Assembly: GCA_015661825.1 (NCBI GenBank)
Contig: DQVI01000135.1
Span: 1-62,785, forward strand
Length of the DNA stretch: 62,785 bases
DNA from: Novosphingobium capsulatum
GTDB lineage: Bacteria; Pseudomonadota; Alphaproteobacteria; Sphingomonadales; Sphingomonadaceae
Reading direction: 5' to 3'
Shown: positions 1 through 62,785 of the stretch, piece after piece
Numbering within the stretch: the first letter of the stretch is position 1
Layout: each line of letters opens with the position of its first letter
The notes under the pieces: generated by a model
Seen by the model: only the letters and a program-made list of their open reading frames with translations
The model's database searches: none
Told to the model about the DNA's origin: nothing
Translations under genes and position numbers: made by a program

Positions 1-470
1 ACGATGCTTCCAGCATCGCTGGGCTCTCAGCCTCCTTGTGGTGACCCAAAATCCCTCGCCAAACCTCCGCCGCCCGACTTTTGGGTCGGGCTCTTAGGCC
101 TTATCCTTTGGTCCAAACCCGGCAGGTGAACGCCCCCTTGGACAATAAAGCCACTTGGCAAGGCTTTGCCGCGAGGAGTAGAAGCCCGGCAAGATCGCCG
201 GCATCCCGACGAATGGACAGGAAACTGGCCGGAAACTCGGGCGGCAGTCCTTGTCGGGGAGCGAGGATGGCGGTCAGGTAAAAAGCGACGATGCGGCATC
301 TCACGGCCCTCCCCGTTCATCACGGAGTTGGCAAAGGTGCGGTAGGACGTTGCGGCAAGATGTTGCGATAAGACAATGACGCGGTCACCCGGACCATGTT
401 TGAGGCCTCCTCGTTCAGGCCAAAGTCATCCGGACGGCCGGTCGGCTGCAGAAACGAAGGAGCCGCAGCA
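1..470. other. Leading 470 nt with no supported gene
   Basis: No reading frame here has convincing protein character; the short frames on both strands are rich in Arg, Ser and Pro, as shadow frames are in GC-rich DNA. Two small perfect hairpins are visible: GATGC/GCATC arms at 2-18 and GCCCGAC/GTCGGGC arms at 72-91, neither followed by a T-run. The 3' part should carry the hemA promoter and leader. I see no tRNA, SRP RNA or tmRNA signature. An upstream structured RNA cut by the window edge cannot be excluded. Confidence 0.5.
456..462 (+). promoter_or_regulatory. Ribosome binding site that sets the hemA GTG start
   Basis: GAAGGAG lies 8 nt before the GTG at 471. It favours this start over the longer open frame beginning at 396, whose extra N-terminal residues do not resemble the ALAS family. 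Confidence 0.75.
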
Positions 471-1697
471 GTGAATTACGACCAGATTTTCGATGCTGCG
501 ATCGGCCGCCTGCATTCCGAAGGTCGCTACCGCGTTTTCATCGACATTCTGCGCAACAAGGGCGCCTATCCCAACGCCCGCTGCTTTGCCGGACACAACG
601 GCCCCAAGCCGATCACGGTATGGTGCTCGAACGACTATCTCGCGATGGGCCAGCACCCCAAGGTGATCGCCGCCATGGAAGAGGCGCTCCACGACGTGGG
701 CGCGGGCTCTGGCGGCACGCGCAACATCGGCGGCAATACCCATTATCACATCGACCTTGAGCGCGAACTGGCCGACCTGCATGGCAAGGACGGAGCACTG
801 CTGTTCACCTCGGGCTATGTCTCGAACGACGCGACGCTTTCCACGCTCGCCAAGGTCCTGCCCGGCTGCGTGATCTTCTCCGACGAGCTGAACCACGCCA
901 GCATGATCGCGGGCATCCGCAATTCGGGCGCGGAAAAGCGCGTGTTCCGCCACAACGACCTCGAACACCTCGAAGAACTGCTGGCCGCGACCGACCCGGC
1001 CCTGCCCAAGCTGATCGCCTTCGAGAGCGTCTATTCGATGGACGGCGACGTCGCCCCGATCCACGCAATCTGCGACCTGGCCGAAAAGTACAATGCCCTG
1101 ACCTACATCGACGAGGTCCATGCCGTGGGTATGTATGGTCCGCGCGGCGGCGGCATCACCGACCGCGACGAGGCGGCCCACCGCATCGACATCATCGAAG
1201 GCACGCTGGGCAAGGCCTTTGGCGTGATGGGCGGCTATATCGCGGCCGACACGCGGATCATCGACGTGATCCGTTCCTATGCCCCCGGCTTCATCTTCAC
1301 CACCTCGCTCTCGCCGGTGCTGGTGGCCGGCGTGCTGGCCTCGGTGCGCCACCTCAAGGCTTCGAGCGTCGAGCGCGACGCCCAGCAGGCCGCCGCCGCC
1401 ACGCTCAAGCAGCTGTTCCGCGATGCCGGGCTTCCGGTGATGGACAGCACGACGCATATCGTCCCGCTGATGGTCGGCGATCCGGTGCGCGCCAAGAAGG
1501 TGTCGGATATCCTGCTCGCCGAATATGGCGTCTATGTTCAGCCGATCAATTTCCCGACCGTGCCACGCGGCACCGAGCGCCTGCGCTTCACCCCCGGCCC
1601 GGCCCACACCGAAGCCATGATGCAGGACCTGACCCGCGCCCTCGTCGAGATCTGGGAACGCCTCGACCTCGAAATGGCGCAACAGCAGGCTGCGTAA
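471..1697 (+). CDS. hemA: 5-aminolevulinate synthase
   Basis: This PLP enzyme condenses glycine and succinyl-CoA to 5-aminolevulinate, the first step of heme synthesis by the C4 route used in Alphaproteobacteria. The protein is 408 residues, the family norm, starting at GTG with a good Shine-Dalgarno site. Visible features are the N-terminal NYDQIFD start typical of bacterial ALAS, the substrate-binding GGTRNIGGN segment (81-89), the PLP-contacting DEVHAVG (214-220) and the GTLGKAFG motif with the Schiff-base lysine at K248, the same number as in Rhodobacter ALAS. It stands alone, followed by a strong terminator. The main alternative, an 8-amino-7-oxononanoate synthase or other alpha-oxoamine synthase, is unlikely given the length and motifs. 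Confidence 0.96.
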
Positions 1698-1752
1698 TAG
1701 CCCACTTTTTGCCCTGCCCTTCCTTTCGGGGAAGGCGGGGCAACAGATACGA

Positions 1753-1790
1753 GAAAGCCCCGCCGGAACCAACCGGCGGGGCTTTCTTCT
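1753..1790 (+). terminator. Intrinsic terminator after hemA
   Basis: A 14-bp perfect stem (1753-1766 with 1773-1786) with a 6-nt loop ends in a T-rich tail. The A-rich left arm means it may also stop transcription coming from the convergent decarboxylase gene. Confidence 0.85.
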
Positions 1791-1888
1791 TATGTGCGAC
1801 CCGAGACGGGCTCAAGGTGTGGGGTGCGCCTAGCCGTGCCAAGCTGTCACCACCCTGAACCGATTTCGCAATGCAACCTTTTTTACAG

Positions 1889-3088
1889 TCAGCGCAGCGA
1901 GACCACGTTGTCGCTCAGGCGCAGGCCACGGCGGCTGCCGTTGTACTGGCTGGACATCGGCTCGTCGGTGACAGTGTAGGTTTCCACCGCCTCGAAACCG
2001 TTGAATGCGGTCTTCATCGCCGCACCATAGGCGCCGAGCATGCCGATCTCGATGTAGTCGCCGGCGCGTGCATCGGCGGGCAGCGGGAACGGACCTTCCA
2101 TGAAGTCCATGTCGTCGCAGGTCGGGCCATAGAAGCTGAAATCAGCCATTTCACCCGCTTCGATCACCTCCCCATCGCGCATCAGGCGCACGGGGAAACG
2201 CCAGCCGACATGGGCCGCATCGAACAGGGCGCCATAGGCACCATCGTTGATGTACAGTTCGTTCTCGCGGCGCTTTTCGACGCGCACGATGATCGAGTTG
2301 TATTCGGCGCACAGCGCGCGGCCCGGCTCGCACCAGAGTTCGGCCGAGTAGGACACCGGCAGCGACTCATAGGTCCGGTCGATCAGCGCGAAGTAGTCTT
2401 CGAGCGGCGGAGGCTCCATGCCCGGATAGACCGACGGGAAGCCGCCGCCGACATCGATGATGTCGACCGTGACGGCCGCATCGACGATCGCCGCGCGCGC
2501 CTTTTCGAGGGCCAGCACATAGGCATGCGGGCTCATCGCCTGGCTGCCGACGTGGAAGCACACGCCAAGGCTGTCGGCGAGCTGGCGGGTCTGCTGGAGC
2601 AGCTCGCGCGCATCGACGAGGTCGCAGCCGAACTTGGAAGCGAGGCTCAGCTCGGAATGCTCCGAAGAGACGCGCAGGCGCACGCAGAGCGTCAGATCCT
2701 GTGCGCCATCGGTCGCTTCGCGGATCTTTTCCAGTTCGTCGAGCGAATCGAGGCTGAACGTGCGCACGCCGTAGGTCTTGTAGGCCTCGGCAATGGCGCG
2801 CGGCGCCTTGACCGGGTGCATGAAGCACAACGTGGCTTCGGGCAGGACCGAGCGCACCAGACGCACTTCGGTGATCGAAGCGACATCGTAATGGGTGATA
2901 CCGGCGTCCCAGAGCACGCGCAGAAGGTCAGGAGAAGGGTTCGCTTTCACCGCATAGAGCGACTTGCCCGGAAACTTCTCGACAAAGAAGCGGGCTGCGC
3001 GCGCGGCTGCATGCGGGCGGTTGAGAATGGCGGGTTGGTCAGGCGCGGTGGCGCGAACTACAGCCCGTGCATCAAGATAATTGTGCAA
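1889..3088 (-). CDS. Ornithine (or lysine/ornithine) decarboxylase, alanine racemase-fold type
   Basis: A group IV (fold III) PLP decarboxylase that removes CO2 from ornithine to give putrescine. Family motifs are all present: the PLP lysine in YAVKANP (K48 from the chosen start), HVGSQ, the glycine-rich DVGGGFP, CEPGR for phosphate binding, and the YGPTCDxxD segment carrying the active-site Cys from the partner subunit. The chosen TTG at 3088 gives 399 residues and a homologue-like N-terminus (HNYLDARAVVRA). The frame stays open to another TTG at 3196, so the start is not certain. It is the third gene in a row with a carboxyspermidine dehydrogenase and decarboxylase, which would use its putrescine. 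Substrate choice between ornithine and lysine cannot be read by eye. Confidence 0.88.
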   Translation of the reverse strand: MHNYLDARAVVRATAPDQPAILNRPHAAARAARFFVEKFPGKSLYAVKANPSPDLLRVLWDAGITHYDVASITEVRLVRSVLPEATLCFMHPVKAPRAIAEAYKTYGVRTFSLDSLDELEKIREATDGAQDLTLCVRLRVSSEHSELSLASKFGCDLVDARELLQQTRQLADSLGVCFHVGSQAMSPHAYVLALEKARAAIVDAAVTVDIIDVGGGFPSVYPGMEPPPLEDYFALIDRTYESLPVSYSAELWCEPGRALCAEYNSIIVRVEKRRENELYINDGAYGALFDAAHVGWRFPVRLMRDGEVIEAGEMADFSFYGPTCDDMDFMEGPFPLPADARAGDYIEIGMLGAYGAAMKTAFNGFEAVETYTVTDEPMSSQYNGSRRGLRLSDNVVSLR

Positions 3089-3327
3089 CTCAAGGGACCC
3101 CCAAACAAAACGTGGAACGAAAAGCTGCCTTGCGGTTTGGAAGTCCCCATGGGGCAGCGAGGAAGCGCTAAATAGGGCCGGTGGAACGAAGTTCAAGCGA
3201 AAAAATCACGGCTTCACAAATCTGTCACATTGCAGGCCGCGCCCCGGCGCGCACATGCCCCGTCCGGGCGCAGAAACGGCCCCCGAACGACACGACAGGA
3301 TCATGATTCAAAACAAAATTACTGAAA

Positions 3328-4527
3328 TTATCCGAGGCGGTCGCGGAAATCCTCGTAGGCGAAAGTCCGCAGGCATTCGAGCGTGTCGGTCGCACTGTCC
3401 CAGAGCCAGATCGAAGGCAGCGGCACCCCGTTGAAGGTGGTGGTCTTGACCATCGAGTAATGGGCCTGATCAAGGAAGGCGAACCGCACGCCCGGCTCGG
3501 CGCGAACCGGCAGGCGGTAGTCGCCGATCACGTCGCCCGCCAGACACGAAGGCCCGCCCAGACGCACCGGCGCATCGGCGCCATCGGTGCCCTCGTATTC
3601 GTCGATGGGCCGCTCGCCGAGCATGGCCGGACGATAGGGTGCCTCGATGACGTCGGGCATGTGGCAGGTCGCCGAAATGTCGGTGATGGCGATGTCCATG
3701 CCGTTCCAGTGCCGGTCGAGCACGGTGCCCACGAGGATGCCCGCGTCGAGCGCGACGGCCTCGCCCGGTTCGAGATAGATCTCGCAGCCGGTTTCCGCCT
3801 TTACCGCCTTGAGGAAGGCGACCAGATCGTCGCGCTGGTAGTCGGCGCGGGTCACATGGTGGCCACCGCCAAAGTTGAGCCACTTGAGCTGGCCGAAGAA
3901 CGGCGCAATGCGGGGCTTGAGGGCCTCCCACGTGCGTTCCAGCGGCTCGAAGTCCTGCTCGCACAGCGTGTGGAAATGCAGGCCCGAGACGCCTTCGAGG
4001 TGTTCCGGCGTCAACTGGTCGACCGGGAAGCCGAGGCGCGAATGGGGCGCGCAGGGGTCGTAGCGCGGCACTTCGCCTTCGGCATGGAGCGGGTTGATCC
4101 GCAGGCCCACGTCGAACACCTTGCCCGCCGCGCGCGCGGCGGCCAGCTCGGGCGCGAAGCGTGCGATCTGGAACGGCGAATTGAAGATCACATGGTCGGA
4201 CAAGTCGAGGATCTCGGGCAGATCCTCGCCCTTGTAGGCCGCGCAATAGGTCGCGATCTCGCCCCTGTAATGCTCGGCAGCAAGCTTGGCCTCCCACAGG
4301 CCCGACGTGCACACCCCGTCGAGATAGTCCCCGACGATCGGCGCGACCTTCCACATCGAGAAGGCCTTGAGCGCGCTGAGCACCTTGATCCCGGCCCGGT
4401 CGCGGATGTCGGCCAGAACCGCCAGATTGCGGCGCAGGGCCTGAACGTCGACGACGAACGAGGGGCTGTCGACGCGCGACAGGTCGAAATGGGCAAAGGC
4501 GCCCGGATCACCGGCTCTGGTTTCCAT
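3328..4527 (-). CDS. nspC: Carboxynorspermidine/carboxyspermidine decarboxylase
   Basis: A 399-residue fold III PLP decarboxylase that converts carboxyspermidine (or carboxynorspermidine) to spermidine (or norspermidine). The PLP lysine is in LSALKAFS (K54). The family-typical CTSGLWEAKLA, HFHTLCEQ, NFGGGHH, LEPGEA and DISATCHMPDV segments are all visible. The start is the ATG at 4527; the frame extends upstream to 4629 without family resemblance. It lies 162 nt after the dehydrogenase gene that supplies its substrate and 239 nt before the putrescine-forming decarboxylase gene, all on the minus strand, so the three probably form a spermidine operon. Confidence 0.93.
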   Translation of the reverse strand: METRAGDPGAFAHFDLSRVDSPSFVVDVQALRRNLAVLADIRDRAGIKVLSALKAFSMWKVAPIVGDYLDGVCTSGLWEAKLAAEHYRGEIATYCAAYKGEDLPEILDLSDHVIFNSPFQIARFAPELAAARAAGKVFDVGLRINPLHAEGEVPRYDPCAPHSRLGFPVDQLTPEHLEGVSGLHFHTLCEQDFEPLERTWEALKPRIAPFFGQLKWLNFGGGHHVTRADYQRDDLVAFLKAVKAETGCEIYLEPGEAVALDAGILVGTVLDRHWNGMDIAITDISATCHMPDVIEAPYRPAMLGERPIDEYEGTDGADAPVRLGGPSCLAGDVIGDYRLPVRAEPGVRFAFLDQAHYSMVKTTTFNGVPLPSIWLWDSATDTLECLRTFAYEDFRDRLG

Positions 4528-4689
4528 GGGAGGCGAGGCCTTTCGGGAGAGATGCAAGAGAGGGGTCTTGAAACGACGGACGCCAGCCCCGCAAGGACTG
4601 CGGAAAGCCGGCGCCGGATACTTTGCCATATCGGCCCCCGCTGCCCTCCCTGCAAGGGACGGGCAACGGATGGCCTCAGAACCGCAGGA

Positions 4690-5895
4690 TCAGAATTCCA
4701 GCGGCCCGGCCAGTTCCTTGACCTGCCAGGGCAGGCCATGGGCATTGAGCATGTCCATGAACGGATCGGGATCGAGCTGTTCGATGTTGAACACGCCCTC
4801 GCCCTTCCACAGGCCCTGCACGACCAGCGCCGCGCCGATCATCGCGGGAACGCCGGTGGTGTAGCTGACGGCCTGGTTGCCGGTTTCGGCGAAGGCGTCT
4901 TCGTGGTCGCAGATGTTGTAGATGTAGAAGGTCTTCTCCACCCCATCCTTGGTGCCCGTGGCGATGTCGCCGATGTTGGTCTTGCCCTTGGTGGTGGCGC
5001 CCAGCGAGGCAGGCTCGGGCAGGACGGCCTTGAGGAACTGGAGCGGGATGATCTCCTTGCCCTCGTAGATCACCGGGTCGATGCGGGTCATGCCCACGTT
5101 CTGGAGCACGGTGAGGTGGGTGATGTACGCATCGCCAAAGGTCATCCAGAAGCGGATGCGCTCGATCTCGGGCAGGTGCGTCTTGAGGCTTTCGATTTCC
5201 TCGTGATACATCAGGTACATGTTCTTGGGGCCAACGGCCTCGAAATCGAACTGGTGGCGGATCGTGAGCGCCGGGGTTTCCACCCATTCACCGTTGAGCC
5301 AGTGGCGCGCGGGCGCGGTCACTTCGCGGATGTTGATTTCGGGGTTGAAGTTGGTGGCAAAGTGCTGGCCATGGTCGCCGCCGTTACAATCAAGAATGTC
5401 GAGCGTCTTGATCGTGTCGAGCTTGTGCTTCTTGAGCCAGGTGGCGAAAACCGAGGTCACGCCCGGATCGAAGCCCGAGCCGAGCAGGGCCATCAGGCCC
5501 TTTTCCTTGAAGCGTTCCTGATAGGCCCACTGCCACTTGTATTCGAACTTGGCTTCTTCGCGCGGTTCGTAGTTGGCGGTGTCCATGTAGTTGACGCCAG
5601 CGGCAAGGCAGGCGTCCATGATCGTCAGATCCTGGTAGGGCAGCGCGAGGTTGACCACCAGCACGGGCTTGACCTCGTTGATCAGCGCGGTCGTCGCGGC
5701 CACGTCGTCCGCGTCGATCTGGTAGGTCGCCACGTCGACCCCGGTGCGTTCCTTCACCGAGGCGGCGATTGCGTCGCACTTGCTCTTGGTGCGGCTGGCA
5801 AGGGCGATGCCGGTAAAGATATCGGCATTCATCGCCATCTTGTGAACCGCAACCGAGCCGACGCCACCGGCACCAATCACAAGAACCTTTGCCAT
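4690..5895 (-). CDS. Carboxyspermidine dehydrogenase (saccharopine dehydrogenase family)
   Basis: An NAD(P)H-dependent enzyme that reductively joins L-aspartate beta-semialdehyde to putrescine (or diaminopropane), giving carboxyspermidine (or carboxynorspermidine). The 401-residue protein starts MAKVLVIGAGGVG, a Rossmann nucleotide loop at residues 8-13. The ATG at 5895 has GGAG 5 nt upstream. The length and the adjacent nspC fit carboxy(nor)spermidine synthase better than lysine-forming saccharopine dehydrogenase or the longer homospermidine synthase. It is the first gene of the putative polyamine operon and is transcribed away from btaA. Confidence 0.92.
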   Translation of the reverse strand: MAKVLVIGAGGVGSVAVHKMAMNADIFTGIALASRTKSKCDAIAASVKERTGVDVATYQIDADDVAATTALINEVKPVLVVNLALPYQDLTIMDACLAAGVNYMDTANYEPREEAKFEYKWQWAYQERFKEKGLMALLGSGFDPGVTSVFATWLKKHKLDTIKTLDILDCNGGDHGQHFATNFNPEINIREVTAPARHWLNGEWVETPALTIRHQFDFEAVGPKNMYLMYHEEIESLKTHLPEIERIRFWMTFGDAYITHLTVLQNVGMTRIDPVIYEGKEIIPLQFLKAVLPEPASLGATTKGKTNIGDIATGTKDGVEKTFYIYNICDHEDAFAETGNQAVSYTTGVPAMIGAALVVQGLWKGEGVFNIEQLDPDPFMDMLNAHGLPWQVKELAGPLEF

Positions 5896-6181
5896 CGTCA
5901 CTCCATCATCCATCAAAACAGGGGGAATATCCCGCCGATCCTGCCACAGGACCGCGGAGGTTTCATGGGAACGCCCATAAGCCAAGCCCCCTTAATCCAA
6001 GCCCATGACAAACCCAAGACCCTTGTGACCCGCTGCGCGCCCCGCAACGCGCCCCTGCCCCTGTTTTGGCGAAATAGATGGGGAAAGCTCTCCATGCCCA
6101 CCCCGGCCACAATTGCCACAATCCCGCAATGCCACGCGCGTAAAGCAGCGCCCATCGATACGCATGGGAAGTCCACAGACC
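5896..6181. promoter_or_regulatory. Divergent promoter region between the polyamine operon and btaA
   Basis: These 286 nt separate two divergent operons and must hold both promoters. No clear promoter elements stand out. One PHO-box-like half-site (ATGACAA, 6005-6011) is present, but no second half at the 11-nt spacing a PHO box needs. Confidence 0.45.
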
Positions 6182-7426
6182 ATGGAATTGCGCAAGAAGT
6201 CCAAGCCCGAAGCCGCTGCTGAGCATTCTCCTCTCGTGCGCTCGGTCGTGCGCAAGGGGGCGGGCATGGCGAACCGTCTGCTCGACCACACGTTCGCGCT
6301 CGCGTTTCGCGGCCTTGTCTATGCCCAGATCTGGGAAGACCCCGAAGTCGACATGGAAGCCTTGCAGATTCGCCCCGACAGCCGCGTCGTGGCCATCGCC
6401 AGCGGCGGGTGCAACGTGCTGTCCTATCTGGTCGCCGACCCGGCCAGCATCACCGCGGTCGATCTCAACACCGCGCATATCGCGCTCAACAAGCTCAAGC
6501 TGGCCGCAGCCCAAACCCTGCCCGACCATGCGCAGTTCCACCGCTTCTTCGCCCAGGCCGACAGCCCGGCCAATATCGCGACCTATCGCGCCAAGCTCGC
6601 CCCCCTGCTCGACGAACCGACGCGCCGCTATTGGGAAGGGCGCGACCTGATCGGGCGGCGGCGCATCGGCGGGTTCTCGCGCGGGATCTACAAGCGCGGG
6701 CTGCTGGGCAATTTCATCGGCGTGGCGCACCTGCTCGCGCGGCTCTACCGGATCGATCTCGCGCGCATTCTGGCCGCGCCCACGCTCGAAGCCCAGCGCG
6801 CGGTGTTCGAGGCCGAACTGGCCCCCGTCTTCGACAAGCGCTTCGTGCGCTGGCTGACCGACCAGCCCGCCTCGCTGTTCGGGCTGGGCATTCCCCCGGC
6901 GCAGTTCGATGCGCTGGCGGGCGACCAGCGCATGGCGCAAGTCCTGCGCCGCCGCCTCGAACGGCTCGCCTGCGATTTTCCCGTGGCCGAAAACTATTTC
7001 GCCTGGCAGGCTTTTTCGCGCGGCTATGCCCGTGACGGGCAAGGCCCCCTGCCCCCCTATCTCCAGCGCGCCAACTGGCAGGCCGTGCGCGAGCGCGCGT
7101 CGCGGGTGCAAGTGATCCACGCCAATTTCACCGAGCATCTGGCCACCCTGCCCGATGCCTCGCGCGACCGCTATGTCCTGCTCGACGCGCAGGACTGGAT
7201 GACCGACGCCCAGCTCAACGCGCTCTGGCAGGAAATCACCCGCACGGCCCGGCCGGGCGCGCGCGTGCTATTCCGCACCGCCGCCCAGCCCAGCCTGCTG
7301 CCCGGACGCCTCGCGCCCGAGCTGCTCGCCCGCTGGCGCTACCATGCCCGCGAATGCGAAGGGTTCACCGCGCGCGACCGCTCCTCGATCTATGGCGGCG
7401 TCCACCTCTACAGCCTCATCCCATGA
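6182..7426 (+). CDS. btaA: S-adenosylmethionine:diacylglycerol 3-amino-3-carboxypropyl transferase
   Basis: BtaA (DUF3419 family) moves the aminocarboxypropyl group of SAM onto diacylglycerol to make diacylglyceryl-homoserine, the first step to the betaine lipid DGTS. The 414-residue length matches Rhodobacter BtaA. Family segments include the N-terminal YAQIWEDPEVD, the SAM-site-like ASGGCNVLSYL followed by AVDLNxAH, and the C-terminal LLDAQDWM and RTA motifs. The ATG at 6182 begins the MELRKK start; a second ATG lies 18 nt upstream in frame. The gene overlaps btaB by 4 nt (ATGA), so the two are translationally coupled. BtaA acts at the inner membrane on diacylglycerol. Confidence 0.93.
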   Translation: MELRKKSKPEAAAEHSPLVRSVVRKGAGMANRLLDHTFALAFRGLVYAQIWEDPEVDMEALQIRPDSRVVAIASGGCNVLSYLVADPASITAVDLNTAHIALNKLKLAAAQTLPDHAQFHRFFAQADSPANIATYRAKLAPLLDEPTRRYWEGRDLIGRRRIGGFSRGIYKRGLLGNFIGVAHLLARLYRIDLARILAAPTLEAQRAVFEAELAPVFDKRFVRWLTDQPASLFGLGIPPAQFDALAGDQRMAQVLRRRLERLACDFPVAENYFAWQAFSRGYARDGQGPLPPYLQRANWQAVRERASRVQVIHANFTEHLATLPDASRDRYVLLDAQDWMTDAQLNALWQEITRTARPGARVLFRTAAQPSLLPGRLAPELLARWRYHARECEGFTARDRSSIYGGVHLYSLIP

Positions 7427-8091
7427 CATCGGCCCCCACCAAAACCGGCGCACAGACCAGCGGCGCGCATGCCGCGCTGATGGACGCGATCTATCGGCGT
7501 CAGGCGCGCATCTATGACGTGACGCGCAAGTACTACCTGTTCGGGCGCGACCGGATGATCGGCGAACTGAAAGCGCCGCCGGGCGCACGCGTGCTCGAAC
7601 TGGGTTGCGGAACGGGGCGCAACCTGGCCCAGATCGCCCGCGCCTGGCCGGGCACGCGGCTGCATGGGCTGGATATTTCGCCCGCCATGCTCACCGTCGC
7701 GCGCGACAGGCTGGGCGGGCGGGCACGGCTGGCGCAGGGCGACGCCACCGATTTCGCGCCCCAGGCCCTGTTCGGGTGCGACACGTTCGACCGCGTGGTC
7801 TTCTCGTTCGTGCTCTCGATGATCCCCGACTGGCCCGGCGCGCTCGCACAGGCGATCCGGGTTCTGGCGCCGGGCGGGGCGATCCACATCGTCGATTTTC
7901 ACGATTGCCAGGGCCTGCCCGGCCCGCTCGCGCGGCTGCTGCGCGCGTGGCTCGCGCATTTTCATGTTACCCCGCGCCTGACACTGGCCGACGAAGCGCG
8001 GGCGCAGGCGGCACAGGCAGGCCTCGCCTTGCGGGTCATCACCGGCCCGCTCGGCTACTACCGGCTGATCATGCTCACCCGCGCGGGGTGA
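7423..8091 (+). CDS. btaB: Diacylglyceryl-homoserine N-methyltransferase
   Basis: BtaB adds three methyl groups from SAM to diacylglyceryl-homoserine to finish DGTS. The 222-residue class I methyltransferase has the SAM-binding motif VLELGCGTGRN at residues 57-67 and a GLDIS acidic loop after it. A conserved lead region (DAIYRRQARIYDVTRKYYL) precedes the fold, as in characterised BtaB proteins. The start codon sits inside the btaA stop (ATGA). A generic methyltransferase label would be safe from sequence alone; the coupling to btaA makes BtaB very likely. Confidence 0.92.
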   Translation: MTSAPTKTGAQTSGAHAALMDAIYRRQARIYDVTRKYYLFGRDRMIGELKAPPGARVLELGCGTGRNLAQIARAWPGTRLHGLDISPAMLTVARDRLGGRARLAQGDATDFAPQALFGCDTFDRVVFSFVLSMIPDWPGALAQAIRVLAPGGAIHIVDFHDCQGLPGPLARLLRAWLAHFHVTPRLTLADEARAQAAQAGLALRVITGPLGYYRLIMLTRAG

Positions 8092-8097
8092 ACGGTA

Positions 8098-9339
8098 TCA
8101 AGCCGCCGTTTCGCGCACGAACAGGCTGGCGAGTTCGACATGGGTGGACCAGCGGAACTGGCCCACGGCCTTCAGGCCCGCCAGCCGATAGCCCGCCGCC
8201 ACCATGGTTGCCGCATCACGCGCCCAACTGGCCGGATTGCAGCTGATGTAGACGACGCGGGCCACCGTGCTCTCCGCAATCTGCGCCACCTGCTCGCGCG
8301 CACCGGCACGCGGCGGGTCGATCAGCACGGCGGCGAAGCGATTGAGTTCTTCGGTGCGCAGCGGGTTGCGGAACAGGTCGCGGTGGAGCGCATGGACCGG
8401 GCGCCCGTTCATCCGGGCCGCCGCCTGACAGGCCAGATGGCTGTCGCGCGCGGCCTCCACGGCCAGAACCTTGGTAGTCGGGCTGTCCGTCGATGCGCTT
8501 GCCAGCGCAAAGGCAAAAGTGCCCAGCCCCGAAAACAGGTCGGCCACGGTCGGCACGCCTGCCAGCCAGCCGCGCGCGGCCTCGACCAGCGCGTCCTGCC
8601 CATCGGCGGTCGCCTGCAGGAACGCACCCGAAGGCAGGCCAACCGCCGTGCCGCCCAGCGTAATCGTGGCCGGGTCGGGCTCCCACGTCGTTTCCGGGCC
8701 ATAGCCGGCGTCGAGCGTCAGGCGCGCAAGGCCATTGTCGCGTGCGAAATCGAGCAGCGCCTCGGTCCGCGCAAGGCTGTCGGCCGAAAGGCCCGAAAGG
8801 CCGACGCAGACACCCTGATCGGCCAGCACCAGTTCGACATCGACCGCCAGCTTGCGATCCTGCCAGCTTTCCAGCAGGGCCCGCAGCGGCGCCACCAGCG
8901 CGAAGAGTTCGGGCGCGATCACCGCGCATTCGCGCAAGTCGATGGTCTTGTGCGAGCCCTGCTCGCGGAAACCCAGCACAACCCGGCGCCCGATGGCCTG
9001 CCCATGGAGCACCGCGCGCCGCCGCGTGCGCGGGGGCGAAAGATGCGTGGGCTCCATCGTGCCCGGATCGAGATCCTGCCCGCGCGCGGCCCCCGCCACG
9101 CGAGCGGTCACATAATCAGCCAGCGCCGCGTCCGAGAGGTGCTGCAACTGGCAACCGCCACAGGCCGGGAAATGACGGCACGAAGGCTCGACATGGTTGG
9201 GCCCCCAGGTCAGGCTGCCATCGGCCTCCAGAATGTCGCCGGGCGCGGACAGCGCGACATAGCGCCCGTCGGCGGTCGCGCCCTCGCCCTTGGCGGCGAC
9301 GCGGACGATCTGTGCCGCCCCGTTCATGGCCCCGCTCAT
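8098..9339 (-). CDS. TrmA/RlmD-family (uracil-C5)-methyltransferase with iron-sulfur ligands
   Basis: A 413-residue class I SAM-dependent RNA methyltransferase predicted to methylate C5 of a uridine in 23S rRNA or tRNA. Cys54, Cys60 and Cys63 in the CxxxxxCGGCQ pattern, with the Cys of the later DLRECAV segment, match the [4Fe-4S] ligands of RlmD-type enzymes. The SAM site (DLFSGLGTFAFAL), the DPPRAGA motif and the catalytic Cys in YISCNPASWARD are all present. The N-terminal TRAM portion looks short. The ATG at 9339 overlaps the stop of the upstream gene by 4 nt (ATGA). The exact RNA target cannot be assigned. Confidence 0.9.
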   Translation of the reverse strand: MSGAMNGAAQIVRVAAKGEGATADGRYVALSAPGDILEADGSLTWGPNHVEPSCRHFPACGGCQLQHLSDAALADYVTARVAGAARGQDLDPGTMEPTHLSPPRTRRRAVLHGQAIGRRVVLGFREQGSHKTIDLRECAVIAPELFALVAPLRALLESWQDRKLAVDVELVLADQGVCVGLSGLSADSLARTEALLDFARDNGLARLTLDAGYGPETTWEPDPATITLGGTAVGLPSGAFLQATADGQDALVEAARGWLAGVPTVADLFSGLGTFAFALASASTDSPTTKVLAVEAARDSHLACQAAARMNGRPVHALHRDLFRNPLRTEELNRFAAVLIDPPRAGAREQVAQIAESTVARVVYISCNPASWARDAATMVAAGYRLAGLKAVGQFRWSTHVELASLFVRETAA

Positions 9340-10817
9340 GCCAGCACCTCCGCCAGGGCGGCGCCAATGGCATGGGCAAGCTCTCCCGAGGTGAAGGCGC
9401 TGCCCGCCCGCTCCGCCGCGCGGCTGTGAAGCCAGAGCGCCTGCGCTGCTGCCGCGCCCGCATCGCGGATGACGGCAAGGCGGCTGGCCACGGTTCCAGC
9501 CAGAACATCGCCCGATCCGGCCACCGAAAGCCACGAGGACGCACGCGGCCCCATCGTCACCGATCCATCGGGCGCGGCGATCACGCTGCACGGCCCCTTG
9601 AGCAGGACATGCGCCCCGCTCGCCCGCGCCAGAGCGACCGCGCGTGCAGGCCGGTCGCCCTCGCCCGAAAGGCCGAAATTGTGTTCGAGCACCTGCATTT
9701 CCCCTTCATGCGGGGTCAGCACGCAAGCGCGCGTCGCCAGACCGTTCACGCCCGCAAGCCCCGGCTGGAGCAGCACCAGCGCGTCCGCATCGATCACCAG
9801 CGGCAGGCCCGAGGCCAGCGCCACATCGAGCTTTGCCCGCGCCGCGTCATCGCGCCCCAGCCCCGGCCCGACCAGCAGCGCGCCATAGCGCCCGTCGGCC
9901 AGCAGGTCGGGCAAAGTGCCCTGGCTCACCACCAGTTCGGCGGGCACACCCGAAGGCGCCTCGCCCCCGGTCAGCAGGCGGACATAGCCCGCCCCGCCGC
10001 GCAAGGCGGCCTGCGCCGACAGCAGCGTGGCCCCCGGCATGGCTCCGGCAACGATCCCGAGCAGCCCGCGCCGGTACTTGTGCGCATCGGGCGCGGGCGC
10101 GGCGATCACCGGGCGTGCAAGGACCTGCGCGACGCCGGGCATAGCCTCCACGCCAATATCGACCAGCCGCACCGCGCCCATGGTCACGCAGGCCGGCATC
10201 ATGAAATGCGCCGGCTTCCACGCGCCGAGCGCGAGGGTGAGCGTCCATTCGGGCAGGCCTTCATTGAGCAGGGCCCCCGTATCGGCATCGACCCCGCTGG
10301 GGAGGTCCACCGCCACGCGCATGGCATGGTGCGCGGCCAGATCGCCCAGCAGCGCGGCCAGATCATCGGACAGCGGACGCGACAGGCCGCTGCCGAACAG
10401 GCAATCGACCAGAACGCCCCCGCGTGGCAGCCCCCCTCGCGGCAGGCCCCCTTGCGGCAGATCGGCCCCCGCCTCGCGCACTTCGCCCGCAAACAGGCTG
10501 CGCGCATGGCGGGCCGCATCGGTCTGCGGCGGACGCGCGGCCACCACGCAGACCGGCACATCGTGATCGGCCAGATACTGCGCGATCACATAGCCATCGC
10601 CGCCATTGTTGCCCGGCCCGCACAGCACCGTCACCGAACGCCCGGCGGCCAGACGGCGCACCCATTCGCCCGCCCCGCGCCCGGCGCGCTGCATCAGCGC
10701 ATGGACATCGTGGCCCGCATCCATCAGCCCCTGCTCGGCGGCGCGCATCTGCGCCACGGTCAGGATCTGGCGGGCGGTTTGGGCCCTTTTGCGGGCATCA
10801 TCGGTTCGGTTTGACAT
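9336..10817 (-). CDS. nnrD: Bifunctional NAD(P)HX epimerase and ADP-dependent NAD(P)HX dehydratase
   Basis: A metabolite-repair enzyme that epimerises and dehydrates hydrated NADH and NADPH. At 493 residues it has both halves: an N-terminal YjeF_N epimerase domain (about 15-220, with CGPGNNGGDGY at 66-76) and a C-terminal ribokinase-like dehydratase domain (about 235-490, with the VLTPHEGEM segment and the AGSGDVLAG nucleotide motif). The name nnrD is often used for the dehydratase half or the fusion. It overlaps the upstream lipoprotein gene by 20 nt and the downstream methyltransferase by 4 nt, suggesting one transcription unit running from ilvD. Confidence 0.93.
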   Translation of the reverse strand: MSNRTDDARKRAQTARQILTVAQMRAAEQGLMDAGHDVHALMQRAGRGAGEWVRRLAAGRSVTVLCGPGNNGGDGYVIAQYLADHDVPVCVVAARPPQTDAARHARSLFAGEVREAGADLPQGGLPRGGLPRGGVLVDCLFGSGLSRPLSDDLAALLGDLAAHHAMRVAVDLPSGVDADTGALLNEGLPEWTLTLALGAWKPAHFMMPACVTMGAVRLVDIGVEAMPGVAQVLARPVIAAPAPDAHKYRRGLLGIVAGAMPGATLLSAQAALRGGAGYVRLLTGGEAPSGVPAELVVSQGTLPDLLADGRYGALLVGPGLGRDDAARAKLDVALASGLPLVIDADALVLLQPGLAGVNGLATRACVLTPHEGEMQVLEHNFGLSGEGDRPARAVALARASGAHVLLKGPCSVIAAPDGSVTMGPRASSWLSVAGSGDVLAGTVASRLAVIRDAGAAAAQALWLHSRAAERAGSAFTSGELAHAIGAALAEVLA

Positions 10818-11175
10818 CAGACTTCACTTTTGCGGGAAAACGATAGCGGTCGCCGCCCAGATCGACTTGAAGGCGGCCATCGGCGAGCCAGCCGACACGG
10901 GCTTCTTCCACCCCGTCGGCAGCGATCACCCCGCGCCCGTCATCGACCTTGAGCAGACGGCGAAACCCGCCCGAAAGATGGTGGACGACCAGAAAATGCC
11001 GCCCCCCTTCCGCCACCTGCTCGACCTTGCAGGAACGGGTAAAATCGCGCGCACCATCGGTGGCGCAATCGATCATCACCATCGGCACGTCCGGGGGATC
11101 GCCGCTGCCCTTTGCGCAGCCTGCAAGCAGGCCGCACACGAGCAGCAGAACCCCGCCGGAAGCCGCGCGCACCAT
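10798..11175 (-). CDS. Small predicted lipoprotein of unknown function
   Basis: A 125-residue protein with a type II signal peptide: a short positive N-terminus, a hydrophobic run and the lipobox LLAGC with Cys20 as the lipidated residue. The mature part has two more Cys (in IDCATDG and RSCKVEQ) that could form a disulfide. It is mostly beta-type sequence with no family I recognise. Its start overlaps the ilvD stop (TGATG) and its end overlaps nnrD by 20 nt, so it is probably co-transcribed with them. Function unknown. Confidence 0.72.
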   Translation of the reverse strand: MVRAASGGVLLLVCGLLAGCAKGSGDPPDVPMVMIDCATDGARDFTRSCKVEQVAEGGRHFLVVHHLSGGFRRLLKVDDGRGVIAADGVEEARVGWLADGRLQVDLGGDRYRFPAKVKSDVKPNR

Positions 11176-13031
11176 CAGTTCCGCTTCAACTGCGACAGAT
11201 CGCGCACGGCGCCGCGCGCCGCGCTCGTGGTCATCGCGGCATAGGCCTGAAGCGCGACCGAAACCTGACGCGGACGCGGCTTGGCCGGCTTCCAGGCGTC
11301 GGCGCCCTTGGCTTCCATCGCCGCGCGGCGGCGGGCGAGTTCATCGGCGCTCACCAGAACGTCGATGGTGCGGCCCGGAATGTCGATGGCGATCCTGTCG
11401 CCGGTCTCGACCAGGCCAATGTCGCCCCCCTCGGCAGCCTCGGGCGAGACGTGGCCGATGGAAAGGCCCGAGCTGCCGCCCGAGAAACGCCCGTCGGTGA
11501 CGAGCGCGCAGGCCTTGCCCAGCCCCTTGGACTTGAGATAGCTGGTCGGATAGAGCATTTCCTGCATGCCCGGCCCGCCCTTGGGGCCTTCGTAGCGGAT
11601 CAGCACGACATCGCCCTCGACGACCTGCCCGGTGAGGATCGCGGTCACCGCGGCGTCCTGGCTTTCATAGACCTTGGCGGGGCCGGTAAACTTGAGGATG
11701 CTGTCGTCCACCCCGGCGGTCTTCACGATGCAGCCATCGGCGGCGATATTGCCGCTGAGCACGGCAAGCCCGCCGTCCTGGCTGAAGGCGTGGGTGGCCG
11801 AACGGATCACGCCGTTCTCGCGGTCGAGATCCAGTTCGTCCCAGCGGCGATCCTGGCTGAAGGCGACTTGCGTGGGCACGCCGCCGGGCGCGGCGCGGAA
11901 GAATTCCTGCACGCCGGGCGAATTGGTCTGCGCGATGTCCCACTGGGCCAGCGCATCGGCCATCGTGCGGCTGTGGACGGTGGGCAAATCGGTGGTGAGC
12001 AGGCCTGCGCGGTCGAGTTCGCCCAGGATCGCCATGATCCCGCCCGCGCGGTGAACGTCTTCCATGTGAACGTCGTTCTTGGCCGGGGCGACCTTGGAGA
12101 GCACCGGCACGCGGCGCGACAGGCGGTCGATGTCGGCCATGGTGAAATCGACGCCCGCTTCCTGCGCGGCGGCGAGCAGGTGCAGCACGGTGTTGGTCGA
12201 GCCGCCCATGGCAATGTCGAGGCTCATCGCATTCTCGAAGGCCGGGAAGCTGGCGATGGCACGCGGAAGGGCGGTTTCATCGCCTTCCTCGTAATAGCGC
12301 TTGCACAGATCGACCGCGAGGCGACCGGCTTCGAGGAACAGGCGCTTGCGGTCGGCGTGGGTCGCCAGCGTCGAGCCATTGCCCGGCAGCGAAAGGCCGA
12401 GCGCCTCGGTCAGGCAGTTCATCGAATTGGCGGTGAACATGCCCGAGCACGACCCGCAGGTCGGGCAGGCCGAGCGCTCGATGGTCTCGACTTCCTCGTC
12501 GGTGAAGCTCTCGTCGGCGGCAGAAACCATCGCGTCGACCAGATCGAGCGCATGTTCCTTGCCGCGCAGAACGACCTTGCCCGCTTCCATCGGCCCGCCC
12601 GACACGAAGACGACCGGGATATTGATGCGCAGCGCGGCCATCAGCATGCCCGGCGTGATCTTGTCGCAGTTGGAGATGCAGACCATCGCGTCGGCGCAAT
12701 GGGCATTGACCATGTATTCGACGCTGTCGGCGATCAGGTCGCGGCTGGGCAGCGAATAGAGCATGCCATCGTGGCCCATGGCGATGCCATCATCGACCGC
12801 GATGGTGTTGAATTCCTTGGCGACGCCGCCCGCCGCCTCGATCTCGCGGGCGACCATCTGGCCCAGGTCCTTGAGGTGGACGTGGCCGGGCACGAACTGG
12901 GTGAACGAGTTCACCACCGCGATGATCGGCTTGCCGAAGTCGCTGTCCTTCATCCCGGTCGCGCGCCAGAGCCCGCGCGCGCCCGCCATGTTGCGGCCAT
13001 GGGTGGTGGTGCGGGAGCGATAGGCAGGCAT
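11175..13031 (-). CDS. ilvD: Dihydroxy-acid dehydratase
   Basis: An iron-sulfur dehydratase of branched-chain amino acid synthesis that converts 2,3-dihydroxy-isovalerate (or methylvalerate) to the 2-oxo acid. The 618-residue length fits the IlvD family. Motifs visible are the [12 protein letters not shown] segment and [18 protein letters not shown], which supply cluster ligands, [11 protein letters not shown] near the N-terminus, and the C-terminal [20 protein letters not shown]. The start at 13031 begins [14 protein letters not shown], as in close homologues. It leads an overlapping set with the lipoprotein and nnrD. Confidence 0.96.
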
Positions 13032-13055
13032 CGGGGAAACTCCAGATCAATTCGG

Positions 13056-13092
13056 CACAAAAACGGGCCCGCGCGAAAGCACGCGCAAGCCC
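13056..13092 (-). terminator. Probable terminator between the formylglutamate hydrolase homologue and ilvD
   Basis: On the minus strand a GC stem (arms 13082-13092 and 13065-13075, with a 2-nt internal mismatch) is followed by GTTTTTGTG. It would end the ispE operon before ilvD. Confidence 0.6.
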
Positions 13093-13146
13093 ATGCCCCC
13101 TACTCCACCGCGCCGCAAGCGTCGAAGGTTACATTTGCGACTTTTA

Positions 13147-13887
13147 TCAGCGGTTCGCAGCAAGTCCGGCCATGACCTGCGGGATGATCCGCGCCAGCCG
13201 CGCGGCCCATCGCGCCTGCCCGGCCTCCTCGCCGATCAGGTCCTGCCGGATCTCCAACCCGAGATAGGGCCTCCCATGCGCCTCGGCATGGCGGTTCATC
13301 GTCGCGTTGAGCAGGCGGCCCGAATAGGGCTGCTGGTCGCCCACGCACAGGCCCGGCTCGGCCTCCAGCAGAGGAATCGCGATCCGCGCGGCGCGCGCGT
13401 CCTCGTTGTAGAGCACGCCGACATGCCAGGGCCGCGCGCCCGCAGGGTCGCTGGCCAGACGCGGGGTAAAGCTGTGGAGCGAGACGATCAGCGCCGGTTC
13501 GTGCGCCGCCAGAATGGCTTCGAGCGCGGCGTGATAGGGATCGAAGAAGCGCGCCAGCCGGGCCGCGCGGCCAGCCGCATCGAGGCGGTTGCCGGGGATC
13601 ACATGGCCATCGCTGGCTTCGGGAATGACCGCAGGGGCATCGGCATCGCGGTTGAAATCGCAGACGAGGCGGCTCACGCCCCCCTGAAACGCAGCCATCC
13701 CCGGCGCCTGCGCCAACAGCGCGCCCACTTGCGCCACGCCAATGTCGATGGCGACATGCTGGCTGAAGACCTCTGGCGCGACACCAAGCGCGATGTCCGC
13801 CGGGACATGGGCGCTGGCATGGTCGGACACGATCAGCACCCCGCCCGCAACCGGCGTGCCCAGCAGGGTGAAGGCCTCGCTCCTCAC
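13147..13887 (-). CDS. N-formylglutamate amidohydrolase family protein
   Basis: A predicted metal-dependent amidohydrolase of the N-formylglutamate deformylase family. Conserved segments include SDHASAHVP near the N-terminus, the SRLVCDFNRD block, SLHSFTP, YNEDARAARI and the C-terminal LGLEIRQDLI. The GTG at 13887 overlaps the ispE stop by 4 nt (GTGA) and gives 246 residues; an ATG at 13914 would add 9 residues. No histidine-utilisation genes are nearby, so the substrate may differ from N-formylglutamate. It is probably translated in coupling with ispE. Confidence 0.85.
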   Translation of the reverse strand: MRSEAFTLLGTPVAGGVLIVSDHASAHVPADIALGVAPEVFSQHVAIDIGVAQVGALLAQAPGMAAFQGGVSRLVCDFNRDADAPAVIPEASDGHVIPGNRLDAAGRAARLARFFDPYHAALEAILAAHEPALIVSLHSFTPRLASDPAGARPWHVGVLYNEDARAARIAIPLLEAEPGLCVGDQQPYSGRLLNATMNRHAEAHGRPYLGLEIRQDLIGEEAGQARWAARLARIIPQVMAGLAANR

Positions 13888-14681
13888 CGCAGCTTGCCCG
13901 CCAGCGTCCACCATGAGGCAGGCATCGCGGCCAGCGCGGCATCGCGCGCGGCAAGGGTATCGTAAAGGGCAAAGCACGTCGCGCCCGAGCCCGACATGCG
14001 CACCAGCCAGGCCCCGGTTGCGCGCAAGGCGGCCAGAACATCGCCGATCTGCGGCACCAGCGCGAGCGCGGGGGCTTCAAGGTCGTTGCGCCCTTCGAGC
14101 GCGATCGTGCGCGTGGTGCCCTCGGGCATCGGCCCACGGTCGATCCCGTCCCAGCCCTTGAAGACCGGCCCGGTGGGCAACGGAATGCGCGGATTGACGA
14201 GGAGAACCGGGGTTCCGGCCAGATCGTCGTCCGCCGGTTCCAGCTCGGTCCCGGTGCCCCGCCCGATGCAGGCGCGGCTTTCGACACAGGCGGGCACATC
14301 GGCGCCCAGCGCGGCGGCGCGCGCGTGCCAGTCTGCGGGCAGGCCCTGAAGCCGCTCGACCAGACGGAACACCGCGCCCGCATCCGCCGAACCGCCGCCC
14401 AGCCCCGCCGCCACCGGCAGCCGCTTTTCCAGCGTGATCCCCCAGGACTGGGACCGGGGCAGGCAATTCAAGGCCTTGGCCACGATATTGCCGAAAGGAT
14501 CGAGCAGTTCGCCACCATATTCGCCCACCACCCGCAGGCTGTCCTGATCGGCAGGGGCAACGCTCAGGGTGTCGCCCGCATCGACGAAGGCAAAGGCCGT
14601 CTCGAGCATGTGATAGCCGTCCTCGCGGCGCGAGCGGACGTGCAGCGCGAGGTTGATCTTGGCGTAAGCGGTTTCAAGCAT
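13884..14681 (-). CDS. ispE: 4-diphosphocytidyl-2-C-methyl-D-erythritol kinase
   Basis: A GHMP kinase of the MEP isoprenoid pathway that phosphorylates CDP-ME with ATP. The 265-residue protein has AYAKINLALHV at residues 5-15, the glycine-rich ATP loop LPVAAGLGGGSADAGA in the middle, and the C-terminal SGSGATCFALY motif. All are standard for IspE. The start at 14681 lies just after a strong hairpin terminator, so the gene probably has its own promoter in 14682-14712. Confidence 0.94.
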   Translation of the reverse strand: MLETAYAKINLALHVRSRREDGYHMLETAFAFVDAGDTLSVAPADQDSLRVVGEYGGELLDPFGNIVAKALNCLPRSQSWGITLEKRLPVAAGLGGGSADAGAVFRLVERLQGLPADWHARAAALGADVPACVESRACIGRGTGTELEPADDDLAGTPVLLVNPRIPLPTGPVFKGWDGIDRGPMPEGTTRTIALEGRNDLEAPALALVPQIGDVLAALRATGAWLVRMSGSGATCFALYDTLAARDAALAAMPASWWTLAGKLR

Positions 14682-14703
14682 GGGCGAAAAAATCGAACCT
14701 TCA

Positions 14704-14748
14704 AAAAGCCTCGCGGCACCGGACCCTAAAACAAGGGCCCGGTGCCGC
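14704..14748 (-). terminator. Intrinsic terminator after the ETF-ubiquinone oxidoreductase gene
   Basis: On the minus strand a 10-bp GC stem (14739-14748 with 14713-14722), extended inward by three more pairs after a mismatch, is followed by GAGGCTTTTTGAA. It separates the ETF-QO gene from ispE. Confidence 0.75.
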
Positions 14749-14792
14749 GCAAAAATCGATCCGGCAAGCCGGAATTTCCGATCAGTTATCCG

Positions 14793-16439
14793 TTACATGT
14801 TGGGATAGTTGGGGCCACCGCCACCTTCGGGCGTCACCCAGTCGATGTTCTGCGTGGGGTCCTTGATGTCGCAGGTCTTGCAGTGGACGCAGTTCTGCGC
14901 GTTGATCTGCAAGCGCGGCTCGCCCTCGTCCACGCCCACGAATTCATAGACCCCTGCCGGGCAGAAGCGCGCCTCGGGCCCGGCATAGAGCGGCAGGTTG
15001 ATCCGCGTGGGGACGGTCGGGTCCTTGAGCACGAGGTGGCACGGCTGATCTTCGGCGTGATTGGTGTTCGAGAACGACACGCTGGTCAGGCGGTCGAAGC
15101 TGATCACGCCATCGGGCTTGGGATAGACGATCGGCTTGAAAATGTCGGCGCGCTGCGTCGCCTCGGCATCGGTGTGATGCTTCATGCCCTTGATCGGGTT
15201 GATCTTGAGCACACGGGCCCACATGTCCGCCCCGGCCAGGATCGTGCCCCAGGTGCCGCCGAACTTGGACACCATCGGCTGGGCGTTCTGCACCAGCTTG
15301 AGTTCCTCGGCGATCCAGCTCGACCGCACGGCATCGTCGTACTCGGTCATGTCGTCCAGCTCGCGGCCAGCAGCGATGGCCGCCACGATGGCGTCAGCCG
15401 CCAGCATGCCGCTCTTCATCGCGGTGTGGCTGCCCTTGATGCGCGGCACGTTGACGAAGCCTGCCGAACAGCCGATCAGCGCGCCGCCGGGGAACGACAG
15501 GCGCGGCACCGACTGCCAGCCGCCTTCATTGATCGCGCGCGCGCCATAGGACACGCGGCGCCCGCCTTCGAGGATCGCGCGGATGTCCGGATGCTGCTTC
15601 CAGCGCTGGAATTCCTCGAACGGATAGACATAGGGGTTGGCATAGTCGAGCGCGGTGACGAAGCCGAGCGCGACCTGGTTGTTGGCCTGATGATAGAGGA
15701 AGCCACCACCCCACGAATTGCTTTCCGACAGCGGCCAGCCCTGGGTGTGGATCACGCGGCCGGGCACGTGCTTGGCCGGGTCGATGTCCCACAGTTCCTT
15801 GATGCCGATGCCATAGACCTGCGGCTGGCAATCGCGTTCGAGCCGGTAGGTCTTCTTCAGGCGCTTGGTCAGGTGCCCGCGCGCGCCCTCGGCAAAGAGG
15901 GTGTACTTGGCGTGGAGTTCCATGCCCGGCTGATAGTCGGGCTTGTGGCTGCCATCCTTGGCAACACCCATGTCGCCCGTGGCCACGCCATAGACGACGC
16001 CCTGCTTGTTGGTGAGGATCTCGGCAGCCGCGAAGCCGGGGAAGATTTCCACGCCCAGTTCCATCGCCTGTTCCGACAGCCAGCGGCACAGGTTGCCAAG
16101 GCTTCCGGTATAATTGCCCTCGTTCGACATGAACGGAGGCATCGGCCAGTGCGGCAGCGCGTGCTTCTTGGCCTTGGTGAGCACCCAGTGCCAGTTGTCG
16201 GTCACCGGCACTTGCGCCATCGGGCAGTCCATCGTCCGCCATTCGGGCAGCAGTTCGTCGAGCGCGCGCGGATCGACCACGGCGCCTGAAAGAATATGCG
16301 CCCCGATTTCCGAGCCCTTTTCGAGCAGGCAGACGGAAATTTCGGGATTGGCCTGTTTCAGCCGGATCGAGGCAGCCAGACCCGCAGGCCCGCCACCGAC
16401 GATCACCACGTCATAAGGCATCGATTCCCGTTCGCTCAT
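14793..16439 (-). CDS. Electron transfer flavoprotein-ubiquinone oxidoreductase
   Basis: An inner-membrane-associated FAD/[4Fe-4S] enzyme that passes electrons from ETF (beta-oxidation, amino acid breakdown) to ubiquinone. From the ATG at 16439 the protein is 548 residues, the family length. It has an N-terminal FAD Rossmann motif (VVIVGGGPAGLAASIRL), GAHILSGAVVDP, an IGCSAGFVNVPRIKGSH segment, and the C-terminal cluster ligands in CPAGVYEF and the NCVHCKTCDIKDP motif. A GGAG lies upstream of the start. It stands alone, and the 205 nt to the divergent plus-strand gene should hold its promoter. Confidence 0.96.
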   Translation of the reverse strand: MSERESMPYDVVIVGGGPAGLAASIRLKQANPEISVCLLEKGSEIGAHILSGAVVDPRALDELLPEWRTMDCPMAQVPVTDNWHWVLTKAKKHALPHWPMPPFMSNEGNYTGSLGNLCRWLSEQAMELGVEIFPGFAAAEILTNKQGVVYGVATGDMGVAKDGSHKPDYQPGMELHAKYTLFAEGARGHLTKRLKKTYRLERDCQPQVYGIGIKELWDIDPAKHVPGRVIHTQGWPLSESNSWGGGFLYHQANNQVALGFVTALDYANPYVYPFEEFQRWKQHPDIRAILEGGRRVSYGARAINEGGWQSVPRLSFPGGALIGCSAGFVNVPRIKGSHTAMKSGMLAADAIVAAIAAGRELDDMTEYDDAVRSSWIAEELKLVQNAQPMVSKFGGTWGTILAGADMWARVLKINPIKGMKHHTDAEATQRADIFKPIVYPKPDGVISFDRLTSVSFSNTNHAEDQPCHLVLKDPTVPTRINLPLYAGPEARFCPAGVYEFVGVDEGEPRLQINAQNCVHCKTCDIKDPTQNIDWVTPEGGGGPNYPNM

Positions 16440-16644
16440 TGTCCCGCTCCATCGGTGCCGACACGCTGCGATCATGCCCGAACACGTAAAAACAGGGCAG
16501 CAGGCGCGGCTTAACCACACGATAATGGCGATCAGCCTTGAAAGCTGGTGCCGCCAAGGTCAATAGGGTGCGCATGACGAAGCCGGGCTTCACACAAAAA
16601 CGCATGGGCACAATAAGTGGCCCTGATGGTCAGGCTCACCTGTC

Positions 16645-17430
16645 ATGATGGCCCCGCCCTCCGGCTCCCCGCCCTGCCCAGCAGCTCCCCTCACGGCCGC
16701 CCCTCTTTCCGCGGCCATGATCGAGGCCGCCTTTGCCTGGTGGGAAGATGCCGGCGTCGACGGGCACTGGAGCGACCAGCCCCAGCCCTGGCCCGCCAGC
16801 ACCCGCAAGGCCGCTGCCACCAAGGCCACGCTGGCCCAGCCCGTCACGCCACCCCCGCCGCCCGAAATGGGCGGCCTCGCGCGCGACTGGCCACAGGATC
16901 TGGCCGGATTTGCCACATGGTGGATGGAAACCGCGGCCCTGCCCTTCCCGCCCGCCCGGCGGATCGCGCCTTCGGGCCCGGCTGGCGCTCGGCTGATGAT
17001 CCTGCTGCCGATGCCCGAGGCCGACGATACGGAGACGCTTCTCTCTGGCCGCGCGGGCAAGCTGCTCGACGGGCTGCTCGCCGCGCTCGGGCTCGACCGG
17101 AGCGGCGTCTATCTGGCCAGCGCCCTCCCTTGCCATGTGCCGATGCCCGACTGGACACAGTTGCGCGAGCAGGGGCTTGGCGCGCTGCTGGCCCATCACG
17201 TCGCCCTGGCCGCCCCGGAACGGGTCCTCGTGTTCGGGCGCAGCGGCATTTCGACGCTGATCATGCACAATTCACCGAATAAGCCTGCCGATTTACGTGA
17301 GTTTAACCATGACAAGGGATGCGTACCTGCGGTTTTCGCATACGATCTTGCGGCGCTCATGGCTCGGCCGGCGCACAAGGCGGCCTTGTGGAACCGCCTG
17401 CTTGACTGGACGGGAACAGACCTGACGTGA
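16645..17430 (+). CDS. Uracil-DNA glycosylase-like protein, degenerate active-site motif
   Basis: A 261-residue protein that resembles UDG family 4-type folds. The LLSGRAGKLLDGLLAALGL segment and following VYLASALPCHVP match the family order (GRAGxLLD, then the beta-strand with xLPxRPP), and LAAPERVLVFG matches the strand after it. The usual catalytic loop (GEAPGxxED) is here LLPMPEADD, so activity is doubtful, and I do not see four conserved Cys for an iron-sulfur cluster. An ATG at 16717 (MIEAAFAWWEDAG) is an alternative start nearer the conserved region. The stop overlaps the transglycosylase start (GTGA). Confidence 0.65.
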   Translation: MMAPPSGSPPCPAAPLTAAPLSAAMIEAAFAWWEDAGVDGHWSDQPQPWPASTRKAAATKATLAQPVTPPPPPEMGGLARDWPQDLAGFATWWMETAALPFPPARRIAPSGPAGARLMILLPMPEADDTETLLSGRAGKLLDGLLAALGLDRSGVYLASALPCHVPMPDWTQLREQGLGALLAHHVALAAPERVLVFGRSGISTLIMHNSPNKPADLREFNHDKGCVPAVFAYDLAALMARPAHKAALWNRLLDWTGTDLT

Positions 17431-19223
17431 CAAACCGGCGCCTTTCTCGCGCTCGTTTTCCTGCCTTGGCCGGGGCCATCGTGTCCCTGACCCTGGGAGC
17501 GAGCCTTGCCATTCCGGCCCCTGCCCACGCGAACAGCGCGGCGGCCGAATATTTCCGCAGCCGGGCCGACCGCTCGGCGGTCCCCACCCTGCTCAGCAAG
17601 GACGACCGGACTTATTACACCCAGCTCTTCGCCGCGATCGACCGCGGGGACTGGGCCAATGTCCAGTCGATGCTCGGCCAGCGCGCAGATGGCCCGCTCC
17701 ATGCCGTGGCCCGCGCCCGCTACTATCTGGCCGCCACATCACCCAAGGCCGATCTGGGCTCGCTGACCGACCTGCTGTCGCGCGCGCCCGACCTTCCGTG
17801 GTCGGACCAGCTTGGCCGCCTCGCGCTCAAGCGTGGCGCGCTCACCCTGCCGGTCATGCCCAGCACGCAGGCACTGGCCCCCCTGCCCGGCACCCCGCGC
17901 CGTACCCGCCCGCATTCGACCGCCGACGGCACCATGCCCGACAGCGTGGCCCAGGCCATTGTCGAGCGGATCAAGGCCGACGATCCCACCGGCGCGCGCG
18001 TCCTGCTCGACGGCGTCGACGCCATGCTTTCGCCCGATGCGCGTGCCGAATGGCGCCAGAAGATCGGGTGGAGCTTCTACATCGAGAACGACGATGCCAA
18101 TGCCCGGCTGATGGCCTTGTCGGCCACCGAAGGCAGCGGCCCGTGGGTGGCCGAGGCGCTGTGGACCGCAGGCCTTGCCAGCTGGCGCATGGACGACTGC
18201 ATGGCGGCTGCCGACAGCTTCCAGAAGGCCGCGCTTCAGGCATCGAACCCGGAACTGGTGTCTGCCGCCCACTACTGGGCCAGCCGTGCTTTCGTGCGGT
18301 GCCGCCAGCCCGAGAAGGTTGCCGAATCGCTGCGTCTGGCCGCGCGCAACCGCGACACGCTCTATGGCATGATGGCGGGCGAAGCGCTCGGCCTGCGCAA
18401 TGCGGCCACCACGTCCACCCCCGATTTCTCGCCGCAGGACTGGCAATCGCTGCGCGAGCTGAACAATGTGCGCCTCGCCGTCCAGCTTTCCGAAATCGGC
18501 GCCGATGGGCTGGCCGACGAAGTGCTGCGCTATCAGGCGCGGATCGGCAGCCCGTCGCAATATGCCCCGCTCTCGCGCCTCGCACGCGATCTCGGCCTGC
18601 CCTCGACCCAGTTGTGGATGGCCTACAATGCCCCGCCCGGCGCCCGCGCCGACGAGGCCGCGCGCTATCCGGCGCCCAAGTGGGTTCCGGCCAATGGCTG
18701 GAAGGTCGATCCGGCCCTGCTGTTCGCCCATTCGCTTCAGGAATCGAACTTCCGCACCGCCGTGATCAGCCCGGCTGGCGCGCGCGGGCTGATGCAGGTT
18801 CTTCCGGGCACCGCGCGCGACATGGCCCGCGCCGATCCGGCGATGACCGGCCTCGACAGCCAGCTCGACATGCCGGGGGTCAACCTCGCGTTCGGGCAGG
18901 CCTATCTGGCGCGCCTGCGCGACAACAGCGCGACCGGGGGCCTGCTGCCCAAGGTGATCGCCGCCTACAACGCCGGCCCCGCGCCGGTGAGCCGCTGGAA
19001 CACGCAAGTGAATGCCCAGGGCGATCCGCTGCTGTGGATGGAATCCATTCCCTATTGGGAAACGCGCGGCTATGTGTCCGCCGTGATGCGTAACTACTGG
19101 ATGTACGAGCGGCAGGCCGGCGGCCCGTCGGACAGCCGGATCGGCCTTGTCGAAGGCCTGTGGCCCCGTTTTCCGGGCCTTGAAGGCGGCAACAATATCA
19201 GGGTGGCCTCGCTTGCCCGTTGA
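17427..19223 (+). CDS. Soluble lytic murein transglycosylase
   Basis: A periplasmic enzyme that cleaves peptidoglycan glycan strands with 1,6-anhydro product formation. The 598-residue protein has a Sec signal peptide (hydrophobic run then PAPAHA-NS), a long alpha-helical superhelical region (about 60-400), and a C-terminal SLT domain with the catalytic Glu439 in SLQESNF, GLMQVLPGTA and AAYNAGP. The GTG start overlaps the stop of the upstream gene by 4 nt. moaB begins inside its last codons, so these genes form a tight plus-strand series. Confidence 0.93.
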   Translation: MTNRRLSRARFPALAGAIVSLTLGASLAIPAPAHANSAAAEYFRSRADRSAVPTLLSKDDRTYYTQLFAAIDRGDWANVQSMLGQRADGPLHAVARARYYLAATSPKADLGSLTDLLSRAPDLPWSDQLGRLALKRGALTLPVMPSTQALAPLPGTPRRTRPHSTADGTMPDSVAQAIVERIKADDPTGARVLLDGVDAMLSPDARAEWRQKIGWSFYIENDDANARLMALSATEGSGPWVAEALWTAGLASWRMDDCMAAADSFQKAALQASNPELVSAAHYWASRAFVRCRQPEKVAESLRLAARNRDTLYGMMAGEALGLRNAATTSTPDFSPQDWQSLRELNNVRLAVQLSEIGADGLADEVLRYQARIGSPSQYAPLSRLARDLGLPSTQLWMAYNAPPGARADEAARYPAPKWVPANGWKVDPALLFAHSLQESNFRTAVISPAGARGLMQVLPGTARDMARADPAMTGLDSQLDMPGVNLAFGQAYLARLRDNSATGGLLPKVIAAYNAGPAPVSRWNTQVNAQGDPLLWMESIPYWETRGYVSAVMRNYWMYERQAGGPSDSRIGLVEGLWPRFPGLEGGNNIRVASLAR

Positions 19224-19740
19224 TCCCGCCCGCACGTTCAAGCCCATCCAGATCGCGCTGCTCACCGTCTCGGACACACGCGGCCCCGACGAGGATACTT
19301 CGGGCGACATTCTGGCCCAGCGCATCCGCGACGCGGGCCACACCCTGTCCGCGCGCGCGCTCGAACGCGACGAGGCCGACCGCATCGCCACGCGACTCAA
19401 CAACTGGATCGACGATCCGGCCATTGACGCCGTGGTGATCACCGGCGGCACCGGCCTGACGGGCCGCGATGTCACGCCAGAGGCGCTCGACCGGGTAAAA
19501 ACGCGCGATATCCCCGGATTTGGTGAGTTGTTCCGCTGGATCAGTTACAAGACCATCGGTACCAGCACCATTCAGTCACGCGCTTGCGCCGTGGTGGCCC
19601 GAGGGACGTACATTTTCGCCCTGCCTGGCTCCAATGGCGCAGTGAAGGACGGTTGGGACGGCATCCTGGCCGAGCAGTTGGATAGCCGGAACCGGCCCTG
19701 CAACTTCGTGGAACTCATGCCGCGATTGCTGGAAAAATAA
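19213..19740 (+). CDS. moaB: Molybdenum cofactor biosynthesis protein B
   Basis: A MoaB/Mog-fold protein, presumed to adenylylate molybdopterin before molybdenum insertion. From the TTG at 19213 it is 175 residues, the normal size. Visible motifs are LLTVSDTRG, the acidic DTSGD, the nucleotide loop VITGGTGLTGRDVTPEA, FRWISYKTIGTSTIQSRA and ALPGSNGAVKDGW. The start overlaps the end of the transglycosylase gene by 11 nt. No other moa or moe genes are in the window. Confidence 0.93.
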   Translation: MPVDPARTFKPIQIALLTVSDTRGPDEDTSGDILAQRIRDAGHTLSARALERDEADRIATRLNNWIDDPAIDAVVITGGTGLTGRDVTPEALDRVKTRDIPGFGELFRWISYKTIGTSTIQSRACAVVARGTYIFALPGSNGAVKDGWDGILAEQLDSRNRPCNFVELMPRLLEK

Positions 19741-19742
19741 CC

Positions 19743-20159
19743 TTGCCACCGATTCACGATGCCAACCTGACCCTGCGTTTCTTTGGCGATGACCTTGATC
19801 CGGAATACCTGACCGAGCGCCTCGGCTGCCCGCCCGACGATTTCTCGGTCAAGGGCGACACCGCCACCTCGGAAAGCGGCGCGACCAGCGTTTCGGCAAC
19901 CGGGCGCTGGCTGCTGCGCGCCAGCGATCTCTATGCCAACGACATCGAGATGCAGATCGCCGAACTGCTCGACACGGTGACCGACGACCTGACCGTCTGG
20001 CACGACGTGACCACGCGCTATCAGGCCGACATGGTCGTGGGCCTGTTCATGCAGGCCGGCAACGAGAGCTTCACCCTCTCCCCCGGCGCGGTCGGCGCAC
20101 TGGCCGTGCGCGGCCTTGCCCTCCACTTCGACATCTACGACCACGGCATCACCGGCTGA
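19743..20159 (+). CDS. DUF4279 domain protein
   Basis: A 138-residue soluble protein that fits the DUF4279 family: a LTLRFFGDDLDPEYLTERLG opening followed by alternating strands and a C-terminal LHFDIYDHG strand. It starts with TTG only 2 nt after the moaB stop, so it is almost surely co-transcribed and possibly coupled. Function unknown; no catalytic residues are apparent. A strong terminator follows. Confidence 0.78.
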   Translation: MPPIHDANLTLRFFGDDLDPEYLTERLGCPPDDFSVKGDTATSESGATSVSATGRWLLRASDLYANDIEMQIAELLDTVTDDLTVWHDVTTRYQADMVVGLFMQAGNESFTLSPGAVGALAVRGLALHFDIYDHGITG

Positions 20160-20193
20160 GGCTTCATCAAGCCTCCGGCATCCCGGAAACGTG

Positions 20194-20225
20194 AACAGGG
20201 CCCGACCGGGCCCTGTTTCGTGTTG
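20194..20225 (+). terminator. Intrinsic terminator after the DUF4279 gene
   Basis: A 10-bp perfect stem AACAGGGCCC/GGGCCCTGTT (20194-20203 with 20208-20217) with a GACC loop is followed by TCGTGTT. It closes the UDG-like/transglycosylase/moaB/DUF4279 unit. Confidence 0.75.
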
Positions 20226-20275
20226 CAAGCCTGCCATTCAGTCTGCCAAGACTGCCCGAGCGAACGGCGGGGGAT

Positions 20276-20674
20276 ATGGAAGCCATGGAATTCATTTTTG
20301 AATTCGTGATGCAATTTTTTGGCGAAATCCTCCTCCAACTCTTTGTCGAGGTTCTGGCCAAGAGCCTCCTCTACAGCTTCGATCTCAAAAGCAGGCATCC
20401 GATCCACACCCTGTATTCAAGCGTCGGATTCACGATCCTCGGGGGCCTCGCAGGCCTGATCAGCCTGACTTTCGCCCCACATTCCTTCGTCACCAATCCT
20501 GTGCTGCGCAAAATCAACCTGGTCGTCACACCGCTTGCCGCTGGTGGCATCATCACCCTGCTCGGCAAAAGAAAGCGTCGATCAGGGATCGCGCCCGATG
20601 GTCTCGACAAGTTCAGCTATGCGTTCGTTTTTGCCTTCGCCATGGCACTCATCCGCTTCCTCTTCACACAGTGA
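20276..20674 (+). CDS. Orphan small membrane protein
   Basis: A 132-residue protein with an N-terminal acidic, very hydrophobic stretch (FEFVMQFFGEILLQLF), two further hydrophobic segments (about 50-66 and 80-95) and a C-terminal one (about 113-130), so three or four membrane spans. Its codons use far more A and T in the third position than its neighbours, for example runs of TTT and GAA near the start, which hints at foreign origin. I recognise no family. Flanked by a terminator upstream and tandem hairpins downstream, it looks like a stand-alone insert. Confidence 0.6.
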   Translation: MEAMEFIFEFVMQFFGEILLQLFVEVLAKSLLYSFDLKSRHPIHTLYSSVGFTILGGLAGLISLTFAPHSFVTNPVLRKINLVVTPLAAGGIITLLGKRKRRSGIAPDGLDKFSYAFVFAFAMALIRFLFTQ

Positions 20675-20680
20675 GGACTT

Positions 20681-20716
20681 GCTCCGAAACGGAGCGGCGG
20701 CAAGGTAGTCCTTGCC
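20681..20716 (+). other. Two tandem hairpins downstream of the orphan membrane protein gene
   Basis: GCTCCG/CGGAGC (20681-20695) and GGCAAGG/CCTTGCC (20699-20716) are perfect short stems; the second runs into a T-rich stretch. They may end transcription of the orphan gene just before the radical SAM promoter. Confidence 0.5.
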
Positions 20717-20721
20717 CATTT

Positions 20722-20736
20722 GTTCTTTTTATGTTC
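20722..20736 (+). promoter_or_regulatory. LexA (SOS) box upstream of the radical SAM gene
   Basis: GTTC-TTTTTAT-GTTC is an exact match to the alphaproteobacterial LexA operator, the direct repeat GTTC-N7-GTTC, ending 10 nt before the ATG at 20747. The AT-rich spacer could double as a -10 element, so LexA binding would block transcription. Chance occurrence of an 8-base pattern in 62 kb is possible, but position and spacer composition favour a real site. Confidence 0.6.
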
Positions 20737-20746
20737 CAATCAGGCC

Positions 20747-21835
20747 ATGGAACGAATCCGGGGCAGAGGTGCGCAATCGTGCGCGGTTCCCACGCGCTTT
20801 GGCCTTGCCACGCGCGAGGCTGATGGCGACTGGCGCGATGATGCGCTGGTCGTCGATGGTGCGCCGCCGCGCCTGCGCACGAGTGTCACGCCCGAATTCC
20901 CCAAGTCGGTCCTGACCTTCAACACCTCGCCCGACATCCCGTTCGACCGCTCGCTAAACGCCTATCGCGGGTGCGAGCATGGTTGCATCTATTGTTATGC
21001 GCGCCCCACCCACGCCTATCACGATCTCTCGCCCGGCCTCGATTTTGAAACCAAGCTGTTTGCCAAGCCGCAGGCCGCCGCCCTGCTGCGGCAGGCCTTT
21101 GCCAAGCGCGGCTATACCCCGCGCCCGCTCGCCATGGGGACCAACACCGATCCCTACCAGCCGATCGAGCGGGACTACCGGATCACCCGGCAGGTGCTCG
21201 AACTGTGCCTTGAGGTCGGCCATCCGGTGACGATCACCACGAAATCAGCGCGCGTGCTCGATGATCTGGACCTGCTGCGCGCGCTGGCTGCGCGGCGGCT
21301 GGTGGCGGTGGGGATCTCGATCACCAGCCTCGACCCGCGCCTGTCCTCGCTGCTCGAACCGCGTGCAGCCAGCCCGGCCAGGCGGCTCGATGCCCTCGCC
21401 CGGCTGGTCGAGGCCGGGGTGCCAGCCCATCTTGGGCTTTCCCCTGTCATTCCCGCCATTACCGACTGTTTTATCGAGGATATCCTGATGGAAGCGGGCG
21501 CACGCGGGGTGCGCTCGGCCAGCTGGATCATGGTCCGCCTGCCCCATGAAGTGGCACCGCTGTTTCGCGAGTGGCTCGACGTTCACTTTCCCGACCGGGC
21601 TGGCAAAGTCATGCACATCATCCAGTCGATGCGCGGGGGCAAGGACTACGAGGCGAGCTTTCACACCCGGATGAAGCCCAAGGGCGTCTGGGCCGATCTG
21701 GTGCGCACACGGTTCCGGCTGGGCGTGCGGCGCGCGGGGATTGCACAGGACAGGCTCGATCTGGACTGCGAACAGTTTCGCGCGCCTTCGCGCGATGGGC
21801 AGATGGATTTGCTCCAGCCGTTTTCGGATCTTTGA
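20747..21835 (+). CDS. PA0069-family radical SAM protein
   Basis: A 362-residue radical SAM protein of the PA0069 group, distantly related to spore photoproduct lyase. The [4Fe-4S]-binding motif CEHGCIYCYARP (C-x3-C-x2-C) is intact, preceded by the family segment SLNAYRGCEHG and followed by GTNTDPYQP and TITTKSARVL. The N-terminal RGRGAQS start supports the ATG at 20747. Its substrate is unknown. The LexA box directly upstream suggests DNA-damage induction and therefore a repair role. It is a single gene, with a palindromic repeat downstream. Confidence 0.88.
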   Translation: MERIRGRGAQSCAVPTRFGLATREADGDWRDDALVVDGAPPRLRTSVTPEFPKSVLTFNTSPDIPFDRSLNAYRGCEHGCIYCYARPTHAYHDLSPGLDFETKLFAKPQAAALLRQAFAKRGYTPRPLAMGTNTDPYQPIERDYRITRQVLELCLEVGHPVTITTKSARVLDDLDLLRALAARRLVAVGISITSLDPRLSSLLEPRAASPARRLDALARLVEAGVPAHLGLSPVIPAITDCFIEDILMEAGARGVRSASWIMVRLPHEVAPLFREWLDVHFPDRAGKVMHIIQSMRGGKDYEASFHTRMKPKGVWADLVRTRFRLGVRRAGIAQDRLDLDCEQFRAPSRDGQMDLLQPFSDL

Positions 21836-21886
21836 GATTCGTCCTGAGGTTTGAAATGCAAATCTGATTAGCACTGATTCACTTTG

Positions 21887-21974
21887 TCATTCCCGCGCAG
21901 GCGGGAATCCAGATTCCGTGCTTCGTTGCCGTGCGCGGCCCTCGTCACTGGATCCCCGCCTGCGCGGGGATGAC
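21887..21974. repeat. REP-like inverted repeat
   Basis: Two arms in opposite orientation, TCATTCCCGCGCAGGCGGGAATC at the left (21888-21910) and GATCCCCGCCTGCGCGGGGATGA at the right (21951-21973), each itself a stem-loop around GCGCAGGC/GCCTGCGC. This layout and wording are typical of dispersed bacterial REP-type palindromes. It lies between the convergent ends of the radical SAM and acyl-CoA ligase genes and may act as a transcription barrier. Confidence 0.75.
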
Positions 21975-22008
21975 GAGACATGGAACGAACATTCGGAATT
22001 TTCTGGAT

Positions 22009-23607
22009 TCACCAGACAAAATCCTGAAATTGCAGCCGTAAATGCTTCTTCGAGATTTTCCCTGTCGCTGTCAGCGGCAGGGCCTCGACGAAGACCACCG
22101 CATCGGGCAGCCACCATTTGGCCACCCGGCTGGCCAGATGGTCGATCACCTCCGCCACGCTCGCCTGCGCGCCCTCGCGCAAGACGACGACCAGCAGGGG
22201 CCGTTCGTCCCAGCGCGGATGGAGCAGGCCGATGGCCGCCGCCTGCGCGAGCGCGGGATGGCTGATCGCGGCGTTTTCCAGTTCGACCGAACTGATCCAT
22301 TCCCCGCCCGACTTGATCACGTCCTTGGTGCGGTCGGTGATCTGCAAGGTGCCGTCGGGGTGGAGGATCGCCACGTCGCCGGTGTCGAACCAGCCTTGCG
22401 CGTTCACGGCGTCGTGCTCGGCCCGGTAATAGCGCTCGATCACCCATGGCCCGCGCACTTGCAGCGCGCCGGGTGTCTGGCCATCGCGCGGGAGGACCTC
22501 AGCCGGATCGTCGAGCGAAACGCAGCGCATCTCGACGCCGAAAGGCGGGCGCCCCTGCTTGGACTTGAGCGCGAGGCGTTCGCCCGGTGAAAGATCGTCC
22601 CAGTTCCACGGCTCGCCCCCGGCGGTGCCGATGGGCGAGGTTTCGGTCATGCCCCAGGCATGGCTGACGCGCAGCCCCTGCGCCATGAACCGGGCGATCC
22701 GGTCGGGCGGCAGCGCCGAACCGCCGCACAGGACATCGCGCAAGGCAGGCGGGAAGCGTCCTTCGCGGTGGGCGTCGGCATAGTCGGCCAGCGCCAGCCA
22801 GACCGTCGGCACCCCGGCCAGCGAGGTGACGCCATGGCGCTCCATCAGGTCGGTCAGCACCGCCGGATCGGCGACCGCCGAGAAGACCAGGCTCGCCCCC
22901 ACCATCGCCGTGCCCCAGGGAATGCCCCAGCAGGCAGCATGGAACATCGGCACGACAGGCAACATGACCGAGCGGCTTTCCAGCGCGAAAATCTGCGGCT
23001 GAAGCACACCGAAAGCATGAAGCACGGTCGAGCGGTGCGAATAGAGCACGCCCTTGGGATCGCCGGTCGTGCCGCTGGTATAACTGAGCATGCAGGCCTC
23101 GCGCTCGTCGCCCTCGACCCAGCCTTCGGCCTCCGCCCCTTCGATCCAGTCGGCAAACAGCGGCGCAGGCCCGGCGCTGTCGAAGCAGACATAGTGCTCG
23201 ATGCTCGGCCAGTGCGGCTTCATCCGCTCGACCAGCGGGGCAAAGGCGGCGTCGAACAGCAGCACACGGTCCTGCGCATGGTTGACGATATAGGCCAGTT
23301 GATCGTCGAACAGGCGGGGGTTGAGCGTGTGGAGCACGGCGCCTGCCCCCGGCACGCCATACCAGGCGACCAGATGGGCGGCATGGTTCATGGCCAGCGT
23401 CGCCACGCGGTCGCCCGCGCCGATCCCGGCCTCGCGCAAGGTGCGCGCCAGCTTGAGCGCATCGACACGCACCTGCCCCCAGGTGGTCTGTGTCTCGCGC
23501 CCGTCGGCCCAGCGGCTCACGATGGCGCGGTGGCCATGTTCGCGCGCGGCATGGTCGATCAGGCGGCCCACGCGCAGCGGCCAATCCTGCATGGAACCCA
23601 GCAGCAT
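22009..23607 (-). CDS. Fatty-acyl-CoA synthetase (AMP-binding)
   Basis: An ANL-superfamily ligase that activates a fatty or related carboxylic acid with ATP and CoA. The 532-residue protein carries the P-loop-like SYTSGTTGDPKGV, the AWGMTETSP adenine-site motif, the WFDTGD hinge-domain motif, TDRTKDVIKSGGEWIS and the catalytic lysine in TGKISKKHLR. Length and overall layout fit medium/long-chain fatty-acid ligases. AGGG lies about 10 nt before the ATG. It is downstream of dnaE on the same strand with a 50-nt gap, but no functional link is evident. Confidence 0.9.
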   Translation of the reverse strand: MLLGSMQDWPLRVGRLIDHAAREHGHRAIVSRWADGRETQTTWGQVRVDALKLARTLREAGIGAGDRVATLAMNHAAHLVAWYGVPGAGAVLHTLNPRLFDDQLAYIVNHAQDRVLLFDAAFAPLVERMKPHWPSIEHYVCFDSAGPAPLFADWIEGAEAEGWVEGDEREACMLSYTSGTTGDPKGVLYSHRSTVLHAFGVLQPQIFALESRSVMLPVVPMFHAACWGIPWGTAMVGASLVFSAVADPAVLTDLMERHGVTSLAGVPTVWLALADYADAHREGRFPPALRDVLCGGSALPPDRIARFMAQGLRVSHAWGMTETSPIGTAGGEPWNWDDLSPGERLALKSKQGRPPFGVEMRCVSLDDPAEVLPRDGQTPGALQVRGPWVIERYYRAEHDAVNAQGWFDTGDVAILHPDGTLQITDRTKDVIKSGGEWISSVELENAAISHPALAQAAAIGLLHPRWDERPLLVVVLREGAQASVAEVIDHLASRVAKWWLPDAVVFVEALPLTATGKISKKHLRLQFQDFVW

Positions 23608-23657
23608 CCTTAATCCCTTTCTGTCCGGCGCTTTCGTTCCGGCTTCTTCGCGAAAGC

Positions 23658-26600
23658 CTATTTCACCAGCCGCAAGTGACTGTCGGCCTTGGCCGTCAGC
23701 GCCACATTGGCCAGCCCCTCGATCGGCAGCAGCCGTTCGATCAGGTCGGTGTCGAGCTTGAAATTGCGGCCCAGTCGCACGCGCGGGGCCTCGCCCGTGC
23801 CTGTGCGCAAGCGGGCGATCACTTCACCCTTGGCGTCCTCCTGCCGGGGCAGGAGCAGCGCGAGTTCGCGGATGGCCTCGACACTGCCCACGTCGAGCGT
23901 GAGGTGCATCCGCGCCGCGTTCGTTACCGAGGAGAGCGGGCGCCCGCCGCGCACGGTCACGCGCGGGGGCTCGTCGGCATTGGGACGGTCGAGTTCGACA
24001 TTGAGCAGGACGCAGGTTCCCTCGCGGGCCCACTGGACGAAATCGTCGACCAGCGATTCCTCGAAGCACGAGGCCGTGAACAGGCCGCTGCTGTCCGAGA
24101 AATCGGCCATGATGAAGTCCTTGCCGCGCTTGGTCTTGCGCTTCTGGACGTTCTCGACGAGCGCGGCCATGACCGCGCCCGAACGGCCCCCGCCGCCTTC
24201 TCCGGCGCCCGCCATCAGGCTGCCATAGGTCCGCGCGCCATTGGCGCTGGCGACCGCGCGATATTCCTCGACCGGGTGGGCGGCGAAATAGAACCCGAAG
24301 TTCTCGCGCTCGGCGGCCATCTGGTCGGCGCGGCTCCACGGTTTGGTTTCGACGAGGCGCGTTGCGGGCTGGTCGTGGCCGTCGCCACCGAACAGCCCGC
24401 CCTGCCCGGACGTGCGCGTGCGCACCGCCTCGTCGGTGACAGCCATCAGCAGTTCGGCGTTGGCGATGATCTTCGCGCGGTTGGTGTCGAGGCAATCGAG
24501 CGCGCCCGCCGCGGCCAGCGCTTCGAGCTGGCGGCGGTTCATCGAGCCTGCCGGGATGCGCTTGAACAGGTCGTCGAGCGTGGCGAAGGGCCCATTGGCC
24601 TCGCGCTCGGCAACGATGGCATCCATCGCCTTTTCGCCCACGTTGCGCAGGCCCGCGAGCGCATAACGCACCGCATGGCCATCGGTGGTGCGCTCGACCG
24701 TGAATTCGGCCTCCGACGCGTTGATGTCGGGCCCGGCCAGCGCGACCCCCTTGCGGCGCATGTCGTCGACAAAAACATTCAGCTTTTCAGACTGATGCAT
24801 ATCGAAGCACATGGAGGCTGCGAAGAATTCGTGGGGGTAGTGCGCCTTGAACCAGGCGGTGTGATAGGCCAGCAGGGCATAGGCTGCCGCGTGGCTCTTG
24901 TTGAAGCCATAGCCGGCGAACTTGTCGATCAAGTCGAACAGTTCGTTGGCCTTGCCCGCCTCGATGTCCGAAACCTCCTTGCAGCCCGCCACGAAACGCA
25001 GGCGCTGGGCATCCATTTCCGCCTGGATCTTCTTGCCCATCGCGCGGCGCAGCAAGTCAGCATCGCCCAGCGAATAGCCCGCCAGGATCTGCGCGGCCTG
25101 CATCACCTGTTCCTGATAGACGAAGATCCCGTAGGTTTCAGACAGGATGCCCGAAAGCTTGTCGTGTGGATATTCAATGCTTTCCAGCCCGTTCTTGCGA
25201 CGGCCGAACAAGGGAATGTTATCCATCGGGCCCGGACGGTAGAGCGAGACGAGCGCGATGATGTCACCGAAATTGGTGGGCTTCACCGCCGCAAGCGTGC
25301 GCCGCATGCCTTCGGATTCGAGCTGGAACACGCCGACCGTATCGCCAACCTGAAGCAGGCGGTAGACTTCCACGTCGTCGAGCGGAAGCTGCGAGAGATC
25401 GATGGTGATCCCCCGCTTGCCCAGAAGATCGACCGCCTTGCGTAAAACCGAAAGCGTCTTGAGGCCGAGGAAGTCGAACTTGACGAGGCCAGCGTCCTCG
25501 ACATGCTTCATGTCGAACTGGGTCACCGGCATGTCGGAGCGCGGATCGCGGTAGAGCGGCACGAGCTGGGCGAGTGGACGGTCGCCGATGACCACGCCCG
25601 CCGCGTGGGTCGAGGAGTTGCGCGGCAGGCCTTCGAGCTGCATGGCCAGATCGATCAGGCGCTTGACCTCGGGGTCGCGGTCATACTCGCGCTTCAGTTC
25701 CATCACCCCGTTGAGCGCGCGTTCGAGCGTCCACGGGTCGGTCGGGTGGTTGGGCACCATCTTGCACAGGCGGTCGGTCTGGCCATAGCTCATCTGGAGG
25801 ATGCGGCCCGTGTCGCGCAGCACGGCGCGGGCCTTGAGCTTGCCGAACGTAATGATCTGGGCGACGTGATCAGCGCCGTATTTCTGCTGGACATAGCGGA
25901 TCACTTCGCCGCGCCGGGTTTCGCAGAAGTCGATGTCGAAGTCGGGCATCGAGACGCGTTCAGGGTTGAGGAAGCGTTCGAACAGCAGGCCCAGCTTGAT
26001 CGGGTCGAGGTCGGTGATGGTCAGCGCCCAGGCCACCAGCGAGCCCGCGCCCGAACCACGGCCCGGCCCCACCGGAATATCGTGGTCCTTGGCCCACTTG
26101 ATGAAGTCGGCCACGATCAGGAAGTAGCCGCCAAAGCCCATGCGGTTGATGATCGCGATCTCGAATTCGAGGCGCTTGCGATAGTCGAGCACTTCCTCCC
26201 ACGCGCCGGCGGCGGCCAGTTCCGGGAACTGGGCCGGATCGGGCTCGGCATCGGGGCCCATGCACAGGACCTGCTCCAGTTCGGCGTGCGCCGCTTGCGG
26301 GTAATAGGACAGCAGGCGCGCGACGAGGCCGGTGCGGCTGTCGGCGGCACAGGCGCGGGCCTCGCCCTCCTTGTCACCCGCGAGGCTGGGCAGGATCGGC
26401 TTGCGCTTGGGCGGGATGCAGGCCGTGCGCTGGGCGACGACGAGGGTGTTGGCGAGCGCCTCGGGCACGTCGGCGAACAGCTCGGCCATGACCTCCATCG
26501 GCTTGACCCACCATTGCGGCGAGGAGCGCGGGCGGTCGGTGCTGTCGACGTGGGTCGAACTGGCGATGCACAGCATGGCATCGTGTGCGTCGTAGAAACC

Positions 26601-27254
26601 GGCATCGGCAAAGCAGGCCGGATTGGTCGCCACGAGCGGCAGGTCGCGCGCATAGGCCAGCGCGATCAGGGCGTCTTCGGCGGCTTCCTCGGCCGCTTCG
26701 CCCCGGCGTGCCAGTTCGAGGTAGAGCCGGTCGGGGAACAGCGCCTGAAGCGTGTCGAGGTAGCTTTCCGCCGCGCTCTGCTGTTCGCCCGCGAGCAGGC
26801 GCACGAGCGCCCCCTCCCCGGCAGCCGTCAGGCAGATCAGGCCATCGGTATGGCCTTCGAGGTCGCTCAACAGGACATGGGGCGCATATTCGAGCGGGCG
26901 ATCGAGGTGGGCGCGGCTGACGAGGTGGCAGATATTGTCGTAGCCGCGCTCGTCCTGCGCATAGATCGCCAGCCAGTCGATGGTCGGCGCCTGCGGGCCA
27001 AAACCAGGCGCGCTCGCCCCCTCGCGCTGGGGGCGGGCAACGGCCAGCATCGTGCCCACCACCGGCTGCACGCCCGCGTCCTTGCAGGCCTTGGCAAAGG
27101 CGGCGCTGCCATAAAGACCGTTGCGGTCGGTGATCGCGATGGCCGGGAAGCCGCGCTTTTCCGCCGTCTTGGCAATCGCCTTGGGGTCGATGGCGCCATC
27201 GAGCATCGTGTAGGACGAGAAGACGCGCAGCGGAACGAAAGGTGCGAAGGCCAT
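23658..27254 (-). CDS. dnaE: DNA polymerase III subunit alpha
   Basis: The catalytic subunit of the replicative polymerase. The 1198-residue protein has the N-terminal PHP domain (LRVFSSYTMLDGAIDP, then AITDRNGLYG, residues about 8-50), the catalytic aspartates in the MPDFDIDFCE segment, the KIDGPGRGSGAGSL-like GPGRGSGAGSLVAWAL region before it, the tandem helix-hairpin-helix portion, and a C-terminal OB-fold region. Length and layout fit the main DnaE1, not the error-prone ImuC; no imuAB genes are next to it. In many Alphaproteobacteria dnaE lies just downstream of lolC/E-lolD; here the same order is kept, with four inserted genes. Confidence 0.95.
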   Translation of the reverse strand: MAFAPFVPLRVFSSYTMLDGAIDPKAIAKTAEKRGFPAIAITDRNGLYGSAAFAKACKDAGVQPVVGTMLAVARPQREGASAPGFGPQAPTIDWLAIYAQDERGYDNICHLVSRAHLDRPLEYAPHVLLSDLEGHTDGLICLTAAGEGALVRLLAGEQQSAAESYLDTLQALFPDRLYLELARRGEAAEEAAEDALIALAYARDLPLVATNPACFADAGFYDAHDAMLCIASSTHVDSTDRPRSSPQWWVKPMEVMAELFADVPEALANTLVVAQRTACIPPKRKPILPSLAGDKEGEARACAADSRTGLVARLLSYYPQAAHAELEQVLCMGPDAEPDPAQFPELAAAGAWEEVLDYRKRLEFEIAIINRMGFGGYFLIVADFIKWAKDHDIPVGPGRGSGAGSLVAWALTITDLDPIKLGLLFERFLNPERVSMPDFDIDFCETRRGEVIRYVQQKYGADHVAQIITFGKLKARAVLRDTGRILQMSYGQTDRLCKMVPNHPTDPWTLERALNGVMELKREYDRDPEVKRLIDLAMQLEGLPRNSSTHAAGVVIGDRPLAQLVPLYRDPRSDMPVTQFDMKHVEDAGLVKFDFLGLKTLSVLRKAVDLLGKRGITIDLSQLPLDDVEVYRLLQVGDTVGVFQLESEGMRRTLAAVKPTNFGDIIALVSLYRPGPMDNIPLFGRRKNGLESIEYPHDKLSGILSETYGIFVYQEQVMQAAQILAGYSLGDADLLRRAMGKKIQAEMDAQRLRFVAGCKEVSDIEAGKANELFDLIDKFAGYGFNKSHAAAYALLAYHTAWFKAHYPHEFFAASMCFDMHQSEKLNVFVDDMRRKGVALAGPDINASEAEFTVERTTDGHAVRYALAGLRNVGEKAMDAIVAEREANGPFATLDDLFKRIPAGSMNRRQLEALAAAGALDCLDTNRAKIIANAELLMAVTDEAVRTRTSGQGGLFGGDGHDQPATRLVETKPWSRADQMAAERENFGFYFAAHPVEEYRAVASANGARTYGSLMAGAGEGGGGRSGAVMAALVENVQKRKTKRGKDFIMADFSDSSGLFTASCFEESLVDDFVQWAREGTCVLLNVELDRPNADEPPRVTVRGGRPLSSVTNAARMHLTLDVGSVEAIRELALLLPRQEDAKGEVIARLRTGTGEAPRVRLGRNFKLDTDLIERLLPIEGLANVALTAKADSHLRLVK

Positions 27255-27331
27255 GGGCCCCAGATAGCATGGCCTTCGCGATTTTTTGAGGGGGCATAGC
27301 GCCCCTCATCAACAGATTGTCAGGCGCTCCC

Positions 27332-29164
27332 TTATCGCTGCGCGGCGATCCAGGCCTCGACGCGGGCTTCCAGCACGGACAGCGGCACCGAGCCCGCGCT
27401 CACCACCACGTCGTCGAACCCGCGCAAGTCGAACTTCTGGCCCAGCGCGGCCTGTGCCTTTGCGCGCAAGGCCATGATCTTGAGCATGCCGATCTTGTAG
27501 CCGGTCGCCTGCCCCGGCAGCGTGATGTAGCGGCGCACTTCCGAGCGGGCATCGTCGGACGGATAGTGGGCAACGTCGATCAGGTAGGCAACAGCCTGAT
27601 CCTCCGACCAGCCCTTGGCATGAAGGCCGGTATCGACCACCAGTCGCGCGGCGCGGAACAGTTCGTAGTCGAGCCGCTTGAGATCGGCCGCCGCATCGGG
27701 GAACGCCCCCATCTCGCTGCACAAGGCCTCGGCATAGAGCGCCCAGCCCTCGTTGAAGGCGACATAGCCATAGCCCTTGCGGAACAGCGGGGTGCCGGTC
27801 TGGCGGACCTGGATGTCGCCTTGCAGCAGGTGGCCGGGGATGCCCTCGTGGCACATCAGGCTGTAGACCCCGGCGTCGACATCCTTGGTGCCCAGCATGT
27901 GCAGGAAGACCTGCCCCGGACGCTTGCCATCGGGGCTGGCGAACTGGGCATGGGCCGCCCCGCCCGCCACTTCGCTGAACGAAGGCTCGCGCACGACTTG
28001 CGTGCCATAGGCGGGCAAGGCGTTGAAATAGCCGGGCAGAAGCTTGCGATTGGCCTCCACGATGGCATTGGCCCTGGCCAGACGCTGCGCGCGCAGTTCA
28101 TCGGTCCATGGGCGCGGCGGGTCCTTGGCCATGATGTCGGCGCGCAGCGCGGCAGCATCGGCAAAGCCCGCCTTCCTGGCCAGCGCGTCTTCGGCGGCGG
28201 CGATGCGGGTCACTTCGGACAGGCCGAGCGCGTGGATCTGCTGCGCGGTCATGTCGGTCGTGGTGTTGAGGCGCAGCGCCGTCTCGTACCAGGCCGCCCC
28301 GCCCGGCAGCGAGCCTGCGCCAACCACGCCCGAAGGCGCATGGGGCAGTTCGCCCTGTGCCCAGGCGATCACCGCGCGATAGGCCGGGGCGAGCGCGAGG
28401 ATCGCCGTGCGCGCCTGCGCGGAATAAGCCTTGCCGTCGCCTTCCGAAATCGTGCCTGCGGCCTGCGCCTTGGCAATCTTGGCCTGAATGTCGGCCCAGA
28501 GCGGCGAATCCGCACCGGTATCGAAGGGCGCGCCGGTGATCAGGCGCTGGCTGCCCGCGATCACCCGTTCGAGCTGAAAGCGCGGCGGGATCACGCCCTG
28601 CCGGGCAGAGTCCCTGCTCTGCGCGATGGCCGTATCCAGAACACCCGGCATCGCCCCCAGCCGTGCGACATAGCCGCGCAGTTCGGCCAGATCGTGGACC
28701 TGATGCGTGCTGATCAGGAAATTGGGCAGGCTGGCGTGGATCGAATAGAGGAACGAATAGAACGGCGGCTGATAGGCGCGGAAGCGATACTGCTGCTCGG
28801 CGCGGTCGAGTTCGAGGGCCCAGATGTCATAATTGATGCGCCCCTCGGGCGAGAGGCGGTCGCGCACGAAAGTCGCCTTCATCCGTGCCACGCTGGCCCG
28901 CCGCCATTCGAGCCGCTTGAGCTGGGCCGCGTCGCTGATGTCGTCGAGACGGTCGATCCCCTGCCCGAGGCCCAGCCGGGTCGCCAGTTGCGGGCGCATC
29001 GCCAGCTCGGCGTCGAATTCGGCGTTGAGGAAGGCGGTCAGACGCGCGTCCTCGCCCTGTGCCGGCGCAGCAGCAGGAGCCGGGGCCTTGGCCAGAACAG
29101 GCGAAAACGGCACCGCCAGCGCAAGCGCACTGGCGGCCAGCGCCATGTGAATCGTCTTTGTCAT
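27332..29164 (-). CDS. DUF885 family secreted metallopeptidase-like protein
   Basis: A 610-residue exported protein of the DUF885 family. The ATG at 29164 has GAGGG upstream and begins a Sec signal peptide (MTKTIHMALAASALALAVPF, cleavage near VLA-KA). The zinc motif HEGIPGH (439-445) followed by FNEGWALYAE (E472) has the HExxxxH..E spacing seen in this gluzincin-like family. It is predicted to hydrolyse peptides in the periplasm, but no substrate is known to me. It lies between dnaE and the glutathione peroxidase gene on the same strand. Confidence 0.88.
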   Translation of the reverse strand: MTKTIHMALAASALALAVPFSPVLAKAPAPAAAPAQGEDARLTAFLNAEFDAELAMRPQLATRLGLGQGIDRLDDISDAAQLKRLEWRRASVARMKATFVRDRLSPEGRINYDIWALELDRAEQQYRFRAYQPPFYSFLYSIHASLPNFLISTHQVHDLAELRGYVARLGAMPGVLDTAIAQSRDSARQGVIPPRFQLERVIAGSQRLITGAPFDTGADSPLWADIQAKIAKAQAAGTISEGDGKAYSAQARTAILALAPAYRAVIAWAQGELPHAPSGVVGAGSLPGGAAWYETALRLNTTTDMTAQQIHALGLSEVTRIAAAEDALARKAGFADAAALRADIMAKDPPRPWTDELRAQRLARANAIVEANRKLLPGYFNALPAYGTQVVREPSFSEVAGGAAHAQFASPDGKRPGQVFLHMLGTKDVDAGVYSLMCHEGIPGHLLQGDIQVRQTGTPLFRKGYGYVAFNEGWALYAEALCSEMGAFPDAAADLKRLDYELFRAARLVVDTGLHAKGWSEDQAVAYLIDVAHYPSDDARSEVRRYITLPGQATGYKIGMLKIMALRAKAQAALGQKFDLRGFDDVVVSAGSVPLSVLEARVEAWIAAQR

Positions 29165-29260
29165 CAACAGTCCCTCATGAAAACAAGCGGTTCGCTTGCG
29201 CGAAGGTCTGCCAAACATGGCGATATGTTACAACGGAAACCGTCGGCTGCTCCCGAACAA

Positions 29261-29280
29261 TCCGAAACGACAGTTTCGGA
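29261..29280. repeat. Short palindrome, first copy of the TCCGAAAC hairpin
   Basis: A perfect 8-bp stem TCCGAAAC/GTTTCGGA with a GACA loop sits just past the 3' end of the glutathione peroxidase gene. The same stem, extended to 10 bp, recurs at 30037-30060 on the other side of that gene. Confidence 0.7.
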
Positions 29281-29288
29281 TCAAACCC

Positions 29289-29783
29289 TTACAACAGCGC
29301 GAGAATGTCCTGTTGAAGCATGTGCGGGGGCGCCTTGGGGGCATAGCGGCGCACCACGCGCCCTTGCCGGTCGACGAGGAACTTGGTGAAGTTCCACTTG
29401 ATCGAGCGGGTCAGCAAGATCCCCCGCGCGCCCGACTTGAGCCACTCGTAAAGCGGCGCGGCCTGGGGCCCGTTGACATCGATCTTGTCCATGAGCGGAA
29501 AGCTCAGGCCGAAGTTGACCTTGCAGAAGCTTTCGATCTCGGCGGCGCTGCCGGGCTCCTGCCCGCCGAACTGGTTGCACGGAAACGCCAGAATCTCGAA
29601 CCCGCGCGGGCCCATCTCGCGCCAGAGCGCCTCAAGGCCTTCGTATTGCGGGGTATAGCCACACTTGGAGGCCGTGTTCACCACCAGCACGACTTTGCCC
29701 AGCTTGTCGGCCAGGCTCACTTCCTGGCCACCGGGCAGGCGCGCGGTGAAATCGGCAATCGTGTGCGCGGTCTTGGCGGTCAT
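29289..29783 (-). CDS. Glutathione peroxidase family (thiol peroxidase)
   Basis: A 164-residue thioredoxin-fold peroxidase that reduces hydroperoxides. The peroxidatic residue is Cys41 in NTASKCGYTPQY (Cys, not selenocysteine). The Gln of FPCNQFGGQEPG and the Trp of KWNFTKFLVD complete the usual catalytic set. A Cys in the FPCNQ segment could be the resolving residue, in which case thioredoxin may be the true reductant. The ATG at 29783 begins the mature-looking MTAKTAHTIADF; no signal peptide. The gene is flanked by copies of the same palindromic repeat. Confidence 0.94.
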   Translation of the reverse strand: MTAKTAHTIADFTARLPGGQEVSLADKLGKVVLVVNTASKCGYTPQYEGLEALWREMGPRGFEILAFPCNQFGGQEPGSAAEIESFCKVNFGLSFPLMDKIDVNGPQAAPLYEWLKSGARGILLTRSIKWNFTKFLVDRQGRVVRRYAPKAPPHMLQQDILALL

Positions 29784-30120
29784 GCTGCGTCTCCGGATGG
29801 AGCCGTACTGCCGCCCCATCTCGATGGCCTGCTGCCACGACGCGAAACAGGGATCAACCGTGCATCCATGCCCCGGCCATGCCCTGACGGCGGTTTTCGT
29901 CAGAAATCCGCAAAAACGAGCGAGCCCGGATCAGGAGATCCGGCAGGCTGGCCGCCACGGCAAGGAACGATGCCACCCTCGGCATCGCTCCGGCCTGCCA
30001 TGGCGGCACGCTCCAGCCGTTTTTACCCTGGCTCCTGATCCGAAACCATCGTTTCGGATCGTTGGGCACCGGGCCGGTGCCCAACCGAAATTCGCCTTTT
30101 CGCGAATTTCGGACAGACGA
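29784..30120. repeat. Hairpin-dense intergenic region
   Basis: No coding frame is supported in these 337 nt. The second half is a run of perfect inverted repeats: CCGGATC/GATCCGG (29926-29943); GGCAGGC/GCCTGCC (29942-29999) enclosing CGATGCC/GGCATCG (29968-29987); GATCCGAAAC/GTTTCGGATC (30037-30060); GTTGGGCACC/GGTGCCCAAC (30061-30085); CCGAAATTCGC/GCGAATTTCGG (30085-30112). An outer pair CGGATCAGGAG (29927-29937) with CTCCTGATCCG (30032-30042) can enclose part of it. The last three stems are directly adjacent. It may be a REP-type cluster or a structured RNA. Confidence 0.7.
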
Positions 30121-30387
30121 TCAGAGAGGATAGTCCTCGCGTCCGTAGAGTTCGAGGGCCTCTTCGGGGCCATAGTTGCGATCGCCGGACCGCTCGATCA
30201 CCAGATCGGCGCGGTCGGCCTCGGGCATGCGCGCGAGCAGGCCGACCATCTGGGCAAAGCTGCCGGAATGGAGCGCGGCAAAGCCATGCAGCAGGCCGCC
30301 AGCAGCCTCCCGCGTGACGATGGTGGCGTGAACATTCCAGAAATCCTGGCCCTGATCATGCGCTTCAGCGCGAATGGTGGTATTCAT
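30121..30387 (-). CDS. Small hypothetical protein (88 aa)
   Basis: An 88-residue cytosolic protein starting at the ATG at 30387, preceded by a good AAGGAGGG site. It has no signal peptide or membrane segment and reads as alternating helix and strand with acidic C-terminal half (ERSGDRNYGPEEALELYGRED). I do not recognise a family. It sits between lolD and the hairpin cluster on the same strand as its neighbours; function unknown. Confidence 0.65.
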   Translation of the reverse strand: MNTTIRAEAHDQGQDFWNVHATIVTREAAGGLLHGFAALHSGSFAQMVGLLARMPEADRADLVIERSGDRNYGPEEALELYGREDYPL

Positions 30388-30528
30388 CAGACAAACCCTC
30401 CTTGGGCTCCCTTTCCGGGTGATTGAATCAACGCATGGAGCCTTCACAGGTTTCCGCGCGAATCATCAAACGAGAGCCATTTTGGCGCATATTACGTAGC
30501 AACGCGCTCTTCCAGAACGTGCTTTATT

Positions 30529-31203
30529 TTATACGAGCACACCGTCCTGCAAACGCATCACCCGGTCCATGCGAAATGCCAGACGTTCGTTGTGGGTGGC
30601 CACCAGCGCCGCACTGCCCTCGCCGCGCACGAGCTTGAGAAATTCGTCGAGCACGCGGTCGGCAGTCGCCTCGTCGAGGTTGCCGGTCGGCTCGTCCGCC
30701 AGCACCAGTGCGGGGCGATTGGCCAGCGCGCGGGCCACGGCCACGCGCTGCTGCTCGCCGCCCGAAAGCTGGCTGGGGCGATGGTCGAGGCGGTGGCCAA
30801 GGCCGAGCGCGGTGAGCAGTTCGCTTGCCCGCGCACGGGCCTCGCCCTCGCGGCGACCGGCCACGAGTTGGGGCAAAATGACATTCTCGGTCGCGTTGAA
30901 ATCGGGCAGGAGATGGTGGAACTGGTAGACGAAGCCCAGATGGTCGCGGCGCAGCGCAGTGCGCGCGTCTGCCCCCAGCGCCGCCGCATCGGTGCCCGCG
31001 ATCTCGATCACCCCCTCGAAGCCGCCTTCGAGCAGGCCCACGGCCTGAAGCATCGTCGACTTGCCCGAGCCCGAGGGCCCGAGCAGCGCGACGATCTCGC
31101 CGGGGCGGATTTCCAGATTGACCCCGCGCAGGACGTCGATGCGCACGCCGCCCTGTTCGAAGCTGCGGCGAAGGTTCTTCAGGTGGACGACAGGTTCATT
31201 CAT
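30529..31203 (-). CDS. lolD: Lipoprotein-releasing ABC transporter ATPase LolD
   Basis: The ATPase that powers extraction of lipoproteins from the inner membrane for delivery to the outer membrane. The 224-residue protein has Walker A GPSGSGKS (42-49), the signature [15 protein letters not shown], Walker [13 protein letters not shown] and the switch His in VATHN. Length and the NLRRSF...[11 protein letters not shown] start match LolD. It overlaps the end of the permease gene by 8 nt, a sign of one operon and one complex. Confidence 0.95.
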
Positions 31204-32437
31204 AACGGAGCACCTGCACCGGATCGGTGCTTGCCGCCTTGAAGGCGGGATAGAGCGTGGCCAGGAAGCTGAGGACCAGCGCCATGACCGCGATCACGGT
31301 GATTTCGACCGGATCGCTGCGGCTGGGCAGTTCGGTAAGGAAGCGGATCGAGGGGTCCCACAGGTTCTGTCCGGTCAGGATCTCGACCAGATGGACGATC
31401 GGCTGGCGGAAATAGAGGAAGACGAAGCCCAGCACGAGGCCCACCGCCGTCCCCATCGCGCCGATCACGAAGCCGATGGTCATGAAGATCTTGAGCAGGC
31501 TGGTTCGCGAGGCGCCCATCGTGCGCAGGATCGCGATGTCGCGCGTCTTGGCGCGCACGAGCATGATCAGCGAGGAGAGGATGTTGAACACGGCCACCAG
31601 CACGATGATCGAAAGCACCACGAACATCGCCACCCGCTCGACCGCGAGGGCCTCGAACAGGCTGGCATTGAGGGTCTTCCAGTCGGTGATCACCGCGCGG
31701 CCTTCCAGCGCCTTTTTCAGCGGGGCGAGCGTCTGCCCCACGGTGTCCGGGTCGGTCGTCGTCACCTCGATCATGCCGATGGAATCCCCGGTCAGCAGCA
31801 GGGTCTGCGCATCGGGAATGGGCATGACGACGAAGGCATTGTCATAGTCGTAAACGCCGATCTCGAATATCGCGGCAACCTTGTAGGCGACCTGACGCGG
31901 CACGGTGCCGAACGGGGTCGACCGCCCCGCCGGATTGATGATGGTGATCGTGTCGCCCACTTGCGCGCCCAGGCTTTCGGCCAGCCGCGAGCCGATGGCG
32001 ACCGCATCGTTGCCCGGTTGCAGCGCGGACAAGGAACCGCTCTTGAGCTTGTCGGACAGGCGGTTGATGTCCGTGGGGGTATTGCCGCGCACGAGGATCG
32101 CCTCGACCCGGCCATTGAAGCTCGCGAGCAGGGGCTGCTCGATCAGGGGCGAGGCGCGGGTGACGCCGGGGGTCTTTTCGAGACGGGCGAGAATATCCTG
32201 CCAGTCGTCGAGCCGCCCGCCATAGGCCTGCACCACCGCATGGCCGTTGAGCCCCACGATCTTGTCGAGCAGTTCGGCGCGAAAGCCGTTCATCACGCTC
32301 ATCACGATGACCAGCGCGGCCACGCCCAGCATGACCGCCACGAGGCTGATCCCGGCGACCATGGCGATAAAGGCCTCCCCCCGCCCCGGCAGCATGTAAC
32401 GCTTGGCGATGGTCCATTCGAATGGCGAGAGGATCAA
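31196..32437 (-). CDS. Lipoprotein-releasing ABC transporter permease (LolC/LolE family)
   Basis: A 413-residue inner-membrane permease with the MacB-like layout: an N-terminal span ([23 protein letters not shown], about 27-50), a large periplasmic domain (about 50-270), and three C-terminal spans. The family opening [20 protein letters not shown] supports the TTG start at 32437. A single permease with LolD is the alphaproteobacterial arrangement, so it probably forms a homodimer rather than LolC plus LolE. The neighbours, lolD then dnaE further on, follow a widespread order. Confidence 0.92.
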
Positions 32438-32478
32438 GTGGAGAGCACTTTCGATACGGGAAGAAGGCTGGCGAGAGG

Positions 32479-32504
32479 CAAAACCGGCTGGAAAAACCAG
32501 CTGG
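32479..32504 (-). terminator. Possible terminator between the GGDEF gene and the lol operon
   Basis: On the minus strand an imperfect 8-bp stem (32497-32504 with 32484-32491, one mismatch) with a T5 loop is followed by TTTTGC. It would insulate the lol operon from the cyclase gene upstream. Confidence 0.4.
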
Positions 32505-32613
32505 CCCGCCCCGCTTTAGGACGGCCCCGCCAGCGGGGCAAGACGCCTCACCCCGCCGCGCGCCCAATGCGCCGCGCGGCAAAGAGTTCCCGGACATCCC
32601 GCTAGGTAAGCTC

Positions 32614-34575
32614 TTACGCCGCCACGCGCAGGCGGGCGCGCCCCTCGCTCTTGGCGCGATAGAGCGCCGTATCGGCCGCAGCCAGCGCCAGATCGGTACA
32701 CCCCGCAACGGCGGCCAGCCCCATGCTCACCGTGATCCGCACGATGCCCTGCGGCGTCTCGACCCCCATTCCGGCAACGGCGGCGGCCAGACGGCGACAC
32801 ACCACCTGTGCGCCTTCGATATCGGTATCGGGCATCAGCAGCGCGAATTCCTCGCCCCCGATCCGCGCGAGGATATCGCTGGCCCGCACGACAGCCTGCG
32901 CAGTCCGCCCGAAGACCTCCAGCACCTCGTCGCCCACGCCGTGCCCGTAACGGTCATTGACCTGCTTGAAGAAGTCGATGTCGATCAGCGCGAGGGTCGT
33001 GGGCGCCCCGTCGTTTTCAGCCGCTTCGAGGCGCCCGGCCATGTCGAAGAAGGCGCGACGGTTGGGAATGCCGGTCAAGGGATCGGTCATCGCCGCATGG
33101 GCCAGATCTTCCTCGATCCGCTTGCGCGAGGCAATATCGCGGGTGACGCTGACCAGCCCCTCGACATGGCCCTCTTCGTCGGCGATGCCCCGGAAATGGG
33201 TTTCCAGCCAGTGCGGATCGCCTGACTTGCAGCGCCCCAGATATTCGACCGCGACCGGGTGCCCCGGCCTTGCGATGGCCGCCTGCCAGGCCCCGGCCAC
33301 GGCCTCGTGATAGGCGGGCATGACGATGCGCGACAACGGGGCGCCGGCCAGTTCGCCCGGCGCATGGCCGGTAAGCCGGGCAATGGCGGGCGAGGCATAG
33401 CGCACGTCGCCCTCGCACCCCAGATGCATGATCACGTCGCTGGCATGGTCGGAGAGCAGCCGGTAGTGCGCCTCGCTGCGCGCCAGTTCGTGCAGGCGCT
33501 GCTGCCGCCGCTCCCGCTCGGCCACGAGCGGCAGGACCGACAGCGCGACAACCGCCAGATAGAGTTGCAGGAACTGCATATGGCCGCCCACGATGCCCAG
33601 CTCGCCGTGAACCGGTGTCATCAGGGCGATCGGTCCATAGCCATGGAGGGTCATGAACCCGCCGACCGTCGCCAGAATCATCGGCAGCGCCAGCGCGACC
33701 AGCGCATTGGCCCATGTTGCCGAGAACAGCACCAGCAGGAGCGGAAACAGCAACAAGGGTCGGGCGGGCTGGGCAAAGACCGCCGTGGCCAGCGCAACCG
33801 TCGCGGTGATCAGCAAGGCCGCCCGCAGTCCGCGTCCCTCGTCGAACAGCGGCTGCCCCTTGCGAAGCTTGCACGCCAGCATTGCAAAAGGCGGCAGCAC
33901 CAGCAGCATCCCGAGCGAATGGCCGACCATCCATGTTCCGAAATTGGGCCCGAAGGCCAGCCCGGACAGCTTCACCACGACCCCCGCCCCGATCAGGGCT
34001 CCGGCCAGCGGCACCATCAGCCCGATCCCCAGACCATAGCCGAGCATCCAGCAGATCATCCGCGAAGGCCAGTACTGCACGGTCAGATGGCGGACCAGCA
34101 GCGCGGCAACCGCGCTTTCAGCCAGATTGACCAGGGCCAGCGCGGGCGCCGGTGCCCATCCCAGACCAAAGCAGCCGGTCACCAGAAAACTCGCCAACCC
34201 TGCGGCCACGAGCGTTGCATGCCATTTGCGCACCGGCAGCACATGAAGCCGCGCGGCCAGCATGGCATTGGCGCCCCAGACCATCGCGACACCGCCGTTG
34301 GAGCGGCTGTACTCCACCGAGAGCATGGCACAGGCAAAATAGGCCAGCCCGACAAGGGCCGCTCCGATCACGCCACCGCCGGTGCCTTCAGGGTAAATTT
34401 CGCGGAAGCCAGTGTCCTGCGCCCCGCTGTCGCGACCCGCAAGGCCCCGGCCTGCGTGCCCGTAAAACCCGGTGCCCGCCTTCGTCCGATCCCCCGGCGC
34501 GCCCCCGCCAACAGCGGCGAACCGCCACGAAGGACGGCGAAAGGAGGCAGGAGAGGCTGGCGGCGCAGCGGACAT
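32614..34575 (-). CDS. MASE1-PAS-GGDEF diguanylate cyclase
   Basis: A 653-residue membrane sensor that should make cyclic di-GMP from two GTP. An N-terminal MASE1-type region (about 60-350) has roughly eight hydrophobic spans; a PAS domain follows (about 365-480, with HYRLLSDHASDVI and a PAC-like SVTRDIASRKRIEEDL end), then a GGDEF domain with TDPLTGIPNRRAF, RYGHGVGDEVL and the active GGEEF at 573-577. The inhibitory I-site RASD (564-567) is intact five residues before it, so product feedback is likely. The ATG at 34575 is chosen; the frame is open to 34659. No EAL domain. The PilZ protein at 37269 is a possible partner. Confidence 0.9.
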   Translation of the reverse strand: MSAAPPASPASFRRPSWRFAAVGGGAPGDRTKAGTGFYGHAGRGLAGRDSGAQDTGFREIYPEGTGGGVIGAALVGLAYFACAMLSVEYSRSNGGVAMVWGANAMLAARLHVLPVRKWHATLVAAGLASFLVTGCFGLGWAPAPALALVNLAESAVAALLVRHLTVQYWPSRMICWMLGYGLGIGLMVPLAGALIGAGVVVKLSGLAFGPNFGTWMVGHSLGMLLVLPPFAMLACKLRKGQPLFDEGRGLRAALLITATVALATAVFAQPARPLLLFPLLLVLFSATWANALVALALPMILATVGGFMTLHGYGPIALMTPVHGELGIVGGHMQFLQLYLAVVALSVLPLVAERERRQQRLHELARSEAHYRLLSDHASDVIMHLGCEGDVRYASPAIARLTGHAPGELAGAPLSRIVMPAYHEAVAGAWQAAIARPGHPVAVEYLGRCKSGDPHWLETHFRGIADEEGHVEGLVSVTRDIASRKRIEEDLAHAAMTDPLTGIPNRRAFFDMAGRLEAAENDGAPTTLALIDIDFFKQVNDRYGHGVGDEVLEVFGRTAQAVVRASDILARIGGEEFALLMPDTDIEGAQVVCRRLAAAVAGMGVETPQGIVRITVSMGLAAVAGCTDLALAAADTALYRAKSEGRARLRVAA

Positions 34576-34857
34576 GGCCGGAAGCCTTGCCGCATGACTG
34601 GTTAATTTCGACCTAAGGACAACCACGTTGGCTAAATATTGTCCGCCATGCCATGCCACGCGGGCACAACCATCCCCGGACTGTCACCAAATCGTTGCGC
34701 AAGGGCAATATTTCCCCGTCCAATGGGGCCTTTGGCCAATCCGGGACGCCGCAGGCCTTGCCTTTGGCGGCAAACCTCGCCACATGGGCGCCGTTGCTCG
34801 CCCCCCCGAGACATCCGGCTCGGGCGCGAGTCTTTGGCGCGGGCGCTTGCGAGACAC

Positions 34858-36336
34858 ATGATCACCACCAATCCCTTCGAAGACAGCGACGGCGACAAGC
34901 TGCGCGAGGAATGCGGCATTTTCGGCGTGCTGGGCGCACGCGACGCGGCGGCTATGACCGCGCTGGGGCTTCATGCCCTCCAGCATCGCGGTCAGGAAGC
35001 CGTGGGCATCACCAGTTTCGATGGCCAGGAATTCTATTCGCGGCGCGGCATCGGCCACGTCGCCCAGAATTTCTCCAGCGGCGAAGCCATTGCCGAACTG
35101 CCCGGCATGATGGCTGCGGGCCATGTCCGCTATTCGACGACCGGCGGCTCGGGCCTGCGCAACGTGCAGCCCCTGTTTGCCGATCTGGCCGCGGGCGGCT
35201 TTGCCATCGCGCACAACGGCAACATCTCGAACGCGATGTTCCTCAAGCGCGACCTCGTGCAGAAGGGCGCGATCTTCCAGTCGACGTCCGATACCGAGGT
35301 GATCATCCACCTCGTGGCGACGAGCCGCTACCCCACCCTGCTTGACCGCTTCGTCGACGCGCTGCGTCTGGTCGAAGGCGCCTATTCGCTGATCTGCATG
35401 ACCCCCGAGGGCATGATCGCCTGCCGCGATCCGCTCGGCATCCGTCCGCTGGTCATGGGCAAGCTGGGCGATGCGGTGGTCTTTGCCAGCGAGAGCGTCG
35501 CGCTCGACGTGGTGGGCGCGGACATCGTGCGCGAAGTCGAGGCGGGCGAGCTGATCCAGGTCAGCCTCGACGGCTCGATCCAGTCGCACCGCCCGTTCGG
35601 CGACACCGCCCAGCGCCCGTGCATCTTCGAACACGTCTATTTCAGCCGCCCGGACTCGGTGCTCGGCGGACGCTCGGTCTATGAAGTGCGCAAGGCCATC
35701 GGCATGCAGCTGGCGCTCGAAAACCCCGCCGAAGCCGATCTGGTCATCCCCGTTCCCGACAGCGGCGTGCCCGCCGCGCTCGGCTATGCCCAGCAGTCGG
35801 GCATTCCCTTCGAACTGGGGATCATCCGCTCGCACTACGTGGGCCGCACGTTCATCCAGCCTTCCGACGGCGCCCGCAACGCCGACGTGAAGCGCAAGCA
35901 CAATGCCAACCGCAAGCTCGTCGAGGGCAAGCGCATCGTGCTGATCGACGATTCGATCGTGCGCGGCACCACCAGCCTCAAGATCGTGCAGATGATGCGC
36001 GAAGCCGGCGCGCGCGAGGTTCACTTCCGCGTCGCCAGCCCGCCGACCGAGCATTCGTGCTTCTATGGCGTTGATACGCCCGAACGCTCGAAGCTGCTCG
36101 CCGCCCGCATGGACATCGCCGCCATGGCCGAGTTCATCCAGGCCGACAGCCTTGCCTTCGTGTCGATCGACGGGCTCTATCGCGCCGTGGGTGAAGCCCA
36201 GCGCGACAGCAGCTGCCCGCAATATTGCGACGCCTGCTTCACCGGCGACTACCCCACCCGCCTGACCGACATGGGCGACCGGGCCCCGGTCTGCGCCCCG
36301 GCCAAGGTCAAGTCCAAGCCCGCCAGGGTCGCCTGA
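34858..36336 (+). CDS. purF: Amidophosphoribosyltransferase
   Basis: The first committed enzyme of purine synthesis: it moves glutamine amide nitrogen to PRPP to give phosphoribosylamine. The 492-residue protein has an 18-residue leader before the nucleophile Cys19 in REECGIFGVLG, which must be processed off. The glutaminase half (HALQHRGQEA, GHVRYSTTG) is followed by a phosphoribosyltransferase half with IVLIDDSIVRGTTS. Cys residues in the C-terminal CPQYCDACF segment are like the iron-sulfur ligands of the Bacillus-type enzyme. An SDR gene starts 2 nt after its stop, as in many Alphaproteobacteria; the usual upstream cvpA is absent. Confidence 0.96.
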   Translation: MITTNPFEDSDGDKLREECGIFGVLGARDAAAMTALGLHALQHRGQEAVGITSFDGQEFYSRRGIGHVAQNFSSGEAIAELPGMMAAGHVRYSTTGGSGLRNVQPLFADLAAGGFAIAHNGNISNAMFLKRDLVQKGAIFQSTSDTEVIIHLVATSRYPTLLDRFVDALRLVEGAYSLICMTPEGMIACRDPLGIRPLVMGKLGDAVVFASESVALDVVGADIVREVEAGELIQVSLDGSIQSHRPFGDTAQRPCIFEHVYFSRPDSVLGGRSVYEVRKAIGMQLALENPAEADLVIPVPDSGVPAALGYAQQSGIPFELGIIRSHYVGRTFIQPSDGARNADVKRKHNANRKLVEGKRIVLIDDSIVRGTTSLKIVQMMREAGAREVHFRVASPPTEHSCFYGVDTPERSKLLAARMDIAAMAEFIQADSLAFVSIDGLYRAVGEAQRDSSCPQYCDACFTGDYPTRLTDMGDRAPVCAPAKVKSKPARVA

Positions 36337-36338
36337 GG

Positions 36339-37082
36339 GTGAGCGGGGCCGCAGGAGCATCCGCGCCGGGCAAGCCGCTGGCCGGTCAACTGGCGCTCGT
36401 CACGGGCGCCAGCCGGGGCATTGGCGCGGCCACGGCCAAGGCTCTGGCCGCTGCGGGCGCGCATGTCGTGCTCGTCGCGCGCACGGCCTCCGACCTCGAA
36501 CGCGTGGAAGACGCGATCTTTCAGGCCGGCGGCGCTGCCACCATCGCCCCGGTCGACCTGACCGAACCCGATGGCATCGCGCGTCTGGCCACGGCGATTT
36601 CCGATCGTTGGGCCGCGCTCGACCTGCTGGTGATCAACGCGGCCGTGCTGCCCACGCTCACCCCGGTCTGGCAGATCGAACCGCGCGACCTGTCGCGCGC
36701 GATGACGCTCAACGTGCTGGCCACCCAATCGCTGATCAGCGCGTTCCACCCGCTGCTCAAGGGCAGCCAGGATGCGCGCGTGATCGGGTTGACCAGCAGC
36801 GTGGGCGCCGCCCCGCGTGCCTATTGGGGGGCCTATGGCGCGACCAAGGCCGCCTTCGACGCCCTGCTCGAAAGCTATGCCCGCGAAGTGGCCAGCACCA
36901 GCGCGATCCGCGTGGCGATCCTCGATCCGGGCGCCACGCGCACCAAGATGCGCGCCAAGGCCTATCCGGGCGAAAACCCGTCGAGCGTGAAGCCGCCCGA
37001 AGTCGTGGCCGACCGGATCGTCGCCCTTGCGAGCGAACCTTTTGCCAGCCCGCATCGCGAACGCATCGAAAAGCCGCGCTGA
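36339..37082 (+). CDS. Short-chain dehydrogenase/reductase
   Basis: A 247-residue classical SDR with the NAD(P) loop TGASRGIG, INAAVL (the NAG-type motif), a catalytic Ser in LTSSVG and the YGATK active-site pair. It begins with GTG 2 nt after the purF stop, so translation is probably coupled. The pairing purF-SDR recurs across Alphaproteobacteria but the substrate is unknown to me. No membrane segments. Confidence 0.9.
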   Translation: MSGAAGASAPGKPLAGQLALVTGASRGIGAATAKALAAAGAHVVLVARTASDLERVEDAIFQAGGAATIAPVDLTEPDGIARLATAISDRWAALDLLVINAAVLPTLTPVWQIEPRDLSRAMTLNVLATQSLISAFHPLLKGSQDARVIGLTSSVGAAPRAYWGAYGATKAAFDALLESYAREVASTSAIRVAILDPGATRTKMRAKAYPGENPSSVKPPEVVADRIVALASEPFASPHRERIEKPR

Positions 37083-37268
37083 CAAGCCGCCTTCCGGCAA
37101 CGACAGCCCCCACCACGCCCCCGTCACGGCACACCGTTCAGTGTGTCATGGCGGGGATTTTTTTGTGCCCCGCCCGCCTGTTAACCCGATAGTAAGGCAA
37201 TTTGCTCATCGTTTGCCCACGAAGCGCGATGCAGCGTTTCGGTTTGACAGCAGCAACGGGGCGTTTCC

Positions 37269-37598
37269 ATGCCGACGATCAAATGGCAGGAAGACTACGA
37301 AGCCGCCGCCAGCGACGACCGGTGTGCGCCGCGCTCGCGTCTCGTAATTCCCAGCAAGTTGCGCCGGCCCGGCGCGCGGGCGACCCAGACCCTCGTGCTC
37401 GATCTCTCGCTCGCCGGTTTTTCGGCGCTGGCTTCCAGCCGGATCGCCATCGGCACCAGGATTTCACTGAGCCTGCCCGGCATGGACCCGCGCGAGGCCG
37501 AAGTGGTCTGGTGGCATGCCGGGATCGTCGGCTGCGCCTTCGACAACCTGCTGACCACGCGCGAGCACGACACGCTGGTGATGAACCACAGCGGCTGA
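37269..37598 (+). CDS. PilZ domain protein
   Basis: A 109-residue stand-alone PilZ protein, a likely c-di-GMP receptor. It has the RxxxR-like basic motif in CAPRSRLVIPS and the D/NxSxxG motif as DLSLAGF, followed by the beta-barrel strands (ISLSLPG, EAEVVWW, VGCAFDN). The first motif is slightly off consensus, so binding should be tested. Its stop is 14 nt from the stop of the convergent photolyase gene. Confidence 0.85.
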   Translation: MPTIKWQEDYEAAASDDRCAPRSRLVIPSKLRRPGARATQTLVLDLSLAGFSALASSRIAIGTRISLSLPGMDPREAEVVWWHAGIVGCAFDNLLTTREHDTLVMNHSG

Positions 37599-37612
37599 AA
37601 AAGCCCGCTTCC

Positions 37613-38986
37613 CTACACGTCCTCCTTCATCGCCGCATGGGCTGCCAGCGCACGGGCACGGGCGGCAGCATGTTCGACGATCCGTGCGGGATAGCCACGC
37701 GGACGGGCAAGCCCCGATGGATCGTGGATCTCCCCATCGGGCAGGTGCGCCAGTTCGGGCACCCATTGGCGGATATAGGCCGCCGCGTCGAACTTGGGCG
37801 ACTGCACCAGCGGCGCCATGATCCGCACGAACATGTTCGCGTCCAGCCCGCTTCCGGCCACCCATTGCCAGTTGGTGGCATTCGCCCCGTAGTCGGCATC
37901 GACGAGGGTATCCCAGAACCATTGCTCGCCCGCGCGCCAGTCGATCAGCAGATGCTTGACGAGGAAACTGGCCGCGATCATCCGCACCCGGTTGTGCATC
38001 CAGCCGGTGTGCCAGAGCTGGCGCATCCCTGCATCCACGATCGGATAGCCGGTGCGCCCCTGCTGCCACGCGGCCAGTTCGGCGGGCGCCTCGCGCCATG
38101 CCATCGCATCGAAGGCCGCCCGGCCATTGCGCGTGCCATAGTCGGGCGCCTGAAGGATCAGGTTCTGGGCATAGTCGCGCCAGCCCAGTTCGCTCAGGAA
38201 CACATCGACCGAGCCGCCCGCCCCACCAACCGCGTGCCAGACGGTCGCGGGCGAAATCTCGCCGAAATGCAGGTGGGGCGAGAGCCGCGAGGTGCCCTCG
38301 CGCGCAGGCAGGTTCCGTTCCTCGCCATAGCGTCGGGCACGGCCTGCGAAAGTTTCGAGCCGCGCGCGCGCGCCCGGCTCGCCCGGCGTCCATTCCTCGC
38401 GCATGCCCCCGGCCCAGTCGGGCGCGGTCGGCAGAAGGCCCCAGTCGCCCAGATGCTCGCTCACCGGCCATGTCGCGGGCGCGGGCAGATGGCCGGGCGC
38501 GGGAACGGGCGGCGGCGGGGGCAGGTGCAGCAGCGAGGCGCGCCAGAACGGGGTATAGATCCGGTAGGGCTGGCCTGACCCATTGGCGAGGGTTCCGGGC
38601 GGCAGCAGGAAATTGCCGTGGTAAAGGCGCAAGTCCAGTTCCTTGCCCACCGCGCGTTCGGCCATGCGCCACCACGGCTCGTAATGGTGGAGCGCGTGGA
38701 CCGTGCGTGCGCCCGTCTCGTGGGCCAGCTGCGCCAGAACCGCCTCGCACCGCCCCCGCCGCAGGATCAGGCGCGAGCCGATCGCCTCAAGGCTGGCGGC
38801 AAGGCTGGCAAGGCTGTGATGGAGCCACCAGCGTGAGGCGCGCCCCATGCGGCGGTGCCGGGGCGTCTCGTCGTCGAGCACATAGACCGGGATCACCGGC
38901 CCACCCTGTGCCAGTGCGGCCACGAAAGCGGCCTGATCGGCCAGACGCAAATCACGGCGCAGCCAGACAATTGTTGGGTTCGTCAT
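37613..38986 (-). CDS. phrB: Deoxyribodipyrimidine photolyase
   Basis: A light-dependent flavoenzyme that splits cyclobutane pyrimidine dimers in DNA. The 457-residue protein has the N-terminal antenna-binding domain (IVWLRRDLRLADQ at 5-17) and the C-terminal FAD domain with SRLSPHLHFGEISP, the conserved GRTGYPIVDAGMRQL and the W/N-rich GANATNWQWVAGSG segment that marks class I CPD photolyases. A cryptochrome-like or (6-4) photolyase role is less likely on these motifs. Single gene, convergent with the PilZ gene. Confidence 0.94.
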   Translation of the reverse strand: MTNPTIVWLRRDLRLADQAAFVAALAQGGPVIPVYVLDDETPRHRRMGRASRWWLHHSLASLAASLEAIGSRLILRRGRCEAVLAQLAHETGARTVHALHHYEPWWRMAERAVGKELDLRLYHGNFLLPPGTLANGSGQPYRIYTPFWRASLLHLPPPPPVPAPGHLPAPATWPVSEHLGDWGLLPTAPDWAGGMREEWTPGEPGARARLETFAGRARRYGEERNLPAREGTSRLSPHLHFGEISPATVWHAVGGAGGSVDVFLSELGWRDYAQNLILQAPDYGTRNGRAAFDAMAWREAPAELAAWQQGRTGYPIVDAGMRQLWHTGWMHNRVRMIAASFLVKHLLIDWRAGEQWFWDTLVDADYGANATNWQWVAGSGLDANMFVRIMAPLVQSPKFDAAAYIRQWVPELAHLPDGEIHDPSGLARPRGYPARIVEHAAARARALAAHAAMKEDV

Positions 38987-39103
38987 GGCTTGCTATGTGG
39001 AGGCTGCGCGCGCGCTTGGCCATGCCCCCTGTCCCTTGGTACAGGGGAACAGCCTGCCCCCTTGCGCGCACCGGTCTTTTTTCTGCGTGGGAACCGTCTG
39101 CCC

Positions 39104-40111
39104 TTGGTCAATCCCTTTCCCTTCACAAGCCCCTTCCTCCCCCAGCCCCCATTGCCCCGCCCGGACGTCCAGCCTTTCCTCGACTATCTGCGTCAGGCCG
39201 CTGCCAATGGCATGCCGGGCATTCACCAGATGCCGCTGGTGGCCGCGCGGGCCAGCTATGTCACCATGCAGCAACTGGCCGACCTGCCGCCCGAGCCCTT
39301 GGCCGTGATCAGGGATCTGGCCTGCCCCGGCCCTGCCCCCAACTCTGCCGCTAACGCCCCGATCCGGCTGCGCCTCTACGACGCGCGGCCCTCGCGCCCG
39401 CCCGGCCCGGCGCTGGTCTTCTATCATGGCGGGGGCTTCGTGCTGGGCGGGCTGGACAGCCACCACAATGTCTGCACCACGATTGCGCGCAGCCTCGACC
39501 TGCCGCTGATCGCGGTCGACTACCGGCTCGCCCCCGAACATCCGTTCCCCGCCGCGCCCGACGATGCCGAGGCCGCCGCCCGCTGGATCGCGCAAAGCCC
39601 GACCGAGCTGGGCCGGACGATCACCGGCCTCGTGCCCATCGGCGATTCAGCCGGGGGCACACTGGCGATCGTCGTCACCCAGGCGTTGATGGCACAGCCC
39701 GCCGCCGTTCCGGTCGTTGCGCAAGTGCCGATCTATCCGCTCACCGACGAGGCCACCGATCATGCCTCGATGGCGGCCTTTGGCGCCGGGTTCCTGCTGC
39801 AATCGGATGTTCTTGAATGGTTTGTGGGCTCTTATCGCCCCCCTTCGGGCGACCCGCGCGCGTTTCCGGTGCACGGCAGGCATGACCAGATGCCCCCCAC
39901 GGTGCTAGTGACGGCAGGCCTCGATCCGATTCGCGACAGCGGGCGGGTCTATGGCGCCGCCCTGGTGAAGGCCGGGTCCGATGTCCTGTTCCTCGAACGC
40001 AAGGGCACGATCCACGGCTTCATCCAGGTTCGCAAGGCGATACCAAGCGCCCAGGCCGATACGGATGCCATCCTGTCGGCCACGCGCCTGGTACTGGACA
40101 GTTTGAAATGA
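39104..40111 (+). CDS. Alpha/beta hydrolase (hormone-sensitive lipase-like esterase)
   Basis: A 335-residue esterase of the HSL/family IV group. It has the oxyanion motif YHGGGFVLGG, the nucleophile Ser in GDSAGG, the acid in GLDPIRDSG and the His in GTIHGF. The YRLAPEHPFPAA segment is also standard. The TTG at 39104 (LVNPFPF) is the best start; no ATG occurs before the conserved region. Substrate unknown, probably short-chain esters. It precedes rppH by 13 nt on the same strand. Confidence 0.88.
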   Translation: MVNPFPFTSPFLPQPPLPRPDVQPFLDYLRQAAANGMPGIHQMPLVAARASYVTMQQLADLPPEPLAVIRDLACPGPAPNSAANAPIRLRLYDARPSRPPGPALVFYHGGGFVLGGLDSHHNVCTTIARSLDLPLIAVDYRLAPEHPFPAAPDDAEAAARWIAQSPTELGRTITGLVPIGDSAGGTLAIVVTQALMAQPAAVPVVAQVPIYPLTDEATDHASMAAFGAGFLLQSDVLEWFVGSYRPPSGDPRAFPVHGRHDQMPPTVLVTAGLDPIRDSGRVYGAALVKAGSDVLFLERKGTIHGFIQVRKAIPSAQADTDAILSATRLVLDSLK

Positions 40112-40124
40112 GGACCAGAAATCC

Positions 40125-40613
40125 ATGAGTGCGGACCCCTTTGCCGCCCTTCCCTATCGCCCCTGCGTGGGCCTGATGATCGTCAACCCGCAAGGCCGCG
40201 TTTTCGTGGGCAAGCGGATCGACAACAAGGAGGGCGACGCCTGGCAGATGCCACAAGGCGGGATCGACGAGGGCGAGGATCTGGTGACGGCGGCCATGCG
40301 CGAGCTGTACGAGGAAACCGGGCTGACCGCCGATCACGTGACCGTGCTCGCCCACAGCCGCGAGGAACACCTCTACGACCTTCCCGCCGAACTGCTGGGC
40401 AAGCTGTGGAAGGGCAAGTATCGCGGCCAGCGTCAGGCCTGGATGCTGCTGCGTTTCAACGGGCAGGACGCCGACGTGAAGCTCGACGCCCACGATCCGG
40501 CCGAATTCTGCGAATGGAAATGGGTCGAGCCAGACCAGCTGGCCGACCTGATCGTGCCGTTCAAGAAGCGCGTCTATCGTCAGGTCGTCGAGGAATTCCG
40601 CGCCCTGATCTGA
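40125..40613 (+). CDS. rppH: RNA pyrophosphohydrolase (Nudix)
   Basis: A 162-residue Nudix hydrolase that removes pyrophosphate from RNA 5' triphosphate ends to start decay; it can also act on dinucleoside polyphosphates. A complete Nudix box spans residues 45-67 (G-x5-E-x7-RELYEETGL), preceded by YRPCVGLMIVN and WQMPQGG, all as in RppH. It follows the esterase gene closely and ends before a hairpin terminator. Confidence 0.94.
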   Translation: MSADPFAALPYRPCVGLMIVNPQGRVFVGKRIDNKEGDAWQMPQGGIDEGEDLVTAAMRELYEETGLTADHVTVLAHSREEHLYDLPAELLGKLWKGKYRGQRQAWMLLRFNGQDADVKLDAHDPAEFCEWKWVEPDQLADLIVPFKKRVYRQVVEEFRALI

Positions 40614-40640
40614 GCAGATGATCTGAACACATAGCCGGCA

Positions 40641-40664
40641 CTGGCCCCGCACGAGCGGGGCCAG
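40641..40664 (+). terminator. Hairpin terminator between convergent rppH and the TPR gene
   Basis: A 10-bp perfect stem CTGGCCCCGC/GCGGGGCCAG with an ACGA loop lies between the two gene ends. No clean T-run follows on either strand, so strength is uncertain. Confidence 0.6.
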
Positions 40665-40692
40665 TTGCCCTTGATCTCAGTTGTTTTTGACC

Positions 40693-41286
40693 TCAGTTGC
40701 TCTTTACCGGCGGCTCGGCCTTGATCGCATCGGTCTTGATCGCCTCCCCGCTGGTGTCGGCGGCGACTTTCTTTGCCTCTCCCGTGGCAGCCTGTGCCTG
40801 CTTCTGGGCATCGAGCCGGGCCTGCTGCGCGGCCTGCACCTGCGCCTTGCCCAGCGCCGCCTCAAGCGCCGCCGTTTCCGCGCATCCCCGCCCGCAGATC
40901 CCCTGCAACCGGGTCAGGCTGGCCTTGGCCTTTTCGAGCGCGCCCTTTTCGGCCAGCGCCTCGCCCTCGCCGGCAATTGCGGCCAGATTGTTCGGCTCGC
41001 GGTCGAGCACGTCGCGGTAATAGTGGATCGCCTTGCCCTGAAGACCGGCGGCGCGCGCGGCCTGACCCAGCGTGATCAGGATGCCCGCATTGGCCGGATC
41101 GATCGCCAGCGCGGCCTCAAGGCTGTCGGTCGCATGCTCGACCTCGCCCCTGGCCAGCGCCGAGCGGCCATCCTGCAAGAGCGTCTGTGCGCGCGGATCG
41201 ATCGGGTCCCCGGTTCGTGCCTGCCCCATGCTCCCCGTAACCGCCGCAAGCAGGGACAGTGCGAGGGCGACGGGGGTATAGCGCAT
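40693..41286 (-). CDS. Exported TPR protein
   Basis: A 197-residue secreted protein with a signal peptide (MRYTPVALALSLLAAVTGSM) and about two tetratricopeptide repeats (from ARGEVEHATDSLEAAL to DREPNNLAAIAGEGEAL). The C-terminal third is rich in Ala, Gln and Lys and likely coiled-coil or disordered. Cys in GICGRGCAET may form a disulfide. AAGGAG lies 7 nt before the ATG at 41286. A periplasmic scaffold role is plausible; no specific family recognised. Confidence 0.8.
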   Translation of the reverse strand: MRYTPVALALSLLAAVTGSMGQARTGDPIDPRAQTLLQDGRSALARGEVEHATDSLEAALAIDPANAGILITLGQAARAAGLQGKAIHYYRDVLDREPNNLAAIAGEGEALAEKGALEKAKASLTRLQGICGRGCAETAALEAALGKAQVQAAQQARLDAQKQAQAATGEAKKVAADTSGEAIKTDAIKAEPPVKSN

Positions 41287-41363
41287 CAAAAACTCCTTCA
41301 GCCGGGATTGCTCACCCCGGCGATAGACCACTTTCATGGCTGGCCTCATGGCCCGGGGGTCTA

Positions 41364-44065
<2,702 letters not shown>

Positions 44066-45820
44066 CTAGGGGTTTTGCGGCTGGTCATGCCGCTTATCCC
44101 CATCCCCCCCTGCGCCATCGCGCCCGGCATGGCCGGGATAGCGCCGCAGATCGGCAAAATCACGCACGAGTTCGGTGTTGATCCGCACATCGTCGGCCAG
44201 CCCCGCATAGTCGACCTTGTCGGGCGTATCGGCAGGCGTGTGATAGGCACCGGCCATGAACGCCCCCAGCCGCACCGGATCGGCATAGCTGTTGCTGACC
44301 ATCATCGCGGGCACATCGTGCTGGATCAGCGCCCAGCTGTCCTGCCGCCGGACATAGGCATTGGGGCCCGTTTCGGCGCCGCCTTCGTCCTCCTCGGGCA
44401 CCAGACGGCGCCGCATGCCCGCCAGCACGCGCGCCGCTTCCCCGTCGATCCCGGTCATCCCGCGCCCGACGATGGCCACCGGGCCACCGGGCGGGACCAG
44501 CCCCGTGCTGTCGACATTGAAGGCCGCCACGATCCGCTCGAGCGGCAGCGGCGGGTTTTCGGCAAAGGCCTGCGCGCCCAGCAACCCCAGTTCCTCGCCC
44601 GTCGTCGCCACGACATAGACATCGCGGTCGAGCTGGTGCTGCGGCCCGGAGCCGACAATCTGGCGCGCCACTTCGGTGATCACGGCCAGCCCGCTGGCAT
44701 TGTCCACCGCCCCCGGACAGATCCGTCCCTGCCCGTCGCAGACCCCGAAATGATCCCAATGGGCCATCAGCACGACGGCCCCGGCCTCGGGGTGGCGGCC
44801 CGGTATCCGTCCGATCAGGTTGTGCGTGCGCACGCGGGTCTGCGTGCTGGTCGCTTCGAGGGTGACACTCGCCCCGGTCACGCGGGGCACGAAATCGTCC
44901 TGCTCGGCCTCGTGAGTCCAGGCAGCCAGCGCGGCTCCGGGCGCCGCCGCGCTGCCGCCCAGCAGGCGGTCGGCCAGTTCGGGCGTCACAAAGGCCTCGA
45001 TCTCGTTGTCGACCCGCTCCCCGGCCAGCGAATAGCCCGCCTTGCGCCGCCGGGCGACGACATCGGCCAGCGTGCGCTCGCCATCGAGCACGGTGATCAC
45101 CGCCATGGCCCCGGCATCGAGCAGCCGCCCGACCACTTGTGCATGGCTGGGCGGCACAGCCTCCGCAGCGTCCCCCGCGCTCTTGCGGCGCCAGAACCAG
45201 CCCAGCCGCCCGCTGCGCCCTGCCGCCGTGCCTCCCGCCACACCTGCCGCCGGGGACGCGGGCGTATCGAGCACCAGCGCCACCCGCCCGGCCAGTTCGG
45301 TCCGCGCCGGGATCGTGCCATGCCCCACGAACAGGACCGGAGCCCCTTCGACCAGATTGCGCAGGCCCGAGGTATAGACGAAGACTTCCCCCTCCTCGCT
45401 CACCAGATGATGGCGCCCGCGCATGAAGCTCGCGCGCGAAAGCACCGGCGCCCGCGCGATCAGGTCAACGGGCGCGAACCACGGGCTGCCAGGCAGATTG
45501 GTGCCCGATTCCAGCCCCATGCCGAACCATTGGCGGACCAGATAATGCAGGGTCTGCGTCTCGCCCTCGGTCCCCGGACGGCGCCCGCCGAAAGCGGGGC
45601 TGGACAGCGTCTCGACATGACCGCGCAGCACCGCGTCGAGTGAAGAGGCCTCGGAATGCGCCGGTTCGGCACTGCGATGCGTCGCCCCCGCAAGCAGCGG
45701 CAGGGCCAGCAGGGTCGCGGCCAGACGCGCGCCCGCCACCGGGCGCCACGCCCGCCCCCCAAAGGACAGGGGGCTCCAGCACGCCCTTGCTCGTTTCATC
45801 GAAGCCCCCAGCCGTTTCAT
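44066..45820 (-). CDS. M28 family aminopeptidase with PA domain
   Basis: A 584-residue exported zinc peptidase. The signal peptide region (RLAATLLALPLLAGATHR) follows a basic start; an ATG at 45799 would remove 7 residues. A protease-associated insert (about 150-320) precedes the M28 catalytic domain, whose metal ligands are visible in order: MAHWDHFGV, GAVDNASGLAV, TTGEELGLLG, FNVDSTG and AYHTPADTPDKV. It should act in the periplasm or outside the cell on peptides. It ends 66 nt from the guaB start on the same strand. Confidence 0.9.
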   Translation of the reverse strand: MKRLGASMKRARACWSPLSFGGRAWRPVAGARLAATLLALPLLAGATHRSAEPAHSEASSLDAVLRGHVETLSSPAFGGRRPGTEGETQTLHYLVRQWFGMGLESGTNLPGSPWFAPVDLIARAPVLSRASFMRGRHHLVSEEGEVFVYTSGLRNLVEGAPVLFVGHGTIPARTELAGRVALVLDTPASPAAGVAGGTAAGRSGRLGWFWRRKSAGDAAEAVPPSHAQVVGRLLDAGAMAVITVLDGERTLADVVARRRKAGYSLAGERVDNEIEAFVTPELADRLLGGSAAAPGAALAAWTHEAEQDDFVPRVTGASVTLEATSTQTRVRTHNLIGRIPGRHPEAGAVVLMAHWDHFGVCDGQGRICPGAVDNASGLAVITEVARQIVGSGPQHQLDRDVYVVATTGEELGLLGAQAFAENPPLPLERIVAAFNVDSTGLVPPGGPVAIVGRGMTGIDGEAARVLAGMRRRLVPEEDEGGAETGPNAYVRRQDSWALIQHDVPAMMVSNSYADPVRLGAFMAGAYHTPADTPDKVDYAGLADDVRINTELVRDFADLRRYPGHAGRDGAGGDGDKRHDQPQNP

Positions 45821-46052
45821 CGCAGACCCATTGCTGACAAACCGCACAGCCCCGCGCAAGTTCCCAAACCCGAAAGCACGATGAACCGCATCGATCTGGG
45901 GAAAAAAATGCGTTTCTACGGCACTTTGTCGGGTACGGGGCCTGATGCAGGCCCAATGCGGACGAGTAGCGGGAACGATCAGACGCGCAACGGCTTGCAA
46001 AACCGGCTATTGAAGCGCCACCCAACCCCGGCAAGGAAAGTAAGAGAAGGCC

Positions 46053-46979
46053 ATGCGGCTCGACGACTACGACGACTCCATCAATGTGGAAGACCAGCGC
46101 GGCAGCGGCGGCGGCGGGTTCCCGCTGGGCGGTGGCGGCGGTGGCGGGGGCTTCCCGCTCGGCCTGATCCTGAGCCTCGTCGGCTCGCGCTTCGGGCTGG
46201 TGGGGGTTTTGCTGGTGGGCGGCGCGGCGCTCCTGCTGGGCGGGCTGCCCGGCCTGATGGGCGGCGGATCAGAGAGCCAGATCGGCGGAACACCGGCCTA
46301 TCAAACCGCCCCGGCCAGCGGGGAAAGCCTCAAACAGGCCTGCAACGTCAACGCCTACAGCCATGAAAGCTGCAACGCGCTCTCCTCGCTCGACAAGACG
46401 TGGAAGCCGCTGATGGCCGCGCAAGGGGTGCCCTTCCGCGCGCCCAAGCTGGTGTTCTATTCGCGTCAGGGTTCCTCGGGCTGCGGCGCGGCGCAAAGCG
46501 CGATGGGGCCGTTCTACTGCCCGAGCGACCAGGGCATCTACATCGACACCGATTTCTACACCGAACTCGACAAGAAGCTGGGCGCCGGGGGCGACTTTGC
46601 CCGCGTCTATGTCATCGCCCACGAATTTGGCCACCATATCCAGAAGCTGACGGGCACCTCCGACAAGGTCACGCAGGCCCAGCGCGCCAATCCGGGCGCG
46701 GCCAATGCGCTGTCGGTCCGGCTCGAACTCCAGGCCGATTGCTACGCCGGGGTCTGGGCCGCGCGCAACCGTTCGCGGATCGAACCCGGCGATGTCGAGG
46801 AAGGCCTCCACGCCGCCCACCAGATCGGCGACGACACGCTGATGGAGAGCGCCGGTCGCACGCCGGTCGAAGCGGCCTTCACCCATGGCAGTTCGGCCCA
46901 GCGCATGGCCTGGTTGCGCAAGGGTCTCGACAGCGGCGACCCGGCCCAGTGCGACACCTTTGCCACGGGCGCCCTCTGA
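46053..46979 (+). CDS. ypfJ: YpfJ-type neutral zinc metallopeptidase
   Basis: A 308-residue membrane-anchored zinc peptidase of the YpfJ family. The cytoplasmic N-terminus has a glycine run (about 18-34) and a single span (ILSLVGSRFGLVGVLLVGGAALLLGG, about 39-65). The periplasmic catalytic domain carries HEFGHH at 190-195 and a downstream LELQADCYAGVWA that gives the third ligand. Cys pairs in GSSGCGAAQ and FYCPSD suggest disulfides. GAGAAGG precedes the ATG. Physiological substrate unknown. Confidence 0.9.
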   Translation: MRLDDYDDSINVEDQRGSGGGGFPLGGGGGGGGFPLGLILSLVGSRFGLVGVLLVGGAALLLGGLPGLMGGGSESQIGGTPAYQTAPASGESLKQACNVNAYSHESCNALSSLDKTWKPLMAAQGVPFRAPKLVFYSRQGSSGCGAAQSAMGPFYCPSDQGIYIDTDFYTELDKKLGAGGDFARVYVIAHEFGHHIQKLTGTSDKVTQAQRANPGAANALSVRLELQADCYAGVWAARNRSRIEPGDVEEGLHAAHQIGDDTLMESAGRTPVEAAFTHGSSAQRMAWLRKGLDSGDPAQCDTFATGAL

Positions 46980-47063
46980 ACCGGCACGAGGTGCTTGACG
47001 GTCTGGAACAATCGGGTCTCTCCTGCGTAGTGTCGCAAGAGACCCTTCCGGAGTTTTTTCCAG

Positions 47064-47648
47064 ATGTTCCAGACCCATACCCTCGCTCGTGCAATGCTTG
47101 CCGGTGCGCTGGGGACGCTTGCCATGGCCACGACCCCGGCCATCGCGCAAACCGCCGTCGCGCCCAAGGACGCGAATGTCGGCGATGTGGCAACAACCCC
47201 CCTCGAAACGCTCAACCTCAAGAAGGAGGATATCCCCCCCCTCCTCCTTCAGGCCCGGCAGGCCCCCTATTCGCTCGTCGGCCTCAAATCCTGCGCCGCG
47301 CTCTCCGATGAAGTGCGCAAGCTCGACGCCGTTCTGGGCGACGACATCGACATCAGCGACTACAGCCAGAAAGTCCTGCGCGTGGGCAACACCGCCAAGT
47401 CCATCGTCGGCTCGCTGATCCCCTTCAACGGGATCATCCGGCAGGTTTCGGGCGCCAACGAATCGCAGCGCCAGTGGCAGGTCGCGCTCTATGCCGGCAC
47501 CGCCCGCCGCGCGTTTCTCAAGGGCACCGGTCTTGCCCGCGGCTGCCCCTACCCGGCCCGCCCGGCCCGCGCTTCGGATTACGAGCTTTTGCGCGCGCAG
47601 CGCGATGCCCAGGCCCAGCAGGCTGCCGAGGGCAAGCGGCGGCGCTGA
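47064..47648 (+). CDS. Secreted protein of unknown function
   Basis: A 194-residue protein with a clear Sec signal peptide (MLAGALGTLAMATTPAIAQ-TA). The mature protein has two Cys (LKSCAAL and RGCPYP), likely a disulfide, a mid-region hydrophobic SIVGSLIPFNGIIRQVSG stretch and a basic C-terminus. I recall similar sphingomonad proteins without an assigned function. GGAG lies 10 nt before the ATG; a weak hairpin (47014-47045) separates it from the peptidase gene upstream. Confidence 0.75.
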   Translation: MFQTHTLARAMLAGALGTLAMATTPAIAQTAVAPKDANVGDVATTPLETLNLKKEDIPPLLLQARQAPYSLVGLKSCAALSDEVRKLDAVLGDDIDISDYSQKVLRVGNTAKSIVGSLIPFNGIIRQVSGANESQRQWQVALYAGTARRAFLKGTGLARGCPYPARPARASDYELLRAQRDAQAQQAAEGKRRR

Positions 47649-47688
47649 TCTATGCGCCGTTTAAAAGCATTTAAGAACAAGGGGTAAC

Positions 47689-47709
47689 GCAGGGGGCAAG
47701 GCCCCCTGC
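47689..47709 (+). other. Short hairpin downstream of the secreted protein gene
   Basis: GCAGGGGGC/GCCCCCTGC forms a perfect 9-bp stem with an AAG loop. No T-run follows. It lies between the secreted protein gene and the long terminator. Confidence 0.5.
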
Positions 47710-47781
47710 ACCCCATTGGCTTTGGATGGGGCAGTGCAAGGGGCGCAAGTCGGGCATGGCGACTGGCGTCTGTTTCCAAGC

Positions 47782-47832
47782 CCCACACAAAAAGGGCCGG
47801 AGTCCTGAGGACTCCGGCCCTTTTTGTGTGGG
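47782..47832. terminator. Long bidirectional terminator between the secreted protein gene and sdhA
   Basis: A perfect 24-bp stem (47782-47805 with 47809-47832) with a 3-nt TGA loop contains AAAAA on the left and TTTTT on the right arm. It works in both directions and closes both convergent units, including sdhCDA. Confidence 0.92.
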
Positions 47833-47850
47833 CCACAGGCGCCGCGTGGA

Positions 47851-49656
47851 TCAGTACACGCGGGCCTTGGGCTTGATGTACGAAGCATCGTCGGTCAGCG
47901 TGTATTCGTGGACCGGACGGTAGTCGAGACGGATCGAACCGCCCTTGCCGCCCCAGCCGTCGAACCAGCTCACGGTATGCTTCATCCAGTTGGCGTCGTC
48001 GCGCGTCGGGAAGTCCTCGTGCGCATGGGCGCCACGGCTTTCCTTGCGGTTGTGCGCCGAATGCATCGTCACCGAAGCCTGCGCGATCAGGTTGTCGAGT
48101 TCCAGCGTTTCCACCAGGTCCGAGTTCCAGATCAGCGAGCGGTCGGTCACCCCGATGTCCTGCATCGAAGCGTAGATGTCGGTCAGCTTGTGCTTGCCTT
48201 CGGCCATCAGTTCGTCGGTGCGGAACACCGCGGCGTGCTGGCTCATCGCGCGCTGCATCTCGGTGCGGATCTTCGCCGTGGGCAGCGAACCCTTGGCATT
48301 GCGGAAGTGATCCAGACGCGAGAGCGCGAGGTCGGCGCTGTCCTTGGGCAGCGAGGCATGGGCCGAACCGGGCTTGATCAGTTCCTTGAGGCGCAGACCG
48401 GTCGCACGGCCGAACACCACGAGGTCAATCAGCGAGTTCGAGCCGAGGCGGTTGGCGCCATGGACCGACACGCAGGCCGCTTCACCCACCGCGAACAGAC
48501 CCGGCACCACCGTTTCGGGGTTGCCGTCCGCGCCCAGCGTCATGACTTCGCCATGATAGTTGGTCGGGATGCCGCCCATGTTGTAGTGGACGGTCGGCAC
48601 CACCGGCAGCGGCTGGCGGGTCAGGTCGACACCGGCAAAGATCTTGCCGCTCTCGGTGATGCCCGGCAGGCGCTCGGCCAGAACCTTGGAATCGATGTGG
48701 TCGAGGTGCAGGAAGATGTGGTCCTTGTGGGGACCAACGCCGCGCCCTTCGCGGATTTCCATCGCCATCGAGCGCGAAACGACGTCGCGGCTGGCCAGAT
48801 CCTTGGCCGAAGGGGCATAGCGTTCCATGAAACGCTCGCCTTCGGAGTTGGTCAGGTAGCCGCCTTCGCCGCGTGCGCCTTCGGTGATCAGCACACCCGC
48901 GCCGTAAATGCCGGTCGGGTGGAACTGCACGAATTCCATGTCCTGAAGCGGCAGGCCGGCACGCAGCACCATGCCGCCACCGTCGCCGGTGCAGGTATGG
49001 GCCGAAGTGGCGGTGAAGTAGCAGCGGCCATAGCCGCCCGTCGCCAGAACCACGGCATGACCACGGAAACGGTGGATCGAACCGTCATCGAGGCACAGCG
49101 CGATCACGCCACGGCACACGCCGTTTTCCATGATCAGGTCGATGGCGAAATATTCGATGAAGAAGTCCGCGTCGTACTTCAGGCTCTGCTGGTAGAGTGC
49201 GTGAAGCATGGCGTGGCCGGTACGGTCGGCCGCGGCGCACGTGCGCTGGACCGGCGGGCCTTCGCCCATGTTCTGCATGTGGCCGCCGAACGGACGCTGG
49301 TAGATCGTGCCGTCCGCGTTGCGGCTGAAGGGCACGCCCGCGTGTTCGAGTTCGTAGACCGCCGCAGGGGCTTCACGCACCATGTATTCGATGGCGTCCT
49401 GGTCGCCCAGCCAGTCCGACCCCTTGACGGTGTCGTACATGTGCCAGGTCCAGTGGTCGGGCGTGTTGTTCTGGAGCGAAGCGGCAATGCCGCCCTGCGC
49501 CGCCACGGTGTGCGAACGGGTCGGGAAGACCTTGGTGATGCACGCGGTACGCAGGCCCGCCTGGGCCGACCCCATCGTGGCGCGAAGGCCCGAGCCACCC
49601 GCGCCGACAACGATGGTGTCGTAGGTATGGTCGATGATCTTGTAGGCAGAAGACAT
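47851..49656 (-). CDS. sdhA: Succinate dehydrogenase flavoprotein subunit
   Basis: The catalytic FAD subunit of complex II, oxidising succinate to fumarate. The 601-residue protein has the FAD loop [14 protein letters not shown], the covalent-flavin His49 in [10 protein letters not shown], the HPTGIYGAG active-site segment and the C-terminal [18 protein letters not shown]. It follows sdhD by 3 nt. A terminator lies directly after it, so sdhB is not in this operon. Confidence 0.97.
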
Positions 49657-49659
49657 GGC

Positions 49660-50043
49660 TCAGGCGCCCCCGAGTGCGATGCGGATGATCGAGACGATGC
49701 CGAACACGGCAGCGGCGGCGGGCACGAAGTTCACGAGCAACCAGGCCGCAACCTTGCCGCCTTCCTCGTGGATGTAGTCTTCGAGCATGACCTGCACGCC
49801 CAGGCGCGCATGGTAGAGGGTGTTGACCACCAGCAGGACCAGCAGGGTCGCGCTCAGCGGACGGGCCGCCCACGTGTGAAGCGTGGCATAGTCGTGCGCC
49901 GGCAGCAGGGCCAGGCTGACACCCAGGAAAGGCAGGAGAACGAGGTTGCCCACCGCCGTCAGGCGCTGAGCAAGCCAGTGGTGCGAGCCCTTGTGGCTGG
50001 AACCCAGCCCGCGCACGCGACCGATCGAAGTGCCGTTACCCAT
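49660..50043 (-). CDS. sdhD: Succinate dehydrogenase membrane anchor subunit
   Basis: A 127-residue membrane anchor with three spans: AVGNLVLLPFLGVSLALL, the segment from ATLLVLLVVNTLYHARLG, and VAAWLLVNFVPAAAAVFGIV. The His of LYHARLGVQVMLEDYIH is the expected heme b ligand region. GGAGG lies 4 nt before the ATG. It sits between sdhC and sdhA. Confidence 0.92.
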   Translation of the reverse strand: MGNGTSIGRVRGLGSSHKGSHHWLAQRLTAVGNLVLLPFLGVSLALLPAHDYATLHTWAARPLSATLLVLLVVNTLYHARLGVQVMLEDYIHEEGGKVAAWLLVNFVPAAAAVFGIVSIIRIALGGA

Positions 50044-50080
50044 GGAACCTCCGATAACAGGAAACGAGGGTGCCCGCGCC

Positions 50081-50506
50081 TTACAGCGCGAGGACAAGAC
50101 CCCAGAACACCAGGGTCAGGCCGACCGAGGCAATCAGCGTGAAGACCGACCAGCGGGCATTGGCCGACAGTTCGTAGCCGACGCCAATGTCGAGCACGAG
50201 GTGACGGATGCCGGTGGCCGCGTGCTGGAAGAAGGCCCAGGTCAGGCCGACCAGCACGATCTTGCCCAGAACAGCGGTGCAGGCCGAAAGGCCGCCAGCA
50301 GCGCCGGTCCAGACATAGGTCATGAAGGTTTCATAGGAATCGGGTCCACCAGCGATGGCACCAAGCCACCAGAGCAGAAGCGAAAGCCCCACGAACGTGA
50401 GGCCATTGCCCGTCACGCGGTGGAGGATCGAGACCAGCATCGCCGGTCCCCAACGCCAGATTTGAAGGTGCGGCGAAAGTGGCCGGTTGCTGCGCGCCAG
50501 CGCCAT
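50081..50506 (-). CDS. sdhC: Succinate dehydrogenase cytochrome b556 subunit
   Basis: A 141-residue cytochrome b subunit with three spans. The RPLSPHLQIWRWGPAMLVSILHRVTG start is a family hallmark (Ser/Arg of the quinone site), and the heme ligand His is in FQHAATGIRHLVLD. The ATG at 50506 begins MALARSNRPLSPH. It is the first gene of sdhC-sdhD-sdhA; the promoter should lie in 50507-50773, shared with divergent prmA. Confidence 0.94.
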   Translation of the reverse strand: MALARSNRPLSPHLQIWRWGPAMLVSILHRVTGNGLTFVGLSLLLWWLGAIAGGPDSYETFMTYVWTGAAGGLSACTAVLGKIVLVGLTWAFFQHAATGIRHLVLDIGVGYELSANARWSVFTLIASVGLTLVFWGLVLAL

Positions 50507-50773
50507 GGAACTTCCCCTTCTTCTCGCAAAGGTGACCGGCAGTTGTGTAGCCGGTCGGGATGAGTCGCTATTAGTCGAAATGCCCCCGTGCGCAAGCAGT
50601 CGAAGGCCCTGAAACGAATTCGTATGCCCTTCTGCGTCATTTCCTGTGCCCAAACATCAGCAAATGCGAACTAATATCAAATAAAGCGCCGAACTGGCGC
50701 TATTTTCGCGCCTTCCCCCGCCTTCCCCCAAGATCACTTGCCAAGCCCCGCCCATCGCAGCAAAGACCCCGCC

Positions 50774-51742
50774 ATGAGCTGGAAAATCACCTTCTACGCC
50801 CCCCGCGCCGTGGTTCAGGCTGCCCTGATCGCCCACGAGGACATGTTCGACTGGGATCCCGACATCGTCATCGCGGGCAGCGAGATCGCCGAGGACAAGC
50901 CCGAGGACTGGCAGCTCGAAGCCTGGCTCGCCAACGAACCCGACGACGCCGCGCGCGCCGCGCTCACTGCCCTGTTCGAGACCGAATCCGGCACCTGCGC
51001 CCCCGCGATGATCGAGGAAGAGCTGGAAGACCAGGACTGGGTCACGCTCAGCCAGCAGGGCGTCGAGCCGATCCACGAAGGCCCGTTCTACGTCCACACC
51101 CCCGAATACCCCGACAGCGACGATCCGGGCTTGCGCAACTTCCTGATCCCCACCAGCCAGGCCTTCGGTACCGGCCAGCACGCAACAACCGCCGGGTGCC
51201 TGGCTATGCTCGCCCACATGAAGGCCCATGGCGCCGTCGTGCGCAATCTTGCCGACATCGGCACGGGCACGGGCCTGCTCGCCTTTGCCGGGCTTCATCT
51301 CTGGCCCGGCGCGCGCGCCATCGCCAGCGACATCGACGCGGTCTGCGCCCCGGTGGTGGTCACGAATGCGCAAGCCAACGGCGTTCCGCTCGGCGATGGT
51401 CCGGGCAAGCTTGCGATGGTGGTCGCAGCCGGCATGGACCATCCGCTGCTCCAGCTCTCGGCCCCTTACGACCTGCTGATCGCCAATATCCTGGCCGGGC
51501 CCCTGATCGAACTGGCCCCGCAATTTGCCGCCGCCGTCGCGCCGGGCGGCCATGTCCTGCTCGCCGGGCTGCTGGCCACGCAGGAAAAGGCCGTGCGCGC
51601 CGCCTATGCCCGCGCCGGCTTGCGGCTGGCCGCCCGCACGGTGCGCGGCGACTGGTCGATCCTCTGGCTGCGCCGCCGCCCCAGCCCGCGTATCCGCGCG
51701 ACCAAGACCGGACCGCTGCCTGCCTGGTCGCAAAAGTGGTGA
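50774..51742 (+). CDS. prmA: Ribosomal protein L11 methyltransferase
   Basis: Methylates ribosomal protein L11. The 322-residue protein has the SAM motif LADIGTGTGLLAFAGL after the PTSQAFGTGQHATT segment, and the NILAGPLIELAP motif IV, all hallmarks of PrmA. The N-terminal L11-recognition domain (about 1-120) is present. It is divergent from sdhC and convergent with the LysE gene. Confidence 0.92.
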   Translation: MSWKITFYAPRAVVQAALIAHEDMFDWDPDIVIAGSEIAEDKPEDWQLEAWLANEPDDAARAALTALFETESGTCAPAMIEEELEDQDWVTLSQQGVEPIHEGPFYVHTPEYPDSDDPGLRNFLIPTSQAFGTGQHATTAGCLAMLAHMKAHGAVVRNLADIGTGTGLLAFAGLHLWPGARAIASDIDAVCAPVVVTNAQANGVPLGDGPGKLAMVVAAGMDHPLLQLSAPYDLLIANILAGPLIELAPQFAAAVAPGGHVLLAGLLATQEKAVRAAYARAGLRLAARTVRGDWSILWLRRRPSPRIRATKTGPLPAWSQKW

Positions 51743-51756
51743 TCTGAAACCCCGGT

Positions 51757-51787
51757 GGAGGGCGCAGGATCAGGTCCGGCGCCCTCC
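51757..51787. terminator. Hairpin between convergent prmA and the LysE gene
   Basis: A 9-bp stem GGAGGGCGC/GCGCCCTCC with a 13-nt loop sits between the two stops. There is no T-run, so its terminator role is an inference from position. Confidence 0.45.
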
Positions 51788-51805
51788 CCGATCACATCCG
51801 GCAAC

Positions 51806-52435
51806 TCAGCCCCGGCTCCCCACGATCGCCAGCCCGAACGCGACAAAGATCGCCCCGGTGATCCGGTTGAACCAGCGCCTTGGCCCCTCGCGCATCAGAA
51901 CCCCGGCCATCGAACGCCCACCCAGCGCATAGAGCAGGTAGGAGCTGACCTCGATCATCCCGAACGTGACGACCAGAATCGCGAACTGAAGCACCTTGGG
52001 CTGCGCCGGATCGATGAACTGCGGCAGAAAGGCCCCGGCAAAAAGCAGGGCCTTGGGATTGCTGATCCCGATCAGGAAGCCGGTGCGGAACAGGTGCAAG
52101 GGCGAAGGCACCTGAACCGGCCCATCCGCAGCGGCCAGATCGATGGGCGCCGTATCAGCCCGCCACGAACGATAGCCCAGATAGAGCAGATAGCCCGCCC
52201 CCACGATCTTGAGCGCGAGGAACACGCCGGGAAAGGCCACCAGCACCGCCGAAAGCCCTGCCGCCGAGAGCGTGAGCAAAGTCAGCACCGCGAGGAAACA
52301 TCCGCTCATCGCCAGCATCGCCCGGCCAAAGCCGAGCGTGACGCTGCGCGACATGACATGGAGCATATTGGGCCCCGGCGAGGTCGAAATAAAGAACACG
52401 GTGACCACGTAGAGCCACCAGGTATGCCACGCCAT
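51806..52435 (-). CDS. LysE/RhtB family amino acid exporter
   Basis: A 209-residue inner-membrane exporter with about six spans. The N-terminal ISTSPGPNMLHVMSRSVTLGF holds the family SPGP motif, and FLIGISNPKALLFAGAFLPQF the central NPKA motif. It probably expels an amino acid or homoserine derivative. It lies 23 nt after ligA on the same strand and may be its last co-transcribed gene. Confidence 0.9.
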   Translation of the reverse strand: MAWHTWWLYVVTVFFISTSPGPNMLHVMSRSVTLGFGRAMLAMSGCFLAVLTLLTLSAAGLSAVLVAFPGVFLALKIVGAGYLLYLGYRSWRADTAPIDLAAADGPVQVPSPLHLFRTGFLIGISNPKALLFAGAFLPQFIDPAQPKVLQFAILVVTFGMIEVSSYLLYALGGRSMAGVLMREGPRRWFNRITGAIFVAFGLAIVGSRG

Positions 52436-52458
52436 CGCCAGAACTCCCCTTTTTGCCG

Positions 52459-55233
<2,775 letters not shown>

Positions 55234-55237
<4 letters not shown>

Positions 55238-56898
55238 GCCTGTTCCAGCAAACGGTCGGCCTGGGCGCGGGCCTCGTCGGTGACTTCGGCGCCCGAAAGC
55301 ATCCGCGCGATTTCTTCCTTGCGTTCGCCCTTGTCGAGCATCGTGACAGCCGTGCGCGTGACCGTCCCCTCGCTCGACTTGGCGATCAGGAAATGGGCGC
55401 CCCCGCGCGCGGCCACTTGCGGGCTGTGGGTCACGGCGAGCAGTTGCCCGCCCTGTGCCAGCCGGGCGAGGCGTTCGCCGATGGCGCTGGCCACGGCGCC
55501 GCCCACCCCCCGGTCGATCTCGTCGAAGATGACCGTGGCAGCGCCGCCTTCCTCGGCCAGCGCGACCTTGAGCGCGAGAATGAAGCGCGACAATTCACCC
55601 CCCGAAGCGATCTTGCCCAGCGGGGCGAAATCGCTGCCCGGATTGGTCGAGATCAGGAATTCGACACCATCGACACCCTGCGGCCCCCAGCGATCCTCGG
55701 GCAGGCGGACGACAGCGGTGTGGAAGCGCGCTGCATCGAGCCGCAGCGGCGCCAGTTCGGCGGCCACCGCCTTGTCGAGCCGCCGCGCGGCCTCCGCGCG
55801 CTGGACCGAGAGCGTCTCGGCCTTGGCGCGATAATCGAGCCCGGCATCCATGGCCTGACGGGCCAGCCCTGCGATCCGCGCCTCGCCGCCCTCGATGGCG
55901 TCGAGCGCGGTCTGCAAGGCCTCGCGCCGGGCGGGCAGTTCGTCGACCGTGCAACCGTGCTTGCGTGCGGCGGCGCGCAAGTCGAACAGGCGGGTCTCGA
56001 TCCGGTCGAGCAGGGCGGGATCGTGGGCCAGCGCCTCGGCAGCGGCGGCCAGCTTGTCTTCGGTCTCCCCCGCTTCGATGATCGCGCGGTCGAGCGCTTC
56101 GAGCGCCTCGGTCAGCAACGGATGTTCGCCCGCGATCCGGTCGAGCCGCCGCGCCGCGCTGCGCAAGGCGTCCAGCGGCGAATCCGGGCCCGACCAGACC
56201 TGATCGAGCGCGGCCAGATCGCCCGAGAGCCGCTCGCCCTTCTGCATGCCCGAGCGCTGGAGCGCGAGGTCTTCCTCCTCCCCCGGCTTGGGGGCGAGGC
56301 TGTCGAGTTCGGCAAGGTGCGCGGTGATCAGGTCCTGTTCGGCCACGGCGGCTGCCAGATGGGCGCGGGCCTGTGCCAGCGCGGTTTCCGCCTTGCGCCA
56401 TATCTCCCACGCAGACTGGACCGCGGCGCTTTCCGCGCGGGCATAGCGGTCGAGCAGCAGGCGGTGTCCGCGCGCGTTGACCAGCCCGCGATCGTCGTGC
56501 TGGCCGTGGAGTTCGACAAGGAAGCGCGCCAGATCGCGCAGCAGCGCGACGCCCACGGGCTGGTCGTTGATCCACGCCCGGCTTCCCCCGTCGGCCTTGA
56601 GGCGGCGGCGGATGAGCAGCGGTTCGCCCGCCTCCCACGCGATTTCGGCCTCTGAGAGCAGGGCGGCGACGCCTTCGGGCCGCACGGCGAATTCGAAAGT
56701 GGCGGTCACGCTCGCCTGATCAGTGCCTGTGCGCACGAGGCCGCTGTCGGCCCGGTCGCCCAGAATCAGCCCCAACGAATCCAGCAGGATCGATTTGCCC
56801 GCCCCGGTCTCGCCGGTGAGAACGCCCAGACCGCCCGGAAATGCGAGGTCGAGCGCCTCGATCAGGACGACATTACGGATGGAAAGCCCGGTCAGCAT
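55234..56898 (-). CDS. recN: DNA repair protein RecN
   Basis: An SMC-like ATPase of double-strand break repair. The 554-residue protein has Walker A GETGAGKS (29-36), a long central coiled coil (about 150-370), the signature SGGELSRFILALK and Walker B TVIFDEIDRGVGG. It starts at the ATG at 56898. It leads a unit with the GNAT gene and ligA. A near-match to the LexA box lies 44 nt upstream. Confidence 0.95.
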
Positions 56899-56941
56899 TC
56901 GATTGTGTCTAATGCCTGCGCGGCTCCGCGTCACCCCCAAT

Positions 56942-56970
56942 GTTCACGTCTTGTTTCACATTGGTGACAC
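56942..56970. promoter_or_regulatory. Candidate LexA-like and PHO-box-like sites between recN and plcP
   Basis: GTTC-ACGTCTT-GTTT (56942-56956) matches the GTTC-N7-GTTC LexA box except for the last base, 44-58 nt before recN. Overlapping it, GTTTCAC-ATTG-GTGACAC (56953-56970) has the 7+4+7 spacing of a PHO box, with 4 and 5 of 7 bases matching CTGTCAT/CTGTCAC, about 72 nt before the phosphoesterase gene. Both calls are weak pattern matches; at most one may be real. Confidence 0.3.
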
Positions 56971-57042
56971 TCTGTCGCGTCCACGCAACCTGAGGGGCCT
57001 ATCAGAGTCGGAACGCAACCGCGGCAGGAAGGGGCGCCGGTC

Positions 57043-57978
57043 ATGGAAAACGTGGGAAAGACACCCGGTAACATGCTGGAAAACGGCAAATTGGCACCGA
57101 TGAGCGAGTGGATCAAGGGCCTCCCCGAATGGCTCGATCTGCCCGAACCGCGCGGATTTCGCCCCAAGCGCCGGGTCCGCACGGTGTGGATCTCGGACCT
57201 TCACCTCGGCACGCGCGGCTGCAATGCGCAGATGCTGCTCGATTTCCTGGCCTCGATCGAATGCGAGACGCTCTATCTCGTGGGCGACATCGTCGATGGC
57301 TGGCGCCTCTCGCGCGGGTGGTACTGGCCCGACGCGCACAACGAAGTCGTCCGCCGCGTGCTCAAGATGGCCCATCGCGGCACCCGTGTCGTGCTGATCG
57401 CGGGCAATCACGACGAAATGCTGCGCCCTTATGCGGGGATGACCTTCGGCGGCGTCGAACTCGCGCTCGACACCATCCATGTCACCGCCGACGGGCGCCG
57501 CCTGCTGGTCACCCATGGCGACGGGTTCGACGGGGTGGTGCTTTATGCTCGCTGGCTCGCCTTTCTGGGCGATGCGGCCTACGAAGTGCTGCTCAAGGCC
57601 AATCGCTGGGTCAATCTGGTCCGCCGCCAGTTCAAGCTGCCCTACTGGTCGCTGTCGGCCTACATGAAGAAGCGCGTGAAGAACGCCGTCCAGTTCATCT
57701 GCGACTTCGAGGAAGCCGTGGCCCATGCCGCGCGCGACATGGGGGTCGACGGGGTGGTCTGCGGCCACATCCACTGCGCCGAAATTCGCCAGATCGGTGA
57801 CGTGACTTATTACAACGACGGCGACTGGGTGGAAAGCTGCACCGCGCTGGTCGAGGACTTCTGCGGGGCGATGAGCATCGTCGACTGGGCCGCCGAACAG
57901 GCCCGGCTGAACCCGGCGCCCGTTGCCCAGACCGAGCCAGCCGCCCTTCCCGTTCCGCAGGCTGAACCGGTCGCATGA
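57043..57978 (+). CDS. plcP: PlcP-like metallophosphoesterase (phospholipase C of lipid remodelling)
   Basis: A 311-residue calcineurin-type phosphoesterase with all metal motifs: ISDLHLG (50-56), VGDIVDGW (80-87), AGNHDE (120-125), THGDGFD and CGHIHCAEI. Segments such as WYWPDAHNEVV, FGGVE, ARWLAFLGDAAYE and GDWVESCTALVE are like Sinorhizobium PlcP, which cuts phospholipids to diacylglycerol under phosphate starvation. Databases often label such proteins UDP-2,3-diacylglucosamine diphosphatase (LpxH); no lpx genes are seen here. AGGAAGGGG lies 8 nt before the ATG. The glycosyltransferase gene follows after 10 nt. Function is inferred from resemblance and pairing. Confidence 0.68.
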   Translation: MENVGKTPGNMLENGKLAPMSEWIKGLPEWLDLPEPRGFRPKRRVRTVWISDLHLGTRGCNAQMLLDFLASIECETLYLVGDIVDGWRLSRGWYWPDAHNEVVRRVLKMAHRGTRVVLIAGNHDEMLRPYAGMTFGGVELALDTIHVTADGRRLLVTHGDGFDGVVLYARWLAFLGDAAYEVLLKANRWVNLVRRQFKLPYWSLSAYMKKRVKNAVQFICDFEEAVAHAARDMGVDGVVCGHIHCAEIRQIGDVTYYNDGDWVESCTALVEDFCGAMSIVDWAAEQARLNPAPVAQTEPAALPVPQAEPVA

Positions 57979-57988
57979 GGCCTGTCAC

Positions 57989-59074
57989 ATGAGAATCGCG
58001 ATCTGCACCGATGCCTGGCACCCGCAAGTCAACGGCGTGGTCCGCACGCTCTCGACGACGGTGGCCCTGCTGCGCGCACGCGGGCACGAGGTCTGCCTCG
58101 TCACGCCCGAACAGTTCCGCACGCTGGCCCTGCCCGGCTACAGCGAGATCCGCCTTGCCATGGCCCCGCGTTTCGGCACGCGGCGCATCTTGCGCGCCTT
58201 TGCGCCCGACATCGTCCATATCGCCACCGAAGGGCCGATCGGCTGGGCCGCGCGCAGTTGGTGCAAGGCCGAAGGGATGCCGTTTACCAGCGCGTTCCAC
58301 ACCCGTTTCCCGGATTATGCGGCGATGCGCACCGGGCTCAGCCCCGAAGCGTTCTGGCCGGTCATGCGGCGGTTTCACGCGCGCAGCAGCGCGGTTCTGG
58401 TCGCCACGCCCAGCCTTGCGGCGGAACTGGCCGGGCATGGCCTGTGCCAGACGCGGTTGTGGTCGCGCGGGATCGAGCCTGCGCAGTTCCGCCCCGCCCT
58501 CACGCCCGAACGCGCAGGCACGCCCTGGGCCGACCTGCCGGGGCCCCTGCTGCTCTATGTCGGGCGCGTGGCGGTCGAGAAGAACCTCGGCGCATTCCTT
58601 GAGGCACCCGTTGCCGGAACCAAACTGGTTGTCGGCGACGGGCCCGACCTCGCCATGCTCAGGGCCCGCCATCCCCAAGCCCTGTTTGCCGGGGCCATGG
58701 CAGGCGAAGACCTCGCCCGCGCCTATCGCGCCGCCGATTGCTTCGTGTTCCCCAGCCGGACCGACACCTTCGGGCTGGTGATGATCGAGGCCATGGCCTG
58801 CGGGGTGCCGGTCGCGGCCTTCCCGGTGCCCGGCCCGCTCGACATCGTGGGCCCACAGGGGCGTGGCCCGTTCGGCACGCTGGCCTCGCCGGTCGGCATG
58901 CTCGACGAGGACCTGCCCCGCGCCATTGCCGGGGCGCTCGCCTGCGACCGCGCCGCCGTCGCCGCCCACGGGGCCAGCTATTCGTGGGAGGCGGCGACTG
59001 ACCAGTTCGAGGCCGCTCTGCGCGATGCGGTCGAGACATGGGCCCGAACGAACTGGGCGATCATGGCGGCCTGA
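57989..59074 (+). CDS. GT4 family glycosyltransferase, probable diacylglycerol glycosyltransferase (Agt-like)
   Basis: A 361-residue GT-B fold transferase. The N-terminal acceptor domain starts MRIAICTDAWHPQVNGVVRTL, typical of lipid mannosyl/glucuronosyl enzymes. The donor domain has LLYVGRVAVEKNL and the GT4 motif FVFPSRTDTFGLVMIEAMACGVPV. It begins 10 nt after plcP, the plcP-agt arrangement known from phosphate-starved Alphaproteobacteria, where Agt makes glucosyl- or glucuronosyl-diacylglycerol. Sugar donor cannot be told by eye; a PimB-like or other lipid glycosyltransferase remains possible. Confidence 0.72.
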   Translation: MRIAICTDAWHPQVNGVVRTLSTTVALLRARGHEVCLVTPEQFRTLALPGYSEIRLAMAPRFGTRRILRAFAPDIVHIATEGPIGWAARSWCKAEGMPFTSAFHTRFPDYAAMRTGLSPEAFWPVMRRFHARSSAVLVATPSLAAELAGHGLCQTRLWSRGIEPAQFRPALTPERAGTPWADLPGPLLLYVGRVAVEKNLGAFLEAPVAGTKLVVGDGPDLAMLRARHPQALFAGAMAGEDLARAYRAADCFVFPSRTDTFGLVMIEAMACGVPVAAFPVPGPLDIVGPQGRGPFGTLASPVGMLDEDLPRAIAGALACDRAAVAAHGASYSWEAATDQFEAALRDAVETWARTNWAIMAA

Positions 59075-59109
59075 GTTGCCCGATCCCTGATCCGGTACAG
59101 CAGACACGA

Positions 59110-59140
59110 AAAACGGCGGGACCGCTGGCCCCGCCGTTTT
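59110..59140. terminator. Bidirectional terminator between the glycosyltransferase gene and bamD
   Basis: An 11-bp stem AAAACGGCGGG/CCCGCCGTTTT (59110-59120 with 59130-59140) has A and T runs in its arms and serves both convergent genes. Confidence 0.85.
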
Positions 59141-59168
59141 GCATGTCTGCTCTGGCAAAGCGCCCGGA

Positions 59169-59978
59169 TCAGGCTGCCGAGAGCTTGTCACCCTTGGCGT
59201 TCACCAGCTTGAACGCGCGCTTGTACCATTCGCTGCCCGGATAGTTGTGGCCCAGCACGGCGGCGGCGCGGTGCGCTTCCTCGGGAACACCGAGCGCCAG
59301 ATAGGCTTCGACCAGACGGAACAGCGCCTCGGGCGTGTGGCTGGTGGTCTGGTACTTGTCGACCACCACGCGGAAGCGCAGGGCGCTGGCCAGCCACTTG
59401 CCGCTGCGTTCGTAGAAGCGGCCCACTTCCATTTCCTTGCCCGCGAGGTGATCGTTCACGAGGTCGATCTTCATGCGCGCGTCGGTGGCGTAGTCGGTGT
59501 TGGGATAGCGGCGCATCACTTCGGTCAGCGCGGTGAGCGCCTGCTGGGTGATCTTCTGGTCGCGGGTCACGTCGCTGATCTGCTCGTAATAGCATAGCGC
59601 GACGAGGTAATAGGCGTAAGGCGCGTCCTTGTTGCCCGGATGGATCGACAGGAAGCGCTGCGCGGTCTGGACCGACTTGGCATAGTCGCGCGCGACGTAA
59701 TAGCTGAACGCGCCCATCAGCTGGGCCCGGCGCGCCCAGGGCGAATAGGGGTGCTGGCGTTCCACTTCGTCGAAAAGGGCGGCGGCCTGCTTGGCGTCGC
59801 CATGGTCGAGCCGGTCCTTGGCCGTCATGTAGAGCGTGTCCACGTCGCGTGCGACATAGGCCACGTCCTTCTTGGTCTTGCCCGCACCGGCGCAGCCGGC
59901 GGTCAGGCCCAGAGCGGCGGTAGCGGCGGCAAGAACGGCGATGCGCAGCGGGCTGCGGCCAGAAGCAGGAACGGTCAT
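59169..59978 (-). CDS. bamD: Outer membrane assembly lipoprotein BamD
   Basis: A periplasmic lipoprotein of the BAM complex that inserts outer-membrane beta-barrels. The 269-residue protein has a lipobox LTAGC with Cys29 and about five TPR-like repeats, including LYMTAKDRLDHGDAKQAAALFDE and HPYSPWARRAQLMGAFSYY. All fit BamD. In many Alphaproteobacteria bamD is followed directly by recN and ligA; here plcP and the glycosyltransferase lie in between on the other strand. Confidence 0.95.
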   Translation of the reverse strand: MTVPASGRSPLRIAVLAAATAALGLTAGCAGAGKTKKDVAYVARDVDTLYMTAKDRLDHGDAKQAAALFDEVERQHPYSPWARRAQLMGAFSYYVARDYAKSVQTAQRFLSIHPGNKDAPYAYYLVALCYYEQISDVTRDQKITQQALTALTEVMRRYPNTDYATDARMKIDLVNDHLAGKEMEVGRFYERSGKWLASALRFRVVVDKYQTTSHTPEALFRLVEAYLALGVPEEAHRAAAVLGHNYPGSEWYKRAFKLVNAKGDKLSAA

Positions 59979-60055
59979 GCCAATCCTATAACCACCGCCC
60001 GTGGCCTCGCCAAGGGGAGGTTGCGCAAGCGGGAGGTGAAAAATTCCAACCGGTT

Positions 60056-60499
60056 TCAGGCTTGCGCCGCTTCGTCAAACGGAGGTACCAGCGTGATCGG
60101 ATCGGCCAGGGTCACCGTGTCGAGCATGTCGGCCATGTCGTCGCGCAGGCGGATCATCAGGCCGCGCAACCGGCAATCGGCCTCGGGCAGGCAATTGGCG
60201 CAGTGTTCGTGGGCATTGCGGCTGGCGCAGGGAACCAGCGCGAGGCTGCCGCGCGTCAGGCGGATGATGTCGCCATAGCGGATGTCGACCGGCGGCAGGG
60301 CCAGTTCATAGCCCCCGTCGCGCCCGCGCTGCGAGATGACAACGCCCTCGCGGGCCATTTCCGAAAGGATCACGGTCAGGAACTTGCGCGGAATGTTCTG
60401 CGCTTCGGCGATGGCATCGAGGCGCACGGGTCCCTGCCCGAAAGTGTCGGCCAGATGCTGGAGTGCCCGGATCGTATATCGCGTCTTTTGCGAAAGCAT
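60056..60499 (-). CDS. Rrf2 family regulator with iron-sulfur cysteines (RirA-like)
   Basis: A 147-residue Rrf2 regulator with an N-terminal winged helix (MLSQKTRYTIRALQHLAD; recognition helix near IPRKFLTVILSEM). Four Cys, C91, C100, C103 and C109, follow. IscR and NsrR use three Cys; RirA also uses three, near 91, 99 and 105, so this set could bind a cluster and sense iron or redox state. The ligand pattern is not an exact match to any of them. Divergent from the LacI gene. Confidence 0.85.
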   Translation of the reverse strand: MLSQKTRYTIRALQHLADTFGQGPVRLDAIAEAQNIPRKFLTVILSEMAREGVVISQRGRDGGYELALPPVDIRYGDIIRLTRGSLALVPCASRNAHEHCANCLPEADCRLRGLMIRLRDDMADMLDTVTLADPITLVPPFDEAAQA

Positions 60500-60537
60500 G
60501 GGGACACAAGACCCGGATGCCCCGGAATGTCAACGGC

Positions 60538-60642
60538 GCAGCTTGAATAAGCTGCGTATCGCGCCGTTTCGCGGACGACCGGGCCCCGCCACGGCCATGG
60601 CTCCCCCGCCGTCACCCCGGTTGCCAACGCCGGTTGCCAACA
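60538..60642. promoter_or_regulatory. Palindromes in the rrf2-lacI intergenic region
   Basis: GCAGCTT-GAAT-AAGCTGC (60538-60555) is a perfect 18-nt palindrome. CCGGTTGCCAAC occurs twice as a direct repeat with 1 nt between (60618-60629 and 60631-60642); each copy holds the palindrome GTTG-C-CAAC. The pair lies 56-80 nt before the LacI-type start, a natural site for autoregulation. Which regulator binds which site is not known. Confidence 0.45.
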
Positions 60643-60697
60643 TTTGTCACGCAACGCCTGGTTGGCTTGCAGGCCGGAAACGTCCATATCACCCCTC

Positions 60698-61765
60698 ATG
60701 CCAGACCTGAAACATGCACAAGCGCCCCAATCACTTGTCTTGCCAGCGGCCGCCCCTCAGGCCACCATGCTGGATGTCGCCATGCGGGCAGGTGTCTCGC
60801 TCAAGAGCGTCTCACGCGTCATCAACCGCGAACCCCATGTCTCCGACACGCTGCGCGCCAAAGTCGAACGGGCCATCGCAGAACTCGACTATGTGCCCGA
60901 TACGGCGGCCCGATCGCTGGCCGGGGCGCGCTCGTTCATCATCAGCGTGCTGTTCGACAATCCGAGCCCCAATTACACGGTGAAGCTTCAGGCCGGGGTC
61001 TACCGCGCCTGCATGGAAAACCAGTATCACCTGCGGATCGACCGGATCGACACCTCGCGCCCGGACACCGAGATCGAGGCGCAACTGGCCACCTTGCTGC
61101 GCAATGGCCGCTGCGACGGCTTCGTGCTGACCCCGCCGATCTCCGACATTCCGGTCGTGCTCGATTTTCTCGTCGCGCGCGGGGTGCGCCATGTGCGCAT
61201 TTCGCCCGACGTGCCCAGTGCCCATGCGCCGGGCGTTGGCATGGACGACCATGGCGCCGGGGCGGCCGTGGCGCGCATGTTGTGGGAAGCGGGCCACCGC
61301 CGCCTTGCCATGGTGAGCAGCCCGGTCAGCCATGGCGCGGCCCGGCGCCGCCGTCTGGGTTTTCTCGAAGCCCTGCACGATCTGGGCCTGAGGGAACCCG
61401 TGCCCGAAGCCGGGGGTGACCACAGCTTCGAAGGCGGCATCCGGGCGGGGAATGAGCTGCTCGCCCTGCCCCGCCGGCCCACGGCCATTTTCGCGACCAA
61501 CGATGATTCGGCCGCCGGAACGATGGTCGCCTGCGCACAGGCCGGACTGGTCGTCCCGCGCGACATCTCGATCTGCGGCTTCGACGACAGCTGGGTGGCG
61601 CGCTCGGTCTGGCCCTATCTGACGACCGTCTACCAGCCGATCGAGGAACAGGGCCATGCCGCCGCCACGCTGCTGGTTACGCGCGGGGCCGAGGCGCCCC
61701 CCTTGCGCAACCTGCCCTATCACCTTGTCGAGCGGGCCTCGGTCGGCCCGCCGCCCGCCGAATGA
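60698..61765 (+). CDS. LacI family transcriptional regulator
   Basis: A 355-residue sugar-responsive repressor. The N-terminal helix-turn-helix is at about 23-45 (TMLDVAMRAGVSLKSVSRVIN), with the hinge helix AARSLAGARS after it. The periplasmic-binding-protein-like domain contains FATNDDSAAGTM and ISICGFDDSWVARS, which shape the ligand pocket. The glycoside hydrolase gene ends inside its 3' end on the other strand, so sugar utilisation genes are likely regulated by it. Confidence 0.92.
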   Translation: MPDLKHAQAPQSLVLPAAAPQATMLDVAMRAGVSLKSVSRVINREPHVSDTLRAKVERAIAELDYVPDTAARSLAGARSFIISVLFDNPSPNYTVKLQAGVYRACMENQYHLRIDRIDTSRPDTEIEAQLATLLRNGRCDGFVLTPPISDIPVVLDFLVARGVRHVRISPDVPSAHAPGVGMDDHGAGAAVARMLWEAGHRRLAMVSSPVSHGAARRRRLGFLEALHDLGLREPVPEAGGDHSFEGGIRAGNELLALPRRPTAIFATNDDSAAGTMVACAQAGLVVPRDISICGFDDSWVARSVWPYLTTVYQPIEEQGHAAATLLVTRGAEAPPLRNLPYHLVERASVGPPPAE

Positions 61766-62785
61766 GCCGGGCCATTCCCGGTTTCCTGAACCGTCGTTCC
61801 CAGAACAACGGGCCCGACCAGCCCTGAAGGCACGAGCGGCGCGCGGGCAATATCCGCCGTCAGGGGCGCGCCGGCGGGCGCGATGGCTGCCTTCGCCCCT
61901 GCCGCACGGGCAGCGGCATCGCCGATCACCCGGTTGGCCCAGCTTCCGGCAACCTGCACGACGAGGCGGTTGGTGCCCCCGCGCACCGCGCCGCCAATGT
62001 CGTAGCGATAGGGTGCCTGCCAGCGCGTGCCCATGTCCCGGCCATTGACGCGCACTTGCGCCAGATCGTGCACCTCGCCCAGATCGAGCCACAAGGGCAT
62101 GCCGCGCTTCCAGCCGCGCGGGGGGCGGAAGCCGAGGCCATAGGCCACCTCGCCCGAAAAATGGCGCACACCCTCGATCGGGCTGCGGTCAAGGCGCGTG
62201 AGCGCGGGCACGTTCAAACGCGCAGGGGCCCCGCGCCCGCCCTGAAAGGCGAGCGCCCAGGGCCCGGTCAGGGTGACGAGGGGGCGCTCCACCACGGGCG
62301 CGAGCTGCACCGCGCGCGCACTGGCCGGCTTGCGGAACACCACGAAGAGCGAGCCACGAGGCGCCAGCACGAGCGGAACGCGCGTTTCGCCGCCCTCGAT
62401 CCGATAGCTGGTCGCCTCGATCTGCCCGGTTTCGGCGTGCCAGATTTCGGCAGCCTTGCCCATGACCCGGAAGTGCCCGTCGAAGCGGACTTCGTGATCG
62501 GCGCGATTGACCAGATACCAGCTTTCGCCATCGCGCATCGTGCGATGCACGAAGGCCGGATCGGAGCCCGCATCGGAGCCCGCTGGGCGAAAATCGGGGG
62601 CCACGCCCATCCGGGCGAGCGCCACCCCGGCATTCCCCCCCGCGATGACCCGGCCCTGCCCGACCACCGTTTCGGCCTGTCCCTCGGGCCAGAGCATCGC
62701 GGCCAGCGACTGCCAGCGCGCGGGCGCATCGCCCTGTGCATCGGCCAGCGCGGGGGACGCGAGCGGGAGCGGCCCGATCACGGTA
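61720..62785 (-). CDS. C-terminal part of a glycoside hydrolase, cut by the window edge
   Basis: At least 353 residues of a larger protein whose start lies beyond 62785. The visible part has a beta-rich region and a galactose-binding-like sugar-binding domain (LWLDLGEVHDLAQVRVNGRD, then APYRYDIGGAVRGGTNRLVV and VAGSWANRVIGD), the arrangement seen near the end of GH106 rhamnosidases and GH2-like enzymes. The catalytic domain is not in view. Its last 46 nt overlap the LacI gene in antisense. The linked LacI regulator suggests plant or polysaccharide sugar use. Confidence 0.72.
   Translation of the reverse strand, partial: TVIGPLPLASPALADAQGDAPARWQSLAAMLWPEGQAETVVGQGRVIAGGNAGVALARMGVAPDFRPAGSDAGSDPAFVHRTMRDGESWYLVNRADHEVRFDGHFRVMGKAAEIWHAETGQIEATSYRIEGGETRVPLVLAPRGSLFVVFRKPASARAVQLAPVVERPLVTLTGPWALAFQGGRGAPARLNVPALTRLDRSPIEGVRHFSGEVAYGLGFRPPRGWKRGMPLWLDLGEVHDLAQVRVNGRDMGTRWQAPYRYDIGGAVRGGTNRLVVQVAGSWANRVIGDAAARAAGAKAAIAPAGAPLTADIARAPLVPSGLVGPVVLGTTVQETGNGPAHSAGGGPTEARSTR

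What the first reader, a model, noticed from the sequence alone, without database searches (positions are those of the whole stretch)
6182..8091. A betaine lipid operon and a PlcP-Agt pair in the same window: a full phosphate-sparing lipid module
btaA-btaB (6182-8091) makes DGTS from diacylglycerol. The phosphoesterase/glycosyltransferase pair at 57043-59074 looks like plcP-agt, which in Sinorhizobium, roseobacters and SAR11 generates diacylglycerol from phospholipids and glycosylates it when phosphate is short. Together they would let the cell swap phospholipids for DGTS and glycolipids. Sphingomonads already have glycosphingolipids in place of LPS, so a further set of phosphorus-free lipids is notable. 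The two loci are 49 kb apart, so the functional link is inference.
Basis: partly seen in the sequence, partly recalled or inferred. Interest (0 to 1): 0.72.

Follow-up and report, generated by a model that had tools for sequence, protein, structure and literature searches.

The report
Phosphorus-free membrane lipid genes, sphingomonad

Summary
btaA (6182-7426) and btaB (likely start 7423) match the DGTS genes; plcP (57043-57978) and agt (likely start 57989, end 59074) match PlcP-Agt. All 37 BtaA-positive family genomes have PlcP (142 of 199 overall); in the class, 21 of 23 with full-length BtaA. Pho boxes recur upstream of both genes in relatives, though the window's own sites are weak. The genome has PhoB beside a pst-type operon. 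The 49 kb spacing is incidental. Novelty is low: Erythrobacter sp. NAP1, also Sphingomonadales, has plcP-agt and accumulates DGTS, MGDG and GADG on phosphate starvation (PMC4796936). Verdict: a well-supported new member of a known kind, in a Novosphingobium-like sphingomonad.

The parts
6182..7426 (+). btaA: SAM:diacylglycerol 3-amino-3-carboxypropyltransferase (DUF3419), 414 aa
   Evidence: PF11899 E 6.5e-115; 56.9% identical to S. meliloti BtaA over two joined pieces, 61% over the best piece; 85% to Novosphingobium pokkalii
7423..8091 (+). btaB: diacylglycerylhomoserine N-methyltransferase, 222 aa, start overlapping the btaA stop (ATGA)
   Evidence: Methyltransf_25 E 4.2e-20, scanned from the longer ORF start; 51% identical to the methyltransferase behind btaA in S. 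meliloti; next to btaA in 79 of 80 named loci, the 80th contig ending about 100 bases after btaA
57043..57978 (+). plcP: PlcP-type metallophosphoesterase (phospholipase C acting on phospholipids to give diacylglycerol)
   Evidence: groups with S. meliloti PlcP, 100/100 apart from 20 LpxH; SDLHLG, GDIVDGW, GNHDE, HGD, GHIH motifs; 57% identical over 244 positions to the P. aeruginosa protein encoded before a glycosyltransferase gene
57989..59074 (+). agt: GT4 glycosyltransferase, presumed diacylglycerol glycosyltransferase, 361 aa
   Evidence: PF13439 E 7.3e-23, scanned from the longer ORF start; 48% identical over 344 positions to the glycosyltransferase behind plcP in P. aeruginosa; adjacent to plcP in 59 of 60 loci
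6005..6022 (-). weak Pho-box-like site upstream of btaA (10 of 14 consensus bases; 12.3 bits)
   Evidence: strand and position differ from the usual site of relatives; 8 sites of at least 12.3 bits occur in the whole window, so not significant alone
56953..56970 (-). weak Pho-box-like site upstream of plcP (12.5 bits)
   Evidence: same caveat

Best explanation
A standard phosphate-starvation lipid-remodelling set in a Novosphingobium-like sphingomonad. When phosphate is short, PhoB switches on plcP-agt and btaAB. PlcP removes the phosphorylated head groups of phospholipids and leaves diacylglycerol; BtaA adds the aminocarboxypropyl group of SAM to diacylglycerol and BtaB methylates it three times, giving the betaine lipid DGTS; Agt adds a sugar (glucose and/or glucuronic acid) to diacylglycerol, giving glycolipids. 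Phosphate is freed and the membrane keeps its bulk. Shown here: gene identities by homology, pairing, absence of an LpxC match, co-occurrence, PhoB, Pho boxes in relatives. Inferred from characterised relatives: the enzyme activities, the sugar, and regulation in this strain.
For: DUF3419 E 6.5e-115 and adjacent BtaB. PlcP: tree 100/100 apart from LpxH with S. meliloti PlcP on its side; 26 of 26 rows of that side read GNHD and 20 of 20 LpxH rows GNRD, the Arg being peculiar to LpxH (PMC5016852, passages); LpxC found in 0 of 199 family genomes while the control rings in E. coli and Caulobacter. Agt next to plcP in 59 of 60 loci and 48% identical to the P. aeruginosa one. BtaA-positive genomes with PlcP: 37 of 37 in the family, Fisher p 8e-7 by genome and 0.0014 by genus; 21 of 23 with full-length BtaA in the class, p 5e-8. 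Pho boxes: best site of 11 or more of 14 bases upstream of btaA in 22 of 81 regions against 18 of 810 shuffles, mostly on one strand and close to the start; upstream of plcP 23 sites of 11 or more in 60 regions against 1.15 per shuffled set. PhoB over its cut-off in the own genome, with a 17.1-bit Pho box near the pstS start. Erythrobacter sp. NAP1 makes DGTS, MGDG and GADG on starvation.
Against: No lipid data for this organism. The window's own Pho-box-like sites are weak and on the opposite strand to most of those in relatives. 105 of 142 PlcP-positive family genomes lack BtaA, so PlcP-Agt does not need BtaAB. Two class genomes (G371, G428) have full-length BtaA without a PlcP match, and four more (G338, G375, G387, G471) with weak or partial DUF3419 matches have none either, so counting every match it is 21 of 27. 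One plcP locus (L060) has no agt behind it. The co-occurrence tests are not corrected for shared descent beyond counting by genus. PlcP and Agt substrates are carried over from relatives at 48-57% identity.
Confidence: 0.92

Rival explanations
1. The phosphoesterase is an LpxH (UDP-2,3-diacylglucosamine pyrophosphatase) of lipid A synthesis, as the records of its relatives are annotated.
For: NCBIfam LpxH models are the best hits (49.2 and 45.1 bits); plasmid records of relatives carry that name.
Against: Far below both curated cut-offs (134 and 190 bits); LpxC found in 0 of 199 family genomes, this one included; tree and GNHD/GNRD residue; S. meliloti PlcP scores equally low on LpxH (38.9 and 38.1 bits).
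Confidence: 0.02
2. The two loci are separate: BtaAB is constitutive or answers another stress, and its nearness to plcP-agt in this window is accidental.
For: About 50 kb apart here and 63 kb in G111; in the other 35 BtaA-positive family genomes over 100 kb apart (14) or on different contigs (21); weak own Pho boxes.
Against: 37 of 37 co-occurrence; Pho boxes upstream of btaA in relatives; plcP about 125 bases before the btaA match in class genome G368 and about 1.1 kb before it in G464, same strand; in Phaeobacter MED193 a plcP deletion abolishes DGTS (PMC4796936).
Confidence: 0.07
3. Agt in sphingomonads glycosylates ceramide (glycosphingolipid synthesis) rather than diacylglycerol.
For: The family makes glycosphingolipids (recalled) and the Agrobacterium Agt is called promiscuous (PMC4796936 passage).
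Against: PlcP, whose gene is paired with agt in 59 of 60 loci, has no match in 57 of 199 family genomes, whereas glycosphingolipids are held to be general in the family (recalled); Erythrobacter NAP1, with agt behind plcP, makes MGDG and GADG.
Confidence: 0.08

Closest known systems
Erythrobacter sp. NAP1 lipid remodelling (Sebastian et al., PMC4796936; passages read)
   Same: Sphingomonadales; plcP followed by agt; DGTS, MGDG and GADG increase on phosphate starvation
   Different: a marine Erythrobacter, not a Novosphingobium-like organism; the passages I read do not give its btaAB locus
Sinorhizobium meliloti PlcP and BtaAB (record CP090106)
   Same: PlcP 48.5%, BtaA 56.9%, BtaB 51% identity
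   Different: plcP near AHL synthase and LuxR-type genes and followed by an MFS gene, no annotated glycosyltransferase beside it (that gene table is incomplete)
Pseudomonas aeruginosa PlcP-Agt1 (PA3219-PA3218; PMC8528852, abstract and passages)
   Same: same gene pair and order; 57% and 48% identity to a plasmid-borne copy that I take to be its equivalent
   Different: the passages seen concern glycolipids, not DGTS; a gammaproteobacterium with LpxH and lipid A
Phaeobacter sp. MED193 plcP-btaA-btaB (PMC4796936)
   Same: DGTS made in dependence on PlcP
   Different: btaA and btaB downstream of plcP there, two distant loci here

Membership tests
BtaA/BtaB DGTS synthesis | full-length DUF3419 protein | tested here: met
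   PF11899 positions 6-383 of 385, E 6.5e-115
BtaA/BtaB DGTS synthesis | BtaB methyltransferase directly behind btaA | tested here: met
   ATGA overlap (sequence); 51% to the S. meliloti protein in that place
BtaA/BtaB DGTS synthesis | DGTS produced | not testable with these tools
   needs lipidomics
PlcP | groups with characterised PlcP apart from LpxH | tested here: met
   tree of 46 rows, 100/100 split; several LpxH rows, L207 and the Thioclava row have long branches, this row does not
PlcP | dinuclear metal ligands of metallophosphoesterases | tested here: met
   SDLHLG, GD, GNHD, HGD and GHIH all present
PlcP | phospholipase C activity | not testable with these tools
   needs assay
Agt (GT4 diacylglycerol glycosyltransferase) | GT4 gene directly behind plcP | tested here: met
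   met in the window; 59 of 60 loci
Agt (GT4 diacylglycerol glycosyltransferase) | acceptor diacylglycerol, donor UDP-glucose or UDP-glucuronate | not testable with these tools
   only 48% identity to the P. aeruginosa relative
PhoB regulon | Pho box in the promoter | tested here: inconclusive
   clear in relatives, weak in the window
LpxH | score over curated cut-off and Arg in GNRD | tested here: not met
   49.2 of 134 and 45.1 of 190 bits; GNHD
LpxH | lipid A pathway present (LpxC) | tested here: not met
   LpxC found in 0 of 199, own genome included

The most novel reading that the evidence does not exclude
Because these bacteria have no LpxC match and so presumably no lipid A phosphate, PlcP with BtaAB and Agt could make an envelope almost free of phosphorus in both membranes, glycosphingolipid outside and DGTS plus glycosyl-diacylglycerol elsewhere, a lower phosphorus quota than LPS-bearing bacteria can reach; and in this family DGTS synthesis would depend wholly on PlcP-made diacylglycerol, explaining why BtaA was not seen without PlcP (37 of 37).
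Probability: 0.2. Interest if true: 0.55.

Novelty: new member of a known kind. Interest (0 to 1): 0.3.

Why it matters
It suggests that phosphate-sparing lipid remodelling is common in sphingomonads, including genera such as Novosphingobium, Sphingobium and Sphingomonas, many of whose members are not marine (recalled). Relatives of this PlcP carry the name of the lipid A enzyme LpxH in plasmid records, although LpxC was found in none of the 199 family genomes searched. Polar-lipid descriptions of these genera, often with unidentified aminolipids or glycolipids (recalled), become testable.

Tried and rejected
LpxH identity: rejected. Physical linkage of the two loci as evidence: rejected, since they are far apart in other genomes. 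A direct Pho box in the window: scanned by consensus and by a matrix from relatives; only weak sites on the opposite strand. No solved-structure relative of BtaA at E 0.01. A metabolic link of btaAB to the neighbouring polyamine genes: considered, looked at in three loci only, where the intervening genes differ; a conserved chromosomal position is the simpler reading. Structure prediction was not used because sequence evidence sufficed. Literature searches; of what was listed I opened passages of four papers (PMC4796936, PMC9239053, PMC8528852, PMC5016852), and only PMC4796936 bore on the order; supplements were not readable.

Full report
What is there. The window is contig C104 of a 3.53 Mb, 246-contig genome, 98% complete. 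The nearest named relative by BtaA is Novosphingobium pokkalii, 85% identical, and the next three rows are Novosphingobium too, so I call it Novosphingobium-like. btaA (6182-7426) is a full-length DUF3419 protein (E 6.5e-115). The mechanical ORF for btaB starts at 7354, but the ATG at 7423 shares ATGA with the btaA stop, and the product is 51% identical to the methyltransferase behind btaA in S. meliloti. plcP (57043-57978) is a calcineurin-like phosphoesterase and agt a GT4 glycosyltransferase whose likely start is 57989, not 57923.

Are the pairs real? In 80 named loci brought in by BtaA, BtaB lies next to BtaA in 79; the remaining contig (L142) ends about 100 bases after btaA. In 60 plcP loci (30 from the family search, the window's own included, and 30 from genomes behind named loci), agt lies next to plcP in 59. 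The exception, L060 of the fragmented genome G190, has 1500 bases behind plcP without agt and, by eye, an amidohydrolase-like gene on the other strand there.

Is it PlcP or LpxH? The best NCBIfam hits are the LpxH models, at 49.2 bits against a cut-off of 134 and 45.1 against 190; S. meliloti PlcP scores just as low, 38.9 and 38.1. LpxC, the committed step of lipid A synthesis, matches in 0 of 199 family genomes including this one, while the same search rings in E. coli and Caulobacter. In a tree of 46 proteins, 20 LpxH (E. coli and the 19 over the curated cut-off among 80 genomes) are split 100/100 from 26 PlcP-side proteins that include the window, S. meliloti PlcP and the P. aeruginosa protein. 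Of the 11 below-cut-off loci, 8 were used. Several LpxH rows, L207 and the Thioclava row have long branches; the window row does not. Okada et al. (PMC5016852, passages) state that only LpxH has Arg where other metallophosphoesterases have a catalytic His. All 20 LpxH rows read GNRD and all 26 others GNHD. The window and E. coli LpxH align over 122 residues at 30%. The S. meliloti gene lies near an AHL synthase and a LuxR-type gene, which fits the sinI/sinR neighbourhood of SMc00171 that I recall for the characterised PlcP; its record is labelled pSymB but is 3.7 Mb.

Agt. It is 48% identical over 344 positions to the glycosyltransferase behind plcP in P. aeruginosa; the PlcPs there share 57% over 244. 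In that species PA3219 is named as the phospholipase, and PA3218 expressed in E. coli gave MGDG (PMC8528852, abstract and passages). The sequence I compared is from a plasmid, and I infer from the pair and its order that it corresponds.

Do the two loci belong together? DUF3419 is in 37 of 199 family genomes and the PlcP query matches in 142 of 199 at E 1e-5 (the 142 include one fragmentary match, G159, and one split gene, G007). All 37 are among the 142 (Fisher 8e-7 by genome, 0.0014 by genus with 22 of 22 against 74 of 96). Of the 142, 105 lack BtaA. In a separately drawn set of the class, 27 of 231 genomes match DUF3419, 25 of them over the cut-off. I counted the 23 with a full-length match: 21 have PlcP at E 1e-20, against 89 of 231 overall (p 5e-8; without the own family 19 of 21, p 3e-7). 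The exceptions are G371 and G428. The four left out (G338, G375, G387, G471; weak or partial) have no PlcP match either, so counting every match gives 21 of 27. In G368 the plcP match ends about 125 bases before the btaA match, and in G464 about 1.1 kb before it, same strand. I also gave 50 of the 80 named loci to a PlcP search, mostly isolates rather than MAGs; 49 genomes were held and 49 of 49 had PlcP, one of them only in part at a contig end. At least some of these are the same genomes as in the family set. None of these tests removes shared descent altogether. The distance of about 50 kb means little: it is 63 kb in the congener G111, and in the other 35 BtaA-positive family genomes it is over 100 kb (14) or the genes are on different contigs (21). 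One congener, G172, lacks both.

Regulation. I scored the 18-base Pho box upstream of btaA in 81 regions (80 named loci and the window): 22 regions have a best score of 11 or more of 14, against 18 of 810 dinucleotide shuffles. Sites of 10 or more number 76 on the sense strand 15-95 bases before the aligned start, 10 on the other strand there, and 13 elsewhere; that stretch was chosen. Upstream of plcP, 60 regions hold 23 sites of 11 or more against 1.15 per shuffled set, 52 of the 76 sites of 10 or more being on the sense strand. So Pho boxes are enriched in both promoters across the family. The window is a weak case: its best sites, 12.3 bits before btaA and 12.5 before plcP, are on the opposite strand, and 8 sites of at least 12.3 bits occur in the whole window. 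The own genome has PhoB over the curated cut-off; by eye from the translations it lies in a run of phoR, pstS, pstC, pstA, pstB, phoU and phoB, with a 17.1-bit Pho box some 50-85 bases before the likely pstS start, so the system itself appears to be there.

How it works. PlcP strips phospholipids to diacylglycerol; BtaA and BtaB turn it into DGTS; Agt glycosylates it. In Phaeobacter MED193 a plcP deletion abolished DGTS and complementation restored it (PMC4796936). Activities in this organism are inferred.

Is it new? No. The same paper reports DGTS, MGDG and GADG rising in phosphate-starved Erythrobacter sp. NAP1, with agt behind plcP, and NAP1 is in Sphingomonadales. My searches found one paper that holds both 'betaine lipid' and 'Novosphingobium', on the alga Nannochloropsis by its title; searches listed nothing on betaine lipids in that genus that I could recognise from titles and abstract starts. 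The library lacks most subscription journals.

Genomic setting. casdh (carboxynorspermidine synthase), nspC and an ornithine-decarboxylase-like gene lie divergently beside btaAB here and, within the DNA held, in 60, 58 and 54 of 80 loci, with differing genes in between in the three loci looked at. I read this as an old chromosomal position, hence mostly vertical inheritance with losses, not as a functional link; no gene tree was made to test that. In 8 of 60 plcP loci, none of whose genomes is among the 37 with DUF3419, a BtaB-like methyltransferase gene is divergent from plcP; two of the eight were scanned, and their best NCBIfam hit is PmtA (125 bits, below the cut-off of 390).

Noticed in passing
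1889-5895 (-): Ornithine-decarboxylase-like, carboxynorspermidine decarboxylase (nspC) and carboxynorspermidine synthase genes lie divergently beside btaAB and keep that place in 54, 58 and 60 of 80 named sphingomonad loci.
   Followed up: partly
52459-59978: plcP-agt sits between recN and bamD (ligA, GNAT, recN, plcP-agt, bamD). In other alphaproteobacteria I recall lpxC near bamD-recN; here no LpxC match was found in the genome.
   Followed up: no
L042, L043, L046, L048, L053, L056, L057, L058: A BtaB-like methyltransferase gene, PmtA-like in the two scanned, is divergent from plcP in 8 of 60 loci, suggesting a phosphatidylcholine-PlcP tie in sphingomonads without BtaA.
   Followed up: partly
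L209: Three P. aeruginosa plasmid records match PlcP; the one that was read carries the plcP-glycosyltransferase pair and looks like a chromosomal stretch on a plasmid.
   Followed up: no
L062, 5001-6148: In S. meliloti Ak57 btaA matches in two pieces and is unannotated; its record is labelled pSymB but is 3.7 Mb.
   Followed up: no
G172; G371; G428: A congener (G172) lacks both BtaA and PlcP matches; two class genomes (G371, G428) have full-length BtaA without a PlcP match, so another diacylglycerol source may serve them.
   Followed up: no
L060, 501-2838: In genome G190 plcP is followed not by agt but, by eye, by an amidohydrolase-like gene on the other strand.
   Followed up: partly
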